Shown here piece by piece: positions 1 through 64,000 of a stretch of DNA of 64,000 nucleotides (positions are counted from its first letter, which is position 1; every line of letters begins with the position of its first letter). Below the pieces are notes generated by a model. It saw only the letters and a program-made list of their open reading frames with translations, did no database searches and was not told where the DNA came from. Both the position numbers and the translations under genes were made by a program. Origin of the DNA: Luteimonas sp. 9C (GTDB lineage Bacteria; Pseudomonadota; Gammaproteobacteria; Xanthomonadales; Xanthomonadaceae); the NCBI RefSeq assembly GCF_902506295.1, contig NZ_LR733312.1:891503-955502 (forward strand), read 5' to 3'.

Positions 1-1
1 C

Positions 2-403
2 GGCCATGCGTATCTGGAACTGACCGGCGAGGACCTGCTCGACACCGGCGTGGCGATCATGGCGCGGCCGCCCGGCAAGCGCGTGTCCAACATCTCGCTG
101 CTGTCCGGCGGCGAGAAGGCGATGACCGCGGTCGCGCTGGTGTTCTCGATCTTCCAGCTCAATCCCGCGCCGTTCTGCCTGCTCGACGAGGTGGACGCGC
201 CGCTCGACGAAGCCAATGTCGGCCGCTTCACGGCGATGGTCCGCGAGATGAGCGAGCAGGTGCAGTTCCTGTTCGTCAGCCACAACAAGGCGACGATGGA
301 AGCGGCCTCCCAGCTCAGCGGCGTGACCATGCGCGAGCCTGGCGTGAGCCGTCTGGTGTCGGTCGATCTGGCCGAAGCCGCGCGGCTGGCCGGCGCCGCC
401 TAG
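2..403 (+). CDS. smc: Chromosome partition protein SMC, C-terminal fragment (5' end outside window)
   Basis: This is the C-terminal ATPase head of the condensin-like SMC protein, which compacts and segregates the chromosome. The reading frame is already open at base 2. The fragment shows the ABC signature LLSGGEKAM, then a Walker B stretch ([15 protein letters not shown]) and the switch histidine in [10 protein letters not shown], in the order expected for an SMC C-terminal head. The N-terminal Walker A, coiled coils and hinge lie upstream of the window. zipA follows after about 80 bases, as in other Xanthomonadaceae. Identity is secure; only the last 133 or so codons are visible. Confidence 0.95.
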
Positions 404-449
404 AGACTGTCATCATGTGCTGTCATGCCCCACGTGCCCGGCGCCTGCG

Positions 450-455
450 CATAAT
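450..455 (+). promoter_or_regulatory. Possible -10 hexamer (CATAAT) ahead of zipA
   Basis: CATAAT sits 27 bases before the zipA ATG, downstream of the smc stop. No good -35 is visible at normal spacing. A very similar GCGCATAAT occurs before the nucleotidase gene at 55968. The AAGGAG ribosome binding site at 467-472 lies between it and the start. Confidence 0.35.
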
Positions 456-482
456 GTGCGCCCCCGAAGGAGAACTCCGCGA

Positions 483-1235
483 ATGACCGACGACTGGATG
501 ATGCGTATCGGGATCCTGGTCGCAGGCCTGCTGCTGATGGGGGCCATGTGGTATTTCGGCACCCGCCCGCGCAGCGGGCAGGGTCGCCGTGTCGCCAGTA
601 CGGACGATCGCGAGCAGCGCCTGGAGCCCACGCTCGGCGCGCAGCTGGAACAGGATCTCGGCGAAGCCGGCGTGCCGCGCGCCGAGGGCGAGACCGATGC
701 CGTGCAGGCGGAGATGGACCTGCTGGACCAGACCGTCGGCGCCGTGTCGCCCAACAGTGAACTGGGCAAACGCACCAGCGACGACTTCGACAAGATCGTG
801 ACGCTCTACATCGCCGCGCGCGCCGGCAACGTGCTGCGCGGCCCGGACATCGTGGTCGCCGCCGAGAAGGCCGGCCTGACCTACGGGCACATGAGCGTGT
901 TCCACCGGCTGGTCGACGGCCATCCCGAGCGCGGTCCGATCTTCAGCGTCGCCAACATCCGCAGCCCCGGCAGCTTCGACATGAGCGAGATCCAGGGGCT
1001 CGAAACCCCGGCGATCGCGTTCTTCCTGACCCTGCCGGCACCGGTCCGCGCGCTGGATGCGTGGGACGCGATGCTGCCCACCGCCGAACGCATGGCGGAA
1101 CTGCTCGATGGCGTGCTGCTGGACGAGCAGCGCAACGCGCTCGGCCGCCAGCGCATCGCCGGCCTGCGCGACGAACTGCGCAGCTGGGACCGCGAGCACG
1201 AAGTTCCGCCGGTGACGCGCAGCCCGCGCTGGTGA
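483..1235 (+). CDS. zipA: Cell division protein ZipA
   Basis: ZipA tethers FtsZ to the inner membrane during assembly of the division ring. The 250-residue protein begins with a short periplasmic tail and one membrane anchor (about residues 7-25), then a charged linker. From about residue 115 comes the ZipA C-terminal FtsZ-binding domain, including FHRLVDGHPERGPIFSVANI and a long terminal helix. E. coli ZipA is longer (about 330 residues) because its P/Q-rich linker is longer. The start at 483 is chosen because AAGGAG lies 10 bases upstream and it places the anchor at the N-terminus; an in-frame start at 417 would add an unconvincing leader. It lies between smc and ligA, the usual Xanthomonadaceae order. 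Confidence 0.9.
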   Translation: MTDDWMMRIGILVAGLLLMGAMWYFGTRPRSGQGRRVASTDDREQRLEPTLGAQLEQDLGEAGVPRAEGETDAVQAEMDLLDQTVGAVSPNSELGKRTSDDFDKIVTLYIAARAGNVLRGPDIVVAAEKAGLTYGHMSVFHRLVDGHPERGPIFSVANIRSPGSFDMSEIQGLETPAIAFFLTLPAPVRALDAWDAMLPTAERMAELLDGVLLDEQRNALGRQRIAGLRDELRSWDREHEVPPVTRSPRW

Positions 1236-1245
1236 GTCCGGCGCG

Positions 1246-1686
1246 ATGTCGATCTCCGGCATCAGCCACCTGACCTTCGTCGTCCACGACCTCGACCGCA
1301 CGGCCCGTCTGTGGGTCGACGGCCTGGGTGCGCGTGAGGTGTACGACAGCGGCGATCGCCCGCATTCGCTGTCGCGCGAGAAATTCTTCGAACTCGGCGG
1401 CGTGTGGGTCGCGGTGATGGAGGGCGAACCGCTGCCACAACGCTCGTACCGCCATGTCGCCTTTGCGGTCGAAGTGGCCGCTTTGCCGGCGTATCGCGCG
1501 CGGCTGGACGCGCTGGGTGTGGATATCCGCCCGCCCCGGCCGCGGATCGAAGGCGAGGGCGAGTCGCTGTATTTCCACGATTTCGACAACCACCTGTTCG
1601 AACTGCATGCCGGGACGCTGGCCGCGCGCTTGCAGGCGTATCGCGCGGCCCTCACGCCAACTCCTCTTCCAGGGGAAGAGGGTTAA
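1246..1686 (+). CDS. fosX: FosX-like fosfomycin/epoxide hydrolase (VOC superfamily)
   Basis: FosX enzymes are Mn-dependent VOC-fold proteins that open the epoxide of fosfomycin with water. The 146-residue product follows FosX over its whole length: ISHLTFVVHDL at the start, SLSREKFFELGG in the middle and YFHDFDNHLFELHAGTL near the end. Metal ligands expected from Listeria FosX align to H8, H70 and E119. The glutamate acting as general base in FosX (E44 there) is E45 here, which favours a hydrolase over the thiol transferases FosA and FosB. It starts 10 bases after zipA, so co-transcription is likely. The last residues (LTPTPLPGEEG) come from a palindromic intergenic repeat that has become coding. 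Actual resistance is unproven; the natural substrate may be another epoxide. Confidence 0.8.
   Translation: MSISGISHLTFVVHDLDRTARLWVDGLGAREVYDSGDRPHSLSREKFFELGGVWVAVMEGEPLPQRSYRHVAFAVEVAALPAYRARLDALGVDIRPPRPRIEGEGESLYFHDFDNHLFELHAGTLAARLQAYRAALTPTPLPGEEG
1663..1681 (+). repeat. Palindromic intergenic repeat unit fused into the fosX 3' end
   Basis: CCTCTTCC (1663-1670), a 3-base AGG loop and GGAAGAGG (1674-1681) form a perfect 8-bp hairpin just before the TAA at 1684. The flanking CTCACGCCAACTCC resembles a dispersed palindromic element frequent between genes in GC-rich proteobacteria. Here it is read through and supplies the last residues of the FosX-like protein. It may also act as a weak transcript end. 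Confidence 0.6.
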
Positions 1687-4233
<2,547 letters not shown>

Positions 4234-4241
4234 GGCCTTCG

Positions 4242-5207
4242 ATGCTGCCTTCTGCGCACTTCGACTCCCTGCGCCTGCGTGCGCGGCTCAACGCGACGCT
4301 GCGCAGGTTCTTCGCCGAGCGCGGCGTGCCGGAAGTCGAAACGCCGATGCTGTCGCAGGCCGGCAATACCGATCCGAATGTCGCCAGCTTCGAGACCGGA
4401 TTCAGCGGTCACGTCTCCGCCGGCGTGCGCACGCGCTGGCTGCGCACCTCGCCGGAATTTCCGCTCAAGCGTCTGCTCGCCGCCGGCTTCGGCGATTGCT
4501 ACGAACTCGGCCGCGTGTTCCGCGACGGCGAGGCGGGCGGCCGTCACAATCCCGAGTTCACGATGCTGGAGTGGTACCGCGTCGGCTGGGACCAGCGCCA
4601 GTTGGCCGATGAGACCATCGCGTTGGTGCAGGGCGCGCTGGCGCTCGTCGACGGGCGCGCCGCGGTGGTGCAGACCACCTATCGCGAGCTGTATCGCGAC
4701 ACGCTTGGACTCGATCCGATGACGGCGGCGGACACCGAGCTGCGGGCGGCGCTGGGCGATGTGCGGATCGATCCCGACGGCCTGACCCGCGACGACTGGC
4801 TGGACCTGCTGATGACGCATCGCATCCAGCCGGCGAATCCGGCCGACCGGATCCTCGTCGTCCACGATTACCCGGCCTCGCAATGCATGCTCGCGAGGAT
4901 TGCCGAGCGTGACGGCGTGCAAGTGGCCGAGCGTTTCGAGCTGTATCTCGGCGCGCTGGAACTCGCCAACGGCTATCACGAGCTTGCGGACGGCGCGGAA
5001 CAACGCGCGCGCTTCGAACGGGATCACGCAGTGCGCGGATCGCGCGGTACTGCACTGCCCGCGATCGATGAGGCGCTGCTGGATGCGCTGGATGCCGGAT
5101 TTCCGGATTGCGCGGGCGTGGCCTTGGGGGTCGATCGCCTGATGATGGCGATGCTCGGGACGGGGCGCATAGCCGATGTGATCGCTTTTGATTTTGCGCG
5201 AGCGTGA
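4242..5207 (+). CDS. epmA: Elongation factor P--(R)-beta-lysine ligase EpmA (GenX/PoxA)
   Basis: EpmA is a truncated class II lysyl-tRNA synthetase homologue lacking the anticodon-binding domain. It attaches (R)-beta-lysine to EF-P, which relieves ribosome stalling at polyproline. The 321-residue product has the motif 2 region (CYELGRVFRDGEAGGRHNPE, then FTMLEWYR) and motif 3 (GVALGVDRLMMAML), and matches E. coli EpmA in length (325). A GTG at 4230 would overlap the ligA stop, but the ATG at 4242 is preferred: GAGG stands 6 bases upstream and the protein then begins at the conserved region. It is probably transcribed with ligA. efp and epmB are not in the window. Confidence 0.92.
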   Translation: MLPSAHFDSLRLRARLNATLRRFFAERGVPEVETPMLSQAGNTDPNVASFETGFSGHVSAGVRTRWLRTSPEFPLKRLLAAGFGDCYELGRVFRDGEAGGRHNPEFTMLEWYRVGWDQRQLADETIALVQGALALVDGRAAVVQTTYRELYRDTLGLDPMTAADTELRAALGDVRIDPDGLTRDDWLDLLMTHRIQPANPADRILVVHDYPASQCMLARIAERDGVQVAERFELYLGALELANGYHELADGAEQRARFERDHAVRGSRGTALPAIDEALLDALDAGFPDCAGVALGVDRLMMAMLGTGRIADVIAFDFARA

Positions 5208-5217
5208 TCGCTCGCGC
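5196..5217 (+). terminator. Hairpin overlapping the epmA stop codon
   Basis: GCGCGAGCG (5196-5204) and CGCTCGCGC (5209-5217) form a 9-bp stem with a TGAT loop that contains the epmA stop. Only a short GGTTT follows, so it is an imperfect intrinsic terminator for the ligA-epmA transcript. Confidence 0.45.
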
Positions 5218-5343
5218 GGTTTCGGTGCTTCACCCGAACTCATTGTCGTCATGGCCGCGGCTCTCAACAGACGCAGGTCTGGTAACGCGTGCATCCGTTT
5301 TGATCTGGCTTCAGGCTTGGCGCTGGCTCTGCTCCAAGCTTTT

Positions 5344-5500
5344 GACTTGAATCGAGCCGTAAAGCGAGCCGAGCACCGGAGTCTGGCGTGGCCGAAGAGC
5401 AGCCCATGTCTGAGCGCAGCGAGTTTGGGCTGCGTGCCGCGTCAGGCGAGGAGCGGAGGGCACCGATGCGGCTGTATCGCATCGGCTCGCGTCCGGCGAA
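5344..5500 (+). repeat. Dispersed repeat, copy A (inverted partner of 5709-5862)
   Basis: This arm runs from ACTTGAATCGAGCCG through AAGCGAGCCGAGCA, AGAGCAGCCCATGTCTGAGC, CGCAGCGAGTTTGGGCTGCG and GGCTGTATCGC to GCGTCCGGCGAA. The same blocks occur in the same order in the reverse complement of 5709-5862, with clustered differences between blocks. It continues into ATGGACC (5500-5506) / GGTCCAT (5522-5528), a short inverted repeat not shared with copy B. The origin of the element is unknown to me; no transposase is encoded. Confidence 0.7.
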
Positions 5501-5672
5501 TGGACCTTTTGGTTCCTTTTGGGTCCATCCAAAAGGGACTCGCACGCGCAGCGGGCGAAAGCCGTGCACTTGCTCGCGCTTCTTCGCTTGTCGCTTTGCG
5601 ACCTTGATGTTCGAAGCAAAAGATCAGTAGCAAGAGCGAAGATCAAAGACAGGGCTTCCGCGCTATCGCGCG

Positions 5673-5700
5673 GCTTACTTTTGTCTTGGCAAAAGTAAGC
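5673..5700. repeat. 11-bp perfect palindrome between the repeat arms
   Basis: GCTTACTTTTG (5673-5683) and CAAAAGTAAGC (5690-5700) pair perfectly around the 6-base loop TCTTGG. The stem has T-rich and A-rich arms, so it could work as an intrinsic terminator in either direction. It lies directly inside copy B and is probably part of the same dispersed element. Confidence 0.65.
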
Positions 5701-5708
5701 AAAAACGT

Positions 5709-5862
5709 CTTCGCCGGACGCGATCCGCCGCGATACAGCCGCGGCGGTCCCCTGCGCTTCTCGGACGGCGGGGCACGCAGCCCAAACTCGCTGCGCTCAG
5801 ACATGGGCTGCTCTTTGACCCCGTCGCCCTGCGATGCTCGGCTCGCTTTACGGCTCGATTCA
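5709..5862 (-). repeat. Dispersed repeat, copy B (inverted partner of 5344-5500)
   Basis: Read on the minus strand this arm gives ATCTGAATCGAGCCGTAAAG, CGAGCCGAGCATCG, AGAGCAGCCCATGTCTGAGC, GCAGCGAGTTTGGGCTGCG, GGCTGTATCGCGG and GCGTCCGGCGAAG, matching copy A block by block. The arms face each other across about 210 bp, so the region could form a large cruciform or promote inversion. Confidence 0.7.
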
Positions 5863-5985
5863 GATCAAGAGCTGGAAGCCAAAGCGGAAAGACCAAAACC
5901 AAAGCGGGCGCTAGAGCTAAAGCCAAATCTGAAACCAAAGCCAACGTCAAAATGGATGACCAGCGCTACGCACTGTTGAAGGGCG

Positions 5986-6010
5986 TGTCCCGCCTTCGCG
6001 GGGATGACGG
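5986..6010. repeat. Fragment of a common intergenic repeat (GTCATCCCCGCGAAGGCGGG)
   Basis: The reverse complement of 5989-6008 is GTCATCCCCGCGAAGGCGGG, the core of a small dispersed palindromic element familiar from many proteobacterial genomes (CCCGC...GCGGG around CGAAGG). Only one partial copy is present here. Confidence 0.5.
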
Positions 6011-6093
6011 CAACTCGGCGCTTGGCAACGTCCCTTAACAAGCCAACTCCACACCGAATCAACCCCACCAACAGCAATCCAACCTCCCCGATT

Positions 6094-6099
6094 TACAAT
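6094..6099 (+). promoter_or_regulatory. -10 element (TACAAT) of a probable leaderless mtnA promoter
   Basis: TACAAT is followed by GCCCCC and then the mtnA ATG at 6106, the same arrangement as ahead of ligA (TACAAT, TCCCCC, ATG). The spacing puts the transcription start at the initiation codon. No Shine-Dalgarno and no clear -35 are seen. Confidence 0.55.
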
Positions 6100-6105
6100 G
6101 CCCCC

Positions 6106-7167
6106 ATGAACACATCCCCCCTCGATTTCGACCGCTACGACCACATCCGCCCGATCCTGTGGACCGGCGACACGCTGGATCTGCTCGACCAGCGCAAGTT
6201 GCCGTTCGTGGTCGAGCACGTGTCCTGCACCAGCAGTGACGACGTCGCGCAGGCGATCCATGACCTGACCGTGCGCGGGGCGCCGGCGATCGGGATCGCG
6301 GCCGCGTGGGGCGCGGTGCTGGGCGCGCGCGAGATCGAGGCCGATGACGGCGAGGCAGCGCTGATGAAGCTCGAGCCTGCGCTGCAGCGACTCAACGCCG
6401 CACGGCCGACGGCAGTGAATCTGGCCTGGGCGCTCGCGCGGATGCGTCGCGTGCTGGCGACGTCGGGCGCCGACTGGCGCGAGATCCTGGCGCGCGAAGC
6501 GCAGGCGATCGCGGAAGAAGACCTCGCCGCGAATCGCCATATGGGCGCGCTGGGCGCCGAGCTGATCGCGCCGGGCAGTGGCGTCATGACCCATTGCAAC
6601 ACCGGGTCGCTGGCGACCGCGGGGTTCGGCACCGCGCTGGGCGTGATCCGCGCAGGCATGGCGCAGGGGCGCATCGGCAAGGTGTTCGCGGGCGAGACGC
6701 GACCGTGGCTGCAGGGCGCGCGCCTGACGGTGTGGGAGCTGCAGCAGGACGGCATCGACGCGACGCTGATCGCCGATTCCGCGGCCGCGCATCTGATGAA
6801 GACCGGCGCGGTGCAGTGGATCGTCGTCGGCGCCGACCGCATCTGCGCGAACGGCGATACCGCCAACAAGATCGGCACCTACCAGCTCGCGATCGCCGCG
6901 CGCCACCACGGCGTGAAGTTCATGGTCGTCGCGCCGTCGTCCACCGTCGACATGGACACCGCGTCGGGCGATCTGATCGAGATCGAGCAGCGCGATCCCG
7001 GCGAACTGTTCGGCATCGGTGGCACGCGCACCGTGGCCGCCGGCATCCAGGCCTGGAATCCGGTGTTCGACGTGACGCCGGGGGAACTGATCGATGCGAT
7101 CGTGACCGAACAGGGCGTCGTCGAGCGGCCGTCCACGACTTCCATGCAGGCGTTGTTCCGGGCCTGA
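6106..7167 (+). CDS. mtnA: S-methyl-5-thioribose-1-phosphate isomerase MtnA
   Basis: MtnA converts 5-methylthioribose-1-phosphate to 5-methylthioribulose-1-phosphate in the methionine salvage pathway. The 353-residue protein has the family's catalytic cysteine in [10 protein letters not shown] (C164) and catalytic aspartate in VGADRI (D244), the N-terminal VRGAPAIG motif (about 57-64), and [10 protein letters not shown] after the aspartate. An in-frame start at 6004 is rejected because the conserved protein and the putative promoter place the start at 6106. No other mtn genes are adjacent, so it appears to be transcribed alone ahead of gyrA. The methionine-cycle genes at 43.6-48.3 kb are functionally linked but distant. 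Confidence 0.95.
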
Positions 7168-7302
7168 GCGCGGTGCATCGCGATGCGTCCGTGCGCGCAT
7201 CGTGCGAGGCCGGCGCGGCATTCGCCCGAATTCCAGCGCTGAAAGCCGCTTAAGTGGTTGTTTTTGCGTCGGAAAGGCGGCCTGTGAGGGTCGCTTTTGT
7301 GC

Positions 7303-7308
7303 TAGCAT
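7303..7308 (+). promoter_or_regulatory. Possible -10 (TAGCAT) upstream of gyrA
   Basis: The 247 bases between mtnA and gyrA hold no gene. TGCTAGCATTT at 7300-7310 is the best -10-like site, giving a leader of about 100 bases. A -35 at the expected distance is not convincing. Confidence 0.25.
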
Positions 7309-7414
7309 TTCCTGTCGTTTTGATCGCGTTGCCGGCGGCCGGTACGCGCCGCGTTGGTGCCTTGCGCCCAGCGCCGGAAATCCGGACCGCGTAGACAGGA
7401 TGCAAACCCTCTAG

Positions 7415-10117
7415 ATGGTCGATTCCGCGAAAGAAATCATCCCCGTCAACCTCGAAGACGAGATGCGCCGCAGCTACCTCGATTACGCCATGAGCGTGAT
7501 CGTGGGACGCGCACTCCCCGATGTCCGCGATGGCCTCAAGCCGGTGCACCGTCGCGTGCTGTTCGCGATGCACGAGCTCGGCGCGCACAGCAACAAGGCC
7601 TACTTCAAGTCGGCGCGTATCGTCGGTGACGTGATCGGCAAATACCACCCGCATGGCGACCAGTCGGTGTACGACACGCTGGTGCGCATGGCCCAGCCGT
7701 TCTCGCTGCGCTACATGCTGGTCGACGGCCAGGGCAACTTCGGTTCGGTCGACGGCGACTCCGCCGCGGCGATGCGATACACCGAATCGCGCATGGCGCG
7801 CCTCAGCCACGAGCTGATGGCCGACATCGACAAGGAGACGGTCGATTTCCAGCCCAACTACGACGAGAAGGAAAGCGAGCCGACGGTCATGCCGACCCGG
7901 TTCCCGAACCTGCTGGTCAACGGCTCGGCCGGTATCGCGGTCGGCATGGCGACCAATATTCCGCCGCACAACCTGGGCGAGGTCATCGATGCGCTGGTGG
8001 CATTGATCGACAATCCCGAAATCGACATCGACGGGTTGATGGAATACATCCCCGGCCCGGATTTCCCGACCGCGGGCATCATCAACGGCGTGGGTGGCAT
8101 CCATCTGGCGTACCGCACCGGCCGTGGCCGCGTGCGCATGCGCGCGCGGGCCGAGATCGAAGTGGCCGACAACGGCCGCGAGGCCATCGCGGTCACCGAG
8201 ATTCCCTACCAGGTGAACAAGGCGCGGCTGATCGAGAAGATCGCCGAGCTGGTGAAGGAAAAGAAGCTCGAAGGCATCAGCGAGCTGCGCGACGAGTCCG
8301 ACAAGGACGGCATGCGCATCTACATCGAGGTCAAGCGCGGCGATTCGGCCGACGTGGTGCTCAACAATCTCTATTCGCAGACGCAGATGGAGTCGGTGTT
8401 CGGCATCAACATGGTGGCGCTGGTCGACGGCCGCCCGCAGCTGTTGAACCTCAAGCAGATCCTCGAGGCCTTCGTCCGTCATCGTCGTGAAGTGGTCACG
8501 CGCCGGACGATCTTCGAGCTGCGCAAGGCCCGCGCACGCGCGCACATCCTCGAAGGCCTGACGGTCGCGCTGGCGAACATCGACGAGATGATCGAGCTGA
8601 TCAAGACGTCGGAGAATCCACAGGTCGCCAAGGAGCGGATGCTCGCGCGCCGCTGGGAAGCGGGGCTGGTCGGCGCGTTGCTCGGCGCTGCCGGCGCCGA
8701 AGCGTCGCGTCCGGAAGACCTGCCCGATGGCGTCGGCCTCATCGACGGCCGCTACCAGCTGACCGACGTCCAGGCGCAGCAGATCCTCGAGATGCGCCTG
8801 CATCGCCTGACCGGGCTGGAGCAGGACCGCCTGACCGACGAATACAAGCTGCTGCTGGAGACGATCCGCGGCCTGATCGAGATCCTCGAGAATCCCGACG
8901 TGCTGCTGGAGGTGATCCGCACCGAACTGCGCAACGTCAAGGAAGAATTCGGCGACGCACGTCGCAGCGAGATCCGCGCCAGCGAAGAGGATCTCGACAT
9001 CCTGGACCTCATCGCGCCCGAGGACGTTGTGGTCACGCTTTCGCACTCCGGCTACGCCAAGCGCCAGCCGGTCAGCGCCTACCGCGCGCAGAAGCGCGGC
9101 GGCCGTGGCCGCAACGCGGCGGCGACGAAGGACGAGGATTTCATCGAGCAGCTGTGGCTGGTCAACACGCACGACACGCTGCTGACGTTCACCAGCGCCG
9201 GCCGCGTGTTCTGGCTGCCGGTGCACCAGTTGCCCGACGCCGGCCCGAATGCACGCGGCCGTCCGATCATCAACTGGATTCCGCTGGAAGCGAACGAGAA
9301 GGTGCAGGCCGTCGTGCCGGTGCGCGAATACGCAGCCGACCAGTTTGTGTTCTTCGCCACCCGCGCCGGCACGGTCAAGAAGACGCCGCTGACCGAGTTC
9401 GCCTATCGCCTGGCGCGCGGCAAGATCGCGATCCGTCTCGACGAGGGCGACGCCCTCATCGGCGTCGCCCTGACCGATGGCGAGAAGGACGTGCTGCTGT
9501 TCGCCTCGAACGGCAAGACGGTGCGCTTCGGTGAGGACCGCGTGCGCTCGATGGGCCGCACCGCCGGCGGCGTGCGCGGTATCCGCCTGACGCAGGGCGA
9601 GCAGGTGGTGAGCCTGATCGTCGCCGAGAGCGCGGGCGGCATCGAGGACGAGTCCGAGGACACCGTCGACGACGCGAGCATCGAGGCTGGCGAAGCCGCG
9701 GTCGAAACGGGTGCGGGCGACGACATCCCCTACATCCTCACCGCCACCGAGAACGGCTACGGCAAGCGCACGCCGCTGTCGGAGTACCCGCGCAAGGGGC
9801 GTGGCACGCAGGGCGTCATCGGCATCCAGACCACCGAGCGCAATGGTCCGCTGGTCAGCGCGGTGCTGCTGCACAACCACGACGAAGTGCTGCTGATCTC
9901 CAACGGCGGCACCCTGGTGCGCACGCGTGCCTCGGAGATCGCCCGGGTCGGTCGCAACACCCAGGGCGTGACCCTGATGCGCGTGTCCAAGGACGAGCGC
10001 CTGCAGGGCATCGAGCGCGTGGACGGCGCGATCGTCGACAGCGAAGACGATCTCGACGCAGTGCCGCCCGGGGACGCGCCGGCGACGGATGCCCCGGCGG
10101 CGTCGCCAGACGCCTGA
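7415..10117 (+). CDS. gyrA: DNA gyrase subunit A
   Basis: GyrA is the breakage-reunion subunit of gyrase, which introduces negative supercoils together with GyrB. The 900-residue protein matches E. coli numbering at the N-terminus: catalytic tyrosine Y122 in AAAMRYTE and the quinolone-determining region [10 protein letters not shown] with D87. Position 83, serine in E. coli, is glutamine here and position 84 is serine. The C-terminal DNA-wrapping domain carries a GyrA box variant (QKRGGRG) near residue 555. There is an acidic insertion at about 745-770 between wrapping blades and an acidic, Ala/Pro-rich tail. The Shine-Dalgarno is weak (AGGA, 14 bases upstream). A strong terminator follows. 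Confidence 0.97.
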
Positions 10118-10135
10118 TCCGCCTGGCGTCATCGG

Positions 10136-10165
10136 AAAGGGCCGGCATTGCCGGCCCTTTTTTTT
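10136..10165 (+). terminator. Intrinsic terminator of gyrA
   Basis: AAAGGGCCGGC (10136-10146), loop ATT, GCCGGCCCTTT (10150-10160), then continuing T to 10165: an 11-bp perfect stem ending in an eight-T run, 18 bases after the gyrA stop. Confidence 0.92.
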
Positions 10166-10330
10166 GCGCCGCCGGCGGCGGATATGGGCGAGGCGCGCGT
10201 GGGACGCCGATCGCTGCCGGCGGCCGCGCAGCGCGGGTCACCCGGCAGCGTCCGAACCCTGACGCGCCACCGCGTGGAACCGACACGCGCGCCGGTGCCC
10301 GAGCGCCTCCGGCGCGCCGGACCGGCGGCC

Positions 10331-10336
10331 TATACT
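10331..10336 (+). promoter_or_regulatory. -10 element (TATACT) for the A2M-pbpC genes
   Basis: TATACT lies 29 bases before the ATG at 10366, with a CGGAG ribosome binding site at 10353-10357 between. No recognisable -35 is 16-18 bases upstream. It follows the gyrA terminator, so it should begin a new transcript. Confidence 0.5.
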
Positions 10337-10365
10337 CGCGGCCAACGCCTCACGGAGCACAGCGG

Positions 10366-13300
10366 ATGTCCTTCGGTCCCCAACGCGCGTCGCTGCGCAT
10401 GCGTCATCTGCTGGCAGGCCTGACGATCCTGCTGCTCGCCTTCGGCCTGGCGGCGTGCAAACGCGAGACCTCCGGGCAGACGCCCGGCATCAGCGGCGAA
10501 GCCATCCGCACCGATCGCGAGACGATCGAGGGTTTCGGCCTGGTGCGGGCCTTTCCCGACCAGCGCGAGGGTGCGCTCGCGCTGGCGCTGGAATTCTCCG
10601 AACCGCTGGTCGGCACCCAGGATTTCGACGCGCTGGTGACCTTCACCGACGGGAGCGCCCGCGAGGGGAGCTGGACGCTGGACGACGACGCCAGGATCCT
10701 GCGCTTCCCGCACGTCGAAGCGAACCGCGACTACACGGTGCGCCTGTCCGGCAGCCTCGCGTCGGCCGCGGGCGACACGCTCGGCGCGGACATCGAACGC
10801 AAGGTCTTCACCGGTGAACTCGACCCGGTCGTCGGCTTCGCCTCCCAGGGCAGCGTGCTGCCGGCCAAGGAATCGCGCGGCCTGCCGATCGTGTCGATCA
10901 ACGTCGCCGAGGTCGATGTCGAATTCCTGCGCGTCGACGACGATGCGCTGCCCGCGTTCCTCACCCAATACCAGCGCGGTGGCCGCCGGGGCAGCTGGGA
11001 GCTCGACAACCGCTGGGGCGAAAAGACGCCCCTGTCGAAACTCGCGACGCCGGTCTACGTCAACCGTTTCGCGATTGATGGCGCGCGCAACGAACGCGTG
11101 CTGACCTATCTGCCGCTGCAGGAGATCCGTGAGCTGCAGCAACCGGGTCTGTATTTCGCGGTGATGAAGCGCGCGGGCGCGTTCGAGGACCAGTACGAAA
11201 CCGCGTTCTTCACCGTCAGCGACATCGGTCTGCACGCGCGTGCCTACGGCGAGGCGTTGTTCGTGCACACCGCCTCACTGCACAGCGGCGCGCCGGTCGG
11301 CAGCGCGGAACTGAAGGTGCTCGACGCCAAGGGCGCGACGGTCTACCGCACCAGCACCGATGCCAAGGGCAACGCGATGCTCGACTACACGCTGGATACC
11401 GGCCACGTGCTGGTCGCCAGCCGCGGCAGCGATGTGTCGCTGCTGCCGTTCAACCAGCCGGCGCTGGATCTGTCGGAGTTCGCGGTCAGCGGCCGCGAGC
11501 AGGCCTGGTTCGACGTGTTCGCGTGGTCGGGTCGCGATCTGTATCGCCCCGGCGAGACCGTGCGCGTGTCGGCGCTGCTGCGTGACCAGGACGGACGACC
11601 GGTCGCGGCCAAGGACGGTCGTTCGCAGTCGCTGTTCGCGCGCCTGCGCCAGCCCGACGGCAAGACGTTCTTCGAGACGCGCGTCGAGCCGGGCGAGGGC
11701 GGCTACTTCCGCTTCGAGCGCGAGATTCCGGTCGATGCGCCCACCGGCAGCTGGCGCGTCGAGTTCCGCACCGATCCCGCCGCGCGCGAAGCGGTGCAGG
11801 GCATGACGCTGCGGATCGAGGAGTTCCTGCCCGAGCGCATGAAACTCGATCTCGACGCGCAGGCAGTGCTGCGTCCGGGCGAGCCGCTGAAGCTGCAGGC
11901 GACCGGCGCGTATCTCTACGGCGCGCCTGCGAGCGGCAACCGGTTCACTGCGCGCCTCGCGCTCGCCGTGGAGCGTTCGCCGGTCGAAGGTCTGCCCGGT
12001 TTCGTGTTCGGCGATGCGACCGTCGACCTGCCGCGCGAGGCGAAGGATGTCTTCGAGGGCACGTTCGATGCGCAGGGGCGTGTGAGCGCGGACATCCCGC
12101 TGCCGGAGGACGCCAGGCCGACGACGCCGATCGCCGCGATCGTCTCCGGCAGCCTGTACGAAACCGGTGGCCGCAGCGTCAACCGCACGCTCAAGCGCGT
12201 GCTGTGGCCGGCCGATGCGCTGGTCGGCGTGCGTCCGCTGTTCGAACCCGACGACGGCGCGGACCCCAATACCAACGCGCGCTTCGAACTGACCCGCGTC
12301 GGCGCCGACGGCAAGCCGCGCCCGCAGGCGGGGCTCAAGGTCTCGCTGATCCGCGAACACCGCGATTACCACTGGCGCAACGACGATGCCGGCTGGCGCT
12401 ACGAATTCACCCGTCGCTTCGAAACCGTCGAGACGCGCACGCTCGATGCCGGCACCGATGCCACGCGCTTCGATTTTCCGGTCGAGTGGGGCGAGTACCG
12501 CATCGATGTCGAGGACCCGGCGACGAAACTGGTGTCGCGCTATCCCTTCCGCGCCGGCTGGAGCTGGGACGACGGCAACCGCGGTCTCGATGCGCGCCCG
12601 GACAAGGTCAAGGTCGCGCTCGACAAGGCCGGGTACCGCGCCGGCGACACGATGCGCGTGACGGTGACGCCGCCGCATCCGGGCAAGGGCCTGCTGATGG
12701 TCGAAAGCGACCGCATGCTCTATCTGCACGAGATCGACGCACAGCCGGGCAGCACCTTCGATATTCCGGTCACCGAGGACTGGGAGCGCCACGACGTCTA
12801 CGTGACCGCGCTGGTGTTCCGCGGCGGCAGCGCGACCAGCACGGTCACGCCGGCGCGCGCGGTCGGCGTGGCGCACGTGCCGATGGAACGGCGCGAGCGG
12901 CGCGTCGCCGTCGGCCTGAAGGCGCCGGCGCTCATCCGGCCCGAAGGCCCGATGCAGGTCACCGTCAGCGCGCCGCAGCTGGCCGGACAGGACGCCTGGG
13001 TCACGGTCTCGGCGGTCGATGTCGGCATCCTCAACACCACCCGGTTCCCGGTGCCCGATGCGTGGACGCACTTCTTCGCGCAGCGCCGGTTCGGCGTGGA
13101 CGCCTTCGATCTCTACGGCCGGGTGATCGAGAGTTTCGAGGGCGGCACCGCGCGGCTGCGCTTCGGCGGCGATGCGCCACTGGCCGCGTTGCCGCAGGCG
13201 CGGCGCCCGACCGCGCGCGTGCAGACGGTCGACCTGTTCGCAGGGCCGGTGAAGCTCGATGCGCGCGGCAACGCGCGCGTCCCGCTGCAGGTGCCTGATT

Positions 13301-15291
13301 TCAATGGGACGTTGCGGGTCTCCGCGGTGGTCTGGTCGGCGGACCGTTACGGCAGCCGCGATGTCGAGACCGTCGTGCGCGCGCCCCTGGTCGCCGAGGC
13401 CAGCATGCCGCGGGTTCTGGCGCCGGGTGACACCAGCATGGTGACGGTGGATCTGGGCAATTTCAGCGGGCGTGCCGGCAGCTTCGATGTCCGCGTCGAC
13501 GGCGTCGGGCCGCTCACGGTGGGCGAGGGCACTCGCCGGGTGGAACTGGGCGTCGACGGCAAGACCACGCTGCGTTTTCCGCTGACCGCGCAGGAGGGCT
13601 ACACGGTCACCAAGGTCCGCGTACGCGTGAACGGCAGCGGCGTCCGGGTCGACCGCAGCTACGATCTGCCGGTGCGGCCGGCCTGGCCGGCGGTGTTGCG
13701 GTCGAACACGCGCGTGCTCGACGGCACGATGCCGGTCACGCTCGACACCGGTCTGATGGACGGGCTGATGGCGGGTTCGGTCAATGCCCGCTTCACCGTC
13801 AGCGCGCTGCCGCCGATTCCGTTCGCCGCGGCGATCACCGGCGCGCTGGGCTATCCCTACGGCTGCGCCGAACAGACCACCAGCCGCGGCTACGCAGCGC
13901 TGCAGCTCGACGATGCCACGGTGTCGATGCTCGGCATCCAGGGCGTGGACGCAGCCAAGCGCCGCCAGTTCGTCGAGGCCGCATTCGGACGCCTCGCCTC
14001 GATGCAGGTCGGCACCGGCCACTTCTCGATGTGGGGCAGCGACGGCTACGTCAATCCGATGCTGACCCCGTACATCGTCGAGTTCCTGCTCGACGCGCGC
14101 GAGGCCGGTTTTGCCGTGCCCGACGCGGTGCTGCAGAAGGCGCTCGAGCGGCTCGGCGAGGATCTGCTGTCGGGCGGCAACGAGTTCTACGGCCAGGACC
14201 ACCGCGAGCATCTGCGTTTCGCGTATCGCGCCTACGCAGGCTACGTGCTCGCGCGCGTGAACCGGGCGCCGCTGGGCACACTGCGCGCGCTCTACGACAA
14301 CGACCGCGGCCGCACCCTCAGCGGCCTGCCGCTGGTGCACCTGGGCCTCGCGCTGTCGCTGCAGGGCGACAAGGCGCGCGGTGAGCGTGCGGTACAGGCC
14401 GGGTTCGACTTCAAGGGCGATCGTCCAGGCTACTTGTGGGACTACGGCACGCCGTTGCGCGACGCCTCGCTGATGATCGCGCTGACCCACGAACGCGGCG
14501 TCGCCAAGCCCGCGTTCGACGCGCGCGCAGTCGACATCGGTCGCGAGGTCGACGTGCGTCGCAACCGCGGCTGGATGTACCTCAGCACGCAGGAGCAGAT
14601 CGCACTCGCGCGCCTCGGGCGTGCGCTCTCGTCCGACCAGCGCAAACGCGTCGGTGGCACGCTGCGCGAAGGCGATGTCGACGAAGCCGTGGCGGCTGCG
14701 ACGATCGTCGGCCGCGCCTACGACGAGGCCGGCCTGCGCCGCGGCGTGCGCTTCACGCCGACGGGCGAACCGCCGATGTACGCGAACATCGACGTCGCCG
14801 GCGTGCCGCGCCAGGCACCTGCCGCCGATGCCGGTGTCCTCAAGGTCGAGCGCCGGCTCTACGGCACCGACGGCAAGCCGTGGACCCCGGGACCGCTGAA
14901 GGAAGGCGAGGCTTTGATCGTCGCCGTCTCGGTCGTCGCCGACCGCGACATGCCCGATGCACTGCTGACCGATCTGCTGCCGGCGGGCCTGGAAGTCGAG
15001 AACTTCAACCTGGGCGACGCGAAGCAATGGGCGGATGTCGTCGTCGACGGCATCCAGATCACCGAGCGCGGCAGCGCGGCGACGGTGCAGCACGAGGAGT
15101 ACCGCGACGACCGCTACGTCGCCGCGCTCAAGCTCGACAGCGGACGCACCGCGCGCGTGTTCTACCTCGTGCGCGCGGTCAGCCCCGGCACCTACACCGC
15201 GCCACCGCCGCTGGTCGAGGACATGTACCGGCCGCAGCTGCGGGGCGTGGGGACTTCCGTGCCGGCGCGGATCACGGTGGTGCAGCCGTGA
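10366..15291 (+). CDS. Bacterial alpha-2-macroglobulin lipoprotein (thioester type)
   Basis: Bacterial alpha-2-macroglobulins are large periplasmic protease traps, thought to protect a cell whose envelope has been breached. The 1641-residue protein has a lipoprotein signal peptide ending in GLAAC (lipid-accepting C31), a long array of macroglobulin beta-domains, and the thioester motif CAEQ at 1167-1170 in GYPYGCAEQTTS. That motif forms the covalent bond to an attacking protease, so this is the active thioester class rather than the thioester-less YfaS-like class. An all-helical thioester domain follows. pbpC lies 93 bases downstream; pairing with this peptidoglycan glycosyltransferase is typical and fits a repair-plus-defence unit. 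Confidence 0.92.
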   Translation: MSFGPQRASLRMRHLLAGLTILLLAFGLAACKRETSGQTPGISGEAIRTDRETIEGFGLVRAFPDQREGALALALEFSEPLVGTQDFDALVTFTDGSAREGSWTLDDDARILRFPHVEANRDYTVRLSGSLASAAGDTLGADIERKVFTGELDPVVGFASQGSVLPAKESRGLPIVSINVAEVDVEFLRVDDDALPAFLTQYQRGGRRGSWELDNRWGEKTPLSKLATPVYVNRFAIDGARNERVLTYLPLQEIRELQQPGLYFAVMKRAGAFEDQYETAFFTVSDIGLHARAYGEALFVHTASLHSGAPVGSAELKVLDAKGATVYRTSTDAKGNAMLDYTLDTGHVLVASRGSDVSLLPFNQPALDLSEFAVSGREQAWFDVFAWSGRDLYRPGETVRVSALLRDQDGRPVAAKDGRSQSLFARLRQPDGKTFFETRVEPGEGGYFRFEREIPVDAPTGSWRVEFRTDPAAREAVQGMTLRIEEFLPERMKLDLDAQAVLRPGEPLKLQATGAYLYGAPASGNRFTARLALAVERSPVEGLPGFVFGDATVDLPREAKDVFEGTFDAQGRVSADIPLPEDARPTTPIAAIVSGSLYETGGRSVNRTLKRVLWPADALVGVRPLFEPDDGADPNTNARFELTRVGADGKPRPQAGLKVSLIREHRDYHWRNDDAGWRYEFTRRFETVETRTLDAGTDATRFDFPVEWGEYRIDVEDPATKLVSRYPFRAGWSWDDGNRGLDARPDKVKVALDKAGYRAGDTMRVTVTPPHPGKGLLMVESDRMLYLHEIDAQPGSTFDIPVTEDWERHDVYVTALVFRGGSATSTVTPARAVGVAHVPMERRERRVAVGLKAPALIRPEGPMQVTVSAPQLAGQDAWVTVSAVDVGILNTTRFPVPDAWTHFFAQRRFGVDAFDLYGRVIESFEGGTARLRFGGDAPLAALPQARRPTARVQTVDLFAGPVKLDARGNARVPLQVPDFNGTLRVSAVVWSADRYGSRDVETVVRAPLVAEASMPRVLAPGDTSMVTVDLGNFSGRAGSFDVRVDGVGPLTVGEGTRRVELGVDGKTTLRFPLTAQEGYTVTKVRVRVNGSGVRVDRSYDLPVRPAWPAVLRSNTRVLDGTMPVTLDTGLMDGLMAGSVNARFTVSALPPIPFAAAITGALGYPYGCAEQTTSRGYAALQLDDATVSMLGIQGVDAAKRRQFVEAAFGRLASMQVGTGHFSMWGSDGYVNPMLTPYIVEFLLDAREAGFAVPDAVLQKALERLGEDLLSGGNEFYGQDHREHLRFAYRAYAGYVLARVNRAPLGTLRALYDNDRGRTLSGLPLVHLGLALSLQGDKARGERAVQAGFDFKGDRPGYLWDYGTPLRDASLMIALTHERGVAKPAFDARAVDIGREVDVRRNRGWMYLSTQEQIALARLGRALSSDQRKRVGGTLREGDVDEAVAAATIVGRAYDEAGLRRGVRFTPTGEPPMYANIDVAGVPRQAPAADAGVLKVERRLYGTDGKPWTPGPLKEGEALIVAVSVVADRDMPDALLTDLLPAGLEVENFNLGDAKQWADVVVDGIQITERGSAATVQHEEYRDDRYVAALKLDSGRTARVFYLVRAVSPGTYTAPPPLVEDMYRPQLRGVGTSVPARITVVQP

Positions 15292-15384
15292 GGTGTGCCG
15301 TCGACCGGGATGCGACGCCGTGGGCGCATCCGGCTACGGACAGGGCATGTTCCGTCGCCGGCCTCGTGACCCGACGACTGCCGG

Positions 15385-17805
15385 ATGAACGCCACGCGTA
15401 AGCGCGTCTCCAGGGTCCTGAGCGCCGTGCGCTCCCGCGGGCGTGGCCGGGCGCCGCCGGGGTGGCGTCGTGCGGCGCAGTGTCTGCGCTATGGCATCGC
15501 GGCGTTGTTGTCGACGCTGTTGCTGCTCGATCTCGCATTCCCGCCGCAAGTCCCGACGCGCGCCGATACGGGTGTCGTCGTTGTCGCACGTGACGGCACG
15601 CCGCTGCGCGCGTTCGCCGACGCCGACGGCGTGTGGCGGCAGCCGGCCACGCCCGCCACCGTGTCGCCGCTGTACCTGCAGGCGTTGCTCGGTTACGAGG
15701 ACCGGTGGTTCCGTCGCCACCCGGGCATCAATCCCTGGGCGCTCGCGCGTGCGGGCGCGCAGTGGCTGCGTGGCGGCCGCATCGTCTCCGGCGGTTCCAC
15801 ACTGACGATGCAGGTCGCGCGCATCCTCGATCCCGTGCCACGTGGCCGCACGGTGCGCGGCAAGCTCGTCCAGCTGCTGCGCGCGGTGCAACTGGAAGTG
15901 CATCTGTCCAAGGACGAGATTCTCGCGCTGTATCTGACGCGCGCCCCGTTCGGCGGGACGATCGAAGGCGTCGAGGCGGCGAGCTGGGCCTATCTCGGCA
16001 AGCCGGCCGCGCAGCTCTCGCATGCCGAGGCGGCGCTGCTCGCGGTGCTGCCGCAGGCGCCGAGCCGGCTGCGTCCGGACCGCGACCCCGGCGCCGCACG
16101 CGTGGCGCGCGACAAGGTGCTCGAACGCATGGCGACGCTGGGCGCGTGGTCGCGTGCGGATGTCGACGACGCCCGGGTCGAAGCGGTGGTCGCGCGCAGC
16201 CTGCGGCAGCCGATGCACGCGGCGCTGCTCGCGCAGCGGCTGCGCGAATCCGCGCCGCGGCAGGCACGCATCGCATCGACGATCGACATCGGCCTGCAGC
16301 GCGTGCTGGAGCAGCGCGTGTCGAGTTATTTCTCGCAACTGCCCGAGCGCACGTCGGCGGCCTTGCTGGTGGTCGACAACCGCACGCTGGCGGTCCAGGC
16401 CTACGTCGGTTCGGTCGCCTTCGGAGACCGCGCGCGGCTCGGGCACGTGGACATGGTGCGCGCCTGGCGGTCCCCCGGCTCCACGCTGAAACCGTTCCTC
16501 TACGGCATGGCCCTCGACGATGGCCTGATCCATGCCGGCAGCCTGATGAGCGATGCGCCGCAGTCCTTCGACGGGTACCGTCCCGGCAACTTCGATGCCG
16601 CGTTCAACGGACCGGTGGCCGCCGACGATGCGTTGCGCCTGTCGCTCAACGTGCCTGCGGTCGATCTGCTCGATCGCGTGGGGCCCGCGCGCTTCGCCGC
16701 GCGACTCGACAATGCCGGCGTGACCCTGCGCTTTCCGCGTGGCGCGGCGCCGAACCTGTCGCTGATCCTGGGCGGCACCGGCGCGACGCTGGAACAGCTG
16801 GTCGGCGCGCACGCCGCGCTGCATCGCGACGGCATCGCGGGCCGCGTTCGCCTGACGCCGGAGGCGCCGCGGGTCGAACGCCGGTTGATGTCACCGGGCG
16901 CGGCCTGGATCGTGCGCGAGATCCTCGAGTCCAACCCGCGGCCGGGCGAGCGCGTGGACACCTTCGACACCGGCGGCCGTCCCCGCGTGTCGTGGAAAAC
17001 CGGCACCAGCTACGGCTACCGCGATGCCTGGGCGATCGGCGGCACGCATCGTTACACGGTCGGCGTGTGGGTCGGACGCCCCGACGGCACACCGTTGCCC
17101 GGCCAGTACGGTGCGGTCACCGCATTGCCGCTGCTGTTCGAAACGATCGACAGCCTGCCGCGCGATCGCGCCGACGCGGTGCGCACGCCGCCGCCTGCCA
17201 ATGTGCGCGAAGTCGGCATCTGCTGGCCGCTGGGCACCGCCGCAGACACCCAGTCGGCGGGCTTGTGCCAGCGTCGCCGCGATGCCTGGACGCTCGACGG
17301 CAACGTGCCGCCGACGTTGCCCGAGCGCGATGCGCGTCGCTGGGGCGCGGGCGTCGTGCGTTTCGATGTCGATGCAGGCAGCGGGCTGCGGCTGTCGGCG
17401 GCCTGCAGCGCGTCGCACGTGCGTCGCAGCGCGGAGGTCGCCCGCTGGCCGGCCCTCGTCGCGCCCTGGCTGCCGGCTTCGGCACGGCAGGCGTCGCGAC
17501 TGCCTGCCCTGTCACCCGATTGCGCGGACGACGGACGCGACGCGGCCGAGGCATTGCACATCGAAGGCCTTACCCCCGGCACCGTGCTGGCGCGTCCGCC
17601 GAACAGCGCGCACGGGGTGCGTTTGCAACTCCGCGCGCTCGGCAGCGAGGGGCGCGTGCAATGGCTGCTCGACGGCCGCTGGATCGGCGAGACGCGCGGC
17701 GCGCAGTGGCTGCGGCACGAATTCGACACGCCGGGCGCGCATGCGTTGACCGCGCTGGCGGATGACGGCGCGTGGCGGCGCGTGGCGTTCCGGGTGGCGC
17801 AGTGA
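15385..17805 (+). CDS. pbpC: Penicillin-binding protein 1C (bifunctional transglycosylase/transpeptidase)
   Basis: PBP1C is a class A peptidoglycan synthase homologue anchored in the inner membrane. The 806-residue protein has a basic cytoplasmic N-terminus, one membrane segment (about 36-52) and a GT51 domain with catalytic glutamate E105 in GYEDRWFRRHPG. The transpeptidase domain has S366-T-L-K369 (SxxK), S420-L-N422 (SxN) and K538-T-G540 (KTG). A C-terminal beta-rich domain typical of PBP1C (BiPBP_C) covers about 700-806. All catalytic motifs are intact. It follows the alpha-2-macroglobulin gene on the same strand, as in E. coli and many other bacteria, and is probably co-transcribed with it. 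Confidence 0.94.
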   Translation: MNATRKRVSRVLSAVRSRGRGRAPPGWRRAAQCLRYGIAALLSTLLLLDLAFPPQVPTRADTGVVVVARDGTPLRAFADADGVWRQPATPATVSPLYLQALLGYEDRWFRRHPGINPWALARAGAQWLRGGRIVSGGSTLTMQVARILDPVPRGRTVRGKLVQLLRAVQLEVHLSKDEILALYLTRAPFGGTIEGVEAASWAYLGKPAAQLSHAEAALLAVLPQAPSRLRPDRDPGAARVARDKVLERMATLGAWSRADVDDARVEAVVARSLRQPMHAALLAQRLRESAPRQARIASTIDIGLQRVLEQRVSSYFSQLPERTSAALLVVDNRTLAVQAYVGSVAFGDRARLGHVDMVRAWRSPGSTLKPFLYGMALDDGLIHAGSLMSDAPQSFDGYRPGNFDAAFNGPVAADDALRLSLNVPAVDLLDRVGPARFAARLDNAGVTLRFPRGAAPNLSLILGGTGATLEQLVGAHAALHRDGIAGRVRLTPEAPRVERRLMSPGAAWIVREILESNPRPGERVDTFDTGGRPRVSWKTGTSYGYRDAWAIGGTHRYTVGVWVGRPDGTPLPGQYGAVTALPLLFETIDSLPRDRADAVRTPPPANVREVGICWPLGTAADTQSAGLCQRRRDAWTLDGNVPPTLPERDARRWGAGVVRFDVDAGSGLRLSAACSASHVRRSAEVARWPALVAPWLPASARQASRLPALSPDCADDGRDAAEALHIEGLTPGTVLARPPNSAHGVRLQLRALGSEGRVQWLLDGRWIGETRGAQWLRHEFDTPGAHALTALADDGAWRRVAFRVAQ

Positions 17806-17869
17806 GCTATGTGCCGGCGCGTGCCCGACCGGACGATCGAGGTTTTCAGGTCAGCGCCGCGCTGCAGCC

Positions 17870-18349
17870 TCAGTCCAGATGCGCGAGCACGTGCGCGGCC
17901 GACGAGACCTTGAACTCGCCCGGCGCTTCGACGAACAGCTGCTTCACCACCGCGTCGTCGGCATACAGCGCGAAGCGCTTCGCGCGCAGGCCCATGCCGT
18001 AGGCGCTGGCGTCCATCTCCAGACCCATGGCCTTGACCAGATCGCCGTTGCCGTCGGAGACCATCTGCAGGCCGTCGGGCACGCCGGCGCTTTCGCCCCA
18101 CGCCTGCATCACGAACGGGTCGTTGACGGCGATGCAGATCACGTCGATGCCGCGCTGGCGGAAGGCATCGAAGTGTTCGACGAAGCCCGGCAGGTGATGC
18201 TCGGAACAGGTGGGCGTGAACGCGCCCGGCACGGCGAACAGCACGACCTGCTTGCCGGCGAACAGGGTCGGCGTGTCGACGACGCGCACGCCGTCGTGCA
18301 TGAGCTTGAGCGTGACTTCGGGAATCGTGTCGCCGATCTGGATCGTCAT
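17870..18349 (-). CDS. Peroxiredoxin, Prx5 type
   Basis: A thiol peroxidase reducing hydrogen peroxide and alkyl hydroperoxides. The 159-residue protein has the Prx5-family active site PGAFTPTCSEHHLPG with peroxidatic cysteine C48, and the usual start MTIQIGDTIPEV. A second cysteine (C72, in DVICIAVNDPF) is in the conserved Prx5 strand and is not a typical resolving position, so an atypical or 1-Cys mechanism with glutathione or glutaredoxin is plausible. It is convergent with pbpC and divergent from the Hsp20 gene, so the 138 bases between 18349 and 18488 hold both promoters. A ribosome binding site is poorly visible. Confidence 0.92.
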   Translation of the reverse strand: MTIQIGDTIPEVTLKLMHDGVRVVDTPTLFAGKQVVLFAVPGAFTPTCSEHHLPGFVEHFDAFRQRGIDVICIAVNDPFVMQAWGESAGVPDGLQMVSDGNGDLVKAMGLEMDASAYGMGLRAKRFALYADDAVVKQLFVEAPGEFKVSSAAHVLAHLD

Positions 18350-18411
18350 GGGGGTGTTCCGGGGAGGGTGAACGGAAGTCTAGCCGCTCGGGATGTGAGC
18401 GCAGGGCAATG

Positions 18412-18439
18412 CTTGAAAGCCCCGCGCGCGATCCCAGAT
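18412..18439 (+). promoter_or_regulatory. Probable sigma-32 (heat shock) promoter of the Hsp20 gene
   Basis: CTTGAAA (18412-18418) is a perfect match to the E. coli sigma-32 -35 consensus. Thirteen bases later TCCCAGAT (18432-18439) resembles the CCCCATNT -10. Transcription would start near 18446, about 42 bases before the Hsp20 ATG. Confidence 0.7.
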
Positions 18440-18487
18440 CGGGGCCATCGCGGCCTTCGGTGCCGCCCCAAGATCGGAGTCACTCCC

Positions 18488-18991
18488 ATGCGCCATGAAG
18501 CATTCCGCGCCACCGCCCGCCAGGCGAACCAGGGCGCCTCGACGCGTCTGCACGACGAGATGCGCCAGTTCCTGCAGCAGTTCGTCCAGAGCGATGCCGA
18601 CGCATCGTCCGTCGTCACCAGCGAATGGACGCCCCGGGTCGACATCCGCGAAGAACGCTCGCGGTTCGTGATCCTCGCCGACCTGCCGGGTATCGATCCG
18701 GCGCAGGTGGAGATCTGGATGGACAAGGGCGTGCTGAGCCTCAAGGGCGAGCGTGCGCCTTCCAGCCAGGACGCGAGCGACGGTCAGCCCGGCGACGTGC
18801 GGTTCTCGCGCCTCGAGCGCACCACGGGTCGGTTCCATCGCCGCTTCACGCTGCCCGACAGCGCCGACGCCGATGCGATCACGGCCAGCGGCCACCACGG
18901 CGTGCTCGAGATCAGCATTCCCAAGCGCGCGGAATCCACGCCGCGTCGCATCCAGGTCGGCGCGGCGTCCGAAGGCGGCACGCGCCAGTAA
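18488..18991 (+). CDS. Small heat-shock protein, Hsp20 family
   Basis: Small heat-shock proteins hold unfolding proteins in a refoldable state without ATP. The 167-residue product has an alpha-crystallin domain at about 47-152, starting WTPRVDIREE, with LADLPGIDPAQVEIWMDKG and the closing G-V-L motif HHGVLEISIPKRAE. The C-terminal tail lacks a clear IxI motif. The start at 18488 has GGAG 8 bases upstream; the much longer frame running back to 17762 is antisense to the peroxiredoxin gene and is not used. A sigma-32-like promoter lies upstream and a J-protein follows, so a heat-response cluster is likely. Confidence 0.92.
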   Translation: MRHEAFRATARQANQGASTRLHDEMRQFLQQFVQSDADASSVVTSEWTPRVDIREERSRFVILADLPGIDPAQVEIWMDKGVLSLKGERAPSSQDASDGQPGDVRFSRLERTTGRFHRRFTLPDSADADAITASGHHGVLEISIPKRAESTPRRIQVGAASEGGTRQ

Positions 18992-19029
18992 CCTTGGGTC
19001 TGCAGCAGTCGTGTGTACGGCCGCTGCAT

Positions 19030-19080
19030 CCACGACGCGGCGACGGCCTGCGGGTATCCTGCGGGCCGTCGCCGTCGTGG
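19030..19080 (+). repeat. Long imperfect hairpin between the Hsp20 and J-protein genes
   Basis: CCACGAC (19030-19036) plus GGCGACGGCC (19039-19048) pair with GGCCGTCGCC (19064-19073) plus GTCGTGG (19074-19080): 17 bp with a 2-base bulge and a 15-base loop. No T-run follows. The loop carries TATCCT, a -10-like hexamer also seen before fumC. It could be an attenuator or a processing site. Confidence 0.55.
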
Positions 19081-19125
19081 CGTTGAATGCAAGACGGGCG
19101 TGCGCCCGCACTGGACCTGAAGCAC

Positions 19126-20031
19126 ATGCAGTTTAAGGATTACTACGAGATTCTCGGCGTCGACGCGAACGCGGGCGATGCGGAGATCAAGACCGCCTAC
19201 CGCCGGCTCGCGCGCAAGTACCACCCGGACGTCAGCAAGGAACCGGGTGCGGAAGACACGTTCAAGTCGGTCAACGAGGCCTACGAGGCGTTGCGCGACC
19301 CGGAGAAGCGCAAGGCCTACGACCAGCTCCGCGCGCGCGGTTACCGGCCGGGCGACGACGTGCAGCCGCCGCCGGGCGGATTCGGCGGCGGCCCGGGCGG
19401 CGTGGATTTCGACGAGATCTTCGCCGGCGGTGGTGCGGGCGGCGGCTTCAGCGATTTCTTCGAGCAGATGTTCGGCCGGCGCGCGGGCGGCTATGCCGGT
19501 CCCCAGCAGCCCGGTCGAGGCGGTCCGCCGCCGCGCGGTGACACGCGCGCGCGCCTGGCGGTCACGCTGGAAACAATCCACCGCGGCGACAGCGTGCGGG
19601 TGCCGGTGATGGGCAAGACCTTCGAGGTGAAGATTCCGCGCGGCATCCGGCCGGGGCAGGTCGTGCGTCTGCCGCGACAGGGCCAGCAGGGAGGCGATCT
19701 GCTACTGGAGATCGAATACGCCGCGCATCCCGACTTCGAGGTCGACGGTCGCAACATCATCCACACGCTGCCGATCGCGCCGTGGGATGCCGCACTCGGT
19801 GCGACGATCAGCGTGGCCACGCTCGGCGGCCACGTGGACCTGAAGATTCCGGCGAGCTCCGAAGCCGGTCGCAAGTTGCGACTGCGCGGGCGGGGGCTGC
19901 CGGGCACCGGCGGCGCGCCGGACGGTGACCAGATCGTGGAGCTCGAGATCCAGGCGCCGGTGGCGCAGGACATGCAGCAGGTCGCGGCCTACGAGGCGTT
20001 GCGCGACGCGTTTCTCGCCAGGAAGGCGTAA
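19126..20031 (+). CDS. cbpA: J-domain co-chaperone, CbpA-like (class II DnaJ)
   Basis: A DnaK co-chaperone that also resembles the nucleoid-associated curved-DNA-binding protein CbpA. The 301-residue protein starts with a J-domain (residues 1-70) containing HPD at 33-35. A Gly/Phe-rich linker follows (about 80-135, with GGFGGGPGGVDFDEIF), then two beta-barrel substrate-binding domains. The cysteine-rich zinc finger of true DnaJ is absent. The start at 19126 (MQFKDYYEILGV) matches the normal start of the family; the upstream ATG at 19087 would add 13 unlikely residues. It lies downstream of the Hsp20 gene. No cbpM is adjacent, so functional equivalence to CbpA is an inference. Confidence 0.88.
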   Translation: MQFKDYYEILGVDANAGDAEIKTAYRRLARKYHPDVSKEPGAEDTFKSVNEAYEALRDPEKRKAYDQLRARGYRPGDDVQPPPGGFGGGPGGVDFDEIFAGGGAGGGFSDFFEQMFGRRAGGYAGPQQPGRGGPPPRGDTRARLAVTLETIHRGDSVRVPVMGKTFEVKIPRGIRPGQVVRLPRQGQQGGDLLLEIEYAAHPDFEVDGRNIIHTLPIAPWDAALGATISVATLGGHVDLKIPASSEAGRKLRLRGRGLPGTGGAPDGDQIVELEIQAPVAQDMQQVAAYEALRDAFLARKA

Positions 20032-20143
20032 TCCGGTCGTAGGCGTCTGCGGCGCGTGGCGACGGGATGAAACCGCTCGCGACGCCGTCGCGGCGCGTCT
20101 GATGCGCGGACGGCAGTGCACGCAGACCCGCCAGGACGCACGT

Positions 20144-20163
20144 GGCGCCGGGGCTCCGGCGCC
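20144..20163. terminator. Hairpin between the convergent cbpA-like and pilH genes
   Basis: GGCGCCGG (20144-20151), loop GGCT, CCGGCGCC (20156-20163): an 8-bp perfect stem immediately beyond the pilH stop, between convergent genes. There is no T-run on either side, so it is at best a weak bidirectional terminator. Confidence 0.35.
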
Positions 20164-20168
20164 GCGGC

Positions 20169-20552
20169 TCAGGCAGCAGGCGTCGCGTCGCCGCCGATGG
20201 TCTTGCGGATCGCCTCGAGCAGCTCGACTTCGCTGAAGGGCTTGGTGAGATAGGCCTTGGCGCCCTGGCGCATGCCCCAGACGCGGTCGGTGTCCTGGTC
20301 TTTCGTGGTGACCAGGATGACCGGAATGTGCGCGGTCGTCGGTTCGCGGGTGATCGAACGCGTGGCCTGGAAGCCGTTGAGGTTCGGCATCACCACGTCC
20401 ATCAGGATCAGATCCGGCAGCTCGCGCTTGGCCGCGTCGACGCCGGCCTGTCCATCCTCTGCGGTCAGCGCCTCATGGCCCAGCTTTTCCACGATCCGCC
20501 GGATGCCCATCAACTGCGACGGCGAGTCGTCGACGATCAAAATACGTGCCAT
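20169..20552 (-). CDS. pilH: Single-domain response regulator, PilH-like
   Basis: A CheY-like receiver with no output domain. The 127-residue protein closely follows the PilH regulators of twitching motility (start ARILIVDDSPSQLMGIRRIV; LTKPFSEVELLEAI near the end). The phosphorylated aspartate is D52 in LILMDVVMPNLNG; the acidic pair DD is at 8-9, and the conserved threonine (VTTKDQ) and lysine (LTKPF) are present. PilH acts with PilG downstream of a chemosensory kinase to control type IV pilus retraction. No pilG, pilI or pilJ is adjacent here, so the name rests on sequence alone; another CheY-like role is possible. GGGGGAAT provides its ribosome binding site. Confidence 0.8.
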   Translation of the reverse strand: MARILIVDDSPSQLMGIRRIVEKLGHEALTAEDGQAGVDAAKRELPDLILMDVVMPNLNGFQATRSITREPTTAHIPVILVTTKDQDTDRVWGMRQGAKAYLTKPFSEVELLEAIRKTIGGDATPAA

Positions 20553-20578
20553 GGATTCCCCCTGATAAGACGTCTGCG

Positions 20579-20584
20579 ATTCTA
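20579..20584 (-). promoter_or_regulatory. Possible -10 (TAGAAT, minus strand) for pilH
   Basis: On the minus strand GGCTAGAATCGC lies about 27 bases before the pilH ATG, between it and the convergently spaced oxidoreductase stop. No strong -35 is seen. Confidence 0.4.
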
Positions 20585-20618
20585 GCCGCGCATTCAGCGC
20601 GCGCGTGCGCAGGCGATA

Positions 20619-21611
20619 TCAAAGCGTGACGAGCGTCCGCCCGAACGCGCCGCCGGCGAGCATCGTGTCGAACACGGCCGGCAATTCCGACAGGCCGACT
20701 TCGCGCGTGCAGATCGTATCGAGATGGCGCGGCTTCCAGTCGCTGGCCAGATGCTGCCAGACCGCGTCGCGCACATCGCGCAGGGTGCCCGCCGACGCGA
20801 CGCCCAACAGCGAGACGCCGCGGATGATGAAAGGCATCACCGTCGCCCCGAGATCGGCGCTGGCCGCGAGCCCCGCACTCGCCACGTTGCCGTAGGGCAC
20901 GGTCTGCGCGAGCAGGCTGACCAGCATCGGGCCGCCGACGTTGTCGAGGCCGCCACCGAAGCGCGCGGATTCCATCGGGCGTGTGGTGCCGAGTGCATCG
21001 CGACCCAGCACGTCGGATGCGCCGATCGACTTCAGATAGTCCACGTGCTCGGGTTTGCCGCTGACCGCGTGCACCTCGAAGCCCGCGCTGCTGAAGATGT
21101 CGACCGCGAGCGACCCGACGCCGCCCGTCGCGCCCGTGACGGCGAGCGGACCGAGCGCCGGCGTCTGCCGGTTCTCGTGCATGCGCAGCAGGGCGAGCGC
21201 GGCGGTGAACCCGGCGGTCCCGAGGATCATGCTCTCGCGCAGGCTCAGGCCCTGCGGCAGCGGAATCGCCCACTGCGATTCGATGCGCGCGTACTGCGCG
21301 TAGCCACCGTCGCGCGTTTCCGACAGGCCGCTGCCGGTGACGAGCACCGCATCGCCTTCCTTGAACGCGGGATCGCGCGAGGCGACGACATGGCCGGCCA
21401 CGTCGATGCCGCCGACCAGCGGAAAGCGCCGCAGGATCTTGCCCTTGCCGGTGCCCGCGAGCGCGTCCTTGAAGTTCACCGACGAATGCGCGACCGCGAT
21501 GTCGATCTCGCCGTCGGCCAGATCGTCGAGCGCGATCTGCTCGATGCCGCTGCGGTAACCGGCGTCGTCGTTGTGGATACGGAAGGCGTCGAACTGGGCG
21601 GGCAGGGACAT
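20619..21611 (-). CDS. acuI: AcuI/YhdH-type NADPH-dependent acryloyl-CoA reductase / quinone oxidoreductase
   Basis: A zinc-independent medium-chain dehydrogenase/reductase. The 330-residue protein matches the AcuI/YhdH subgroup: HSSVNFKDALAGTGKGKI near residues 42-59, LVGGIDVAGHVV, and the NADPH-binding stretch VTGATGGVGSLAVDIF at about 160-175. E. coli YhdH (AcuI) reduces acryloyl-CoA, a toxic electrophile, to propionyl-CoA, so detoxification is the best guess; the older label quinone oxidoreductase is less specific. The ATG at 21611 is preceded by TCCAAGGATG-like sequence with AAGGA close to the start. It stands downstream of the LOG-family gene on the same strand. Confidence 0.85.
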   Translation of the reverse strand: MSLPAQFDAFRIHNDDAGYRSGIEQIALDDLADGEIDIAVAHSSVNFKDALAGTGKGKILRRFPLVGGIDVAGHVVASRDPAFKEGDAVLVTGSGLSETRDGGYAQYARIESQWAIPLPQGLSLRESMILGTAGFTAALALLRMHENRQTPALGPLAVTGATGGVGSLAVDIFSSAGFEVHAVSGKPEHVDYLKSIGASDVLGRDALGTTRPMESARFGGGLDNVGGPMLVSLLAQTVPYGNVASAGLAASADLGATVMPFIIRGVSLLGVASAGTLRDVRDAVWQHLASDWKPRHLDTICTREVGLSELPAVFDTMLAGGAFGRTLVTL

Positions 21612-21630
21612 CCTTGGAACCTCGGTGGTC

Positions 21631-21828
21631 TCAGACGAGGTCAGGATACAGGTCGTGCGCGTCGGGACTGGTCGACTCGATCAGCTGGGGCTTCCACACG
21701 CGCCGCAACGCCTTCATGCGCTTCCCGTGGACGATTGCGGCCGCCATCAGGTAGTGCGTTACGAACCAGACGAGATACTCGAAGAATGGAATGACGCAGT
21801 CCCGGATGCCCGATGGCACACACCGCAC
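21631..21828 (-). CDS. Small hypothetical protein (65 residues)
   Basis: I do not recognise this protein. The frame reads as one central hydrophobic segment (FFEYLVWFVTHYLMAAAIVH, about residues 15-34) followed by a basic then acidic tail. The composition is unlike the Arg/Ala-rich shadow frames nearby, which is the main reason to keep it. Its start is a GTG at 21828 (an alternative GTG at 21819), with no good ribosome binding site, 24 bases after the LOG-family stop. It could be a real small membrane protein or an uninterrupted chance frame. Confidence 0.4.
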   Translation of the reverse strand: MRCVPSGIRDCVIPFFEYLVWFVTHYLMAAAIVHGKRMKALRRVWKPQLIESTSPDAHDLYPDLV

Positions 21829-21852
21829 GCGCTCACTCCGCCGCGCACGCCC

Positions 21853-22446
21853 TCACTTCAGGACACTGCGCCGCTTCTCGTCGATCCACTTGCTCGCCTG
21901 CGCGGGCTCGTAGGCCTGCATCCACGCGAGCATCTCGCCGATGTCGCTGCCGTACCAAAGGTCCGCACGCTGGTCGGGGTGCAGGAAGCGCTCCTCGACC
22001 ATCCGGTCGATCATGCCGATCAACGGTGCATAGAAGCCATCGACATCGAGGAAGGCGCAGGGCTTGTTGCCGATGCCGAGCTGGCGCCAGGTCAGCATCT
22101 CGAAGATCTCTTCCATGGTGCCGAAGCCGCCGGGCAGGGTCACGAAGCCGTCGGCGAGTTCGAACATGCGCATCTTGCGGGCGTGCATGGAATCGACGAT
22201 TTCGAGTTCGGTCAGGCCGCGGTGCGCGACCTCCCAGTCGGCGAGCTGCTTGGGGATCACACCCGTGACCTGGCCGCCGGCATCGAGCACGGCGTTGGCC
22301 ACGGTGCCCATCAACCCGACGTTGCCGCCGCCGTAGACCAGGCGCAGCCCGTCCCTGGCGAGGCGGTCGCCCAGCGCCATCGCGCGCTCGGCGTAGACGG
22401 GCTTGCTGCCGGCATTGGAGCCGCAATAGACGCAGACGCTTTTCAT
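21853..22446 (-). CDS. LOG-family nucleoside-monophosphate phosphoribohydrolase (TIGR00730)
   Basis: LOG proteins hydrolyse nucleotide 5'-monophosphates, including cytokinin ribosides, to free base and ribose-5-phosphate. The 197-residue protein has the Rossmann start VCVYCGSNAG, the GGGNVGLMG turn (39-47), R90-K91 in SMHARKMRMFE, and the signature PGGFGTMEE (105-113). All residues of the family active site are present. In plants and plant-associated bacteria the product releases active cytokinin. In most bacteria the physiological substrate is undefined (AMP and other NMPs), so the hormonal role should not be assumed. It begins about 135 bases after the lpdA stop. Confidence 0.9.
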   Translation of the reverse strand: MKSVCVYCGSNAGSKPVYAERAMALGDRLARDGLRLVYGGGNVGLMGTVANAVLDAGGQVTGVIPKQLADWEVAHRGLTELEIVDSMHARKMRMFELADGFVTLPGGFGTMEEIFEMLTWRQLGIGNKPCAFLDVDGFYAPLIGMIDRMVEERFLHPDQRADLWYGSDIGEMLAWMQAYEPAQASKWIDEKRRSVLK

Positions 22447-22582
22447 CGGGATTCGACACTCGGGATTGGGGATTTGGAAATGCGAACGCCGGGCGATGCC
22501 CGGCGTCCACTTTCGGGATCGGTCGGATCGCGGGATGGCGCTCTGTCAGCGCCGATCCCGCATCCCCGATCCCATCGTTCGA
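22447..22582. repeat. Intergenic stretch with GGGATT repeats and a bulged hairpin
   Basis: GGGATT occurs at 22448-22453, 22462-22467 and 22469-22474. CGGGAT-GGCGCT (22531-22542) pairs with AGCGCC-(g)-ATCCCG (22548-22560) as a 12-bp stem with one bulged base and a 5-base loop. It lies just downstream of lpdA on the minus strand and may end or stabilise the lpdA transcript, though no T-run follows. Confidence 0.45.
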
Positions 22583-24019
22583 TCAATTGGCTTTATGGAT
22601 CGACCGCTTGTCGACCGCCATCGCCGCGTCGTGCACCACTTCCGACAGCGAGGGATGCGCATGGCAGATGCGGGCGAGGTCGTCGGCCGAGCCGCTGAAC
22701 TCCATCGTCAGCACGCCTTCGTGCACGAGCTCGGAGACATTGGCGCCGACGAGATGCATGCCCAGCACGCGATCGGTCTCGGCGTGCGCGAGCACCTTCA
22801 CGAAGCCGGTCGCCTCGATCATCGCGACCGCGCGGCCGTTGGCGGCGAACGGGAAGCTGCCTGCCTTGTACGGGATGCCTTCGTCCTTGAGCTGCTGCTC
22901 GGTCTTGCCGACCCAGGCCAGTTCCGGCTCGGTGTAGATGACCCACGGAATCGTGTCGAAATTGACGTGGCCCGGCAGACCGGCAATGAGTTCGGCGACC
23001 GCGATGCCTTCCTCGAAACCCTTGTGCGCCAGCATGGGCCCGCGCACGCAGTCACCGACCGCCCACACGCCATCCACACCAGTGTGGCAGTGCGCGTCGA
23101 CTTCGATCTGGCCACGGTCGGTCAGCTTCACGCCCGAATCGTCGGCCAGCAGGCCCTTGCTCGCGGCCTTGCGGCCCACGGCGACCAGCAGCTTGTCCAC
23201 CGTCAGGGTCTGCTCGCCGTCCTTGTCGGTATAGCTGACGACGACTTCCTTCTTCTTGCCCTTGCCGGTGATTTCGGTCTTCGAGACCTTGGCGCCCAGC
23301 TTGATGTCGAGGCCCTGCTTCCGGAATTCCTTCAACGCGACCTTGCCCACTTCGGCGTCCGCAAGCGCGAGGAAGTCGGGCAGGGCTTCGAGGATCGTGA
23401 CCTCGGCGCCGAGACGCTTCCACACGCTGCCGAGCTCGAGACCGATCACGCCGGCGCCGATGACGGCCAGGCGCTTCGGTACCTCGGTGAAGTCCAGACC
23501 GCCGACGTTGTCGACGATGGTGTCGCCGTCGAACTTCGCGAACGGCAGTTCGATCGAATCCGAACCGGCCGCGATGATGACGTTGGCGCCGGTCAGTTCG
23601 ACCTGCGTGCCATCGTGCTGCGCGACCTTGACCACACGGTCGGCGTGCAGCGTGGCGAAGCCGTAGTACGGCGTCACCTTGTTCGCCTTGAACAGCATCG
23701 CGATGCCGCCGGTGAACTGCTTCACGATCTTGTCCTTGCGGCCGATCATCGCTTCGACGTCGATCTTCGCGTCCTTGAAGCTGATGCCATGGTCGCCAAA
23801 GATGTGGCCCATGTTCCAGAACTGGCGCGAGGAATCGAGCAGCGCCTTCGACGGGATGCAGCCCACGCGCAGGCAGGTACCGCCCAGCGCCGGCTTGCCG
23901 TCCTTGCCCAGCGCGGCGTCGATGCAGGCGACGGTCTTGCCGAGCTGCGCAGCGCGAATGGCAGCGTGGTAACCGGCCGGGCCGGCACCGATGACGACGA
24001 CGTCGAATTGTTCAGCCAT
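22583..24019 (-). CDS. lpdA: Dihydrolipoyl dehydrogenase (E3)
   Basis: E3 reoxidises the dihydrolipoyl groups of the 2-oxoacid dehydrogenase E2 core, passing electrons through FAD to NAD+. The 478-residue protein has the FAD-binding start VVVIGAGPAGYHAAIRAAQL, the redox-active disulfide C49/C54 in GGTCLRVGCIPSKAL, a second nucleotide-binding motif (VIGAGVIGLELGSVW) and the His-Glu pair H455/E460 near the C-terminus. The start at 24019 is preferred over the longer frame to 24100 because AAGGAA lies about 8 bases upstream and the FAD motif should be near the N-terminus. It is the third gene of sucA-sucB-lpdA. Confidence 0.96.
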   Translation of the reverse strand: MAEQFDVVVIGAGPAGYHAAIRAAQLGKTVACIDAALGKDGKPALGGTCLRVGCIPSKALLDSSRQFWNMGHIFGDHGISFKDAKIDVEAMIGRKDKIVKQFTGGIAMLFKANKVTPYYGFATLHADRVVKVAQHDGTQVELTGANVIIAAGSDSIELPFAKFDGDTIVDNVGGLDFTEVPKRLAVIGAGVIGLELGSVWKRLGAEVTILEALPDFLALADAEVGKVALKEFRKQGLDIKLGAKVSKTEITGKGKKKEVVVSYTDKDGEQTLTVDKLLVAVGRKAASKGLLADDSGVKLTDRGQIEVDAHCHTGVDGVWAVGDCVRGPMLAHKGFEEGIAVAELIAGLPGHVNFDTIPWVIYTEPELAWVGKTEQQLKDEGIPYKAGSFPFAANGRAVAMIEATGFVKVLAHAETDRVLGMHLVGANVSELVHEGVLTMEFSGSADDLARICHAHPSLSEVVHDAAMAVDKRSIHKAN

Positions 24020-24108
24020 GGGGGAATTCCTTCTTTCGATGCCTGCCGGGACGGGCAGGGTGCCGATGCGGCGAATGTGGGGGTGCGGCGCGGGCGCCAC
24101 AAGTGCGA

Positions 24109-24128
24109 ACCCCCTCCGTGGAGGGGGT
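24109..24128 (-). terminator. GC-rich hairpin between sucB and lpdA
   Basis: ACCCCCTC (24109-24116) and GAGGGGGT (24121-24128) form an 8-bp stem with a 4-base loop, 10 bases beyond the sucB stop on the minus strand. There is no T-run. In this position it could be an attenuator or an mRNA-stabilising element separating E1/E2 from E3 expression. It also resembles dispersed intergenic palindromes. Confidence 0.4.
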
Positions 24129-24137
24129 CGCGGCGCA

Positions 24138-25376
24138 TCACATGCCGAGCAGCATGCGGTGCGGGTTTTCCAGCTGGTTCTTGATGTCGACCAGGAACAG
24201 CACCGCGTCCTTGCCGTCGATGATGCGGTGGTCGTAGGACAGCGCCAGGTACATCATCGGCGCGGCGATGACCTGGCCGTTCTCGACGATGGCGCGCTCC
24301 TTGATGGCGTGCATGCCGAGGATCGCCGACTGCGGCGGATTGACGATCGGCGTCGACATCAGCGAGCCGAAGGTGCCGCCGTTGGTGATCGTGAACGTGC
24401 CGCCCTGCAGATCGTCCAGGCCCAGCTTGCCGTCGCGCGCCTTCTTGGCGTAGTCGGCGATGCCCTGCTCGATCTCGGCGAAGCCCTGACGCTCGACGTT
24501 GCGCAGCACCGGCGTCACCAGACCGCGATCGGTCGAGATGGCGACCGAGATGTCGGCGTAGCCGTGATAGATGATGTCGTTGCCGTCGACCGAGGCATTG
24601 ACCACCGGATACTTGGCCAGCGCGTTGGCGGCGGCCTTGGCGAAGAAGCTCATGAAGCCGAGCTTGATGCCGTGGTCCTTCTGGAACTGTTCGCCCAGTT
24701 CCTTGCGCAGCGCCATCACCTTGCCCAGGTTGACCTCGTTGAACGAGGTCAGCATCGCGATCGATTCTTTCGACTGCATCAGGCGCGCCGCGATGGTCTT
24801 GCGGATGCGGGTCATCGGCACGCGCTCTTCCGGACGCGCGCCGCCGGACACGCCGGGGGTCTTGCCCGAGGCGTAGTTCAGCAGGTCTTCCTTGGTCACC
24901 GCGCCGCGACGGCCGGTGCCTTCGACCTGCGAGGCGTCGATGCCCTTGCTCTCGGCAGTGAAGCGCGCGCCCGGCGGCAGGCCGTCGTTCTTGCCCGACG
25001 ACGTCTGCGGCTTGGTCGAGGACGGCGCCTTGTCGTCGGCCTGCTTGGCCTGCGACTTCGGCTGCACTTCCTCGGCACCGGCGGCCGGCGCCTCCTTGTC
25101 CTTGGCGCCCGATTCGGCGGGCGGCGCTTCGGCGGCGGCCCCTTCCTCGATGATCGCGATGACCTGCGCGCTGTTGACCGTCGCGCCTTCCTCGAACTTG
25201 ATCTCCTTCAGCACGCCGTCGACGGTCGACGGCACTTCGAGGACGACCTTGTCGGTTTCCAGATCGACGAGGTTCTCGTCGCGCTTGACCGCATCGCCGG
25301 CCTTCTTGTGCCAGGTGGCGATGGTCGCGTCGGAAACGGATTCGGGCAGGACCGGGACTTTGATTTCAGTGGCCAT
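24138..25376 (-). CDS. sucB: Dihydrolipoyllysine succinyltransferase, E2 of 2-oxoglutarate dehydrogenase
   Basis: E2 carries the succinyl group on a lipoyl arm and transfers it to CoA in the TCA cycle. The 412-residue protein has one N-terminal lipoyl domain with the lipoylated lysine K43 in [13 protein letters not shown]. An Ala/Pro/Glu/Lys-rich linker follows (about 80-120), then a peripheral subunit-binding segment containing [14 protein letters not shown] near residue 150. The catalytic core ends with [13 protein letters not shown], which carries the HxxxDG active site. One lipoyl domain and this length are normal for SucB. It lies 57 bases after sucA. Confidence 0.96.
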
Positions 25377-25433
25377 GTGGCTTCCTGGAAAAGCGTTGAA
25401 TGTGGGAAATGGGTGAGCGGAGTGCGCGCCGGA

Positions 25434-28274
25434 TTACTCGGCGAGCACCTTGCCGGCGAGATCGTTGACCAGCGCATCGGCGATCAGCTGCTGCTGCTCG
25501 GCGACGTGGTCGTTGAAATGACCGACCGCGGGCGAGGGCGAGCGTGCGCGACCGGCGTAGTGCACCGACTGCTTGGGCCCGGAACAGAACTCGAGGTGGT
25601 GCTTGATCTGGTACCAAGCGCCCTGGTTCTGCGGCTCTTCCTGGCACCAGACCACCTCGGTGGCCTTCGGGAAGCGCTTGAGCTCGGCGGCCAGCAATGC
25701 GCGCGGGAACGGGTACAGCTGTTCCACGCGGAGCAGGGCGACGTTGTCGAGCGCCTGCTTGCGGGCTTCCTCCAGCAGGTCGTAGTAGACCTTGCCCGAA
25801 CACGCGACCACGCGGGTCACCTTCTTCGGGTCGGCCTCGTGGTCGGGGATCAGGTGCTGGAATTCGCCGTCGGCCAGTTCCTCGAGCGAGGACACGGCCA
25901 GCTTGTGGCGCAGCAGCGACTTCGGCGTCATGACCACCAGCGGCTTGCGCGTGGTCATGCACAGCTGGCGACGGATCATGTGGAACGCCTGCGCCGGTGT
26001 GGTCGGCACGCAGACCATCATGTTCTCCATCGCGCACAGCTGCAGGAAGCGCTCGAGGCGCGCCGAACTGTGCTCGGGGCCCTGGCCCTCGTAACCGTGC
26101 GGCAGGAACAGCGCCAGGCCGCAGAGACGATCCCACTTGGCTTCGCCCGACGACAGGAACTGGTCGATCACCACCTGGGCGCCGTTGGCGAAGTCGCCGA
26201 ACTGGCCCTCCCAGATGCACAGCGTGCCCGGCTCCGAAGAGGCGTACCCGTACTCAAACGCCATGACCGCTTCCTCGCTGAGGAGCGAGTCGATGATCGT
26301 GGCGTCTTCCGGGTTCTGCACCAGTTCGCGCAGCGGCATGTAGTTCTCGCCGCTCTTCTGGTCGTGCAGCACCGCATGGCGATGGAAGAACGTGCCGCGA
26401 CCGCTGTCCTGGCCCACCAGGCGCAGGCGATGGCCGGCATCGAGCAGGGTGGCGTAGGCGAGGTTTTCGGCAAAGCCCCAGTCGCCGGCCTGTTCGCCGC
26501 GCGCCATCTTGCGGCGGTCGTCGTAGATCTTGGCGACGCGCGCCTGCAGGGTCAGGGACTCGGGCAGGGTGGTGATCTGCGTCGCCAGCGCCTTGAGCTT
26601 GTCGACGGACACGGTCGTATCGAGCGTGTCGGTCAGGCGGCCGGCGAGATAGGGATCCCAGTCGATCGTCAGCTCGTAGTCGCTCGGCTTGGCATCGGCC
26701 AGCTCGACCGTCACTTCACCGGCGTCGAGCTTGTTGCGGTAGCCGTCGACGATCGCCTTGGCGTCCGCTTCGCCCAGCACGCCATCGGCCACGAGCTTCG
26801 CGGTGTAGAGTTCGCGCGGGGTCTGGTGCTTGCGGATGATCTGGTACATCAGCGGCTGCGTCGCCGCCGGCTCGTCGGCCTCGTTGTGGCCGTGGCGGCG
26901 GTAGCACACGAGATCGATCACGACGTCCTTGCCGAACTGCTGGCGGAAGTCGTAGGCCAGCTCGGCGCAATAGACCACGGCTTCGGGATCGTCCGCGTTC
27001 ACGTGCAGGATCGGCGCGCCGACCATCTTGGCGACGTCGGTGCAGTAGAGCGTGGAACGCGCGTCCTGCAGATCGCTGGTGGTGAAGCCGACCTGGTTGT
27101 TGATGACCACGTGGACCGTGCCGCCGACCGCGAACCCGCGGGCCTGCGACATCTGGAACAGCTCCATGTTGACGCCCTGGCCGGCGAACGCCGCGTCGCC
27201 GTGCAGCAGCACCGGCAGCACGACCTTGCGCTCGGTGTCGCGTCGACGGTGCTGGCGCGAACGCACGCTGCCGGCGACCACCGGGTTGACGATTTCCAGG
27301 TGCGACGGATTGAACGCCAGCGCCAGATGGACCGGGCCGCCGGGCGTCGCCAGATCGGCCGAGAAACCCATGTGGTACTTCACGTCGCCGGTGTGCGCGC
27401 GATCGGTGTCGTGGTGGTCGAACTTGCCTTCGAACTCGTCGAACAGCTTGCGCGGGTTCTTGCCGAGCGTGTTGACCAGCACGTTGAGACGGCCGCGATG
27501 GGCCATGCCGATCACGATGTCCTTGACGCCTTCCTTGCCGGCGCGCTGGATCACGCTGTCGAGCAGCGGAATCAGCGCGTCGCCGCCTTCGAGCGAGAAG
27601 CGCTTCTGGCCGACGTACTTGGTGTGCAGGTAGCGCTCGAGACCCTCGGCCGCGGTCAGCCGTTCGAGGATGCGCTTCTTCTCCGTCTCGCTGCGCGCGA
27701 AACGGCCACCCGCGGCTTCGAGGCGCTGGTAGAGCCAGCTGCGCTGTTCGAAGTCCGGGATGTGCATGAACTCCGCGCCGATCTGGCTGGAGTAGGTGGT
27801 CTTGAGCAGCGCGAGCAGGTCGCGCAGCTTCATCCGCGGCTGACCGGCCACGCCGCCGGTGCTGAACTCGTCGTCGAGGTCGGCATCGGTGAGCTGGTGG
27901 AAGGGCAGGCCCAGATCCGGCGGATTGAGCGGCGGGGCCAGATCCAGCGGATCGAGCTTGGCGCCCAGATGGCCGCGCGAGCGGTAGGCCGTGATCAGGC
28001 GACCGACATGGCGCTCGCGTTCGTCGCCGGTACCGCCGGACGTCGACTCGACCACGCCGCGGAGCGCCTTGCGACCGGCTTCGGCCACGGCCGACACCAC
28101 GGCGGAATGGGGAACATCACCGGCTTCACGACCCTTGAAAGCATCGAACCAGCGCTTCCAGTCCGAACCGACACTGTCGGGATCGACGAGGTACTGCTCG
28201 TACAGGTCTTCGATAAAGGCGGCATTGGCGCCGAACTGGGAGGACTGCGCAAACTGCTTCAGGAGACTGTCCAC
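25434..28274 (-). CDS. sucA: 2-oxoglutarate dehydrogenase E1
   Basis: E1 is the thiamine-diphosphate enzyme that decarboxylates 2-oxoglutarate and passes the succinyl group to SucB. The predicted protein has 946 residues (E. coli 933). The N-terminal FIEDLYEQYLVDPDSVGSDW is the E2-contact region; LLHGDAAFAGQGVNMELFQM and GTVHVVINNQVGFTTS mark the ThDP-binding region. The GTG at 28274 is chosen because the encoded VDSLLKQFAQSSQF matches the normal SucA start, and because the best promoter (28369-28374) lies downstream of the longer frame's start at 28454. It is the first gene of sucA-sucB-lpdA. Confidence 0.95.
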   Translation of the reverse strand: MDSLLKQFAQSSQFGANAAFIEDLYEQYLVDPDSVGSDWKRWFDAFKGREAGDVPHSAVVSAVAEAGRKALRGVVESTSGGTGDERERHVGRLITAYRSRGHLGAKLDPLDLAPPLNPPDLGLPFHQLTDADLDDEFSTGGVAGQPRMKLRDLLALLKTTYSSQIGAEFMHIPDFEQRSWLYQRLEAAGGRFARSETEKKRILERLTAAEGLERYLHTKYVGQKRFSLEGGDALIPLLDSVIQRAGKEGVKDIVIGMAHRGRLNVLVNTLGKNPRKLFDEFEGKFDHHDTDRAHTGDVKYHMGFSADLATPGGPVHLALAFNPSHLEIVNPVVAGSVRSRQHRRRDTERKVVLPVLLHGDAAFAGQGVNMELFQMSQARGFAVGGTVHVVINNQVGFTTSDLQDARSTLYCTDVAKMVGAPILHVNADDPEAVVYCAELAYDFRQQFGKDVVIDLVCYRRHGHNEADEPAATQPLMYQIIRKHQTPRELYTAKLVADGVLGEADAKAIVDGYRNKLDAGEVTVELADAKPSDYELTIDWDPYLAGRLTDTLDTTVSVDKLKALATQITTLPESLTLQARVAKIYDDRRKMARGEQAGDWGFAENLAYATLLDAGHRLRLVGQDSGRGTFFHRHAVLHDQKSGENYMPLRELVQNPEDATIIDSLLSEEAVMAFEYGYASSEPGTLCIWEGQFGDFANGAQVVIDQFLSSGEAKWDRLCGLALFLPHGYEGQGPEHSSARLERFLQLCAMENMMVCVPTTPAQAFHMIRRQLCMTTRKPLVVMTPKSLLRHKLAVSSLEELADGEFQHLIPDHEADPKKVTRVVACSGKVYYDLLEEARKQALDNVALLRVEQLYPFPRALLAAELKRFPKATEVVWCQEEPQNQGAWYQIKHHLEFCSGPKQSVHYAGRARSPSPAVGHFNDHVAEQQQLIADALVNDLAGKVLAE

Positions 28275-28368
28275 GTCGGGGAATTCGGGCTCGTTTGGAG
28301 GGAGGCAGGGCCGGACCCGGAGCGATCTCCGGAAAACAGGCGGGATCTGGCGCGAAACGACGCCGGAG

Positions 28369-28374
28369 AGTATA
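28369..28374 (-). promoter_or_regulatory. -10 element (TATACT, minus strand) for sucA-sucB-lpdA
   Basis: On the minus strand CGCGTATACTCTCC stands about 95 bases before the sucA GTG. No convincing -35 is found upstream. The implied leader of roughly 85-90 bases is long for the window, leaving room for post-transcriptional control. Confidence 0.5.
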
Positions 28375-28473
28375 CGCGGGTCGTTCGCCGCGGTGCACCA
28401 TCGAGGCGCGCCGCGACGGGCACAACGGGGGCGTTCCGGCCGCGCCCCGCGCACGCGGGACCGCGCAAACGGC

Positions 28474-29385
28474 TCAGATGCCCAGCGCGCGAAACTCGCC
28501 GCAGATGCGTGAACGTTCCCACACCGGCGCGAACTGCTGCGCCAGCTGGCGCGCGCGCCCGGGCAGGTCGGTGGCCACCTCGCCGTCGACGCGGTGGCCG
28601 AGCGGACGGACGTGGAAGCCGCCGGCGTCGTTGACCAGGAACGCGCCGGCGAACTCGCGGTCCACCGGATCGTCCACCGCGCGGAACACGAAGGCGCTGC
28701 TCAGTCGCTGCGCCAGTGCCAGCAACGCGGAACCCCGCCGCTGCAGGGTCGCCGGATCCTGCAGCAGCACCTGGATCTGGACCCCGCGCCGCGCGGTCGC
28801 CAGCCCACGCAGTGCGGCCAGGACATCGGGATGGTCGTAGAGACCGGGATCGAGATCGCGCGTCCGCAGCCAGACCGAACGCCGCGCGGCGGCGACCAGG
28901 GTCACCGTTGCATCGATCGCGGTCTCGAGGTCCTCGACTGGGAACGTCGCGCCGGCGACACGACGCATCGTGCGATGGGCGATGCCGGCTTCCTCGTAGC
29001 GCGGGCCTTCGGCGACGAAGCCGGCGCGGGCGTAGAGCGCCATCGCCTGGAGCTGGGCGTGCAGATAGGTCTCGCGCAGGCCGGCGTCGCGGGCGGCGTC
29101 GAGCAGCGTCCGCAGCATGGCCTCGCCGACGCCGCGACCGCGCCAGTCGCTGCGGACCGCGAGCCGGCCGATGCGGCCATCCGGGGCGATGCGTCCGGCG
29201 CCGATCGGGCTGCCGTCGCTGGCAGTCGCCAGCACGTGCCGGCTGAGCGTATCGAGCGCATCGCGTTCGAGCTCGGGCGGGACGCCCTGTTCGTCGACGA
29301 ACACGGCGGTGCGGACGGCGTGCGCCGCTGCCAGGTCACCGGCATCGGTGACGATGGCGACCCGGTACGGCGCCGCCGCGCTCAT
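28474..29385 (-). CDS. GNAT acetyltransferase fused to a PLD-like C-terminal domain
   Basis: A 303-residue two-domain protein. Residues 1-150 are a GNAT N-acetyltransferase with the acetyl-CoA loop WRGRGVGEAM (RGRGVG at 82-87) and LYARAGFVAEGPRYEEAGI as the closing GNAT region. Residues 155-303 look like a phospholipase-D-like domain without a clear HxK catalytic motif (a domain I recall as DUF7931 in Xanthomonadaceae proteins). The substrate is unknown. Its ATG overlaps the stop of the RoxA gene by ATGA, so the two are translationally coupled, which hints at a role in modifying ribosomes or their proteins. Longer frames upstream lie inside roxA and are rejected. Confidence 0.8.
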   Translation of the reverse strand: MSAAAPYRVAIVTDAGDLAAAHAVRTAVFVDEQGVPPELERDALDTLSRHVLATASDGSPIGAGRIAPDGRIGRLAVRSDWRGRGVGEAMLRTLLDAARDAGLRETYLHAQLQAMALYARAGFVAEGPRYEEAGIAHRTMRRVAGATFPVEDLETAIDATVTLVAAARRSVWLRTRDLDPGLYDHPDVLAALRGLATARRGVQIQVLLQDPATLQRRGSALLALAQRLSSAFVFRAVDDPVDREFAGAFLVNDAGGFHVRPLGHRVDGEVATDLPGRARQLAQQFAPVWERSRICGEFRALGI

Positions 29386-30602
29386 GCGTCGTCTGCGTCC
29401 AGCAGGGTGTAATGGCCCTCGGCCAGCAGATCGAGCACCGTGTCGCGACCCGCGCCCGACAGGGCCGCGTACGCGCGTCCATCGAGACGCGGCTCGGCAG
29501 CCAGCGTGCGCGCATCCCGCGGCGACAGCGGCCACGCGGTGCCCGACACGAACAGGCGCGCGCCGCTCGCCGCCCGGCGCCAGGCCATCCGGGTGAAGGG
29601 ATTGCGGTGCAGCACCGCCTGGCCCTGCGCGAGCAGCCATTCGAGTTCGATGCGCGGCGGCGCGTCACCTGCGGACACCACCTGCTGCGCATTGCGGTAG
29701 CCGGTGATGAAGCTGCCGAACCAGTCGCCGAGACGATCCGGGTCCTGCATGCGCATCACGTTGAGCGCTTCGACCACGCGCGCCATCGCGGCGGCGTCGA
29801 TCTCGTTCGGATCGGCGGGCGGCTGCAGGGTCTCGTCGTGGTAGCGCATCGATTCGTCGGCGTCGGCGGCCAGCGTGTCGATGTAGTCGCCCATCAGCTC
29901 GCTGACCGACGGCGCGCGCATGCCCACCGAGAACGTCAGGCAGGGATCTTCGGCCACGCCGTGGTGCGGCACCGTCGGCGGCAGATACAGCATGTCGCCG
30001 GGGCCGAGCACCCACTCGTGGGTCGGCGTGAACTCGCGCAGCAACCGGAGCTCGACATCGTCGCGGAAATCCTGCGGCGGCACGCCACGGCCCATCGCGT
30101 CCGAGGCGTCGATCTGCCAGCGCCGATGGCCCTGACCCTGCAGCAGGAAGACGTCGTACTGGTCGACGTGCGCGCCGACCGAGCCGCCGGTCGCGGCGAA
30201 GCTGACCATGATGTCGTCGATGCGCCAGCGCGGCAGGAACGCGAAATGCGGCAGCAGCGCGGCGACATCGGCATCCCACTTGTCGACGTCCTGCACCAGC
30301 AGTGTCCAGTCGCGGTCGCCGAGTCCGGGGAACAGCGCTTCGTCGAACGGGCCGGTCTCGACCTGCCAGCCGTCGCGGCTGCGGTCGTGGCGGATCAGTC
30401 GCGACAGCGCCACTTCCTCGCAGGCCAGGCCCGCCAGGTCCTCAGGCTGCAGCGGCGTCTCGAAATCCGGGAACGCGTTGCGGATCAGCAGCGGGCGCTT
30501 CTGCCAGTAGTCGCGCAGGAACCGCGCGGCCGGCATGCCCAGCGGGCCATCGCCGGCGGATGCGCGGGCGTCGATTTCGAAGGGGAGGGGGGCTTTGCTC
30601 AT
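29382..30602 (-). CDS. roxA: Ribosomal oxygenase RoxA (YcfD-type, uL16 arginine hydroxylase)
   Basis: RoxA is a 2-oxoglutarate/Fe(II) oxygenase of the JmjC class that hydroxylates an arginine of ribosomal protein uL16. The 406-residue protein has the cupin iron ligands H145-V-D147 in GAHVDQYDVFLLQG and a distal histidine in LPPTVPHHGVAE (H213), and DYWQKRPLLIRNAFP at the start as in YcfD. The C-terminal region carries the family's winged-helix-like part. The start at 30602 gives the normal family N-terminus; a frame reaching 30719 would add an Arg-rich leader. It is followed by, and overlaps by four bases, the GNAT fusion gene. Confidence 0.92.
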   Translation of the reverse strand: MSKAPLPFEIDARASAGDGPLGMPAARFLRDYWQKRPLLIRNAFPDFETPLQPEDLAGLACEEVALSRLIRHDRSRDGWQVETGPFDEALFPGLGDRDWTLLVQDVDKWDADVAALLPHFAFLPRWRIDDIMVSFAATGGSVGAHVDQYDVFLLQGQGHRRWQIDASDAMGRGVPPQDFRDDVELRLLREFTPTHEWVLGPGDMLYLPPTVPHHGVAEDPCLTFSVGMRAPSVSELMGDYIDTLAADADESMRYHDETLQPPADPNEIDAAAMARVVEALNVMRMQDPDRLGDWFGSFITGYRNAQQVVSAGDAPPRIELEWLLAQGQAVLHRNPFTRMAWRRAASGARLFVSGTAWPLSPRDARTLAAEPRLDGRAYAALSGAGRDTVLDLLAEGHYTLLDADDA

Positions 30603-30740
30603 GGGCGGGGAGCCTACGCGAAAACCGGATCGGGCTCGACGGGACGGGCGTTGGCAACGCGACCGGCCGGCACCGCGTGATGCAGGTGCGATGCGCATCA
30701 TGTCGAGGCGCACCGACAAGACGATCAGGCCGGAAGCGAG

Positions 30741-31145
30741 CTAGCCGGACGTCGCTACCGCGTCATAGCCGCGCGCACTGAAGGCGAGCAGGCACCAGCC
30801 ATGTCCGAACGGATCGGCGAGCTGGACGATGCGACCGAAGGCCTCGTCCCGCACCGGGCCCTCGCGCACGAATCCGGCGTGCTCGGCGCGCGCCAGTGCG
30901 GCGTCGACATCCTCGACCACGACATCCAGATGCACCGGGCACCAGTGACGCGTGTAGTCGCGCGGCATGTGACCGGCGCCGATGCTGCCGGCGGCCTTGT
31001 GCAGCAGATACAGCCGCACCGACAGCCCCGTCAGTTCGACGACGGACGCGCCGAACCGTCTGCCGGTCTGGAGACCGAAGGCCTCGCGGTACACGCGCTC
31101 GGCGCGCTGCAGATCCGGGACATCGAGATTGACCAGCAGGTCCAT
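30741..31145 (-). CDS. VOC-superfamily (glyoxalase-fold) protein
   Basis: A 134-residue protein with the two beta-alpha-beta-beta-beta modules of the vicinal-oxygen-chelate fold: LVNLDVPDLQRAERVYREAF at the start and HLDVVVEDVDAALARAEHAG in the second half, ending in the common motif LADPFGHGWCLLAF. Metal ligands are not certain: the first module has Asn/Asp rather than His at the usual position, so it may be a non-glyoxalase member such as a binding or resistance protein. No substrate can be assigned. It starts 21 bases after purB and is probably co-transcribed with it. Confidence 0.8.
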   Translation of the reverse strand: MDLLVNLDVPDLQRAERVYREAFGLQTGRRFGASVVELTGLSVRLYLLHKAAGSIGAGHMPRDYTRHWCPVHLDVVVEDVDAALARAEHAGFVREGPVRDEAFGRIVQLADPFGHGWCLLAFSARGYDAVATSG

Positions 31146-31166
31146 GTCGGGTCCCGGTGCCGTGGG

Positions 31167-32579
<1,413 letters not shown>

Positions 32580-32581
32580 TC

Positions 32582-32611
32582 ATTTTAGCCTGTACGGCCC
32601 TCGCGTATCCT
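32582..32611. promoter_or_regulatory. Divergent promoter region of purB and fumC
   Basis: On the minus strand TAAAAT (32582-32587) lies about 33 bases before the purB start. On the plus strand TATCCT (32606-32611) lies about 58 bases before fumC, inside GTATCCTGCGG, which also occurs in the hairpin loop at 19054-19064. Neither has a clear -35. Confidence 0.4.
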
Positions 32612-32669
32612 GCGGTCACGACGCCAGCGACCGTGCCAGCCGAGTCAGTCCCCTCCTGGAGCCGAATCG

Positions 32670-34085
<1,416 letters not shown>

Positions 34086-34100
34086 GTCTTCGAGTGTTCC

Positions 34101-34137
34101 AACAGAAAAGACCGGCCAATGGCCGGTCTTTTCTGTT
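34101..34137. terminator. Strong bidirectional intrinsic terminator after fumC
   Basis: AACAGAAAAGACCGGCC (34101-34117), loop AAT, GGCCGGTCTTTTCTGTT (34121-34137): 17 perfectly paired bases with A-rich and T-rich arms. It separates fumC from the convergent minus-strand operon that ends at 34166 and can serve both. Confidence 0.92.
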
Positions 34138-34165
34138 TCGATGCAGCGGGCGTCGAGTGCCAGCG

Positions 34166-34900
34166 TCAGTTCGAGGCCGGCGCCGCTGCCGCATCCGCTT
34201 CCGCAGCTGCATCGTCGCGATGGACGACGGTGTCCTTGCGGCAGTTCTCGACGTCGGTCGCGTCCATCCTTGCGTAGGGTTCGAAGGCGGGCAGCGCAGC
34301 CGCGAGCGCCTGTTGCGAGGCGAGCAGGGCCGGCAGGCGGTCGCACAGCTTGTCTGCCTCGGCTTCGATCTTCGCGCCCTCGGCTTCCATGCGCTGCTCG
34401 AACTCCGCGGACTTGCCCGACAGCGCGCTGGCGATCGCACCCTTGGCGGCTTCCGCGCCGAGCTGTGCGCCTTGGATGCCGATCGTGATGCCGGCGTCCG
34501 CGATCGCAATGATGTTGCTGCGATGCGCCAGCAGCAGCTCGCGTTGCGCGCCGTCGATCTCGATCGTCTTGCCATCGACCAGTAAATCGCCCGCCGGGCT
34601 GATCTCGGCCTTCGGTAGCCCGGACGTGCGGCTGTCGTCGCCGCCGAAGCGGAACCCGTTGATGTTCAGGCCGCTGGCACCGGTGCCGCCGATGCTGATG
34701 TTGTTCTCGGCCAGATCCCGGCGCGCGGTTTCCAGTGCGCGCCGGGTGGTGCGGGCCACGAAACCTTCCTCGGCCGGTGCTGTCGTGGCATCGCGGTCTG
34801 CGGACGCAGGCGGCGCATCGTCGCGACCACAGGCGGTCAGCGCCCCGGCGCAGGCGAGCAGCAGGACCGGGGGGCGGGCACGGGAGGGCAGGATCTTCAT
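34166..34900 (-). CDS. Putative lipoprotein, DUF2884 (YggN)-like
   Basis: Function unknown. The 244-residue protein has a lipoprotein signal with lipobox LTAC (C24), then a region like E. coli YggN/DUF2884, including LPKAEISPAGDLLVDGKTIE near residue 95 and a helical stretch with LCDRLPALLASQQALAAALP, ending in an Asp/Ala-rich tail. It is a paralogue of the protein at 35900-36568: both share LPKAEI-x-P-x-GD-x-L-x-DG, a conserved CDR(L/M)PAL block and PAF-x-PYAR. The start at 34900 is used because it begins the signal peptide. It is the last gene of the YtrA-type operon, 26 bases after the beta-solenoid gene. Confidence 0.75.
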   Translation of the reverse strand: MKILPSRARPPVLLLACAGALTACGRDDAPPASADRDATTAPAEEGFVARTTRRALETARRDLAENNISIGGTGASGLNINGFRFGGDDSRTSGLPKAEISPAGDLLVDGKTIEIDGAQRELLLAHRSNIIAIADAGITIGIQGAQLGAEAAKGAIASALSGKSAEFEQRMEAEGAKIEAEADKLCDRLPALLASQQALAAALPAFEPYARMDATDVENCRKDTVVHRDDAAAEADAAAAPASN

Positions 34901-34926
34901 GGTCGGACTCCGGATCTGTAGAGGAT

Positions 34927-35781
34927 TCAACGCCGGCTGGGCACGCTGACGGCGCCGCGCACGTCGCGGTGCGAGACCTCGCCGCTGCCCTTGGCGGCCA
35001 CTTCGAAATCGCCGCCGATCGCGCGGACATCGACATCGCCCGAGCCGATCGAGCCGACACGCACGTTGCCCTGCACGTCGCGCAGGTCGATGTCGCCCGA
35101 GCCGAGGCTGCCGATGCGGACGTCGCCGCCGGCGCCGGCGAGCTTGAAGTCGCCCGAGCCGATGCTGCCGACTTCGACGGGGCCGCGGATGCCGCGGGCC
35201 TCGACGTCGCCCGAGCCGATCGAGAGCACCTTCAGCTCACCGGCGTCTTCGACCGTGATGTCGCCCGAGCCGACCTTGGCGGTGGCGCGGCCCTGGATGC
35301 GGCGCAGTTCGGCATCGCCGGAGCCGACGTCGGCGCTCGCGGCGGACACGCCGGTCACCCAGGCATCGCCGGAACCGACGACGGTCTGGACCAGGGCGTT
35401 CGCGGGCACCTGGCCGGAAAGGTCCAGGTAGGCGTACTGGTTGCCCATCCAGCCGGTCGAATTCGACGTGCGGCGCAGGGTGACGGTCAGCGTCTCCCCC
35501 TCGCGCGCCTGCTCGAGAACCAGCGAGGCGAGCATGGCGTCGCTCGATGCGCAGGCACGACCACGCAGGGTCGCGTCGGGACGCTCGGCACCTTCGATGC
35601 GCAACCGGCTGTTGCCGATCTCGAACCGCACCGTCCGCACGCCGTCGAGCTGCAGGGCCAGATCGCGCGGCTGGCTGTGGCGGCACTGCGGGCCGTCTTC
35701 GGCCTGCGCCGCGAGCGGCCATGCGAGCGTGGCGGCAATGAGCGTGGCGAGCAGCGGACGAGCGGAAACAGCGTGCGTCAT
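34927..35781 (-). CDS. Exported GSGD-repeat beta-solenoid protein (GIN/DUF2807-like)
   Basis: A 284-residue exported protein of unknown function. A signal peptide (cut near AAQAE, about residue 27) is followed by a non-repetitive domain to about 130 and then eight regular turns, each beginning with the motif (V/I/L)GSGD at 17-19 residue intervals (the last is KGSGE). Such alternating GSGD turns are typical of right-handed beta-helix proteins of the DUF2807/DUF4097 head-GIN type, which often accompany envelope-stress or ABC/regulator genes. It lies between two DUF2884-like paralogues in the operon, suggesting a surface or periplasmic complex. No enzymatic motif is visible. Confidence 0.82.
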   Translation of the reverse strand: MTHAVSARPLLATLIAATLAWPLAAQAEDGPQCRHSQPRDLALQLDGVRTVRFEIGNSRLRIEGAERPDATLRGRACASSDAMLASLVLEQAREGETLTVTLRRTSNSTGWMGNQYAYLDLSGQVPANALVQTVVGSGDAWVTGVSAASADVGSGDAELRRIQGRATAKVGSGDITVEDAGELKVLSIGSGDVEARGIRGPVEVGSIGSGDFKLAGAGGDVRIGSLGSGDIDLRDVQGNVRVGSIGSGDVDVRAIGGDFEVAAKGSGEVSHRDVRGAVSVPSRR

Positions 35782-35899
35782 GGCGGAGACTCCCTGGCGA
35801 GGTGTCCGGTCTGCGGCATTGCAGAGGCCGGGCGTGTGCGTGGTGGCTGACGCTAACCTGAATCGAGGCTCCTGCGCGAGCCGTCGGACGCGACCGGCC

Positions 35900-36568
35900 T
35901 CAGCGCCCGGCGAACTCGCGGCGGACCTCGTTGCGGCAGCTGTCCGCGTCCTGCGCTTCCAGGCGCGCGTAGGGGCGGAATGCCGGCAGGTCGCTCGCCA
36001 GTTGCTGCTGCGCCTCGCGCAGCGCGGGCATGCGGTCGCAGATCAGCATCACGCCGGGGCCGACGGTGTCGCGGACGGTCCGCTCGATGCGCCGCTCCAG
36101 GCTGCCGGTCATCGCGCCGACCATCAGTGAGAACACACCGCGGTCGACCGAATCCACGGCCGCCAGCGCGCTGACCTCGCCGATGTCGATGCCGGCCTTC
36201 GCGACCTCGATGACCATGCCGCGGTAGGCGAGCAACTGGCGCCGCTGGGCGCTGTCGATGGCGACGGCCTCGCCGTCGATGAGGAAATCGCCGCGCGGGG
36301 TGATCTCGGCCTTCGGCAGCGCCGGGGCCGTCTTCGCCTTGCGGTCGCGGCGCGCATCGCCATTGGCCTGCAGGCTGTGGGTCACATCGAGATTGTCGGT
36401 TTCGAGTTCGGCGCGCGCCCTGGCGAGATCGGTGCGGATGTCGCGCCTGGCATCTTCCAGATCCCGGCGGATCTCCTCGCGCACGCCGCCGGACTCCGGC
36501 GGCGCCGGCCATGCAGCCATCGGCAGACACAGGGCAAGGGCGAATGCGGTGACGGCTGCAGCGTTCAT
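35900..36568 (-). CDS. Exported DUF2884 (YggN)-like protein
   Basis: Function unknown. The 222-residue protein has an ordinary signal peptide (cleavage near AAWPA, residue 22), a charged amphipathic helical stretch rich in Arg/Asp/Glu (about 28-65), then the DUF2884-like core with ALPKAEITPRGDFLIDG near residue 83 and a C-terminal block LICDRMPALREAQQQLASDL. It is the paralogue of the lipoprotein at 34166-34900 but lacks the lipobox, so one member is probably soluble in the periplasm and the other membrane-tethered. It starts 45 bases after the ABC permease. Confidence 0.75.
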   Translation of the reverse strand: MNAAAVTAFALALCLPMAAWPAPPESGGVREEIRRDLEDARRDIRTDLARARAELETDNLDVTHSLQANGDARRDRKAKTAPALPKAEITPRGDFLIDGEAVAIDSAQRRQLLAYRGMVIEVAKAGIDIGEVSALAAVDSVDRGVFSLMVGAMTGSLERRIERTVRDTVGPGVMLICDRMPALREAQQQLASDLPAFRPYARLEAQDADSCRNEVRREFAGR

Positions 36569-36613
36569 GGAGGGTCTCCGGAATCAGGCGATGGCGGGAA
36601 GCGAAGGGCGGGC

Positions 36614-37660
36614 TCAGCCTTCCTCGCGCCAGCGGCGCAGGCGGATGGCGATCACGATCATCACGGCGCCGGCGATGAGGCCGATCCACATCGAGGGCGC
36701 GGCGAAGTTGCTGTAGAGACCCGAGATCGAGAAGAGTTCGCTGGTCGGCAGGGCGCCGGACTGCATCAGGCTCAGATCGCGGTGGGTCACGGGCACAGTG
36801 CCCAGCAGCATCCGCGAGATCACGTTGCCCCAGAGCCAGTGACGGTCCAGACCGATCACCTGCAGCAGGCCGGTCATCGACGTCGCGACGCCCAGCGCCA
36901 GCGGAATCAGCAGTGCCCACAGGAAGGGCTTGCTCTTGGCCCAGGCCGAGCACAGCAGCAGCCAGCCGACGGTCGGGAACATCCACGCCGCGTAGACCGG
37001 AATCGCCGCCAGGAAATGACCACCCAGCAGGAAGACCGCGCCATTGCCCCAGAGCAGCGGGAATGGATTGGCCCCATGGGCGGCCGCGGCGATGCTCAGC
37101 GCGACCAGGAACGCGAACATGATGAGAATCGCGAATACGGTGGCGAACAGCGGGATCACCAGCGTCGCGGTCACGACCTTCGACAGCACCGTCGACGTGT
37201 CGGAAATCGGCAGCGATTTCCAGAACAGCACGCTGCGGTCGCGCCGATCGTCGTAGAGCGCGCCGAGACAGTAGAAGAACGCCACGAAGATCATCACCAG
37301 GAACGGCCAGGTCGCGGACAGGGCCAGGGTGTAGGTGAGGCCCTCCGACAGCTGGTAGAGATCGTCACTGGTCAGCTGCTGGGCGAGCGTGCCCAGATCC
37401 AGACCGTTGATGGTCACGCCGTTGTGCTGGACCAGGTTGCCCTCGGCGACCGCCTTGTGGGCGAACGCGATGCCGGCGATCAGCAGGCCGACCGACAGCA
37501 GCAGCGACACGCCGCCCGCGATCATCGGCGCCCAGAAGATGCCACCGCGGTGCTCCCAGTATTCGCGCCGCAGCAGCAGGCGGAAACGACGGGTCGGATG
37601 GGTGGGGGCGAACGTCCGGGACGGCACCGGAGTGTCCACGGATTCGGCGGCGGCATTCAT
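36614..37660 (-). CDS. ABC transporter permease of a YtrA-regulated system
   Basis: A 348-residue integral membrane protein with about six hydrophobic segments (around residues 43-68, 112-140, 162-195, 200-235, 245-270 and 323-340) and a large extracytoplasmic loop after the first. It resembles the ABC-2-type permeases encoded next to YtrA-family regulators. The motif DDRRDRSVLFWKSLPISDT in the first cytoplasmic loop is characteristic of this group. It pairs with the ATPase upstream, whose stop overlaps its ATG by four bases. Substrate unknown; related systems respond to cell-envelope antibiotics. Confidence 0.85.
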   Translation of the reverse strand: MNAAAESVDTPVPSRTFAPTHPTRRFRLLLRREYWEHRGGIFWAPMIAGGVSLLLSVGLLIAGIAFAHKAVAEGNLVQHNGVTINGLDLGTLAQQLTSDDLYQLSEGLTYTLALSATWPFLVMIFVAFFYCLGALYDDRRDRSVLFWKSLPISDTSTVLSKVVTATLVIPLFATVFAILIMFAFLVALSIAAAAHGANPFPLLWGNGAVFLLGGHFLAAIPVYAAWMFPTVGWLLLCSAWAKSKPFLWALLIPLALGVATSMTGLLQVIGLDRHWLWGNVISRMLLGTVPVTHRDLSLMQSGALPTSELFSISGLYSNFAAPSMWIGLIAGAVMIVIAIRLRRWREEG

Positions 37661-38532
37661 GCGTAGGCTCCTTTCATCGTGGCCACGAACAGGTCGGCCA
37701 GGCCCGGGGTGCGGGTTTCGCCGTATGTCGACAGGGTGGAAACGGGCACGTTGTCGAACAGCATCACGGTCTTGCCGAAGGGCAGGGCGCGCTCGTCGAT
37801 CGGGCGATGGGCGCGGGCAGCGTCGAGGTGTTCGGCGTTGACCAGCACTTCGACGAAGCGCTCGCCGACATCGTCCATCGGCGCGTCCAGCACGATCCTG
37901 CCGTTCTGGATGAACAGCACGTCGGTGAGGATGTGCTCGATCTCCTCGACCTGATGCGTGGTGACGATGATCGTCTTCTGCTCGTCGAAGTAATCCTCCA
38001 GCAGGCGCTGGTAGAACTGCTTGCGGTACAGGATGTCGAGGCCCAGCGTCGGCTCGTCGAGCACCAGCAGCTTGGCGTCGATCGCCATCACCAGCGCCAG
38101 GTGCAGCTGCACGATCATGCCCTTGGACATTTCCCGCACGCGCTGTTTCGGACCGAGCTTGGTGTTAGCGAGGAAGCGTTCGCAGCGGGCGCGGTCGAAG
38201 CGGGGATGCACGCCCTCGACGAAATCGATCGCGTCGCGCACCCGCATCCAGCGCGGCAGCACCGCGACGTCGGCGATGAAGCAGACATCGTTCATCAGCG
38301 CATCGCGTTCGGTGCGCGGGTCGCGTCCGAGCACCGACATCTCGCCGTCGAACCGGATCAGTCCGAGCAGCGCCTTCAGTGCGGTCGTCTTGCCGGCGCC
38401 ATTGGGACCGATCAGGCCGACGATCCGGCCGGCGGGAATCTGGAAGCTGGTGCCGTCCAGCGCCCGCGCGCCCTTGTAGGTCTTGGTGAGGTTGCGCGCG
38501 GTGATCACGGGCGTATCGAGGACGGCGTTCAT
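37657..38532 (-). CDS. ABC transporter ATP-binding protein of a YtrA-regulated system
   Basis: A 291-residue ATPase with Walker A GPNGAGKTT (42-50), Walker B KLLVLDEPTLGLD and switch histidine in VTTHQVEEIEH. The signature motif is the degenerate MSKGM rather than LSGGQ, as in YtrB-like ATPases. The start at 38532 overlaps the regulator stop (ATGA), as its own stop overlaps the permease start, so regulator, ATPase and permease form a translationally coupled trio. A longer in-frame start at 38886 would run through the regulator gene and is rejected. Confidence 0.9.
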   Translation of the reverse strand: MNAVLDTPVITARNLTKTYKGARALDGTSFQIPAGRIVGLIGPNGAGKTTALKALLGLIRFDGEMSVLGRDPRTERDALMNDVCFIADVAVLPRWMRVRDAIDFVEGVHPRFDRARCERFLANTKLGPKQRVREMSKGMIVQLHLALVMAIDAKLLVLDEPTLGLDILYRKQFYQRLLEDYFDEQKTIIVTTHQVEEIEHILTDVLFIQNGRIVLDAPMDDVGERFVEVLVNAEHLDAARAHRPIDERALPFGKTVMLFDNVPVSTLSTYGETRTPGLADLFVATMKGAYA

Positions 38533-38900
38533 TCGTTGGCTCCATTGCCGATGGACTGCAGCAGGTCCCGGGTCGACAGCCCCAGGCGTTCGATCCGTTC
38601 CACCACCTGCGGCCATTCGTCGGTCAGGAACCGCTCGCGTTCGCTGCTGCGCAGCTTCTTCGAGGCTTCCTCGGTGACGAACATGCCCAGGCCGCGGCGC
38701 TTCTCCACCAGCGCCTCGTCGGCGAGCTCCTGGTAGGCGCGCGAGACGGTGATCGGGTTGAGCTGGTAGTCGGCGGCCACCTGGCGCACCGAGGGCAGCG
38801 CATCGCCGGGCTTCAGGACGCCGTCGAGCATCATGGCGATGACGCGTTCCTTGAGCTGGCGGTAGATGGGAGCGCCGTCGCTCCATTCGATATTGGCCAT
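38529..38900 (-). CDS. ytrA: GntR-family regulator, YtrA subfamily
   Basis: A 123-residue repressor with an N-terminal winged helix (PIYRQLKERVIAMMLDGVL, then PGDALPSVRQVAADYQLNPI) and a very short two-helix C-terminal part. That size and shape define the YtrA subfamily, which lacks a large ligand domain. GGAG lies 8 bases before the ATG at 38900, overlapping the end of the small gene upstream. It should bind the palindrome at 39203-39226, which fits the GGTG-N16-CACC site I recall for Xanthomonas YtrA/HpaR1 proteins. In Xanthomonas, relatives influence virulence and envelope functions; whether that applies here is unknown. Confidence 0.9.
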   Translation of the reverse strand: MANIEWSDGAPIYRQLKERVIAMMLDGVLKPGDALPSVRQVAADYQLNPITVSRAYQELADEALVEKRRGLGMFVTEEASKKLRSSERERFLTDEWPQVVERIERLGLSTRDLLQSIGNGANE

Positions 38901-38904
38901 GGCC

Positions 38905-39177
38905 TCAGCTCCTTCCACCAGCGCCCCGCGCGAACGAGAAGTACGGCAGGGCGAAACCGCTGCGCGCACGGCGTGCGCGGGGGCGCGGGGTCTCCGCGTC
39001 GATGTCGGTCGCGGCCGCGGCCCGCTCGGCCTGTGCGCGCGCCTTGGCGGCGACGGACGCGGGCGGCGTCGCGACCTCACCGGCCGACGGCGCCGGTCCG
39101 GCGAACAGCAGGCCCGCCGAGAGCAACAGGGCGAGGGCGGTGCATGCGATGATCGGGGTGTGGAGCCTGCGGTTCAT
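38905..39177 (-). CDS. Small exported or membrane-anchored protein, first gene of the YtrA operon
   Basis: A 90-residue protein I do not recognise. It has a classical N-terminal signal or anchor (IIACTALALLLSAGLLFAGP, residues 9-28), then an Ala/Pro-rich and strongly basic stretch (RPRARRARSGF) and a Gly/Ser end. It begins about 30 bases after the predicted transcription start and ends 4 bases before the YtrA-like gene, whose ribosome binding site sits in its last codons. That makes it a genuine operon member rather than a chance frame. A small sensor or leader peptide role is conceivable but unsupported. Confidence 0.65.
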   Translation of the reverse strand: MNRRLHTPIIACTALALLLSAGLLFAGPAPSAGEVATPPASVAAKARAQAERAAAATDIDAETPRPRARRARSGFALPYFSFARGAGGRS

Positions 39178-39202
39178 GAAGACCGTCCTGCTCTAGTGGG
39201 TA

Positions 39203-39226
39203 GGTGTTGTAGGTGACTATAACACC
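39203..39226 (-). promoter_or_regulatory. GntR/YtrA operator palindrome overlapping the -10
   Basis: GGTGTTGTAG (39203-39212), spacer GTGA, CTATAACACC (39217-39226): half-sites identical at 9 of 10 positions. The outermost bases are GGTG and CACC separated by exactly 16 bases, the recalled YtrA-type site. The palindrome covers the -10 and start region of the operon, ideal for autorepression. Confidence 0.82.
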
Positions 39227-39243
39227 ACCGCAGCAGGTGTCAA
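39216..39243 (-). promoter_or_regulatory. Near-consensus sigma-70 promoter of the YtrA operon
   Basis: On the minus strand TTGACA (39238-39243), a 16-bp spacer and TATAGT (39216-39221). This is the best -35/-10 pair in the window; predicted start near 39208, about 30 bases before the small gene at 39177. Confidence 0.85.
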
Positions 39244-39308
39244 CGCGCCACGCAAATATTTCTACCCAACTGATGGCACGGGTGACCGCCCGTGCAGGAG
39301 AGCCGAAC

Positions 39309-39899
39309 ATGCGTCGCAATCGGTGGTTCCAGCGCATGGCGCTGATGGCGGGACTCGCGCTGGTGGCCGGTGCGGCCTGGGCGCAGGCGCCCGCGGCGTC
39401 GGGTGGCGTGCTCGATCACCAGTTCCGGCAGCTCGCGGTGCGCGAGACGGTGGACCTGCGCGCCACCTACGGCGGCGACGTGGTGCTGATCGTCAACACC
39501 GCCAGCAAGTGCGGCTTCACCCCGCAATACGAGGCCCTCGAGGCCATGCACGCGCGCCTGCGTCCGCGCGGGTTCGCGGTGCTGGGCTTTCCGTCGGGCG
39601 ACTTCCGGGAGCAGGAATTCGAGGACGAGGCGGCCATCCAGGAGTTCTGCACGCTGACCTATGGCGTGAAGTTCCCGATGTTCCAGAAGGTGCACGTGAC
39701 CGGCCCCGAGGCCACCCCCATGTACAAGCAGCTGGCGGCCGCCACCGGCCAGGCGCCGCAGTGGAATTTCCACAAGTATCTGGTCGGCCGGGATGGCCGG
39801 GTGCTGGGCCAGTGGGGCAGCCGCACCAAGCCCGACGATCCGGAGATCCTGGCGGCGATCGAGCGGGCACTCGCCGCGCCGAGGCCGGCCGCGCGCTGA
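39309..39899 (+). CDS. Exported glutathione-peroxidase-family protein
   Basis: A thiol peroxidase of the Gpx/BtuE family directed to the periplasm. The 196-residue protein has a signal peptide (cleavage after AAWAQA, about residue 27), the peroxidatic cysteine C68 in NTASKCGFTPQY, a possible resolving cysteine C114 in EFCTLTYGVKFPMF, and the Trp-Asn pair W152-N153. The usual FPCNQF block that supplies the catalytic glutamine reads FPSGDF here (D98), a known-looking variant that could shift activity. AGGAG lies 9 bases before the ATG and is immediately preceded by a 7-bp hairpin (39276-39295). It is divergent from the YtrA operon and may share its operator. Confidence 0.85.
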   Translation: MRRNRWFQRMALMAGLALVAGAAWAQAPAASGGVLDHQFRQLAVRETVDLRATYGGDVVLIVNTASKCGFTPQYEALEAMHARLRPRGFAVLGFPSGDFREQEFEDEAAIQEFCTLTYGVKFPMFQKVHVTGPEATPMYKQLAAATGQAPQWNFHKYLVGRDGRVLGQWGSRTKPDDPEILAAIERALAAPRPAAR

Positions 39900-39940
39900 A
39901 GCCTGCGGCGGGCGTGATTGCTCCGCCGCCGCGCGGCCGC

Positions 39941-39946
39941 GACAAT
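39941..39946 (+). promoter_or_regulatory. Possible -10 (GACAAT) for the FKBP gene pair
   Basis: GACAATAGCC lies 45 bases before the ATG at 39991. No -35 is obvious. TGGAGAT provides a ribosome binding site near 39976-39982. Confidence 0.35.
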
Positions 39947-39990
39947 AGCCGGCTGCATCGCCCCGCCTCCGGGGCTGGAGATTCCTGCGG

Positions 39991-40905
39991 ATGTTGAATC
40001 ACATGCGTGCCGTGGTCCTCGCGTTGCTGCTGGCCCCGCTCGCCACGGTGGCGGTGGCCACCGAAGGCACCGATCGCGACAAGAGCAGCTACGTCGTCGG
40101 CATGGACATGGCCGCGCAGCTGGCCCAGGTCACGCCGGATCTCGATCTGGCCGCGTTCGAGGCGGCGGTCACGGCCGCGCTCGCCGGCCAGCCGCCCGCG
40201 CTGGACCAGGCCGAGACCCAGCGCATCGGCCAGGCGCTGGCCCAGCGCGTCGCTGCGCGCGGCGGCCGCCCGGTACCGGGCATGCCGCCGGGCAGCGAAC
40301 CGCCCGCGGTGGACCGCGCCCGGGTCGGGCAGATGCTGGGCGCCGACGTCGGCCGATCGCTGGCCGGGATGCGCGAGGAGATCGCGATCGCGCCCCTGAT
40401 GCGCGGACTGCGCGACACGATCGACGGCAAGGCGCCGTCGCTGTCGGCCGACGAGGTCGCCCGGGTGCGCCAGGGCATGATCACGCGCAGCCAGCTGCGC
40501 ACCGCGCGCGCCGCCGACGACAACCGCCAGGCCGGCATCGCCTTCATGACCGCGAACCGGGCCAAGCCGGGCGTGTTCGCGACCGCGTCCGGCATCCAGT
40601 ACACCGTGGAGAAGCAGGGCCAGGGTCCGCGTCCGCGTGCCAGCGACCGCGTCCGCGTGCACTACCGCGGCACGCTGCTCGACGGCACCGAGTTCGACAG
40701 CTCCTACAGCCGCGGCGAGCCGGCCGAGTTCAGTCTGGGGCAGGTCATCGCCGGCTGGACCGAGGGCCTGCAGCTGATGCCGATCGGCGGCAAGTACCGG
40801 TTCTGGATTCCCGGCGAGCTGGCCTACGGCATGCGCGGCAGCCCGCCGAACATTCCGGCGAACTCGACGCTCGTTTTCGATGTCGAACTGATCGACATCC
40901 TCTGA
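39991..40905 (+). CDS. Exported FKBP-type peptidyl-prolyl isomerase (FkpA/Mip-like)
   Basis: A periplasmic proline isomerase and chaperone. The 304-residue protein has a signal peptide (about 1-23), an N-terminal helical dimerisation region of the FKBP_N type (about 28-185) and a C-terminal FKBP domain (about 205-304), with VRVHYRGTLLDGTEFDSSY and WTEGLQLMPIGGKYRFWIP. The N-terminal region is longer than in most Mip proteins and contains a Pro-rich loop near 95-105. An alternative start is the ATG at 40003. A second FKBP gene follows after 87 bases. Confidence 0.9.
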   Translation: MLNHMRAVVLALLLAPLATVAVATEGTDRDKSSYVVGMDMAAQLAQVTPDLDLAAFEAAVTAALAGQPPALDQAETQRIGQALAQRVAARGGRPVPGMPPGSEPPAVDRARVGQMLGADVGRSLAGMREEIAIAPLMRGLRDTIDGKAPSLSADEVARVRQGMITRSQLRTARAADDNRQAGIAFMTANRAKPGVFATASGIQYTVEKQGQGPRPRASDRVRVHYRGTLLDGTEFDSSYSRGEPAEFSLGQVIAGWTEGLQLMPIGGKYRFWIPGELAYGMRGSPPNIPANSTLVFDVELIDIL

Positions 40906-40992
40906 TCCGCTTTGCCTGACCGATCTCCACCTCCCGCCGGCCGCCGCATGCGGCCGTCCGTTCTAGATCCCTCATCCCGGAGTTTTGACCGC

Positions 40993-41757
40993 ATGAAGAA
41001 CACCAAGCGCCTCGCCATCGTCGGCCTCGTCGCCGTCCTGCCGCTGGCGATGATCGCCTGCAAGCCGATCGACAAGGACACCGGCAAGCCGGTCGAAGGC
41101 GCCGCAGCGCAAACGCCGGCCGAAGGCGGCGAGATTGCCGGCCTCAACGGCGAGCGTGAGCAGATCAGCTACATCATCGGCAACCAGATGGGCGAGCAGC
41201 TCAAGCAGATCAAGGACGAGATCGACATCAAGACGCTGCAGCGCGCGATCAGCGAAACGCTGGACGACAAGGCCGTCGAGATCTCCGACGAGCAGGCCAT
41301 GGGCATCATGCAGAAGTTCGGCGAGCGCATGCAGGCCAAGCAGGTCGCCGAGATGCAGGAAAAGGCCAAGACCAATGCCGCCGAGGCCGAGAAGTTCCTC
41401 GCCGAGAACGGCAAGCGTGAAGGCGTGCAGACCACGGCGTCGGGCCTGCAGTACCGCGTGATCACCGAAGGCACCGGCGCCAAGCCGGGCCCGGACGACA
41501 CGGTGCGCGTGCACTACAAGGGCACGCTGCTCAACGGCGAGACCTTCGACAGCTCGATCGATCGCGGCGAGCCGGCGCAGTTCGCGCTCAACCAGGTCGT
41601 GCCGGGCTGGCAGGAAGGCCTGCAGCTGATGCCGGTCGGCAGCAAGTACGAGCTGTGGATCCCGGCGGCGCTGGGCTACGGCGAGATGGGCTCGGGTCCG
41701 ATCGGTCCGAACCAGGCGCTGGTGTTCGAAGTCGAGCTGCAGGACATCGTCAAGTAA
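40993..41757 (+). CDS. FKBP-type peptidyl-prolyl isomerase lipoprotein (Mip-like)
   Basis: A 254-residue lipoprotein isomerase. The signal peptide ends in the lipobox MIAC (C23). A helical N-domain (about 50-140, with KQVAEMQEKAKTNAAEAEKF) resembles the Mip dimerisation arm, and the FKBP domain (about 150-254) contains VRVHYKGTLLNGETFDSSID and WQEGLQLMPVGSKYELWIP. It is a divergent duplicate of the preceding FKBP gene but lipid-anchored. Surface Mip proteins are infection factors in Legionella and Xanthomonas; here a general envelope-folding role is the safe reading. The start at 40993 gives the signal peptide directly. Confidence 0.92.
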   Translation: MKNTKRLAIVGLVAVLPLAMIACKPIDKDTGKPVEGAAAQTPAEGGEIAGLNGEREQISYIIGNQMGEQLKQIKDEIDIKTLQRAISETLDDKAVEISDEQAMGIMQKFGERMQAKQVAEMQEKAKTNAAEAEKFLAENGKREGVQTTASGLQYRVITEGTGAKPGPDDTVRVHYKGTLLNGETFDSSIDRGEPAQFALNQVVPGWQEGLQLMPVGSKYELWIPAALGYGEMGSGPIGPNQALVFEVELQDIVK

Positions 41758-41765
41758 GACCCTGG

Positions 41766-41794
41766 CCGGCGCGCCGCCCCGTGCGGCGCGCCGG
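41766..41794 (+). terminator. Perfect 12-bp GC hairpin after the FKBP pair
   Basis: CCGGCGCGCCGC (41766-41777), loop CCCGT, GCGGCGCGCCGG (41783-41794). The stem is very stable but no T-run follows, so partial termination or 3'-end protection before slyX is more likely than a full stop. Confidence 0.5.
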
Positions 41795-41809
41795 TCGATC
41801 GAGAACGCA

Positions 41810-42037
41810 ATGAACGACACCGGACATGACGCGCTGGAATCGCGCGTCACCGAACTGGAAACGCGGCTCGCGTTCCAGGAACAGACCATCGGCGAGCTCA
41901 ACGACGCGCTGGCACAGGCGCGGCTCGAACTCAGCGCCCAGACCGGGTTGCTGCGCCGGATGATGGACGACCTGCGCCAGGCGCGCACCGTGCAGTTCCC
42001 CGATGCGTCGGAAGAACCGCCACCCCCGCATTACTGA
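41810..42037 (+). CDS. slyX: SlyX family protein
   Basis: A 75-residue coiled-coil protein of unknown function. It has the heptad-rich core ESRVTELETRLAFQEQTI followed by ELNDALAQA, and the characteristic SlyX ending PPPPHY. SlyX is often encoded near slyD or other FKBP genes, which matches its position just downstream of two FKBP genes. Length is normal for the family (72 in E. coli). Confidence 0.9.
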   Translation: MNDTGHDALESRVTELETRLAFQEQTIGELNDALAQARLELSAQTGLLRRMMDDLRQARTVQFPDASEEPPPPHY

Positions 42038-42048
42038 GTACGAGAGCG

Positions 42049-42747
42049 ATGACCGATTCCCTCCGCGACCAGCTGCTCGGCCTCGGATTCAAGGCGCCGG
42101 CGCCCGCCGCGCCCAAGCCCCGTCGCGACGAGCGCCGTCCGCGTCCGGACGACCGTCGTGACCCGCGGCCTGGCGGCCGTGCCGCCGACGGCAAGGCTGT
42201 CGCGCCACGTGGCGATGCCGCCGCGCGGCCGCAGGCCCGCAACAGCGGCGCGCCGCGCCATGACGGCAAGCCGCGTCCGAACGATCGACGCGGCGCGCCC
42301 CAGGGCAAGCGCCCGCCGCGCGAGGACATCGACTTGGCCAAGGCCTTCGCCATCCGCGCCCAGCGCGAGAAAGACGAGCGCATCGAGGCCGAACGCCTGA
42401 AACAGGAAGAGGCCCGGCTGCGCCGCGAGGCGCGTGCCAAGCTCGACGTGTTCCTGGCCGACAAGTCGCTCAACATCAAGGAGGCCGAGATCGCCCGCCA
42501 CTTCGAATACGGCGGCAAGATCAAGCGCATCCACGTCGACGAGGCGCAGCTCAAGGCGCTCAACGCCGGCGAACTGGGCGTGGTGCAGCTCAACGGCCGC
42601 TACCTGCTGGTGACCGCTGCGGTACTGGCGGAAGCCGGTGCGATCTTCGCGCCGTCGGTGGCGCTGCGGATCGATCCGGACGCACCCGCCGCGGACGATC
42701 CCTACAGCGATCCGAAGTACCAGGTGCCGGACGATCTCGTCTGGTGA
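42049..42747 (+). CDS. DUF2058 family protein (YaiL-like)
   Basis: A 232-residue cytoplasmic protein of unknown biochemical function. It begins with the family start SLRDQLLGLGFK, followed by a long, very basic, Arg/Pro/Asp-rich low-complexity region (about 20-90) that is larger than in E. coli YaiL. The conserved DUF2058 core runs from about 92, with IRAQREKDERIEAERLKQEE, NIKEAEIARHFEYGGKIKRI and VVQLNGRYLLV. The basic, disordered head suggests RNA or ribosome binding, which is inference. It starts 12 bases after slyX, and its stop overlaps the possible GTG start of the next gene. Confidence 0.88.
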   Translation: MTDSLRDQLLGLGFKAPAPAAPKPRRDERRPRPDDRRDPRPGGRAADGKAVAPRGDAAARPQARNSGAPRHDGKPRPNDRRGAPQGKRPPREDIDLAKAFAIRAQREKDERIEAERLKQEEARLRREARAKLDVFLADKSLNIKEAEIARHFEYGGKIKRIHVDEAQLKALNAGELGVVQLNGRYLLVTAAVLAEAGAIFAPSVALRIDPDAPAADDPYSDPKYQVPDDLVW

Positions 42748-43511
42748 TCACGTCCGCGGCCATGCGTGTCGCGGTGCTTGCAGGCGCAGTCGGTCTGCTT
42801 GCATTCGGCTGCGCGGCCGCGCAGGCCCAGGACGCGTCCGAAGTCGCGTTCGACCGGCCCGGCATCGGTTTCTCGCCGTCGGTGCTGGCACCGGGGCAAG
42901 TCGCCTGGGAGCAGGGTCTTCCCGACATCGGCCATGACGACAGCGACGGCGTGCGCACCACGCGCTACGCCGCTGCGAGTCTGTTGCGCGTGGGCCTTGC
43001 CGAAGATCTCGAGCTGCAGATCGGCAGCGACAGCCGGGTGTGGGAACGCACGCGCAGCGCCAATGCACGCGAGCGCGTGCACGGCGGTGGCGACAGCAGT
43101 GTCGCGCTGAAGTGGGTGCTTCCGGGTTCCAACGATACCACGCAGTGGGCCGTGCTCGCGCGGCAGGGTGTGCTGACCGGCGCGTCCGACATCCGCGCCG
43201 GACGCGCGCAACAGGATCTCGGCGTCAGCATCGCGACCGGTGATCTCGCGTTCTACGTCAATGGCACGCGCGACGAGGACGGCACCGGCTGGACCGCTTC
43301 GCCGAGCTGGACGTGGCTGTCGACGCCCACCGTGGAGGCCTACCTGGAAGCGGGCGTCGGCACCGGGTCGCAGCGCTCGCGCGCGCTGGGCAGCGGCATC
43401 ACCTGGCGCGTTGCCACCGCGGTGCAGCTGGATGTGTCCGTGCTGCGCGGCTTCGCGGACGCCGAGGACGACTGGCGTGGTGGCTTCGGGGTATCGGTGC
43501 TGCTGCACTGA
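42744..43511 (+). CDS. Exported outer-membrane-type beta-barrel protein (phenol-degradation MetA-like)
   Basis: A 255-residue exported protein. A signal peptide ends near AAAQAQDA. The remainder alternates short amphipathic strands (for example LRVGLAEDLELQIGSDSRVW and LGVSIATGDLAFYVNG) and ends in a hydrophobic C-terminal strand, GFGVSVLLH, typical of outer-membrane barrels. It resembles the putative transporter family named after the phenol meta-pathway; no substrate can be assigned. The start is either GTG at 42744, overlapping the previous stop as GTGA, or ATG at 42762; both keep the signal peptide. Confidence 0.72.
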   Translation: MITSAAMRVAVLAGAVGLLAFGCAAAQAQDASEVAFDRPGIGFSPSVLAPGQVAWEQGLPDIGHDDSDGVRTTRYAAASLLRVGLAEDLELQIGSDSRVWERTRSANARERVHGGGDSSVALKWVLPGSNDTTQWAVLARQGVLTGASDIRAGRAQQDLGVSIATGDLAFYVNGTRDEDGTGWTASPSWTWLSTPTVEAYLEAGVGTGSQRSRALGSGITWRVATAVQLDVSVLRGFADAEDDWRGGFGVSVLLH

Positions 43512-43532
43512 CGCATCACGCGCCGTGGCACG

Positions 43533-43560
43533 ACTGACGCAGCGCGTGCGCTGCGCCAGT
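43533..43560. terminator. Hairpin between the convergent barrel and metH genes
   Basis: ACTG-a-CGCAGCG (43533-43544) pairs with CGCTGCG-c-CAGT (43549-43560): 11 bp with one mismatch and a CGTG loop. It stands between two convergent stops, so it may serve both, though T-runs are missing. Confidence 0.4.
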
Positions 43561-43574
43561 GCGGGCAGGGCCCC

Positions 43575-46249
<2,675 letters not shown>

Positions 46250-46253
<4 letters not shown>

Positions 46254-47341
46254 CCGGCCTTTCCCGATACAGGCGCGCGCGGCGCGACATCGCGCACCGC
46301 CTCGGCGATCGCGCGGATGTGGTCGGGCGACGTGCCGCAGCAGCCACCGACGATGTTGAGCAGACCGGCTGTCGCGAATTCGCGCAGCATCTCGCCCATG
46401 TCCTCGGGCGTCTCGTCGTAGCCGCCGAAGGCATTCGGCAGGCCCGCATTGGGATGGCAGGACACCCAGGTCTGCGCGATCTGCGACAGCGTCTCGACGT
46501 GCGGACGCAGGTCCTTCGCACCGAGCGCGCAGTTGAGGCCCACCGCATGCGGCCGCGCGTGCTGCAGCGAATACCAGAACGCCTCGGCGGTCTGGCCGGA
46601 CAGTGTGCGGCCGGAGGCGTCGGTGATCGTGCCGGAGATCATCACCGGCAGCCGCCCGCCGCGATCGTCGAACACGGTCTCGATCGCGTACAGCGCGGCC
46701 TTGGCGTTGAGCGTGTCGAACACGGTCTCGACCATCAGGATGTCGGCGCCACCGTCGATCAGCCCGTGCGCGGCATCGCGGTAGATCGCGACGAGCTCGT
46801 CGAAGGTCACCGCGCGGTAACCGGGATCGTTGACATCGGGGCTGATCGACGCGGTGCGGCTGGTCGGACCGAGGATGCCGGCGACGAAGCGCGGGCGGTC
46901 CGGTGTCTGCGTCTGGGCGGCATCGCAGGCTGCGCGCGCGAGCGCTGCGCCGGCTTCGTTGAGTTCGTGGACCAGGTGCTGCAGGCGGTAGTCGGCCAGC
47001 GTGACCGCGGTCGAATTGAAGGTGTTGGTCTCGACGATGTCCGCGCCGGCCGCCAGATACTCGGCGTGGATCCCCTCGATGATGTCGGGCCGCGTGAGCG
47101 TGAGCAGGTCGTTGTTGCCGCGCTGGTCATGGCTCTCGCAGCCACAGCCCGCGCCATGCGCGTGGCCTTCCGCGGCATGCAGCGCGTCGTAGCCCTGCGC
47201 GAAGCGCTCGCCGCGATAGTCGGCTTCGGTGAGTTCGTGGCGCTGGATCATCGTGCCCATCGCGCCGTCGAGCACGAGGATGCGACTCGCCAACGCGGCA
47301 TCGAGCGCGGCGACGCGCTCGGGATGCAGCCAGGGGCTCAT
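46250..47341 (-). CDS. Methionine synthase, homocysteine-binding half (split MetH)
   Basis: A 363-residue zinc-dependent homocysteine S-methyltransferase corresponding to the N-terminal module of MetH. Zinc ligands expected from E. coli MetH are C271 ([14 protein letters not shown]) and the pair C334-C335 ([13 protein letters not shown]). The start contains [13 protein letters not shown]. Compared with E. coli MetH there is an inserted His/Cys-rich loop at about 57-74 ([18 protein letters not shown]), just before the conserved GNNDLL, which could bind an extra metal ion. The gene overlaps both neighbours by four bases, making a coupled trio of regulator, homocysteine module and folate/B12 module. 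Confidence 0.93.
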
Positions 47342-48267
47342 GGCTTTCTCGCGATGATCGAGATCACCTGGAAATGCGGTGGACGCTTTTCGCGGGTGAC
47401 GGTTTCGGCGCTGTGGATTTCCAGCCCGGCCTTGGTCACGAAGCGGCGCAGTTCCTTGTCCGGGAAGCCAAGGTTTGCATGGCCGTAGGCCTGCACCGCG
47501 GTTTCGTGGCCGTGACGGTCGAGGCTCGACAGCAGCAGCCGGCCGCCCGGGCGCAGCACGCGCGCCGCTTCGGTCACGGCCTGCGCGGGTTTGGTCGCGT
47601 AGGTCAGCGCATGCATCAGTACGACGAGATCGAAGCTGCCGGCCTCGAAGGGCAGGGCATGCATGTCGCCCTCGCGCACTTCGACGTTGGTGAAGCGCTT
47701 GAGCCGCTCGGCCGAGGCGGCGACGACGCGCCGGCTGGCATCCAGGCAGACATACCGGTGCGCGTGCGGCGCCAGCAGTTCGGCGAGCACGCCGTCACCC
47801 GAAGCGATGTCGAGCACGTCGCCGGTTTCCAGCAGTGGCAGGGCCGAGCGCGCGAGCGCTTCCCAGGTCCGGCCGGGGGAGTAGTGCCGCTCCATGTCGC
47901 CGGCCACGGTGTCGGCCCAGCTCTGGTCGGCGGCGCGTGTCGCCAGTACCGCAGGCGTGCGCTCGGCGTCCTGGCGCAGCAGCGGATCGTCGCTGCCAGT
48001 CGACAGCGCCTGCCACAGGGCGCGTTGGGCCGGGTCGAGCGCGGCGTCGTCGAAGCGGTAGTAGGCGGATACGCCGGCGCGGCGGTCGCGGACCAGATTG
48101 GCTTCCTTGAGCCGCGCCAGGTGGGTGGACACGCGCGGCTGCGCGAGGCGTGTGATCGAGGACAGTTCTGCCACCGTGAGCTCTTCGACTTCGAGCAGGG
48201 CGAGCAGGCGGACACGCGTGGGGTCGGCAAGCACCTTCAGGCGCGCGGACCAGGCCTCCAGATCCAT
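47338..48267 (-). CDS. ArsR-family regulator fused to a SAM-dependent methyltransferase (SahR-like)
   Basis: A 309-residue fusion. Residues 1-95 form an ArsR winged helix ([20 protein letters not shown], then [18 protein letters not shown]) with no cysteine metal site. Residues 140-250 form a class I methyltransferase domain with motif [17 protein letters not shown] recall the ArsR regulator SahR sensing S-adenosylhomocysteine and controlling methionine genes in proteobacteria; a SAM/SAH-binding domain on a regulator directly ahead of metH fits that role. The start at 48267 is preferred over 48279 because GGAG sits 6 bases upstream and the upstream ATG falls inside the operator. Its stop overlaps the next gene (ATGA). 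Catalytic activity is unproven. Confidence 0.88.
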
Positions 48268-48270
48268 CAA

Positions 48271-48296
48271 TATCTCCATATCGCGATATAGAGATA
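48271..48296. promoter_or_regulatory. 26-bp near-perfect palindrome, probable operator of the regulator-metH unit
   Basis: TATCTC-C-ATATCG (48271-48283) faces CGATAT-A-GAGATA (48284-48296): 12 of 13 positions symmetric. It lies just downstream of the predicted minus-strand -10 and upstream of the regulator's ATG, so a bound dimer would block transcription. The AT-rich site stands out from the surrounding GC-rich DNA. Confidence 0.85.
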
Positions 48297-48325
48297 ATTG
48301 TCGGTCTGCGCGGTGCCCGGGTCAA
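48297..48325 (-). promoter_or_regulatory. Promoter of the regulator-metH unit
   Basis: On the minus strand TTGACC (48320-48325), 17-bp spacer, GACAAT (48297-48302). The predicted start near 48290 is inside the palindromic operator and about 23 bases before the regulator ATG at 48267. Confidence 0.65.
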
Positions 48326-48480
48326 GGTTTCCCACCGCCCGCGATGGGTCGCGGCGTGGCCGGAGGCATCCCCTACACGCTTTCCGCGTCATCCGGTGCG
48401 AACGCCACGCACGGTGTTTCCGGCCGATTCATGCTGCAATGCGGAATGCGTTGCGCGGGTGTTTTGACGGGCTGGAACGT

Positions 48481-48486
48481 TACAAT
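48481..48486 (+). promoter_or_regulatory. -10 element (TACAAT) for the acyl-CoA dehydrogenase
   Basis: GTTACAATCG lies 35 bases before the GTG at 48521. A TTGACG at 48464-48469 is only 11 bases away, too close for a standard -35, so the upstream element is uncertain. Confidence 0.45.
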
Positions 48487-48520
48487 CGCCGGATTGTTTT
48501 TCATGCAGGAGTTGCACGCC

Positions 48521-49669
<1,149 letters not shown>

Positions 49670-49801
49670 GCCGCATGCCGCTTCGCCACGCCAGCATCGC
49701 GTGTGTCCGTCGCCTGCGCCGCCCCCGTGGCCGCGCGGCGGCGGTGGTTCCCGACCCGGTCGCCCGTGCGGCCGCGTCGGCTTGAGAGATTCCTTCCCGT
49801 C

Positions 49802-49823
49802 GGCCCGCGTGAGAACGCGGGCC
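49802..49823 (+). terminator. Hairpin between the acyl-CoA dehydrogenase and gdhB
   Basis: GGCCCGCGT (49802-49810), loop GAGA, ACGCGGGCC (49815-49823): a 9-bp perfect stem 26 bases before the gdhB ATG. With no T-run it may reduce read-through or shape the gdhB leader. Confidence 0.45.
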
Positions 49824-49848
49824 TCATTGCATCGGAACGTTTGTCGTC

Positions 49849-52800
49849 ATGACCTCATCCCGCAAGACAGGTAAAACCGCCGCGGCCGCCGCGCCTGCGA
49901 AATCCAAGTCGCCCGCCAAGCGCAAGGCCGCCGGCGTGCTGCCGGTGCCGCCGCGCCGCGCCGGCAGCGGACTGCTCGACCCGATCTTCGACGCCGTGCG
50001 CCGCCGCGCCGGCAAGGCCGCGCACGCTGATGCCAGCGCGTTCGCGCAGGCGTTCTACCGGCGCATGACCGAGGACGAACTGCCCCTGCACAACGCCGAC
50101 GGCTGGGCCGCGCTCGCTGCGGACCTGTTCGAGTTCGCCGGCAAGCGCAAGCCGGGCAGCGCCAACGTGCGCCTGTTCAACCCGGTGATGAAGACCCACG
50201 GCTGGGAGTCGCCGCACACCGTGCTGCAGATCGTCAACGACGACATGCCGTTCCTGGTCGATTCGGTGACGATGGCGCTGGCCGAACAGGGCATCGGCGT
50301 GCACGTGCTGGGCCATCCGGTGCTGTCGATCGCGCGTGACCGTGGCGGCCGCCTGACCGCCGTGGGCGAAGGCGACGCAGAGTCGGTGATGCACCTGGAG
50401 ATCGACCGGCAGACGCCCGAGGAGAACGCGCGCATCGAAGCGCTGGTACGCGGCGTGCTCGACGATGTGCGGGTCATCGTCTCCGACTGGCCGCAGATGC
50501 GCGAGAAGATGCTGCAGATGGCCAGCGATCTGGACACGCGCAAGATTCCGGTCTCCCAGTCCAGTCGCGAGGAAGCCCAGGAGTTCCTGCGCTGGGCCGC
50601 GAACGACCACTTCACCTTCTTCGGCTATCGCGAGTACAGCGTCCGTCGCAAGGGCGACGACGCCCGCCTCGAAGCGGTACAGGGCAGCGGCATGGGTCTG
50701 CTGCGCACGCCGGGCGCGGTGAAGTCGCGTCCGGTCAGCGAACTCGGCGCCGATGCGCTGCGCCGCGAAGGGCTGATCGACGCGCTGATTCTCACCAAGA
50801 CGAGCGCGCGCTCGACGGTGCACCGTCCCGGCTACATGGATTACATCGGCATCCTCGGCTACGACGACGCGGGCAATGTCGTCAGCGAACAGCGTTTCCT
50901 CGGCCTGTACACCTCAAGCGCGTATACGCGCCGTCCGTGGGACATCCCGCTGGTGCGCGAGCGCTTCGAACACGTGATGACCGAGTCCGGCCTCAAGCCG
51001 ACCGGCCACAGCGGCAAGGCGCTCAAGCATCTGCTCGAAACCCTGCCGCGCGACGAGCTGTTCCAGTCCACGCCCGACGAACTGTTCCGTCTCGGCACCG
51101 GCATCCTCGGTCTGCAGGAGCGCGTACGCAGCCGTCTGTTCCTGCGCAAGGACCGTTACGGCCGCTTCTACTCGGTGCTGGTCTACATCCCGCGCGACCG
51201 CTTCAACACCGACGTGCGCCGCCGGATCGAACAGCTGCTGCGCGAGGTGATGCAGGCCGACCACGTGGACGCGAGCGTCGTGCTGGGCGAATCGCCGCTG
51301 GCGCAGCTGCATCTGATCGTGCGCCCGCGTGCGGGCGTGGCTGCCGACATCGACCAGCCGGCGCTCGAGCAGGCGCTGCAGGCGATCGTGCGCAACTGGC
51401 AGGACGACCTGCGCGACGAACTGGTGCGCCGCCACGGCGAGGCCGACGGCCTGCGTCTGGCCGGCCGTTTCGGTCGCGCCCTGTCGCCCGCCTACATCGA
51501 GTTCGCATCGCCGGCTGCGGCCGCGACCGACGTCGAAAAGCTGGCGGCGACCGCCGAGACCGACGCGCTGCAACTCAGCTTCTACCGCCATCCGCTGCCG
51601 ACCACCGGCGAGTCGGTGCTGCACTTCAAGCTCTACCGCCGTGACGCGCACATTCCGCTGTCGGACGTGCTGCCGGTGATGGAGAACCTCGGTCTGCGCG
51701 TGATCGCCGAGCATCCCACCCGCATCGAGGTCGACGGCACCGCGCTGTTCCTGCAGGACTTCTACGTCGAGGCCACTGCCGGCACGATCGACGTTGAGGC
51801 GCGCGCGCAAGCCTTTACCGAAGCCTTCGATCGCGTGTGGCGTGGCGATGCCGAGAACGACGGCTTCAACCGGCTCGTCCTCGGCGCTGATCTCGACTGG
51901 CGCCAGATCGCGATGCTGCGCGGCTACTGCAAGTACCTGCTGCAGGTCGGCGTGCCGTTCTCGCAGGCCTACGTCGAGGACACGCTGGTCCGCTATCCGC
52001 TGCTCGCGCGCCTGCTGGTCGAGGTGTTCGAGTCGCGCTTCGACCCGGCAACGGGTTCGGAGAGCCGTGCGCAGATCGACGCCGGCCGCGCCGCCTTCAC
52101 CGCCCAGTTGCAGGCGCTGTCCGGGCACGACGAGGCGACCCTGGCCGCGCTGCAGCCGCTGCTCGAGGCACGCGGCCGCGACCGCGACACGCAGTACGAC
52201 GCATCGCGTGCCGCGCTCAAGGGGCTGCTCGACCGCGTGTCCAGCCTCGACGAGGACCGCATCCTGCGCAGCTATCTCGCCGTCGTCGACGCGACGCTGC
52301 GCACCAGCTACTACCAGAAGTCACGCGACGGCGGACTGCTGGACACGATCAGCTTCAAGTTCGACTCGTCGCGCGTGCCGGAACTGCCGAAGCCGCGCCC
52401 GTATCGCGAGATCTTCGTCTACGGACCGCGCGTGGAGGGCATTCACCTGCGCTTCGGCCCGGTCGCGCGTGGCGGTCTGCGCTGGTCGGATCGCCGCGAA
52501 GACTTCCGCACCGAAGTGCTGGGCCTGGTCAAGGCGCAGATGGTCAAGAACACCGTCATCGTGCCGGTCGGCTCGAAGGGCGGATTCATCGTCAAGCGGC
52601 CACCGGCCGGCGGCGATCGCGATGCCCAGTTCGCCGAAGGCGTCGCCTGCTACACGCTCTTCATCAACGGCCTGCTGCAGATCACCGACAACATCGTCGA
52701 GGGCGAGATCGTGCCGCCGGTGGACGTCGTGCGCCATGACGACAACGATCCCTATCTCGTCGTCGCTGCCGACAAGGGCACGGCGACGTTCTCCGACATC

Positions 52801-54864
52801 GCCAACGGCATCGCCCGCGAGCACGGCTTCTGGCTCGACGATGCGTTCGCGTCCGGTGGTTCGGTCGGTTACGACCACAAGGGCATGGGCATCACCGCGC
52901 GCGGCGCGTGGGAATCGGTCAAGCGCCACTTCCGCGCGATGAACCGCAACTCGCAGACCGAGGACTTCACCTGCGTGGGCGTCGGCGACATGTCCGGCGA
53001 CGTGTTCGGCAACGGCATGCTGCTCAGCGAACACATCCGCCTGGTCGCCGCGTTCGATCACCGCCACATCTTCATCGATCCGAATCCCGATGCCGCGCGG
53101 TCGTTCGCCGAGCGCGAGCGCATGTTCGCGATTCCGCGGTCGAGCTGGGAGGACTACGACACGTCGCTGATCGCCAAGGGCGGCGGCGTGTGGCCGCGCA
53201 GCGCGAAGTCGATTCCGCTGTCGGCCGAAGCACGTTACGCGCTGGGCATCGAAGGCGACGCGACGTCGATCAGCCCGAACGAGCTGATGTCGGCGATCCT
53301 GCGCGCACCGGTCGATCTGCTGTGGAATGGCGGTATCGGCACCTATGTGAAGTCGTCCAGCGAAACGCATGCCGACGTCGGCGACCGCGCCAACAATGCG
53401 TTGCGTGTCGACGGTCGTGACCTGCGCTGCAAGGTGGTGGGCGAGGGCGGCAACCTGGGCCTGACCCAGCTCGGCCGCATCGAGGCCGCGCTGCACGGCG
53501 TGCTGCTCAACACCGACTTCATCGACAACTCGGCCGGCGTGGACACGTCCGACCACGAGGTCAACATCAAGATCCTGCTCAATGCACTGGTGCAGGACGG
53601 CAGGATGAAACTGCCGGCGCGCAACAAGCTGCTGGCGTCGATGACCGACGAGGTCGCGGGTCTGGTGCTGTGGGACAACTACCGGCAGAACCAGGCGCTG
53701 AGCCTGATGGAACGCATGAGCGTTTCGCGCCTGGGGTCCAAGCAGCACTTCATCCGGACGCTGGAATCGCAGGGCCTGCTCGATCGCCAGATCGAGTTCC
53801 TGCCGTCCGACGTCGAGATCGCCGAGCGCAAGACCAAGGGCCTGGGCCTGACGCGCCCAGAGCTGTCGGTGCTGCTGTCGTACTCCAAGCTCGTCGCGTT
53901 CGACCAGATGCTCGATTCCGACATTCCGGAAGATCCGTACCTCTCGCGCGAGCTGCAGCGCTACTTCCCGCAGCCGCTGCAGAAGAAGTACGCCGAGCTG
54001 ATGGAAGGCCACCGCCTCAAGCGCGAGATCATCGCGACCGCGGTCACCAACACCATGATCAACCGCATGGGCGCGACGTTCCTGCTGCGCATGCAGGAAG
54101 ACAGCGGCCGCGGCCCGGGCGAAGTCGCCAAGGCATTCACGATCACGCGCGAAACGATCGAGGCGCGTGCGCTGTGGGGCCAGATCGACGCGCTCGACGG
54201 CCAGGTGCCGGAGTCGGTGCAGGTCGATGCACTGCAGGTGATCTGGAATCTGCAGCGTGCGTTCACGCGCTGGCTGCTGGCGCGTCCGGGCGCGATTCCG
54301 GACATCACCAGCGCGGTCGAGCGCTACCACGACGGCTTCCACGCCATCCGCGATGGCCGGCAGATCATCGCCGACGGCCAGCGTGCCGAACACGATGCGA
54401 GCCTGCAGACGTGGATCGAGAAGGGCGTGCCGAAGTCGCTCGCGGTCGAGCTGGCGGCATTGCCGTATCTCGAAGCGGCCTGGGACATCATCGAGGTGGC
54501 CAGCGAGCGCAAGCAGAAGCCGGTCGACGTGGCGCGTCTGCACTTCCGCCTCGGCGAGGCCCTGAACCTGCCGTGGCTCACCACGCAGATCGACGCGCTG
54601 GAAGTCGACGGCCGCTGGCATGCGGTCGCGCGTGGCGTGCTGCGCGAAGAACTGGGCCAGCAGCACCGCGCGCTCGTCTCGCAGGTGCTGTCGATGCCGG
54701 GCAACACGCCGGAAGCGAAGGTCCAGGCGTGGCTGGACCGCGACGACGCCGCGCTGCGCTTCACGCTGGCGATGCTGGCTGAACTCGCTGCGCAGAAATC
54801 GCTGGACTACCCCACCGCTTCGGTGGCCGTGCAGCGCGTCTCGCAGCTGGTGCAGCGCAGCTGA
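49849..54864 (+). CDS. gdhB: NAD-specific glutamate dehydrogenase, large (GDH180) type
   Basis: Catalyses reversible oxidative deamination of glutamate to 2-oxoglutarate with NAD+, mainly for amino-acid catabolism. At 1671 residues it belongs to the large 180-kDa class. A basic Ala/Lys-rich start (1-40) is followed by ACT-like regulatory domains (about 60-650) and the catalytic core (about 740-1250), with [52 protein letters not shown] and [18 protein letters not shown], then a long C-terminal helical region. The product, 2-oxoglutarate, feeds the SucA-SucB-Lpd complex encoded upstream. nadK follows about 210 bases later. In relatives such enzymes are allosterically controlled; nothing in the sequence settles the effector. 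Confidence 0.95.
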
Positions 54865-55072
54865 TCCGCCGCCGGGTCGTGCCACCCGTCGCGCCTTCCG
54901 GTCCGTCGCCTGTCGCGGCGCGGGCCGGAGCCGTCGGGTGCACGACACGCGCGGCCACGCGGACACGCGCCGCGTTCCGGAGTGCGGGTCGCACGCGGCC
55001 CGAGGTGCAGGCGACGTGCCGAGACGGCGCCTGCGCTACGCTGCGCGCCTACGTTCACCCACCGGCGCGCCG

Positions 55073-55861
55073 ATGACCGCAACGCCACGACTCGCTTTCA
55101 TGGCCAGCCAGGCCGACGAAGCACAACGCGCCCTGACGGTGCTCACCGGTCTGCACGGCCAGTGCGAGCCGGAGGCCGCCGATGTGCTGGTGCCGCTCGG
55201 CGGTGACGGTTTCATGCTGCAGACGCTGCATCGCCATGGTCAGCTGGGCAAACCGGTCTACGGCATGAAGCTCGGCACGGTGGGGTTCCTGATGAACCAC
55301 TACCGCCACGACGATCCTGCCTCGGGCAGCGATCTGCTGGCGCGCATCGCCGCCGCCGAGCCGGCTGTCCTGCGACCGCTGGAGATGCGCACCGAGACCG
55401 AGTCCGGCGCGAACGTCACGTCGCTCGCCTACAACGAAGTCGCCTTACTCCGGCAGACGCGCCAGGCCGCGCATCTGCAGATCGATCTCAACGGCGTCAC
55501 CCGGCTCGAGGAGCTCGTCGCCGATGGCGTGATCCTGTCGACCGCGGCGGGCAGCACCGCCTACAACTTTTCCGCCCACGGTCCGATCCTGCCGCTGGGC
55601 GCAGGCGTGGTCGCGCTGACGCCGATCGCGCCGTTCCGGCCGCGGCGCTGGCGCGGCGCGATCCTGCGCGCGGATACCGAAGTGCGGTTCCGCGTGCTCG
55701 ATCCCTACAAGCGCCCGGTCAGCGTGACCGCCGATTCGCACGAAGTGCGCGACGTCGTGGAAGTCACGATCCGCGAGTCCCGCGAGCGCACGGTGACCCT
55801 GCTGTTCGATGCCGAGCACAACCTCGAAGAACGCATCCTCAGCGAACAGTTCGTGGTCTGA
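55073..55861 (+). CDS. nadK: NAD kinase
   Basis: Phosphorylates NAD+ to NADP+. The 262-residue protein has the GGDG motif at 43-46 ([17 protein letters not shown]), [15 protein letters not shown] and the second nucleotide-binding segment [20 protein letters not shown]. It is the short bacterial form. The frame is open far upstream into gdhB, but the ATG at 55073 begins the normal protein. It lies in the same direction as gdhB with a 208-base gap, in which I see no clear promoter or terminator. Confidence 0.94.
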
Positions 55862-55881
55862 GCGCCGGCGCATGGATCGCG

Positions 55882-55887
55882 CATAAT
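55882..55887 (+). promoter_or_regulatory. Possible -10 (CATAAT) ahead of the 5'-nucleotidase
   Basis: GCGCATAATTCC stands about 80 bases before the ATG at 55968 and repeats the GCGCATAAT seen ahead of zipA. No clear -35 is present. Confidence 0.35.
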
Positions 55888-55967
55888 TCCGCTACCGCGT
55901 CCGGCACGCAGCCGGCCCTGTCCGGGTTGCCCACGTCCGCGCGCTCCCTTCGCTTCGTCGATCCGCC

Positions 55968-56873
55968 ATGCCCGATCTGTCCGTTCCCACGCTCACCGTC
56001 GCGATCACCACGCGCGCCCTGTTCGATCTCGAGGACAGCCATGCCGTGTTCGAGTCGCAGGGCATCGAGGCCTACGCCGAGCACCAGCGCGCCCACGAGG
56101 ACGACGTCCTCGAGCCGGGCATCGCGTTTCCGCTGGTGCGCAAGCTGCTGGCCCTGAACATCGACGCGTCTCCCGACGCGCCGCACGTCGAGGTCATCCT
56201 GCTGTCGCGCAACTCGGCCGACAGCGGGCTGCGGATCTTCAACTCGATCCAGCACCACAACCTGGGCATCACCCGCGCGACGTTCACTTCCGGCGAGCCG
56301 ACCTGGCCGTACATCAAGCCGTTCGGCACGCAGCTGTTCCTGTCGGCGAACCCGGATTCCGTGCGTCGCGCACTGGAGAACGGCATCGCCGCCGCGACGA
56401 TCATTCCCGCGCGCGCGCCCGCGCATCGCAACGACCAGTTGCGGATCGCTTTCGACGGCGACGCGGTGATCTTCGGCGACGAGGGCGAGCGTCTTTCGCA
56501 GGAGGGCGGCCTCGACGCCTTCCACAAGCACGAGCGCGAGCGCGCACGCGAGGAGATGACCGGCGGTCCGTTCCGCGGCTTCCTCGCCGCGTTGCACGAC
56601 CTGCAGGCCGCGTATCCGGCCGGCAAGGACGCGCCCATCCGCACCGCCTTGGTCACCGCGCGCTCCGCGCCTGCGCACGAACGGGTGATCCGCACGCTCC
56701 GCGCCTGGGGCGTACGGCTGGACGAAGCCCTGTTTCTGGGCGGACGGCCGAAGGGCCCGTTCCTCGATGCGTTCGGCGCGGACATCTTCTTCGACGATTC
56801 GCAGCACAACATCGACTCCGCGCGTCCGCACGTCGCCGCCGGCCACGTGCCGCACGGCTGGTCGAACCGCTGA
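55968..56873 (+). CDS. Cytosolic 5'-nucleotidase, type I-like
   Basis: Removes the 5'-phosphate from nucleoside monophosphates. The 301-residue protein matches the bacterial cN-I (5'-nucleotidase) family: TLTVAITTRALFDLED at the start, EVILLSRNSADSGLRIFNSI near residue 75, AFDGDAVIFGDE near 160 (HAD-like Asp-x-Asp) and FFDDSQHNIDSA near the C-terminus. It starts 107 bases after nadK, and the next gene begins 5 bases after its stop, so these two are almost certainly co-transcribed. The likely substrates are AMP or IMP, but this is family knowledge. Confidence 0.9.
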   Translation: MPDLSVPTLTVAITTRALFDLEDSHAVFESQGIEAYAEHQRAHEDDVLEPGIAFPLVRKLLALNIDASPDAPHVEVILLSRNSADSGLRIFNSIQHHNLGITRATFTSGEPTWPYIKPFGTQLFLSANPDSVRRALENGIAAATIIPARAPAHRNDQLRIAFDGDAVIFGDEGERLSQEGGLDAFHKHERERAREEMTGGPFRGFLAALHDLQAAYPAGKDAPIRTALVTARSAPAHERVIRTLRAWGVRLDEALFLGGRPKGPFLDAFGADIFFDDSQHNIDSARPHVAAGHVPHGWSNR

Positions 56874-56878
56874 GCACG

Positions 56879-57676
56879 ATGGCAGGCGACCGCCGACGTG
56901 GCGTGCTGGGCCGCTGGATCGACCGTCTGCGCGGCGGCGACGCGGGTCCGCGCAAGCCCTATGTGCGCCAGCACGAGGGCTTCGTGTCGCTGCAGTTCGT
57001 GCGCCGGCAGACCCAGAGCCGCATGGTCGGCGACGATCCGGACCGTCTGCTGATCGACTACACCCGCACCATGTTCGCCACGCTGCTGTGGCAGCCGGCA
57101 CCCGCGGTGCTCGGGATGATCGGCCTTGGGGGCGGCTCGCAGGCGAAGTTCGCCTACCGCCAGCTGCCGGACACGCGCATCGAAGTGGTCGAGAACAATC
57201 CGCACGTGGTGGCGCTGCGCGGCGCATTCGGCGTGCCGGACGACGACGCGCGGCTGTCGGTCGTCGTCGATGACGGCGTGCGTTTCGTCGCCGGGCGTCC
57301 CGGTCGGTTCGACGTGCTGCTGGTCGACGGCTACGACGCGCACGGCATTCCTGCCGAACTCTCCACGCAGGGGTTCTACGACGCCTGCCGCGACGCACTC
57401 ACCGCAGCCGGCGTGCTGGCCTGCAACCTCTACGTGCGCGATCCCGAAACGCATGTGGCGAAACTGCGCGCCGCATTCGGGGCCGACCATGTGCTGGTCT
57501 TCGACGAGCCGAAGATGAGCAACCGGGTCGCGTTCGCCTGGCGCGGCGCGCTACCGGCGCTCGATGCCGAGACGCTGGCCGCGCGCGTGCCACTGTCCGT
57601 GCGCGCGTTGCTGCCGGAGGTGTTTCCACGGATCGCGGTGCGGATCGTCCGGCATCGCACGGTGACGGGCCGCTGA
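56879..57676 (+). CDS. Spermidine-synthase-like methyltransferase-fold protein
   Basis: A 265-residue protein with the Rossmann fold of spermidine synthases: IGLGGGSQAKFAYRQLPDTR (about 82-101) then IEVVENNPHVV, and the acidic DVLLVDGYDAHGIPAEL near residue 145. The small N-terminal beta-barrel domain of true SpeE is reduced to a basic stretch with FVSLQFVRRQTQSRM. The polyamine-binding DxxD arrangement is not clear, so a decarboxy-SAM aminopropyl transferase cannot be assumed; it may be another SAM-dependent enzyme. It sits 5 bases after the nucleotidase gene. No speD is nearby. Confidence 0.78.
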   Translation: MAGDRRRGVLGRWIDRLRGGDAGPRKPYVRQHEGFVSLQFVRRQTQSRMVGDDPDRLLIDYTRTMFATLLWQPAPAVLGMIGLGGGSQAKFAYRQLPDTRIEVVENNPHVVALRGAFGVPDDDARLSVVVDDGVRFVAGRPGRFDVLLVDGYDAHGIPAELSTQGFYDACRDALTAAGVLACNLYVRDPETHVAKLRAAFGADHVLVFDEPKMSNRVAFAWRGALPALDAETLAARVPLSVRALLPEVFPRIAVRIVRHRTVTGR

Positions 57677-57767
57677 GCCCCGGCGGGACGCGGGGCGCGA
57701 CATTGCGCCTCCGCGCGTTCCGCTGCACAGTCGCCCGTCGACTGCAACCGTTCACGGGGATTACCGA

Positions 57768-59816
57768 ATGCAACGATGGATCCGGACACTCGCCTGCGCG
57801 TTCGCGCTGGGCATCGCCGCGCCGCTCGCGGGCGCGGCCACCCAGGCGGGCGGAATGACGCTCGAACAGGTCGCGCACACGCGCACCGTCAGCCAGGCGC
57901 AGATCAGCCCGGACGGCCTGGAGGTCGCGTACATCCTGTCGGTGCCACGCACGCTCGGCGTCGATCCCGATGGTCCGGCGCGGACCGAGCTGCACGTCGT
58001 CGACCGCAGCGGCAACAGTCGCGGCTTCATCACGGGCAAGGTCGACGTGGCATCACCGCGCTGGTTGCCTAACGGCCAGGGTGTGGCGTACCTGTCCAAG
58101 CGCGAGGGCGACGAGACCCGCGGGCTGTACACGATTCCGTTGCGCGGCGGCGAATCGTCCCGCGTGGTGAAGCTCGCCGGTGACATTTCCAGCTACGACC
58201 TGTCCCCAGATGGCAGCCGCGCCGCGGTGCTGTCGGCGCAGCGCGAGAGCGACGCGCGCAAGGCGCTGCGCGACAAGGGCTTCTCGCAGAAGGTGTACGA
58301 GGAGGACTGGCGCCCGGTCGAGTTGTGGATCGCGGAACTCGGCAGCGACGCCGCGCCGCGCCGCCTCGCCATCGAAGGCAGCGTGCAGGCGGTGAAGTGG
58401 AGTCCGGCCGGCGACCGCCTCGCCGTCGTCGTCGCGCCGCGCCAGCTGACCGATGACACCATGGTCGAGGCGCGCGTGCTCATCTATTCGGTCGAAGGCC
58501 GCGAGCTCGGCCGCGTCGACAATCCCGGCAAGCTCGGCGACATGGCCTGGAGCCCGGACGGCGCGCATCTGGCGATCATCTCCGCCGAAGACAAGAACGA
58601 TCCCAGCGAAGGTCGTCTGACCGTGGTCGGCCGCGACGGCGGTGCGCAGCGCGATCTGCTGCCGCGTCTCGAAGGCCACGTGCGCAGCGTCGCCTGGCGC
58701 GACGCGACGACGCTGGTGTTCCTCAGCCACGAAGGCGTGCAGAGCCGCATCGGCGAGATCCAGGTCGACGGCGGCAACCCGCGCACCGTGCTGGCGGCGG
58801 GCGGCCCGGTGCACACTGGCCTGAGCGTATCGCCGCGCGGCGACATCGCCCTGGTCGGCAGCGATCCGACGCACCCGTCGGAAGTGTTCCATCTGGCGTC
58901 GGGCGCGGGCGAAGCGCGTCGGCTCACCGACAGCAATCCGTGGCTCAAGGATGTGCGTCTCGCGCGCCAGGAAGTCGTGCGCTACACGGCGCGCGATGGG
59001 CTCGAGCTCGAAGGACTGCTGGTGCATCCACTGGCGCGTCGCGGCAATGCGCGCGTGCCGTTGATTCTCGTGGTGCACGGCGGTCCGGAATCCCACTTCT
59101 CCAACGCTTGGCTCAACGGCTATTCGCAGCCGGCGCAGGTCGCGGCCGCGCAGGGCTTCGCGTCGTTCTTCCCGAACTACCGGTCGAGCACCGGTCGCGG
59201 CGTCGCGTTCTCCAAGCTCGGTCATGGCCGTCCGGGCATGGAGGAGTTCGATGATGTCGTCGACGGCGTCGATCATCTGGTCGAGACCGGTCTGGTGGAC
59301 CGCGACAAGGTCGGCATCACCGGCGGCTCCTATGGTGGCTACGCCAGCGCTTGGGGCGCGACCTACTACAGCGAACGCTTCGCGGCCTCGGTGATGTTCG
59401 TCGGCATCTCCGACCAGGCGAGTCTGGTCACCACCGGCGACATCCCGTACGAGCAGTACAACGTGCACATGCAGACCTGGCCGTGGGAAAGCCCGGAGAT
59501 GTACCGCCAGACGAGCCCGATCACGCATGCGCAGAAGTCGCGCACGCCGACCCTGATCCTGCACGGCGAAGCCGATCCGCGCGTGCCCGTCATGCAGTCC
59601 TACATGATGTACCGCTACCTGCAGCTGGCCGGACAGGCGCCCGTGCGACTGGTGCTGTACCCGGGCGAAGGCCACGGCAACAGCCGCGGCGCGTCGCGCT
59701 ACGACTATTCGCTGCGTCTGATGCAGTGGATGACGCATTACCTGCAGGGTCCGGGCGGCCAACCGCCGGCCTACGAGATCGACTACGCATTGCCGGAGCA
59801 GGGCGCCCAGCGCTGA
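57768..59816 (+). CDS. Exported S9-family serine peptidase (acylaminoacyl/dipeptidyl peptidase-like)
   Basis: A 682-residue prolyl-oligopeptidase-family enzyme. A signal peptide (about 1-23, ending near AGAA) is followed by a beta-propeller domain (about 30-400) and an alpha/beta-hydrolase domain (about 410-682). The catalytic triad is S521 in GGSYGGYAS, D603 in GEADPRVP and H636 in EGHGNSRG. The oxyanion HGGPESH motif is present near residue 438. The protein should work in the periplasm on short peptides. It is followed by a terminator; a Shine-Dalgarno is weak before the ATG. Confidence 0.92.
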   Translation: MQRWIRTLACAFALGIAAPLAGAATQAGGMTLEQVAHTRTVSQAQISPDGLEVAYILSVPRTLGVDPDGPARTELHVVDRSGNSRGFITGKVDVASPRWLPNGQGVAYLSKREGDETRGLYTIPLRGGESSRVVKLAGDISSYDLSPDGSRAAVLSAQRESDARKALRDKGFSQKVYEEDWRPVELWIAELGSDAAPRRLAIEGSVQAVKWSPAGDRLAVVVAPRQLTDDTMVEARVLIYSVEGRELGRVDNPGKLGDMAWSPDGAHLAIISAEDKNDPSEGRLTVVGRDGGAQRDLLPRLEGHVRSVAWRDATTLVFLSHEGVQSRIGEIQVDGGNPRTVLAAGGPVHTGLSVSPRGDIALVGSDPTHPSEVFHLASGAGEARRLTDSNPWLKDVRLARQEVVRYTARDGLELEGLLVHPLARRGNARVPLILVVHGGPESHFSNAWLNGYSQPAQVAAAQGFASFFPNYRSSTGRGVAFSKLGHGRPGMEEFDDVVDGVDHLVETGLVDRDKVGITGGSYGGYASAWGATYYSERFAASVMFVGISDQASLVTTGDIPYEQYNVHMQTWPWESPEMYRQTSPITHAQKSRTPTLILHGEADPRVPVMQSYMMYRYLQLAGQAPVRLVLYPGEGHGNSRGASRYDYSLRLMQWMTHYLQGPGGQPPAYEIDYALPEQGAQR

Positions 59817-60143
59817 AGTCGGGGTGGGGCGGGGTCACACAGCTGCGCTGGGATTTCCAGCGCGGCTTTTTCGTGCGCGATGCGGCCCGGCAGATTCCGC
59901 CACCACGATCGACATGCATTCAGCGTCACGGGCGCGACTGCGTCGATGCGTCGCCGCATTCACGCCACCGTCTCCTGCGCATCACGCGTCGTTGCCCGGC
60001 CCGTCGATACCGTGTCTCCCATCGATCCGCGCCGCGGCATCACCGCTCGCGAACCGCGATACCGGACCTGTCCGGACGGCGCACGGACGATGCGACCGGC
60101 ACCACGCCGTCGCCCCTGATTTTCCCCCGATCTGGAGAACCCG
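59817..60143. other. 327-bp region without a gene
   Basis: Apart from the terminator at 59841-59871 I see nothing convincing. Short frames here (for example 59880-60119) are Arg-rich and look like GC-driven chance frames. The promoter for the ferritin-like gene must lie near 60050-60120 but no clear hexamers stand out. Confidence 0.5.
59841..59871 (+). terminator. Intrinsic terminator of the S9 peptidase gene
   Basis: AGCTGCGCTGG (59841-59851) pairs with CCAGCGCGGCT (59857-59867), one G-U pair, GATTT loop, then TTTT: an 11-bp stem and T-run 24 bases after the stop. Confidence 0.88.
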
Positions 60144-60593
60144 ATGTCCAACAAGACTGCGCACACCCTCAACGATCTGATCGCCATCGCCCGCGACGGC
60201 AAGGACTTCTACGAGGAAGCCGCACAGAAGGTCGACGATGCCGAGCTGAAGACCCTGTTCGCGCGTATCGCCACCACCAAGTCGCAGATCGTCAGCGAGC
60301 TCAGCGCCGCGGTCCAGGCCGCGGGCGGCAAGCCGGAAGATTCCGGTACCGTCGTCGGCAGCATGCAGCAGATGTACGGCAAGGTCCGTGCGACGCTGGG
60401 TGACAAGGAATACGGCTACGTCGCCGAGCTCGAAGAGTCGGAAGACCGTCTGCTCGAAGCGTTCGACGAGGCCTCGCGCGATGCCGACACACCGCCGGCC
60501 GCCCGCGACGTCGTCGTGCGTCTGCTGCCGGAAGTGCGCGCCTGTCACGACGTGATGCGCACCCGCAAGCTGGCGATGAAGAACGCGAAGTAA
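60144..60593 (+). CDS. Ferritin-like four-helix-bundle protein (PA2169 / DUF2383 family)
   Basis: A 149-residue all-helical protein of the PA2169/DUF2383 type, recalled as ferritin-like. It has four amphipathic helices, with Glu/His positions such as FYEEAAQKV, KTLFARIATTKSQIV, YVAELEESEDRLLEAF and LLPEVRACHDVM. These could form a di-iron site, but the full ligand set is not certain. Such proteins are often stress-induced. Its ATG has GGAG 8 bases upstream (TCTGGAGAACCCG before ATG). It is a single gene between two terminators. Confidence 0.85.
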   Translation: MSNKTAHTLNDLIAIARDGKDFYEEAAQKVDDAELKTLFARIATTKSQIVSELSAAVQAAGGKPEDSGTVVGSMQQMYGKVRATLGDKEYGYVAELEESEDRLLEAFDEASRDADTPPAARDVVVRLLPEVRACHDVMRTRKLAMKNAK

Positions 60594-60620
60594 TCGCGCT
60601 CACCATCGCGTGTGACACCC

Positions 60621-60647
60621 AGGGCCGGTCCATGACCGGCCCTTTTT
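60621..60647 (+). terminator. Intrinsic terminator of the ferritin-like gene
   Basis: AGGGCCGGTC (60621-60630), loop CAT, GACCGGCCCT (60634-60643), TTTT: a 10-bp perfect stem with T-run, 28 bases after the stop. Confidence 0.92.
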
Positions 60648-60814
60648 CATGATGTGCACGCGGCGTCCGCAGCAGCGAGGGCGCGCGGCTACGTGCTTGG
60701 GCCGTTTCTGCGGCGCTGCCCACCGGCTTGTGTTACCAGCGGTTGCGCACGCAACGGTCGAGAATCGCGAGCACGGCTGGCAGAATCGCCGGCTCGCCGT
60801 TTCCGTGCACGCCG

Positions 60815-62110
60815 ATGACCGCACCCGCCACCGCTGCGCCCGCCAAGGGCCGCGTGCTGTTCGCCAGCCTGATCGGCACGACGATCGAATTCTTCGACTT
60901 CTACATCTACGCCACGGCCGCGGTGCTGGTCTTCCCGAAGCTGTTCTTTCCGTCAGCCGATCCCGCCTCGGCCACGCTGCAGTCGCTGGCGACGTTCGCG
61001 CTGGCGTTCTTCGCCCGGCCGATCGGCTCGGCCGTGTTCGGTCATTACGGCGACCGCGTCGGCCGCAAGGCGACGCTGGTGGCGGCGTTGCTGACGATGG
61101 GGATCTCGACCGTGCTCATCGGCCTGTTGCCGACCCACGCGCAGATCGGCATCGCCGCGCCACTGCTGCTCGCGCTGTGCCGTTTCGGCCAGGGCCTCGG
61201 CCTGGGCGGCGAATGGGGCGGGGCGGTGCTGCTGGCCACCGAGAACGCGCCGCCCGGCAAGCGCGCCTGGTACGGCATGTTCCCGCAGCTCGGTGCACCG
61301 CTCGGCTTCTTCCTGGCGACGGGCATTTTCCTCGTGCTGACCGAGGTGATGAGCGATACGGCGTTCTTCGCCTGGGGCTGGCGCATTCCGTTTCTCGCCA
61401 GTGCGGTGCTGGTGCTGGTGGGTCTGTGGGTCCGGCTGCGCATCACCGAAACCCCGGATTTCCAGAAGGTGCTCGACCACGGCGCGCGTGTGCGACTGCC
61501 GATGCGCGAGGTGCTGGTCAACCAGTGGCGCGGTGTCGTCGCGGGCACGCTGCTCGCACTGGCGACCTTCGTGCTGTTCTATCTGATGACGGTCTTCGCG
61601 CTCAGCTGGGGCACCTCGCAGCTGGGTTACACGCGCGAACATTTCCTGATGCTGCAGCTCGCAGGCGTGGTGTGTTTCGCCGCGACGATTCCGGTCTCGG
61701 CGCTGTATGCCGACCGGTTCGGCCGTCGGCGCGCCATGCTGATCGCGAGCACCGGCATCGCCCTGTTCGGGCTGTGCTTCGCGCCGCTGTTCGTGGCCGG
61801 GAACGCCGGCGCCACGCTGGCGTTCCTGATGATCGGTCTGGGTCTCATGGGTCTGACCTACGGGCCCGTCGGCACGCTGCTGGCCGAGCAGTTTCCGACC
61901 GCGGTGCGCTACACCGGTGCGTCGCTGGCATTCAACCTGGCGGGCATCTTCGGCGCCTCGCTCGCGCCGTACATCGCCACCTGGCTGGGCGAACGCCACG
62001 GCTTAGCCTCGGTGGGCGGGTATCTCGCGGGCGCCGCGGTGCTGAGTTTCATCGCACTGTGGACGTTGCCGCGTGATGTCGCACCGGGCGCGGCAGCGCC
62101 CGGGCGCTAG
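60815..62110 (+). CDS. MFS transporter, metabolite:H+ symporter (MHS) type
   Basis: A 431-residue transporter of the major facilitator superfamily. Start TTIEFFDFYIYATAAVLVFP, PIGSAVFGHYGDRVGRKAT (the MFS loop 2-3 motif) and CRFGQGLGLGGEWGGAVLL place it in the MHS group, which includes ShiA, KgtP and ProP. Twelve hydrophobic segments can be followed. Substrate is likely a carboxylate or osmolyte but cannot be narrowed. The start at 60815 is used; the longer frame from 60728 adds an Arg/Ser-rich leader with no binding site. The next gene begins 30 bases later. Confidence 0.9.
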   Translation: MTAPATAAPAKGRVLFASLIGTTIEFFDFYIYATAAVLVFPKLFFPSADPASATLQSLATFALAFFARPIGSAVFGHYGDRVGRKATLVAALLTMGISTVLIGLLPTHAQIGIAAPLLLALCRFGQGLGLGGEWGGAVLLATENAPPGKRAWYGMFPQLGAPLGFFLATGIFLVLTEVMSDTAFFAWGWRIPFLASAVLVLVGLWVRLRITETPDFQKVLDHGARVRLPMREVLVNQWRGVVAGTLLALATFVLFYLMTVFALSWGTSQLGYTREHFLMLQLAGVVCFAATIPVSALYADRFGRRRAMLIASTGIALFGLCFAPLFVAGNAGATLAFLMIGLGLMGLTYGPVGTLLAEQFPTAVRYTGASLAFNLAGIFGASLAPYIATWLGERHGLASVGGYLAGAAVLSFIALWTLPRDVAPGAAAPGR

Positions 62111-62140
62111 ACTGGGGCGCCATCGCCCGCGGAGTCGCGC

Positions 62141-62602
62141 ATGCACCACTGGCTGCTGTTGAGCATCACTGTCGCCGTGCTGGTGGGCATGCTGCTGCCG
62201 TTGCAGGCGCTGCTCAACGCCCGCGTCGGCGCAGTCGCCGGCGGTGCGCTGTTCGCATCGTTCCTGTCGTTCGCGGTGGGCACGCTCGCGCTCGCCGCGA
62301 TGCTGCTGGTCACGCGTACGCCGCTGCCGCCGATGCGCACGCTGACCACGCTGCCGCCGTGGTTGTGGTGCGGGGGCCTGATCGGCGCGGTCTTCGTGTT
62401 CTGCGGCACCTTGCTGGTACCCCGACTCGGCGCGGCCGGCATGATCTGCCTGATCGTCGCCGGCCAGCTGGTGGGCTCGCTGCTGCTCGACCACTACGGC
62501 GTGCTGTCGCAGCCGCGCCCCGTCGATGCGATGCGCCTGGCCGGGGCGGCGCTGGTCGGCATCGGCGCGCTGCTGGTCGTGCGTCCGTGGCAGGCCGGCT
62601 GA
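62141..62602 (+). CDS. YdcZ-like (DMT superfamily, DUF606) membrane protein
   Basis: A 153-residue protein with five hydrophobic segments (about 4-24, 33-55, 74-92, 97-115 and 130-148), matching small YdcZ/DUF606 transporters of the drug/metabolite superfamily. Characteristic features are LPLQALLNARVGAVAGGALFA at the start (split here as LPLQALLNAR and VGAVAGGALF) and LGAAGMICLIVAGQLVGSLL. Many family members occur as two-gene pairs or single genes; here it is single. Substrate unknown. It is followed after three bases by the HD gene, so co-transcription is likely. Confidence 0.85.
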   Translation: MHHWLLLSITVAVLVGMLLPLQALLNARVGAVAGGALFASFLSFAVGTLALAAMLLVTRTPLPPMRTLTTLPPWLWCGGLIGAVFVFCGTLLVPRLGAAGMICLIVAGQLVGSLLLDHYGVLSQPRPVDAMRLAGAALVGIGALLVVRPWQAG

Positions 62603-62605
62603 GCG

Positions 62606-63235
62606 ATGTCGGACGTCGGGACCACGCGCGTGCCGCTGCCGGCCGGAATGCAGGCCGCGCTCGAAGCCGCCTACGCCACGCCGCCGCGGGCGTACCACAA
62701 CTTCGGACACGTCGAGACCCTGCTGGAACAGTTCGAGGCCGTGACGGCGCGCGAGGGTTGGGCGCAACCGCTCGAGGTACGCCTGGCGATCCTGTACCAC
62801 GACGCGATCTACGACGCCCGCGCCGGCGACAACGAGGCGCGTTCGGCGGATCTGGCGGCCGTTTCGATCGCACGCTGGCTTCCTGACGCCGGTGTCGACA
62901 CAGTGCGGGTCGCGCATCTGATCCGGTTGACCGCCCGTCATGGACAGCTGACGCCGGCGGACTTCGCCGACGATCCGCATGCCGATGACGCGCGCCGCTT
63001 TCTCGACTGCGACATGGCGATCCTGGCCGCGGACGATGCGACGTTCGAGGCCTACGACCGCGGCATCGCCGCCGAATACCGGCACGTGCCGCGCTGGCTG
63101 TACGCGGTGAACCGGCGGCGGTTCCTGAAATCCCTGCTGGCCCGGCCGCGCATCTATCTCGATGACGGGTTCCACCAGCGTCTGGACGCGCGCGCGCGGC
63201 ACAACCTGCGTCGCGCGGTGACGACCAAACGCTGA
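62606..63235 (+). CDS. HD-domain metal-dependent phosphohydrolase-like protein
   Basis: A 209-residue predicted hydrolase. The HD motifs are YHNFGHVETLLEQFEAV (about 30-46) and LAILYHDAIYDARAGDNEAR (about 61-80), where YHD supplies the metal-binding His-Asp, then HLIRLTARHG near 104-113 and FLDCDMAILA near 132. The family is annotated as predicted metal-dependent HD superfamily phosphohydrolase; its substrate is unknown. The start is 3 bases after the YdcZ-like stop. Confidence 0.85.
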   Translation: MSDVGTTRVPLPAGMQAALEAAYATPPRAYHNFGHVETLLEQFEAVTAREGWAQPLEVRLAILYHDAIYDARAGDNEARSADLAAVSIARWLPDAGVDTVRVAHLIRLTARHGQLTPADFADDPHADDARRFLDCDMAILAADDATFEAYDRGIAAEYRHVPRWLYAVNRRRFLKSLLARPRIYLDDGFHQRLDARARHNLRRAVTTKR

Positions 63236-63308
63236 GAGCCGTCGCCGCCAGGCACGTGCACCACTGGCGACCCGCACCGGGCCGCACGCCCGCTGCGGCC
63301 CATGTCGG

Positions 63309-63314
63309 TATCAT
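63309..63314 (+). promoter_or_regulatory. -10 element (TATCAT) of a probable leaderless promoter
   Basis: TATCAT ends seven bases before the ATG at 63322 (GGGCCGC between), resembling the arrangement ahead of ligA and mtnA. No ribosome binding site is present. Confidence 0.45.
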
Positions 63315-63321
63315 GGGCCGC

Positions 63322-63687
63322 ATGGCGAAACTGCTGCTCAACCTGCGTTACGTGCCCGACGACGAGGCCGCCGACGTGCGCGCGTTTCTCGACGAGGCCG
63401 GCATTCCCTGGTACCAGACCCGGCCGAGTCCGTTCGGCATCTCGCTGGGTGGCATCTGGCTGCGCGAGAACGACGACCTGCCACGCGCGAAGGCGCTGAT
63501 GGCCGAGTATCAGGCGACGCGTCAGGTCCGGGCGCGGGCCGCGCAGGCGCAGGCGGAGCGCGACGGCACCGCGGAGACCTTCGCCGACATCGTGCGCGCG
63601 GATCCCAAGCGGGTGGTGCTGATCGTCATCGCAATCGTGTGCCTGATCGGGCTGATGGCGGTGCCCGGATACCTGCTGTCCCGTTGA
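63322..63687 (+). CDS. DUF6164-like protein with a C-terminal membrane anchor
   Basis: A 121-residue protein of unknown function. The N-terminal domain (AKLLLNLRYVPDDEAADVRA to IWLRENDDLPRAKALM) resembles a small signal-transducer-like fold recalled as DUF6164 or DUF2007-like. A coiled-coil-prone Arg/Ala/Gln stretch (about 65-90) is followed by one membrane segment near the end (VVLIVIAIVCLIGLMAVPGY). The start at 63322 is favoured over 63256 because the -10 box lies between them. It should be anchored with the N-domain in the cytoplasm. Confidence 0.75.
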   Translation: MAKLLLNLRYVPDDEAADVRAFLDEAGIPWYQTRPSPFGISLGGIWLRENDDLPRAKALMAEYQATRQVRARAAQAQAERDGTAETFADIVRADPKRVVLIVIAIVCLIGLMAVPGYLLSR

Positions 63688-63813
63688 GAGACCGCGGCTG
63701 GCTGCGGCCGCGTCACCCGCGGCCCACGCGCGTGACGCAAGACTGGTGACCTGTCCGCCGCACCGGCGCCGGCGTCGCGTCTTCCGGCGGGACGGATCAC
63801 CAGGATCGAACCC

Positions 63814-64000
63814 ATGACGACGCCCCCCGACCGATCGCACCCCAAGCCGAAGACCAAGCCCTGGACCCGTCCGAACCCGAAGCCGCGGGCGGCACGCGGC
63901 ACGCTGACCGACGCCCAGAAGGACCGCGCCCGCCAGCGCGCCGACGAAGCCGGTCGCCGCTATCCGAATCTCGTCGACAACATGTGGGCCAGCAAGCACA
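63814..64000 (+). CDS. Hypothetical basic protein, N-terminal part (3' end outside window)
   Basis: The frame opens with ATG at 63814 and stays open to the window end (62 codons). It reads as a Lys/Pro/Arg-rich start (HPKPKTKPWTRPNPKPRAAR), then LTDAQKDRARQRADEAGRRY and PNLVDNMWASKH. The second part looks like a genuine conserved sequence of Xanthomonadaceae hypothetical proteins, from memory. The function is unknown; a short basic protein is likely. Confidence 0.65.
   Translation, partial: MTTPPDRSHPKPKTKPWTRPNPKPRAARGTLTDAQKDRARQRADEAGRRYPNLVDNMWASKH

Follow-up and report, generated by a model that had tools for sequence, protein, structure and literature searches.

A predicted operator of a YtrA-type GntR regulator on the promoter of its own operon in Luteimonas, and candidate sites ahead of efflux and small-peptide genes

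Binding sites of regulators of the YtrA subfamily of the GntR family are described in PMC4494728 as long palindromes in which GT and AC stand distant from the centre. In Xanthomonas citri, the motif GGTG-N16-CACC has been reported for YtrA (Zhou et al., 2017, as given in the citing paper PMC6746942), and in Xanthomonas campestris the footprinted HpaR1 site of the gumB promoter is reported to consist of inverted repeats linked by 1 bp (PMC4730234); in its passage on these proteins, a review treats HpaR1 and YtrA as one regulator. For Bacillus subtilis, Salzberg et al. (2011) state in their title that YtrA responds to cell wall antibiotics.

The analyses presented here point to a site of the X. 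citri kind in Luteimonas sp. 9C. A 24-bp palindrome, GGTGTTGTAGGTGACTATAACACC, lies at 39203-39226 of the window (the whole stretch of 64,000 nt that was analysed); its two arms of 10 bases are 9/10 complementary around a 4-base centre, and its GGTG and CACC stand exactly 16 bases apart, as in the X. citri YtrA motif. The window sequence bears out both the symmetry and the spacing given in a preliminary description of this DNA, which had ascribed the site to 'Xanthomonas YtrA/HpaR1' regulators; that ascription holds for the X. citri motif and fails for HpaR1, since the gumB site is linked by 1 bp and the arms here are 4 bp apart, two published sites having been merged. We suggest, from sequence comparison, that the palindrome very probably serves as operator for the YtrA-type repressor encoded next to it and that the same protein probably represses an MFP-RND efflux unit and, in part of the family, small-peptide units as well.

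The ytrA operon, its promoter and its divergent neighbour

The features of the locus, in window coordinates, are as follows.

39309..39899, plus strand: glutathione peroxidase gene, divergent (PF00255; divergent in 65/71 full-length loci)
39264..39278, plus strand: second recurring element, ACCCAACTGATGGCA, between the operator and the peroxidase gene (by eye, 17 relatives)
39238..39243, minus strand: -35 box TTGACA of the ytrA operon promoter (promoter scan)
39216..39221, minus strand: -10 box TATAGT, wholly within the operator (promoter scan)
39203..39226, no strand: probable operator palindrome, GGTGTTGTAG-GTGA-CTATAACACC (sequence, motif counts, kept in 77/77 ytrA loci)
38905..39177, minus strand: leader ORF, 90 aa, with a hydrophobic N-terminus and a PYFSF motif conserved at the C-terminus; probably the operon's first gene (ORF and relatives)
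38529..38900, minus strand: YtrA-type GntR regulator, 123 aa (PF00392, E 1.7e-14; PDB 3tqn, E 9e-33)
37657..38532, minus strand: ABC transporter ATPase (PF00005; behind ytrA on the same strand in 71/71 full-length loci)
36614..37660, minus strand: probable membrane subunit of the ABC-2 type (PF13346 match, weak and under the curated cut-off; in 71/71 loci)
35900..36568, minus strand: uncharacterised ORF, 222 aa (no Pfam or NCBIfam match; in 67/71 loci)
34927..35781, minus strand: DUF4097/DUF2807 protein (domain match; in 61/71 loci)
34166..34930, minus strand: DUF2884 protein (domain match; in 69/71 loci)

The regulator carries the GntR winged helix-turn-helix (PF00392, residues 13-75, 53.7 bits against a cut-off of 27), and the 48 residues that follow this domain agree with the short C-terminal part of about 50 residues that marks the YtrA subfamily; its best match among solved structures, 3tqn, is a chain of 113 residues. 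Two further marks of the subfamily are present, namely ABC genes beside the regulator (the genes for the ATPase and the membrane subunit share its strand in 71/71 full-length loci) and a long palindrome whose GT and AC lie well away from its centre (the 24-bp site, at 77/77 loci). The predicted transcript comprises the leader ORF, the regulator, the ABC ATPase and the membrane subunit, and possibly the three further ORFs. The preliminary description had named a 'YtrA operon' behind the promoter; the predicted operon has the small leader ORF, and not ytrA, as its probable first gene. This leader ORF has no match in Pfam or NCBIfam, is 73-174 aa long across 77 loci, with a hydrophobic start as judged by eye, and ends in [MLV]P[YF]FSF in 75 of the 77.

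Transcription of the operon would be directed by a predicted minus-strand sigma-70 promoter with TTGACA at 39243-39238, a 16-base spacer and TATAGT at 39221-39216, which agrees with the consensus at 11/12 positions and has a TG preceding the -10 box; the promoter scan found this one promoter, against a mean of 0.0 in 50 shuffles. The same arrangement recurs among relatives, TATAGT lying inside the operator in 77/77 ytrA loci and TTGAC within the 45 bases before it in 61/77. Transcription starting about 7 bases past the -10 would also begin within the palindrome, so that of the earlier claim that the palindrome covers both TATAGT and the start point, the former is borne out by the promoter scan and the latter is predicted from the position of the -10. 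The start codon of the leader ORF (ATG from 39177) is 25 bases from the palindrome.

Strong orthologues of ytrA (E 1e-48 or better) were found in 114/119 genomes of the family, and any match at 1e-3 in 117/119; the closest relatives of the locus are Luteimonas. Of 29 relatives fetched, 28 have the operator with no more than 1 mismatch, the exception being a sequence (L017) that begins 159 bases before the ytrA match. Among 80 ytrA loci fetched from named genomes, of 261 confirmed, three (L152, L165 and L180) end at a contig end, and all 77 with enough upstream DNA carry the operator, 75 with 0 mismatches and 2 with 1, the best match of the reversed-pattern control having 5-8. In 76 of these 77 loci the operator lies 20-27 bp from the first leader ATG, and in one it lies 4 bp away. 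Conservation ahead of orthologous operons, the lack of which had been named at the outset as grounds for giving up the operator, was thus found in both samples. The position of the site, the GntR domain, the ABC operon and this conservation together support the claim that a YtrA-type operator sits on the -10 of the ytrA operon, with direct autorepression as the likely consequence.

The peroxidase had been placed about 85 bases away, a distance taken to leave room for joint control; the distance is right, its ATG (39309) being 82 bases from the palindrome. That one operator should govern the ytrA operon and the divergent peroxidase alike accords with the arrangement of the genes, the peroxidase being divergent in 65/71 loci and 30-108 bp from the operator in 60/71 measurable loci, and with a published statement that in GntR divergons a single site usually controls the two operons together. 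We nevertheless consider joint control unlikely, and the earlier claim to be unsupported, since the operator keeps its position relative to the leader and not to the peroxidase (316-355 bp in 11/71 loci, within an overall range of 30-355 bp), 6/71 full-length loci have no peroxidase gene, the promoter scan of 38850-39350 found no plus-strand promoter facing it, and divergent regulation is described as very rare in YtrA regulons (PMC4494728). The element ACCCAACTGATGGCA is clear in Luteimonas and Xanthomonas and weak in L134 and L160.

Further sites ahead of efflux and peptide genes

The second-best site of the Luteimonas genome, GGTGATATACCTTGCTACAACACC (C2:741530-741553), stands 20 bp ahead of the start codon (ATG) of an MFP adaptor gene, which is followed by an RND permease gene. 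Sites with at most 2 mismatches occur in 114/118 genomes of the family, most often exactly two per genome, against a reversed-pattern hit in 1/118. Thirty-nine further sites were fetched, taken from those among the sites listed for the family that looked unlike ytrA sites, and an MFP-RND operon lies behind 30 of them; the others precede ytrA (1), GYGxSSGY peptides (2), small or exported-looking proteins (3) or another ABC ATPase (2), and one (L108) is in an apparent coding region. The two ABC ATPase operons (L107 and L109, in G108 and G014) encode ATPases with 31-32% identity to that of the ytrA operon, and the sites ahead of them are similar to the others. The MFP gene itself was found in 116/118 genomes, and at the best 30 MFP loci, which are not a random sample, the site is present in 30/30, with 1 mismatch in 13, 2 in 13, 3 in 2 and 4 in 2, against 6-9 in the reversed control; S. 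maltophilia D457, L202 and L215 have a weak efflux site, with 4 mismatches. The pump does not look like SmeGH, the D457 orthologue lying at 2,018,713 and the smeH mutations near 3,061,160, if these coordinates share one record. The pump may already be a target in the X. citri YtrA paper (Zhou et al., 2017).

The third site of the Luteimonas genome, GGTGTGTTGGTAGACTACAACACC (C2:2580889-2580912), precedes genes for three short GYGxSSxY peptides and a more distant fourth. The preliminary description had dealt with the ytrA operon and the divergent peroxidase gene; its ytrA operator stands, and the sites at the MFP-RND operon and the peptide genes had been missed. Peptides of this type (L037 at G000:C2:2580889; L092, L101 and L271-L300) end in FRxA and occur singly or several in tandem, and have no Pfam or NCBIfam name; an FRxA tail also ends a DUF1232 protein in L092.

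A PaaI-type thioesterase gene adjoins the peptides and was found in 108/118 genomes. At the best 30 PaaI loci, again chosen by gene match and not at random, the site is present with at most 3 mismatches in 20, with 4 in 1 and with 5 in 2. One or more peptides accompany each of the 22 PaaI loci with a convincing site, and the other 8 comprise 3 with a peptide and no site and 5 with neither; the locus with 4 mismatches (L250) has no peptide. A profile built from 16 peptides found matches in 61/79 genomes and none in several genera of Xanthomonadaceae, and 29 of its best 30 loci (a selection of the same kind, with L295 as the exception) carry the site at up to 4 mismatches, against 6-8 in the reversed control. 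In the peptide site one arm invariably departs from the symmetry, and in most cases the site has 3 mismatches. As a YtrA target the peptide genes may be new. A text search of the literature, of a kind that cannot show absence from print, returned no mention of the peptide motifs or of MPYFSFA, and a further search returned nothing on YtrA in Xanthomonadaceae among the papers that it listed.

The three classes of promoter differ upstream of the operator. Class B (efflux) promoters with a derived site have a ATGACCTTCGGCGCATGG-like sequence there (for example, in L038 near 5500-5520), which a loose pattern recovers in 43/59 distinct class B sequences, 10 with TTGACA or CTTGAC close by; these sequences include loci chosen for their site, and the count is no measure of frequency. 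Class C (peptide) promoters have a GTGACTTCCGGCACATGG-like sequence in this place, and class A (ytrA) promoters have no ATGACCTTCGGCGCATGG-like upstream element. The idea of a wider regulon marked by the element of classes B and C was set aside; sites of the ATGACYTYYGGCRCATGG type, at 1 mismatch, occur in 13/21 relatives (0-3 per genome), the reversed controls giving 4/21, and the Luteimonas genome has an exact copy at C2:347675. The element shared by classes B and C is perhaps the site of a second regulator.

Sites and regulator were also compared across the order, in the same 299 genomes, with the site called at no more than 2 mismatches and ytrA at E 1e-30. The site was found in 257/299 genomes and ytrA in 288/299; sites occur in 254 of the 288 genomes with ytrA and in 3 of the 11 without it (Fisher p 9.7e-6, uncorrected for kinship). 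One genome of genus g78 (G368) has neither ytrA nor site, while the other listed members of that genus have both. The three genomes with a site and no ytrA match (G220, G277 and G282) are each assemblies of more than 100 contigs. The 34/288 ytrA genomes that have no site at 2 mismatches include many of family f9 (genus g62), and so the site is changed or unneeded there. One site per genome is the rule in most members of family f12, from which we infer that the regulon may have been widened later.

It is formally conceivable that YtrA binds the ytrA operon alone and that a different regulator, with a motif like that of YtrA, uses the efflux and peptide sites. Most regulons of the YtrA subfamily are described as a single operon (PMC4494728), classes B and C share the ATGACCTTCGGCGCATGG-like element that class A does not have, and class C is asymmetric. 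We regard this as quite improbable, given that most members of all three classes have GGTGT-N14-ACACC in common, likewise placed near the start, that most genomes of the family have just two extended sites, with 30/39 of the non-ytrA ones fetched at the efflux operon, and that genomes without ytrA are mostly without any site.

Predicted regulation and the chance level of the palindrome

Considering YtrA as the common repressor, we propose that a YtrA dimer on GGTGT-N14-ACACC would cover the -10 and the start region of the operon of leader, ytrA and ABC genes, and that the bound protein would block RNA polymerase, such that the operon represses itself. Repression is suggested by the position of the operator on the -10 and start together with the reported autorepression by HpaR1. 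Release of the repressor would be brought about by a signal, probably membrane or envelope stress or an antimicrobial compound, and YtrA would probably also repress the MFP-RND operon and, in part of the family, the GYGxSSGY peptide genes through variants of the site. An activating or dual role of YtrA at 39203-39226 has parallels in HpaR1, reported to activate the gumB promoter, and in the GntR regulator of an Acinetobacter ABC operon, described as an activator (PMC13104710); considering that a site on the -10 normally blocks polymerase and that HpaR1 is reported to autorepress, we find such a role very improbable indeed.

The bare motif and the symmetry of the palindrome were set against chance. 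GGTG-N16-CACC occurs once in the window, against 1.17 expected, and the genome scan with it that had been proposed at the outset gave 98 occurrences per strand against 78 of the reversed pattern, which is near background, so a longer palindrome is needed. The window has 18 inverted repeats that match at 9/10 or better around a gap of 4 bases (first-order Markov mean 8.2, maximum 14). Only the one at 39203-39226 has GGTG/CACC ends, and no repeat in 40 simulations had them; symmetry by itself is not decisive as to whether the palindrome is non-random. With the extended pattern GGTGTTRTA-N6-TAYAACACC (at most 3 mismatches) the window gave one site and 100 shuffles gave none, and a slightly stricter extended palindrome (at most 3 mismatches) gave 3 genome sites and 0 reversed. 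Since these extended patterns were devised after the site had been seen, from the site and its relatives, the case against chance leans on conservation. A chance inverted repeat, for which the 18 repeats of equal symmetry and the background level of the bare motif might speak, is refuted by the retention of the palindrome in 77/77 ytrA loci and has practically no standing as an explanation. The palindrome is real, and probably a functional operator of a known kind.

A single predicted operator is in this way extended to a candidate regulon across a family that includes Luteimonas, Lysobacter, Xanthomonas and Stenotrophomonas, in which an ABC operon, an RND pump and a family of conserved small peptides are tied together by a single motif, in contrast to YtrA regulons described as mostly single operons. 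More tentatively, we envisage a compact three-part regulon for envelope defence, made up of the operon of leader and ABC genes, the MFP-RND pump and the tandem GYGxSSGY peptides, in which the peptides and the PYFSF leader might serve as small effectors or sensors and a second input might reach the RND and peptide promoters through ATGACYTYYGGCRCATGG. Should YtrA respond to antibiotics, as is stated in the title of the work on Bacillus, its connection with an RND pump would bear on intrinsic tolerance.

Comparison with known systems

The YtrASa protein of Sulfolobus acidocaldarius is reported as an autorepressor with a membrane protein as its second target and a site over the transcription start, and differs from the system proposed here in its 14-bp core site and archaeal promoter (PMC6746942). 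YtrA of B. subtilis, a short repressor of the GntR family, resembles the proposed Luteimonas repressor in having a long dyad site; the repeat elements of the B. subtilis site are reported to be 13 bp apart (PMC4730234). HpaR1 of X. campestris, a member of the YtrA subfamily of the GntR family, is reported to be an autorepressor (PMC4730234), as is proposed for the Luteimonas YtrA, and to activate at gumB. The YtrA of X. citri, known here through citing papers, has the same outer tetrads and spacing in its motif as the Luteimonas operator, and Xanthomonas hortorum and X. arboricola, which have orthologues at about 85% identity, both carry the same operator. The Luteimonas genome has the site also before GYGxSSGY peptide genes.
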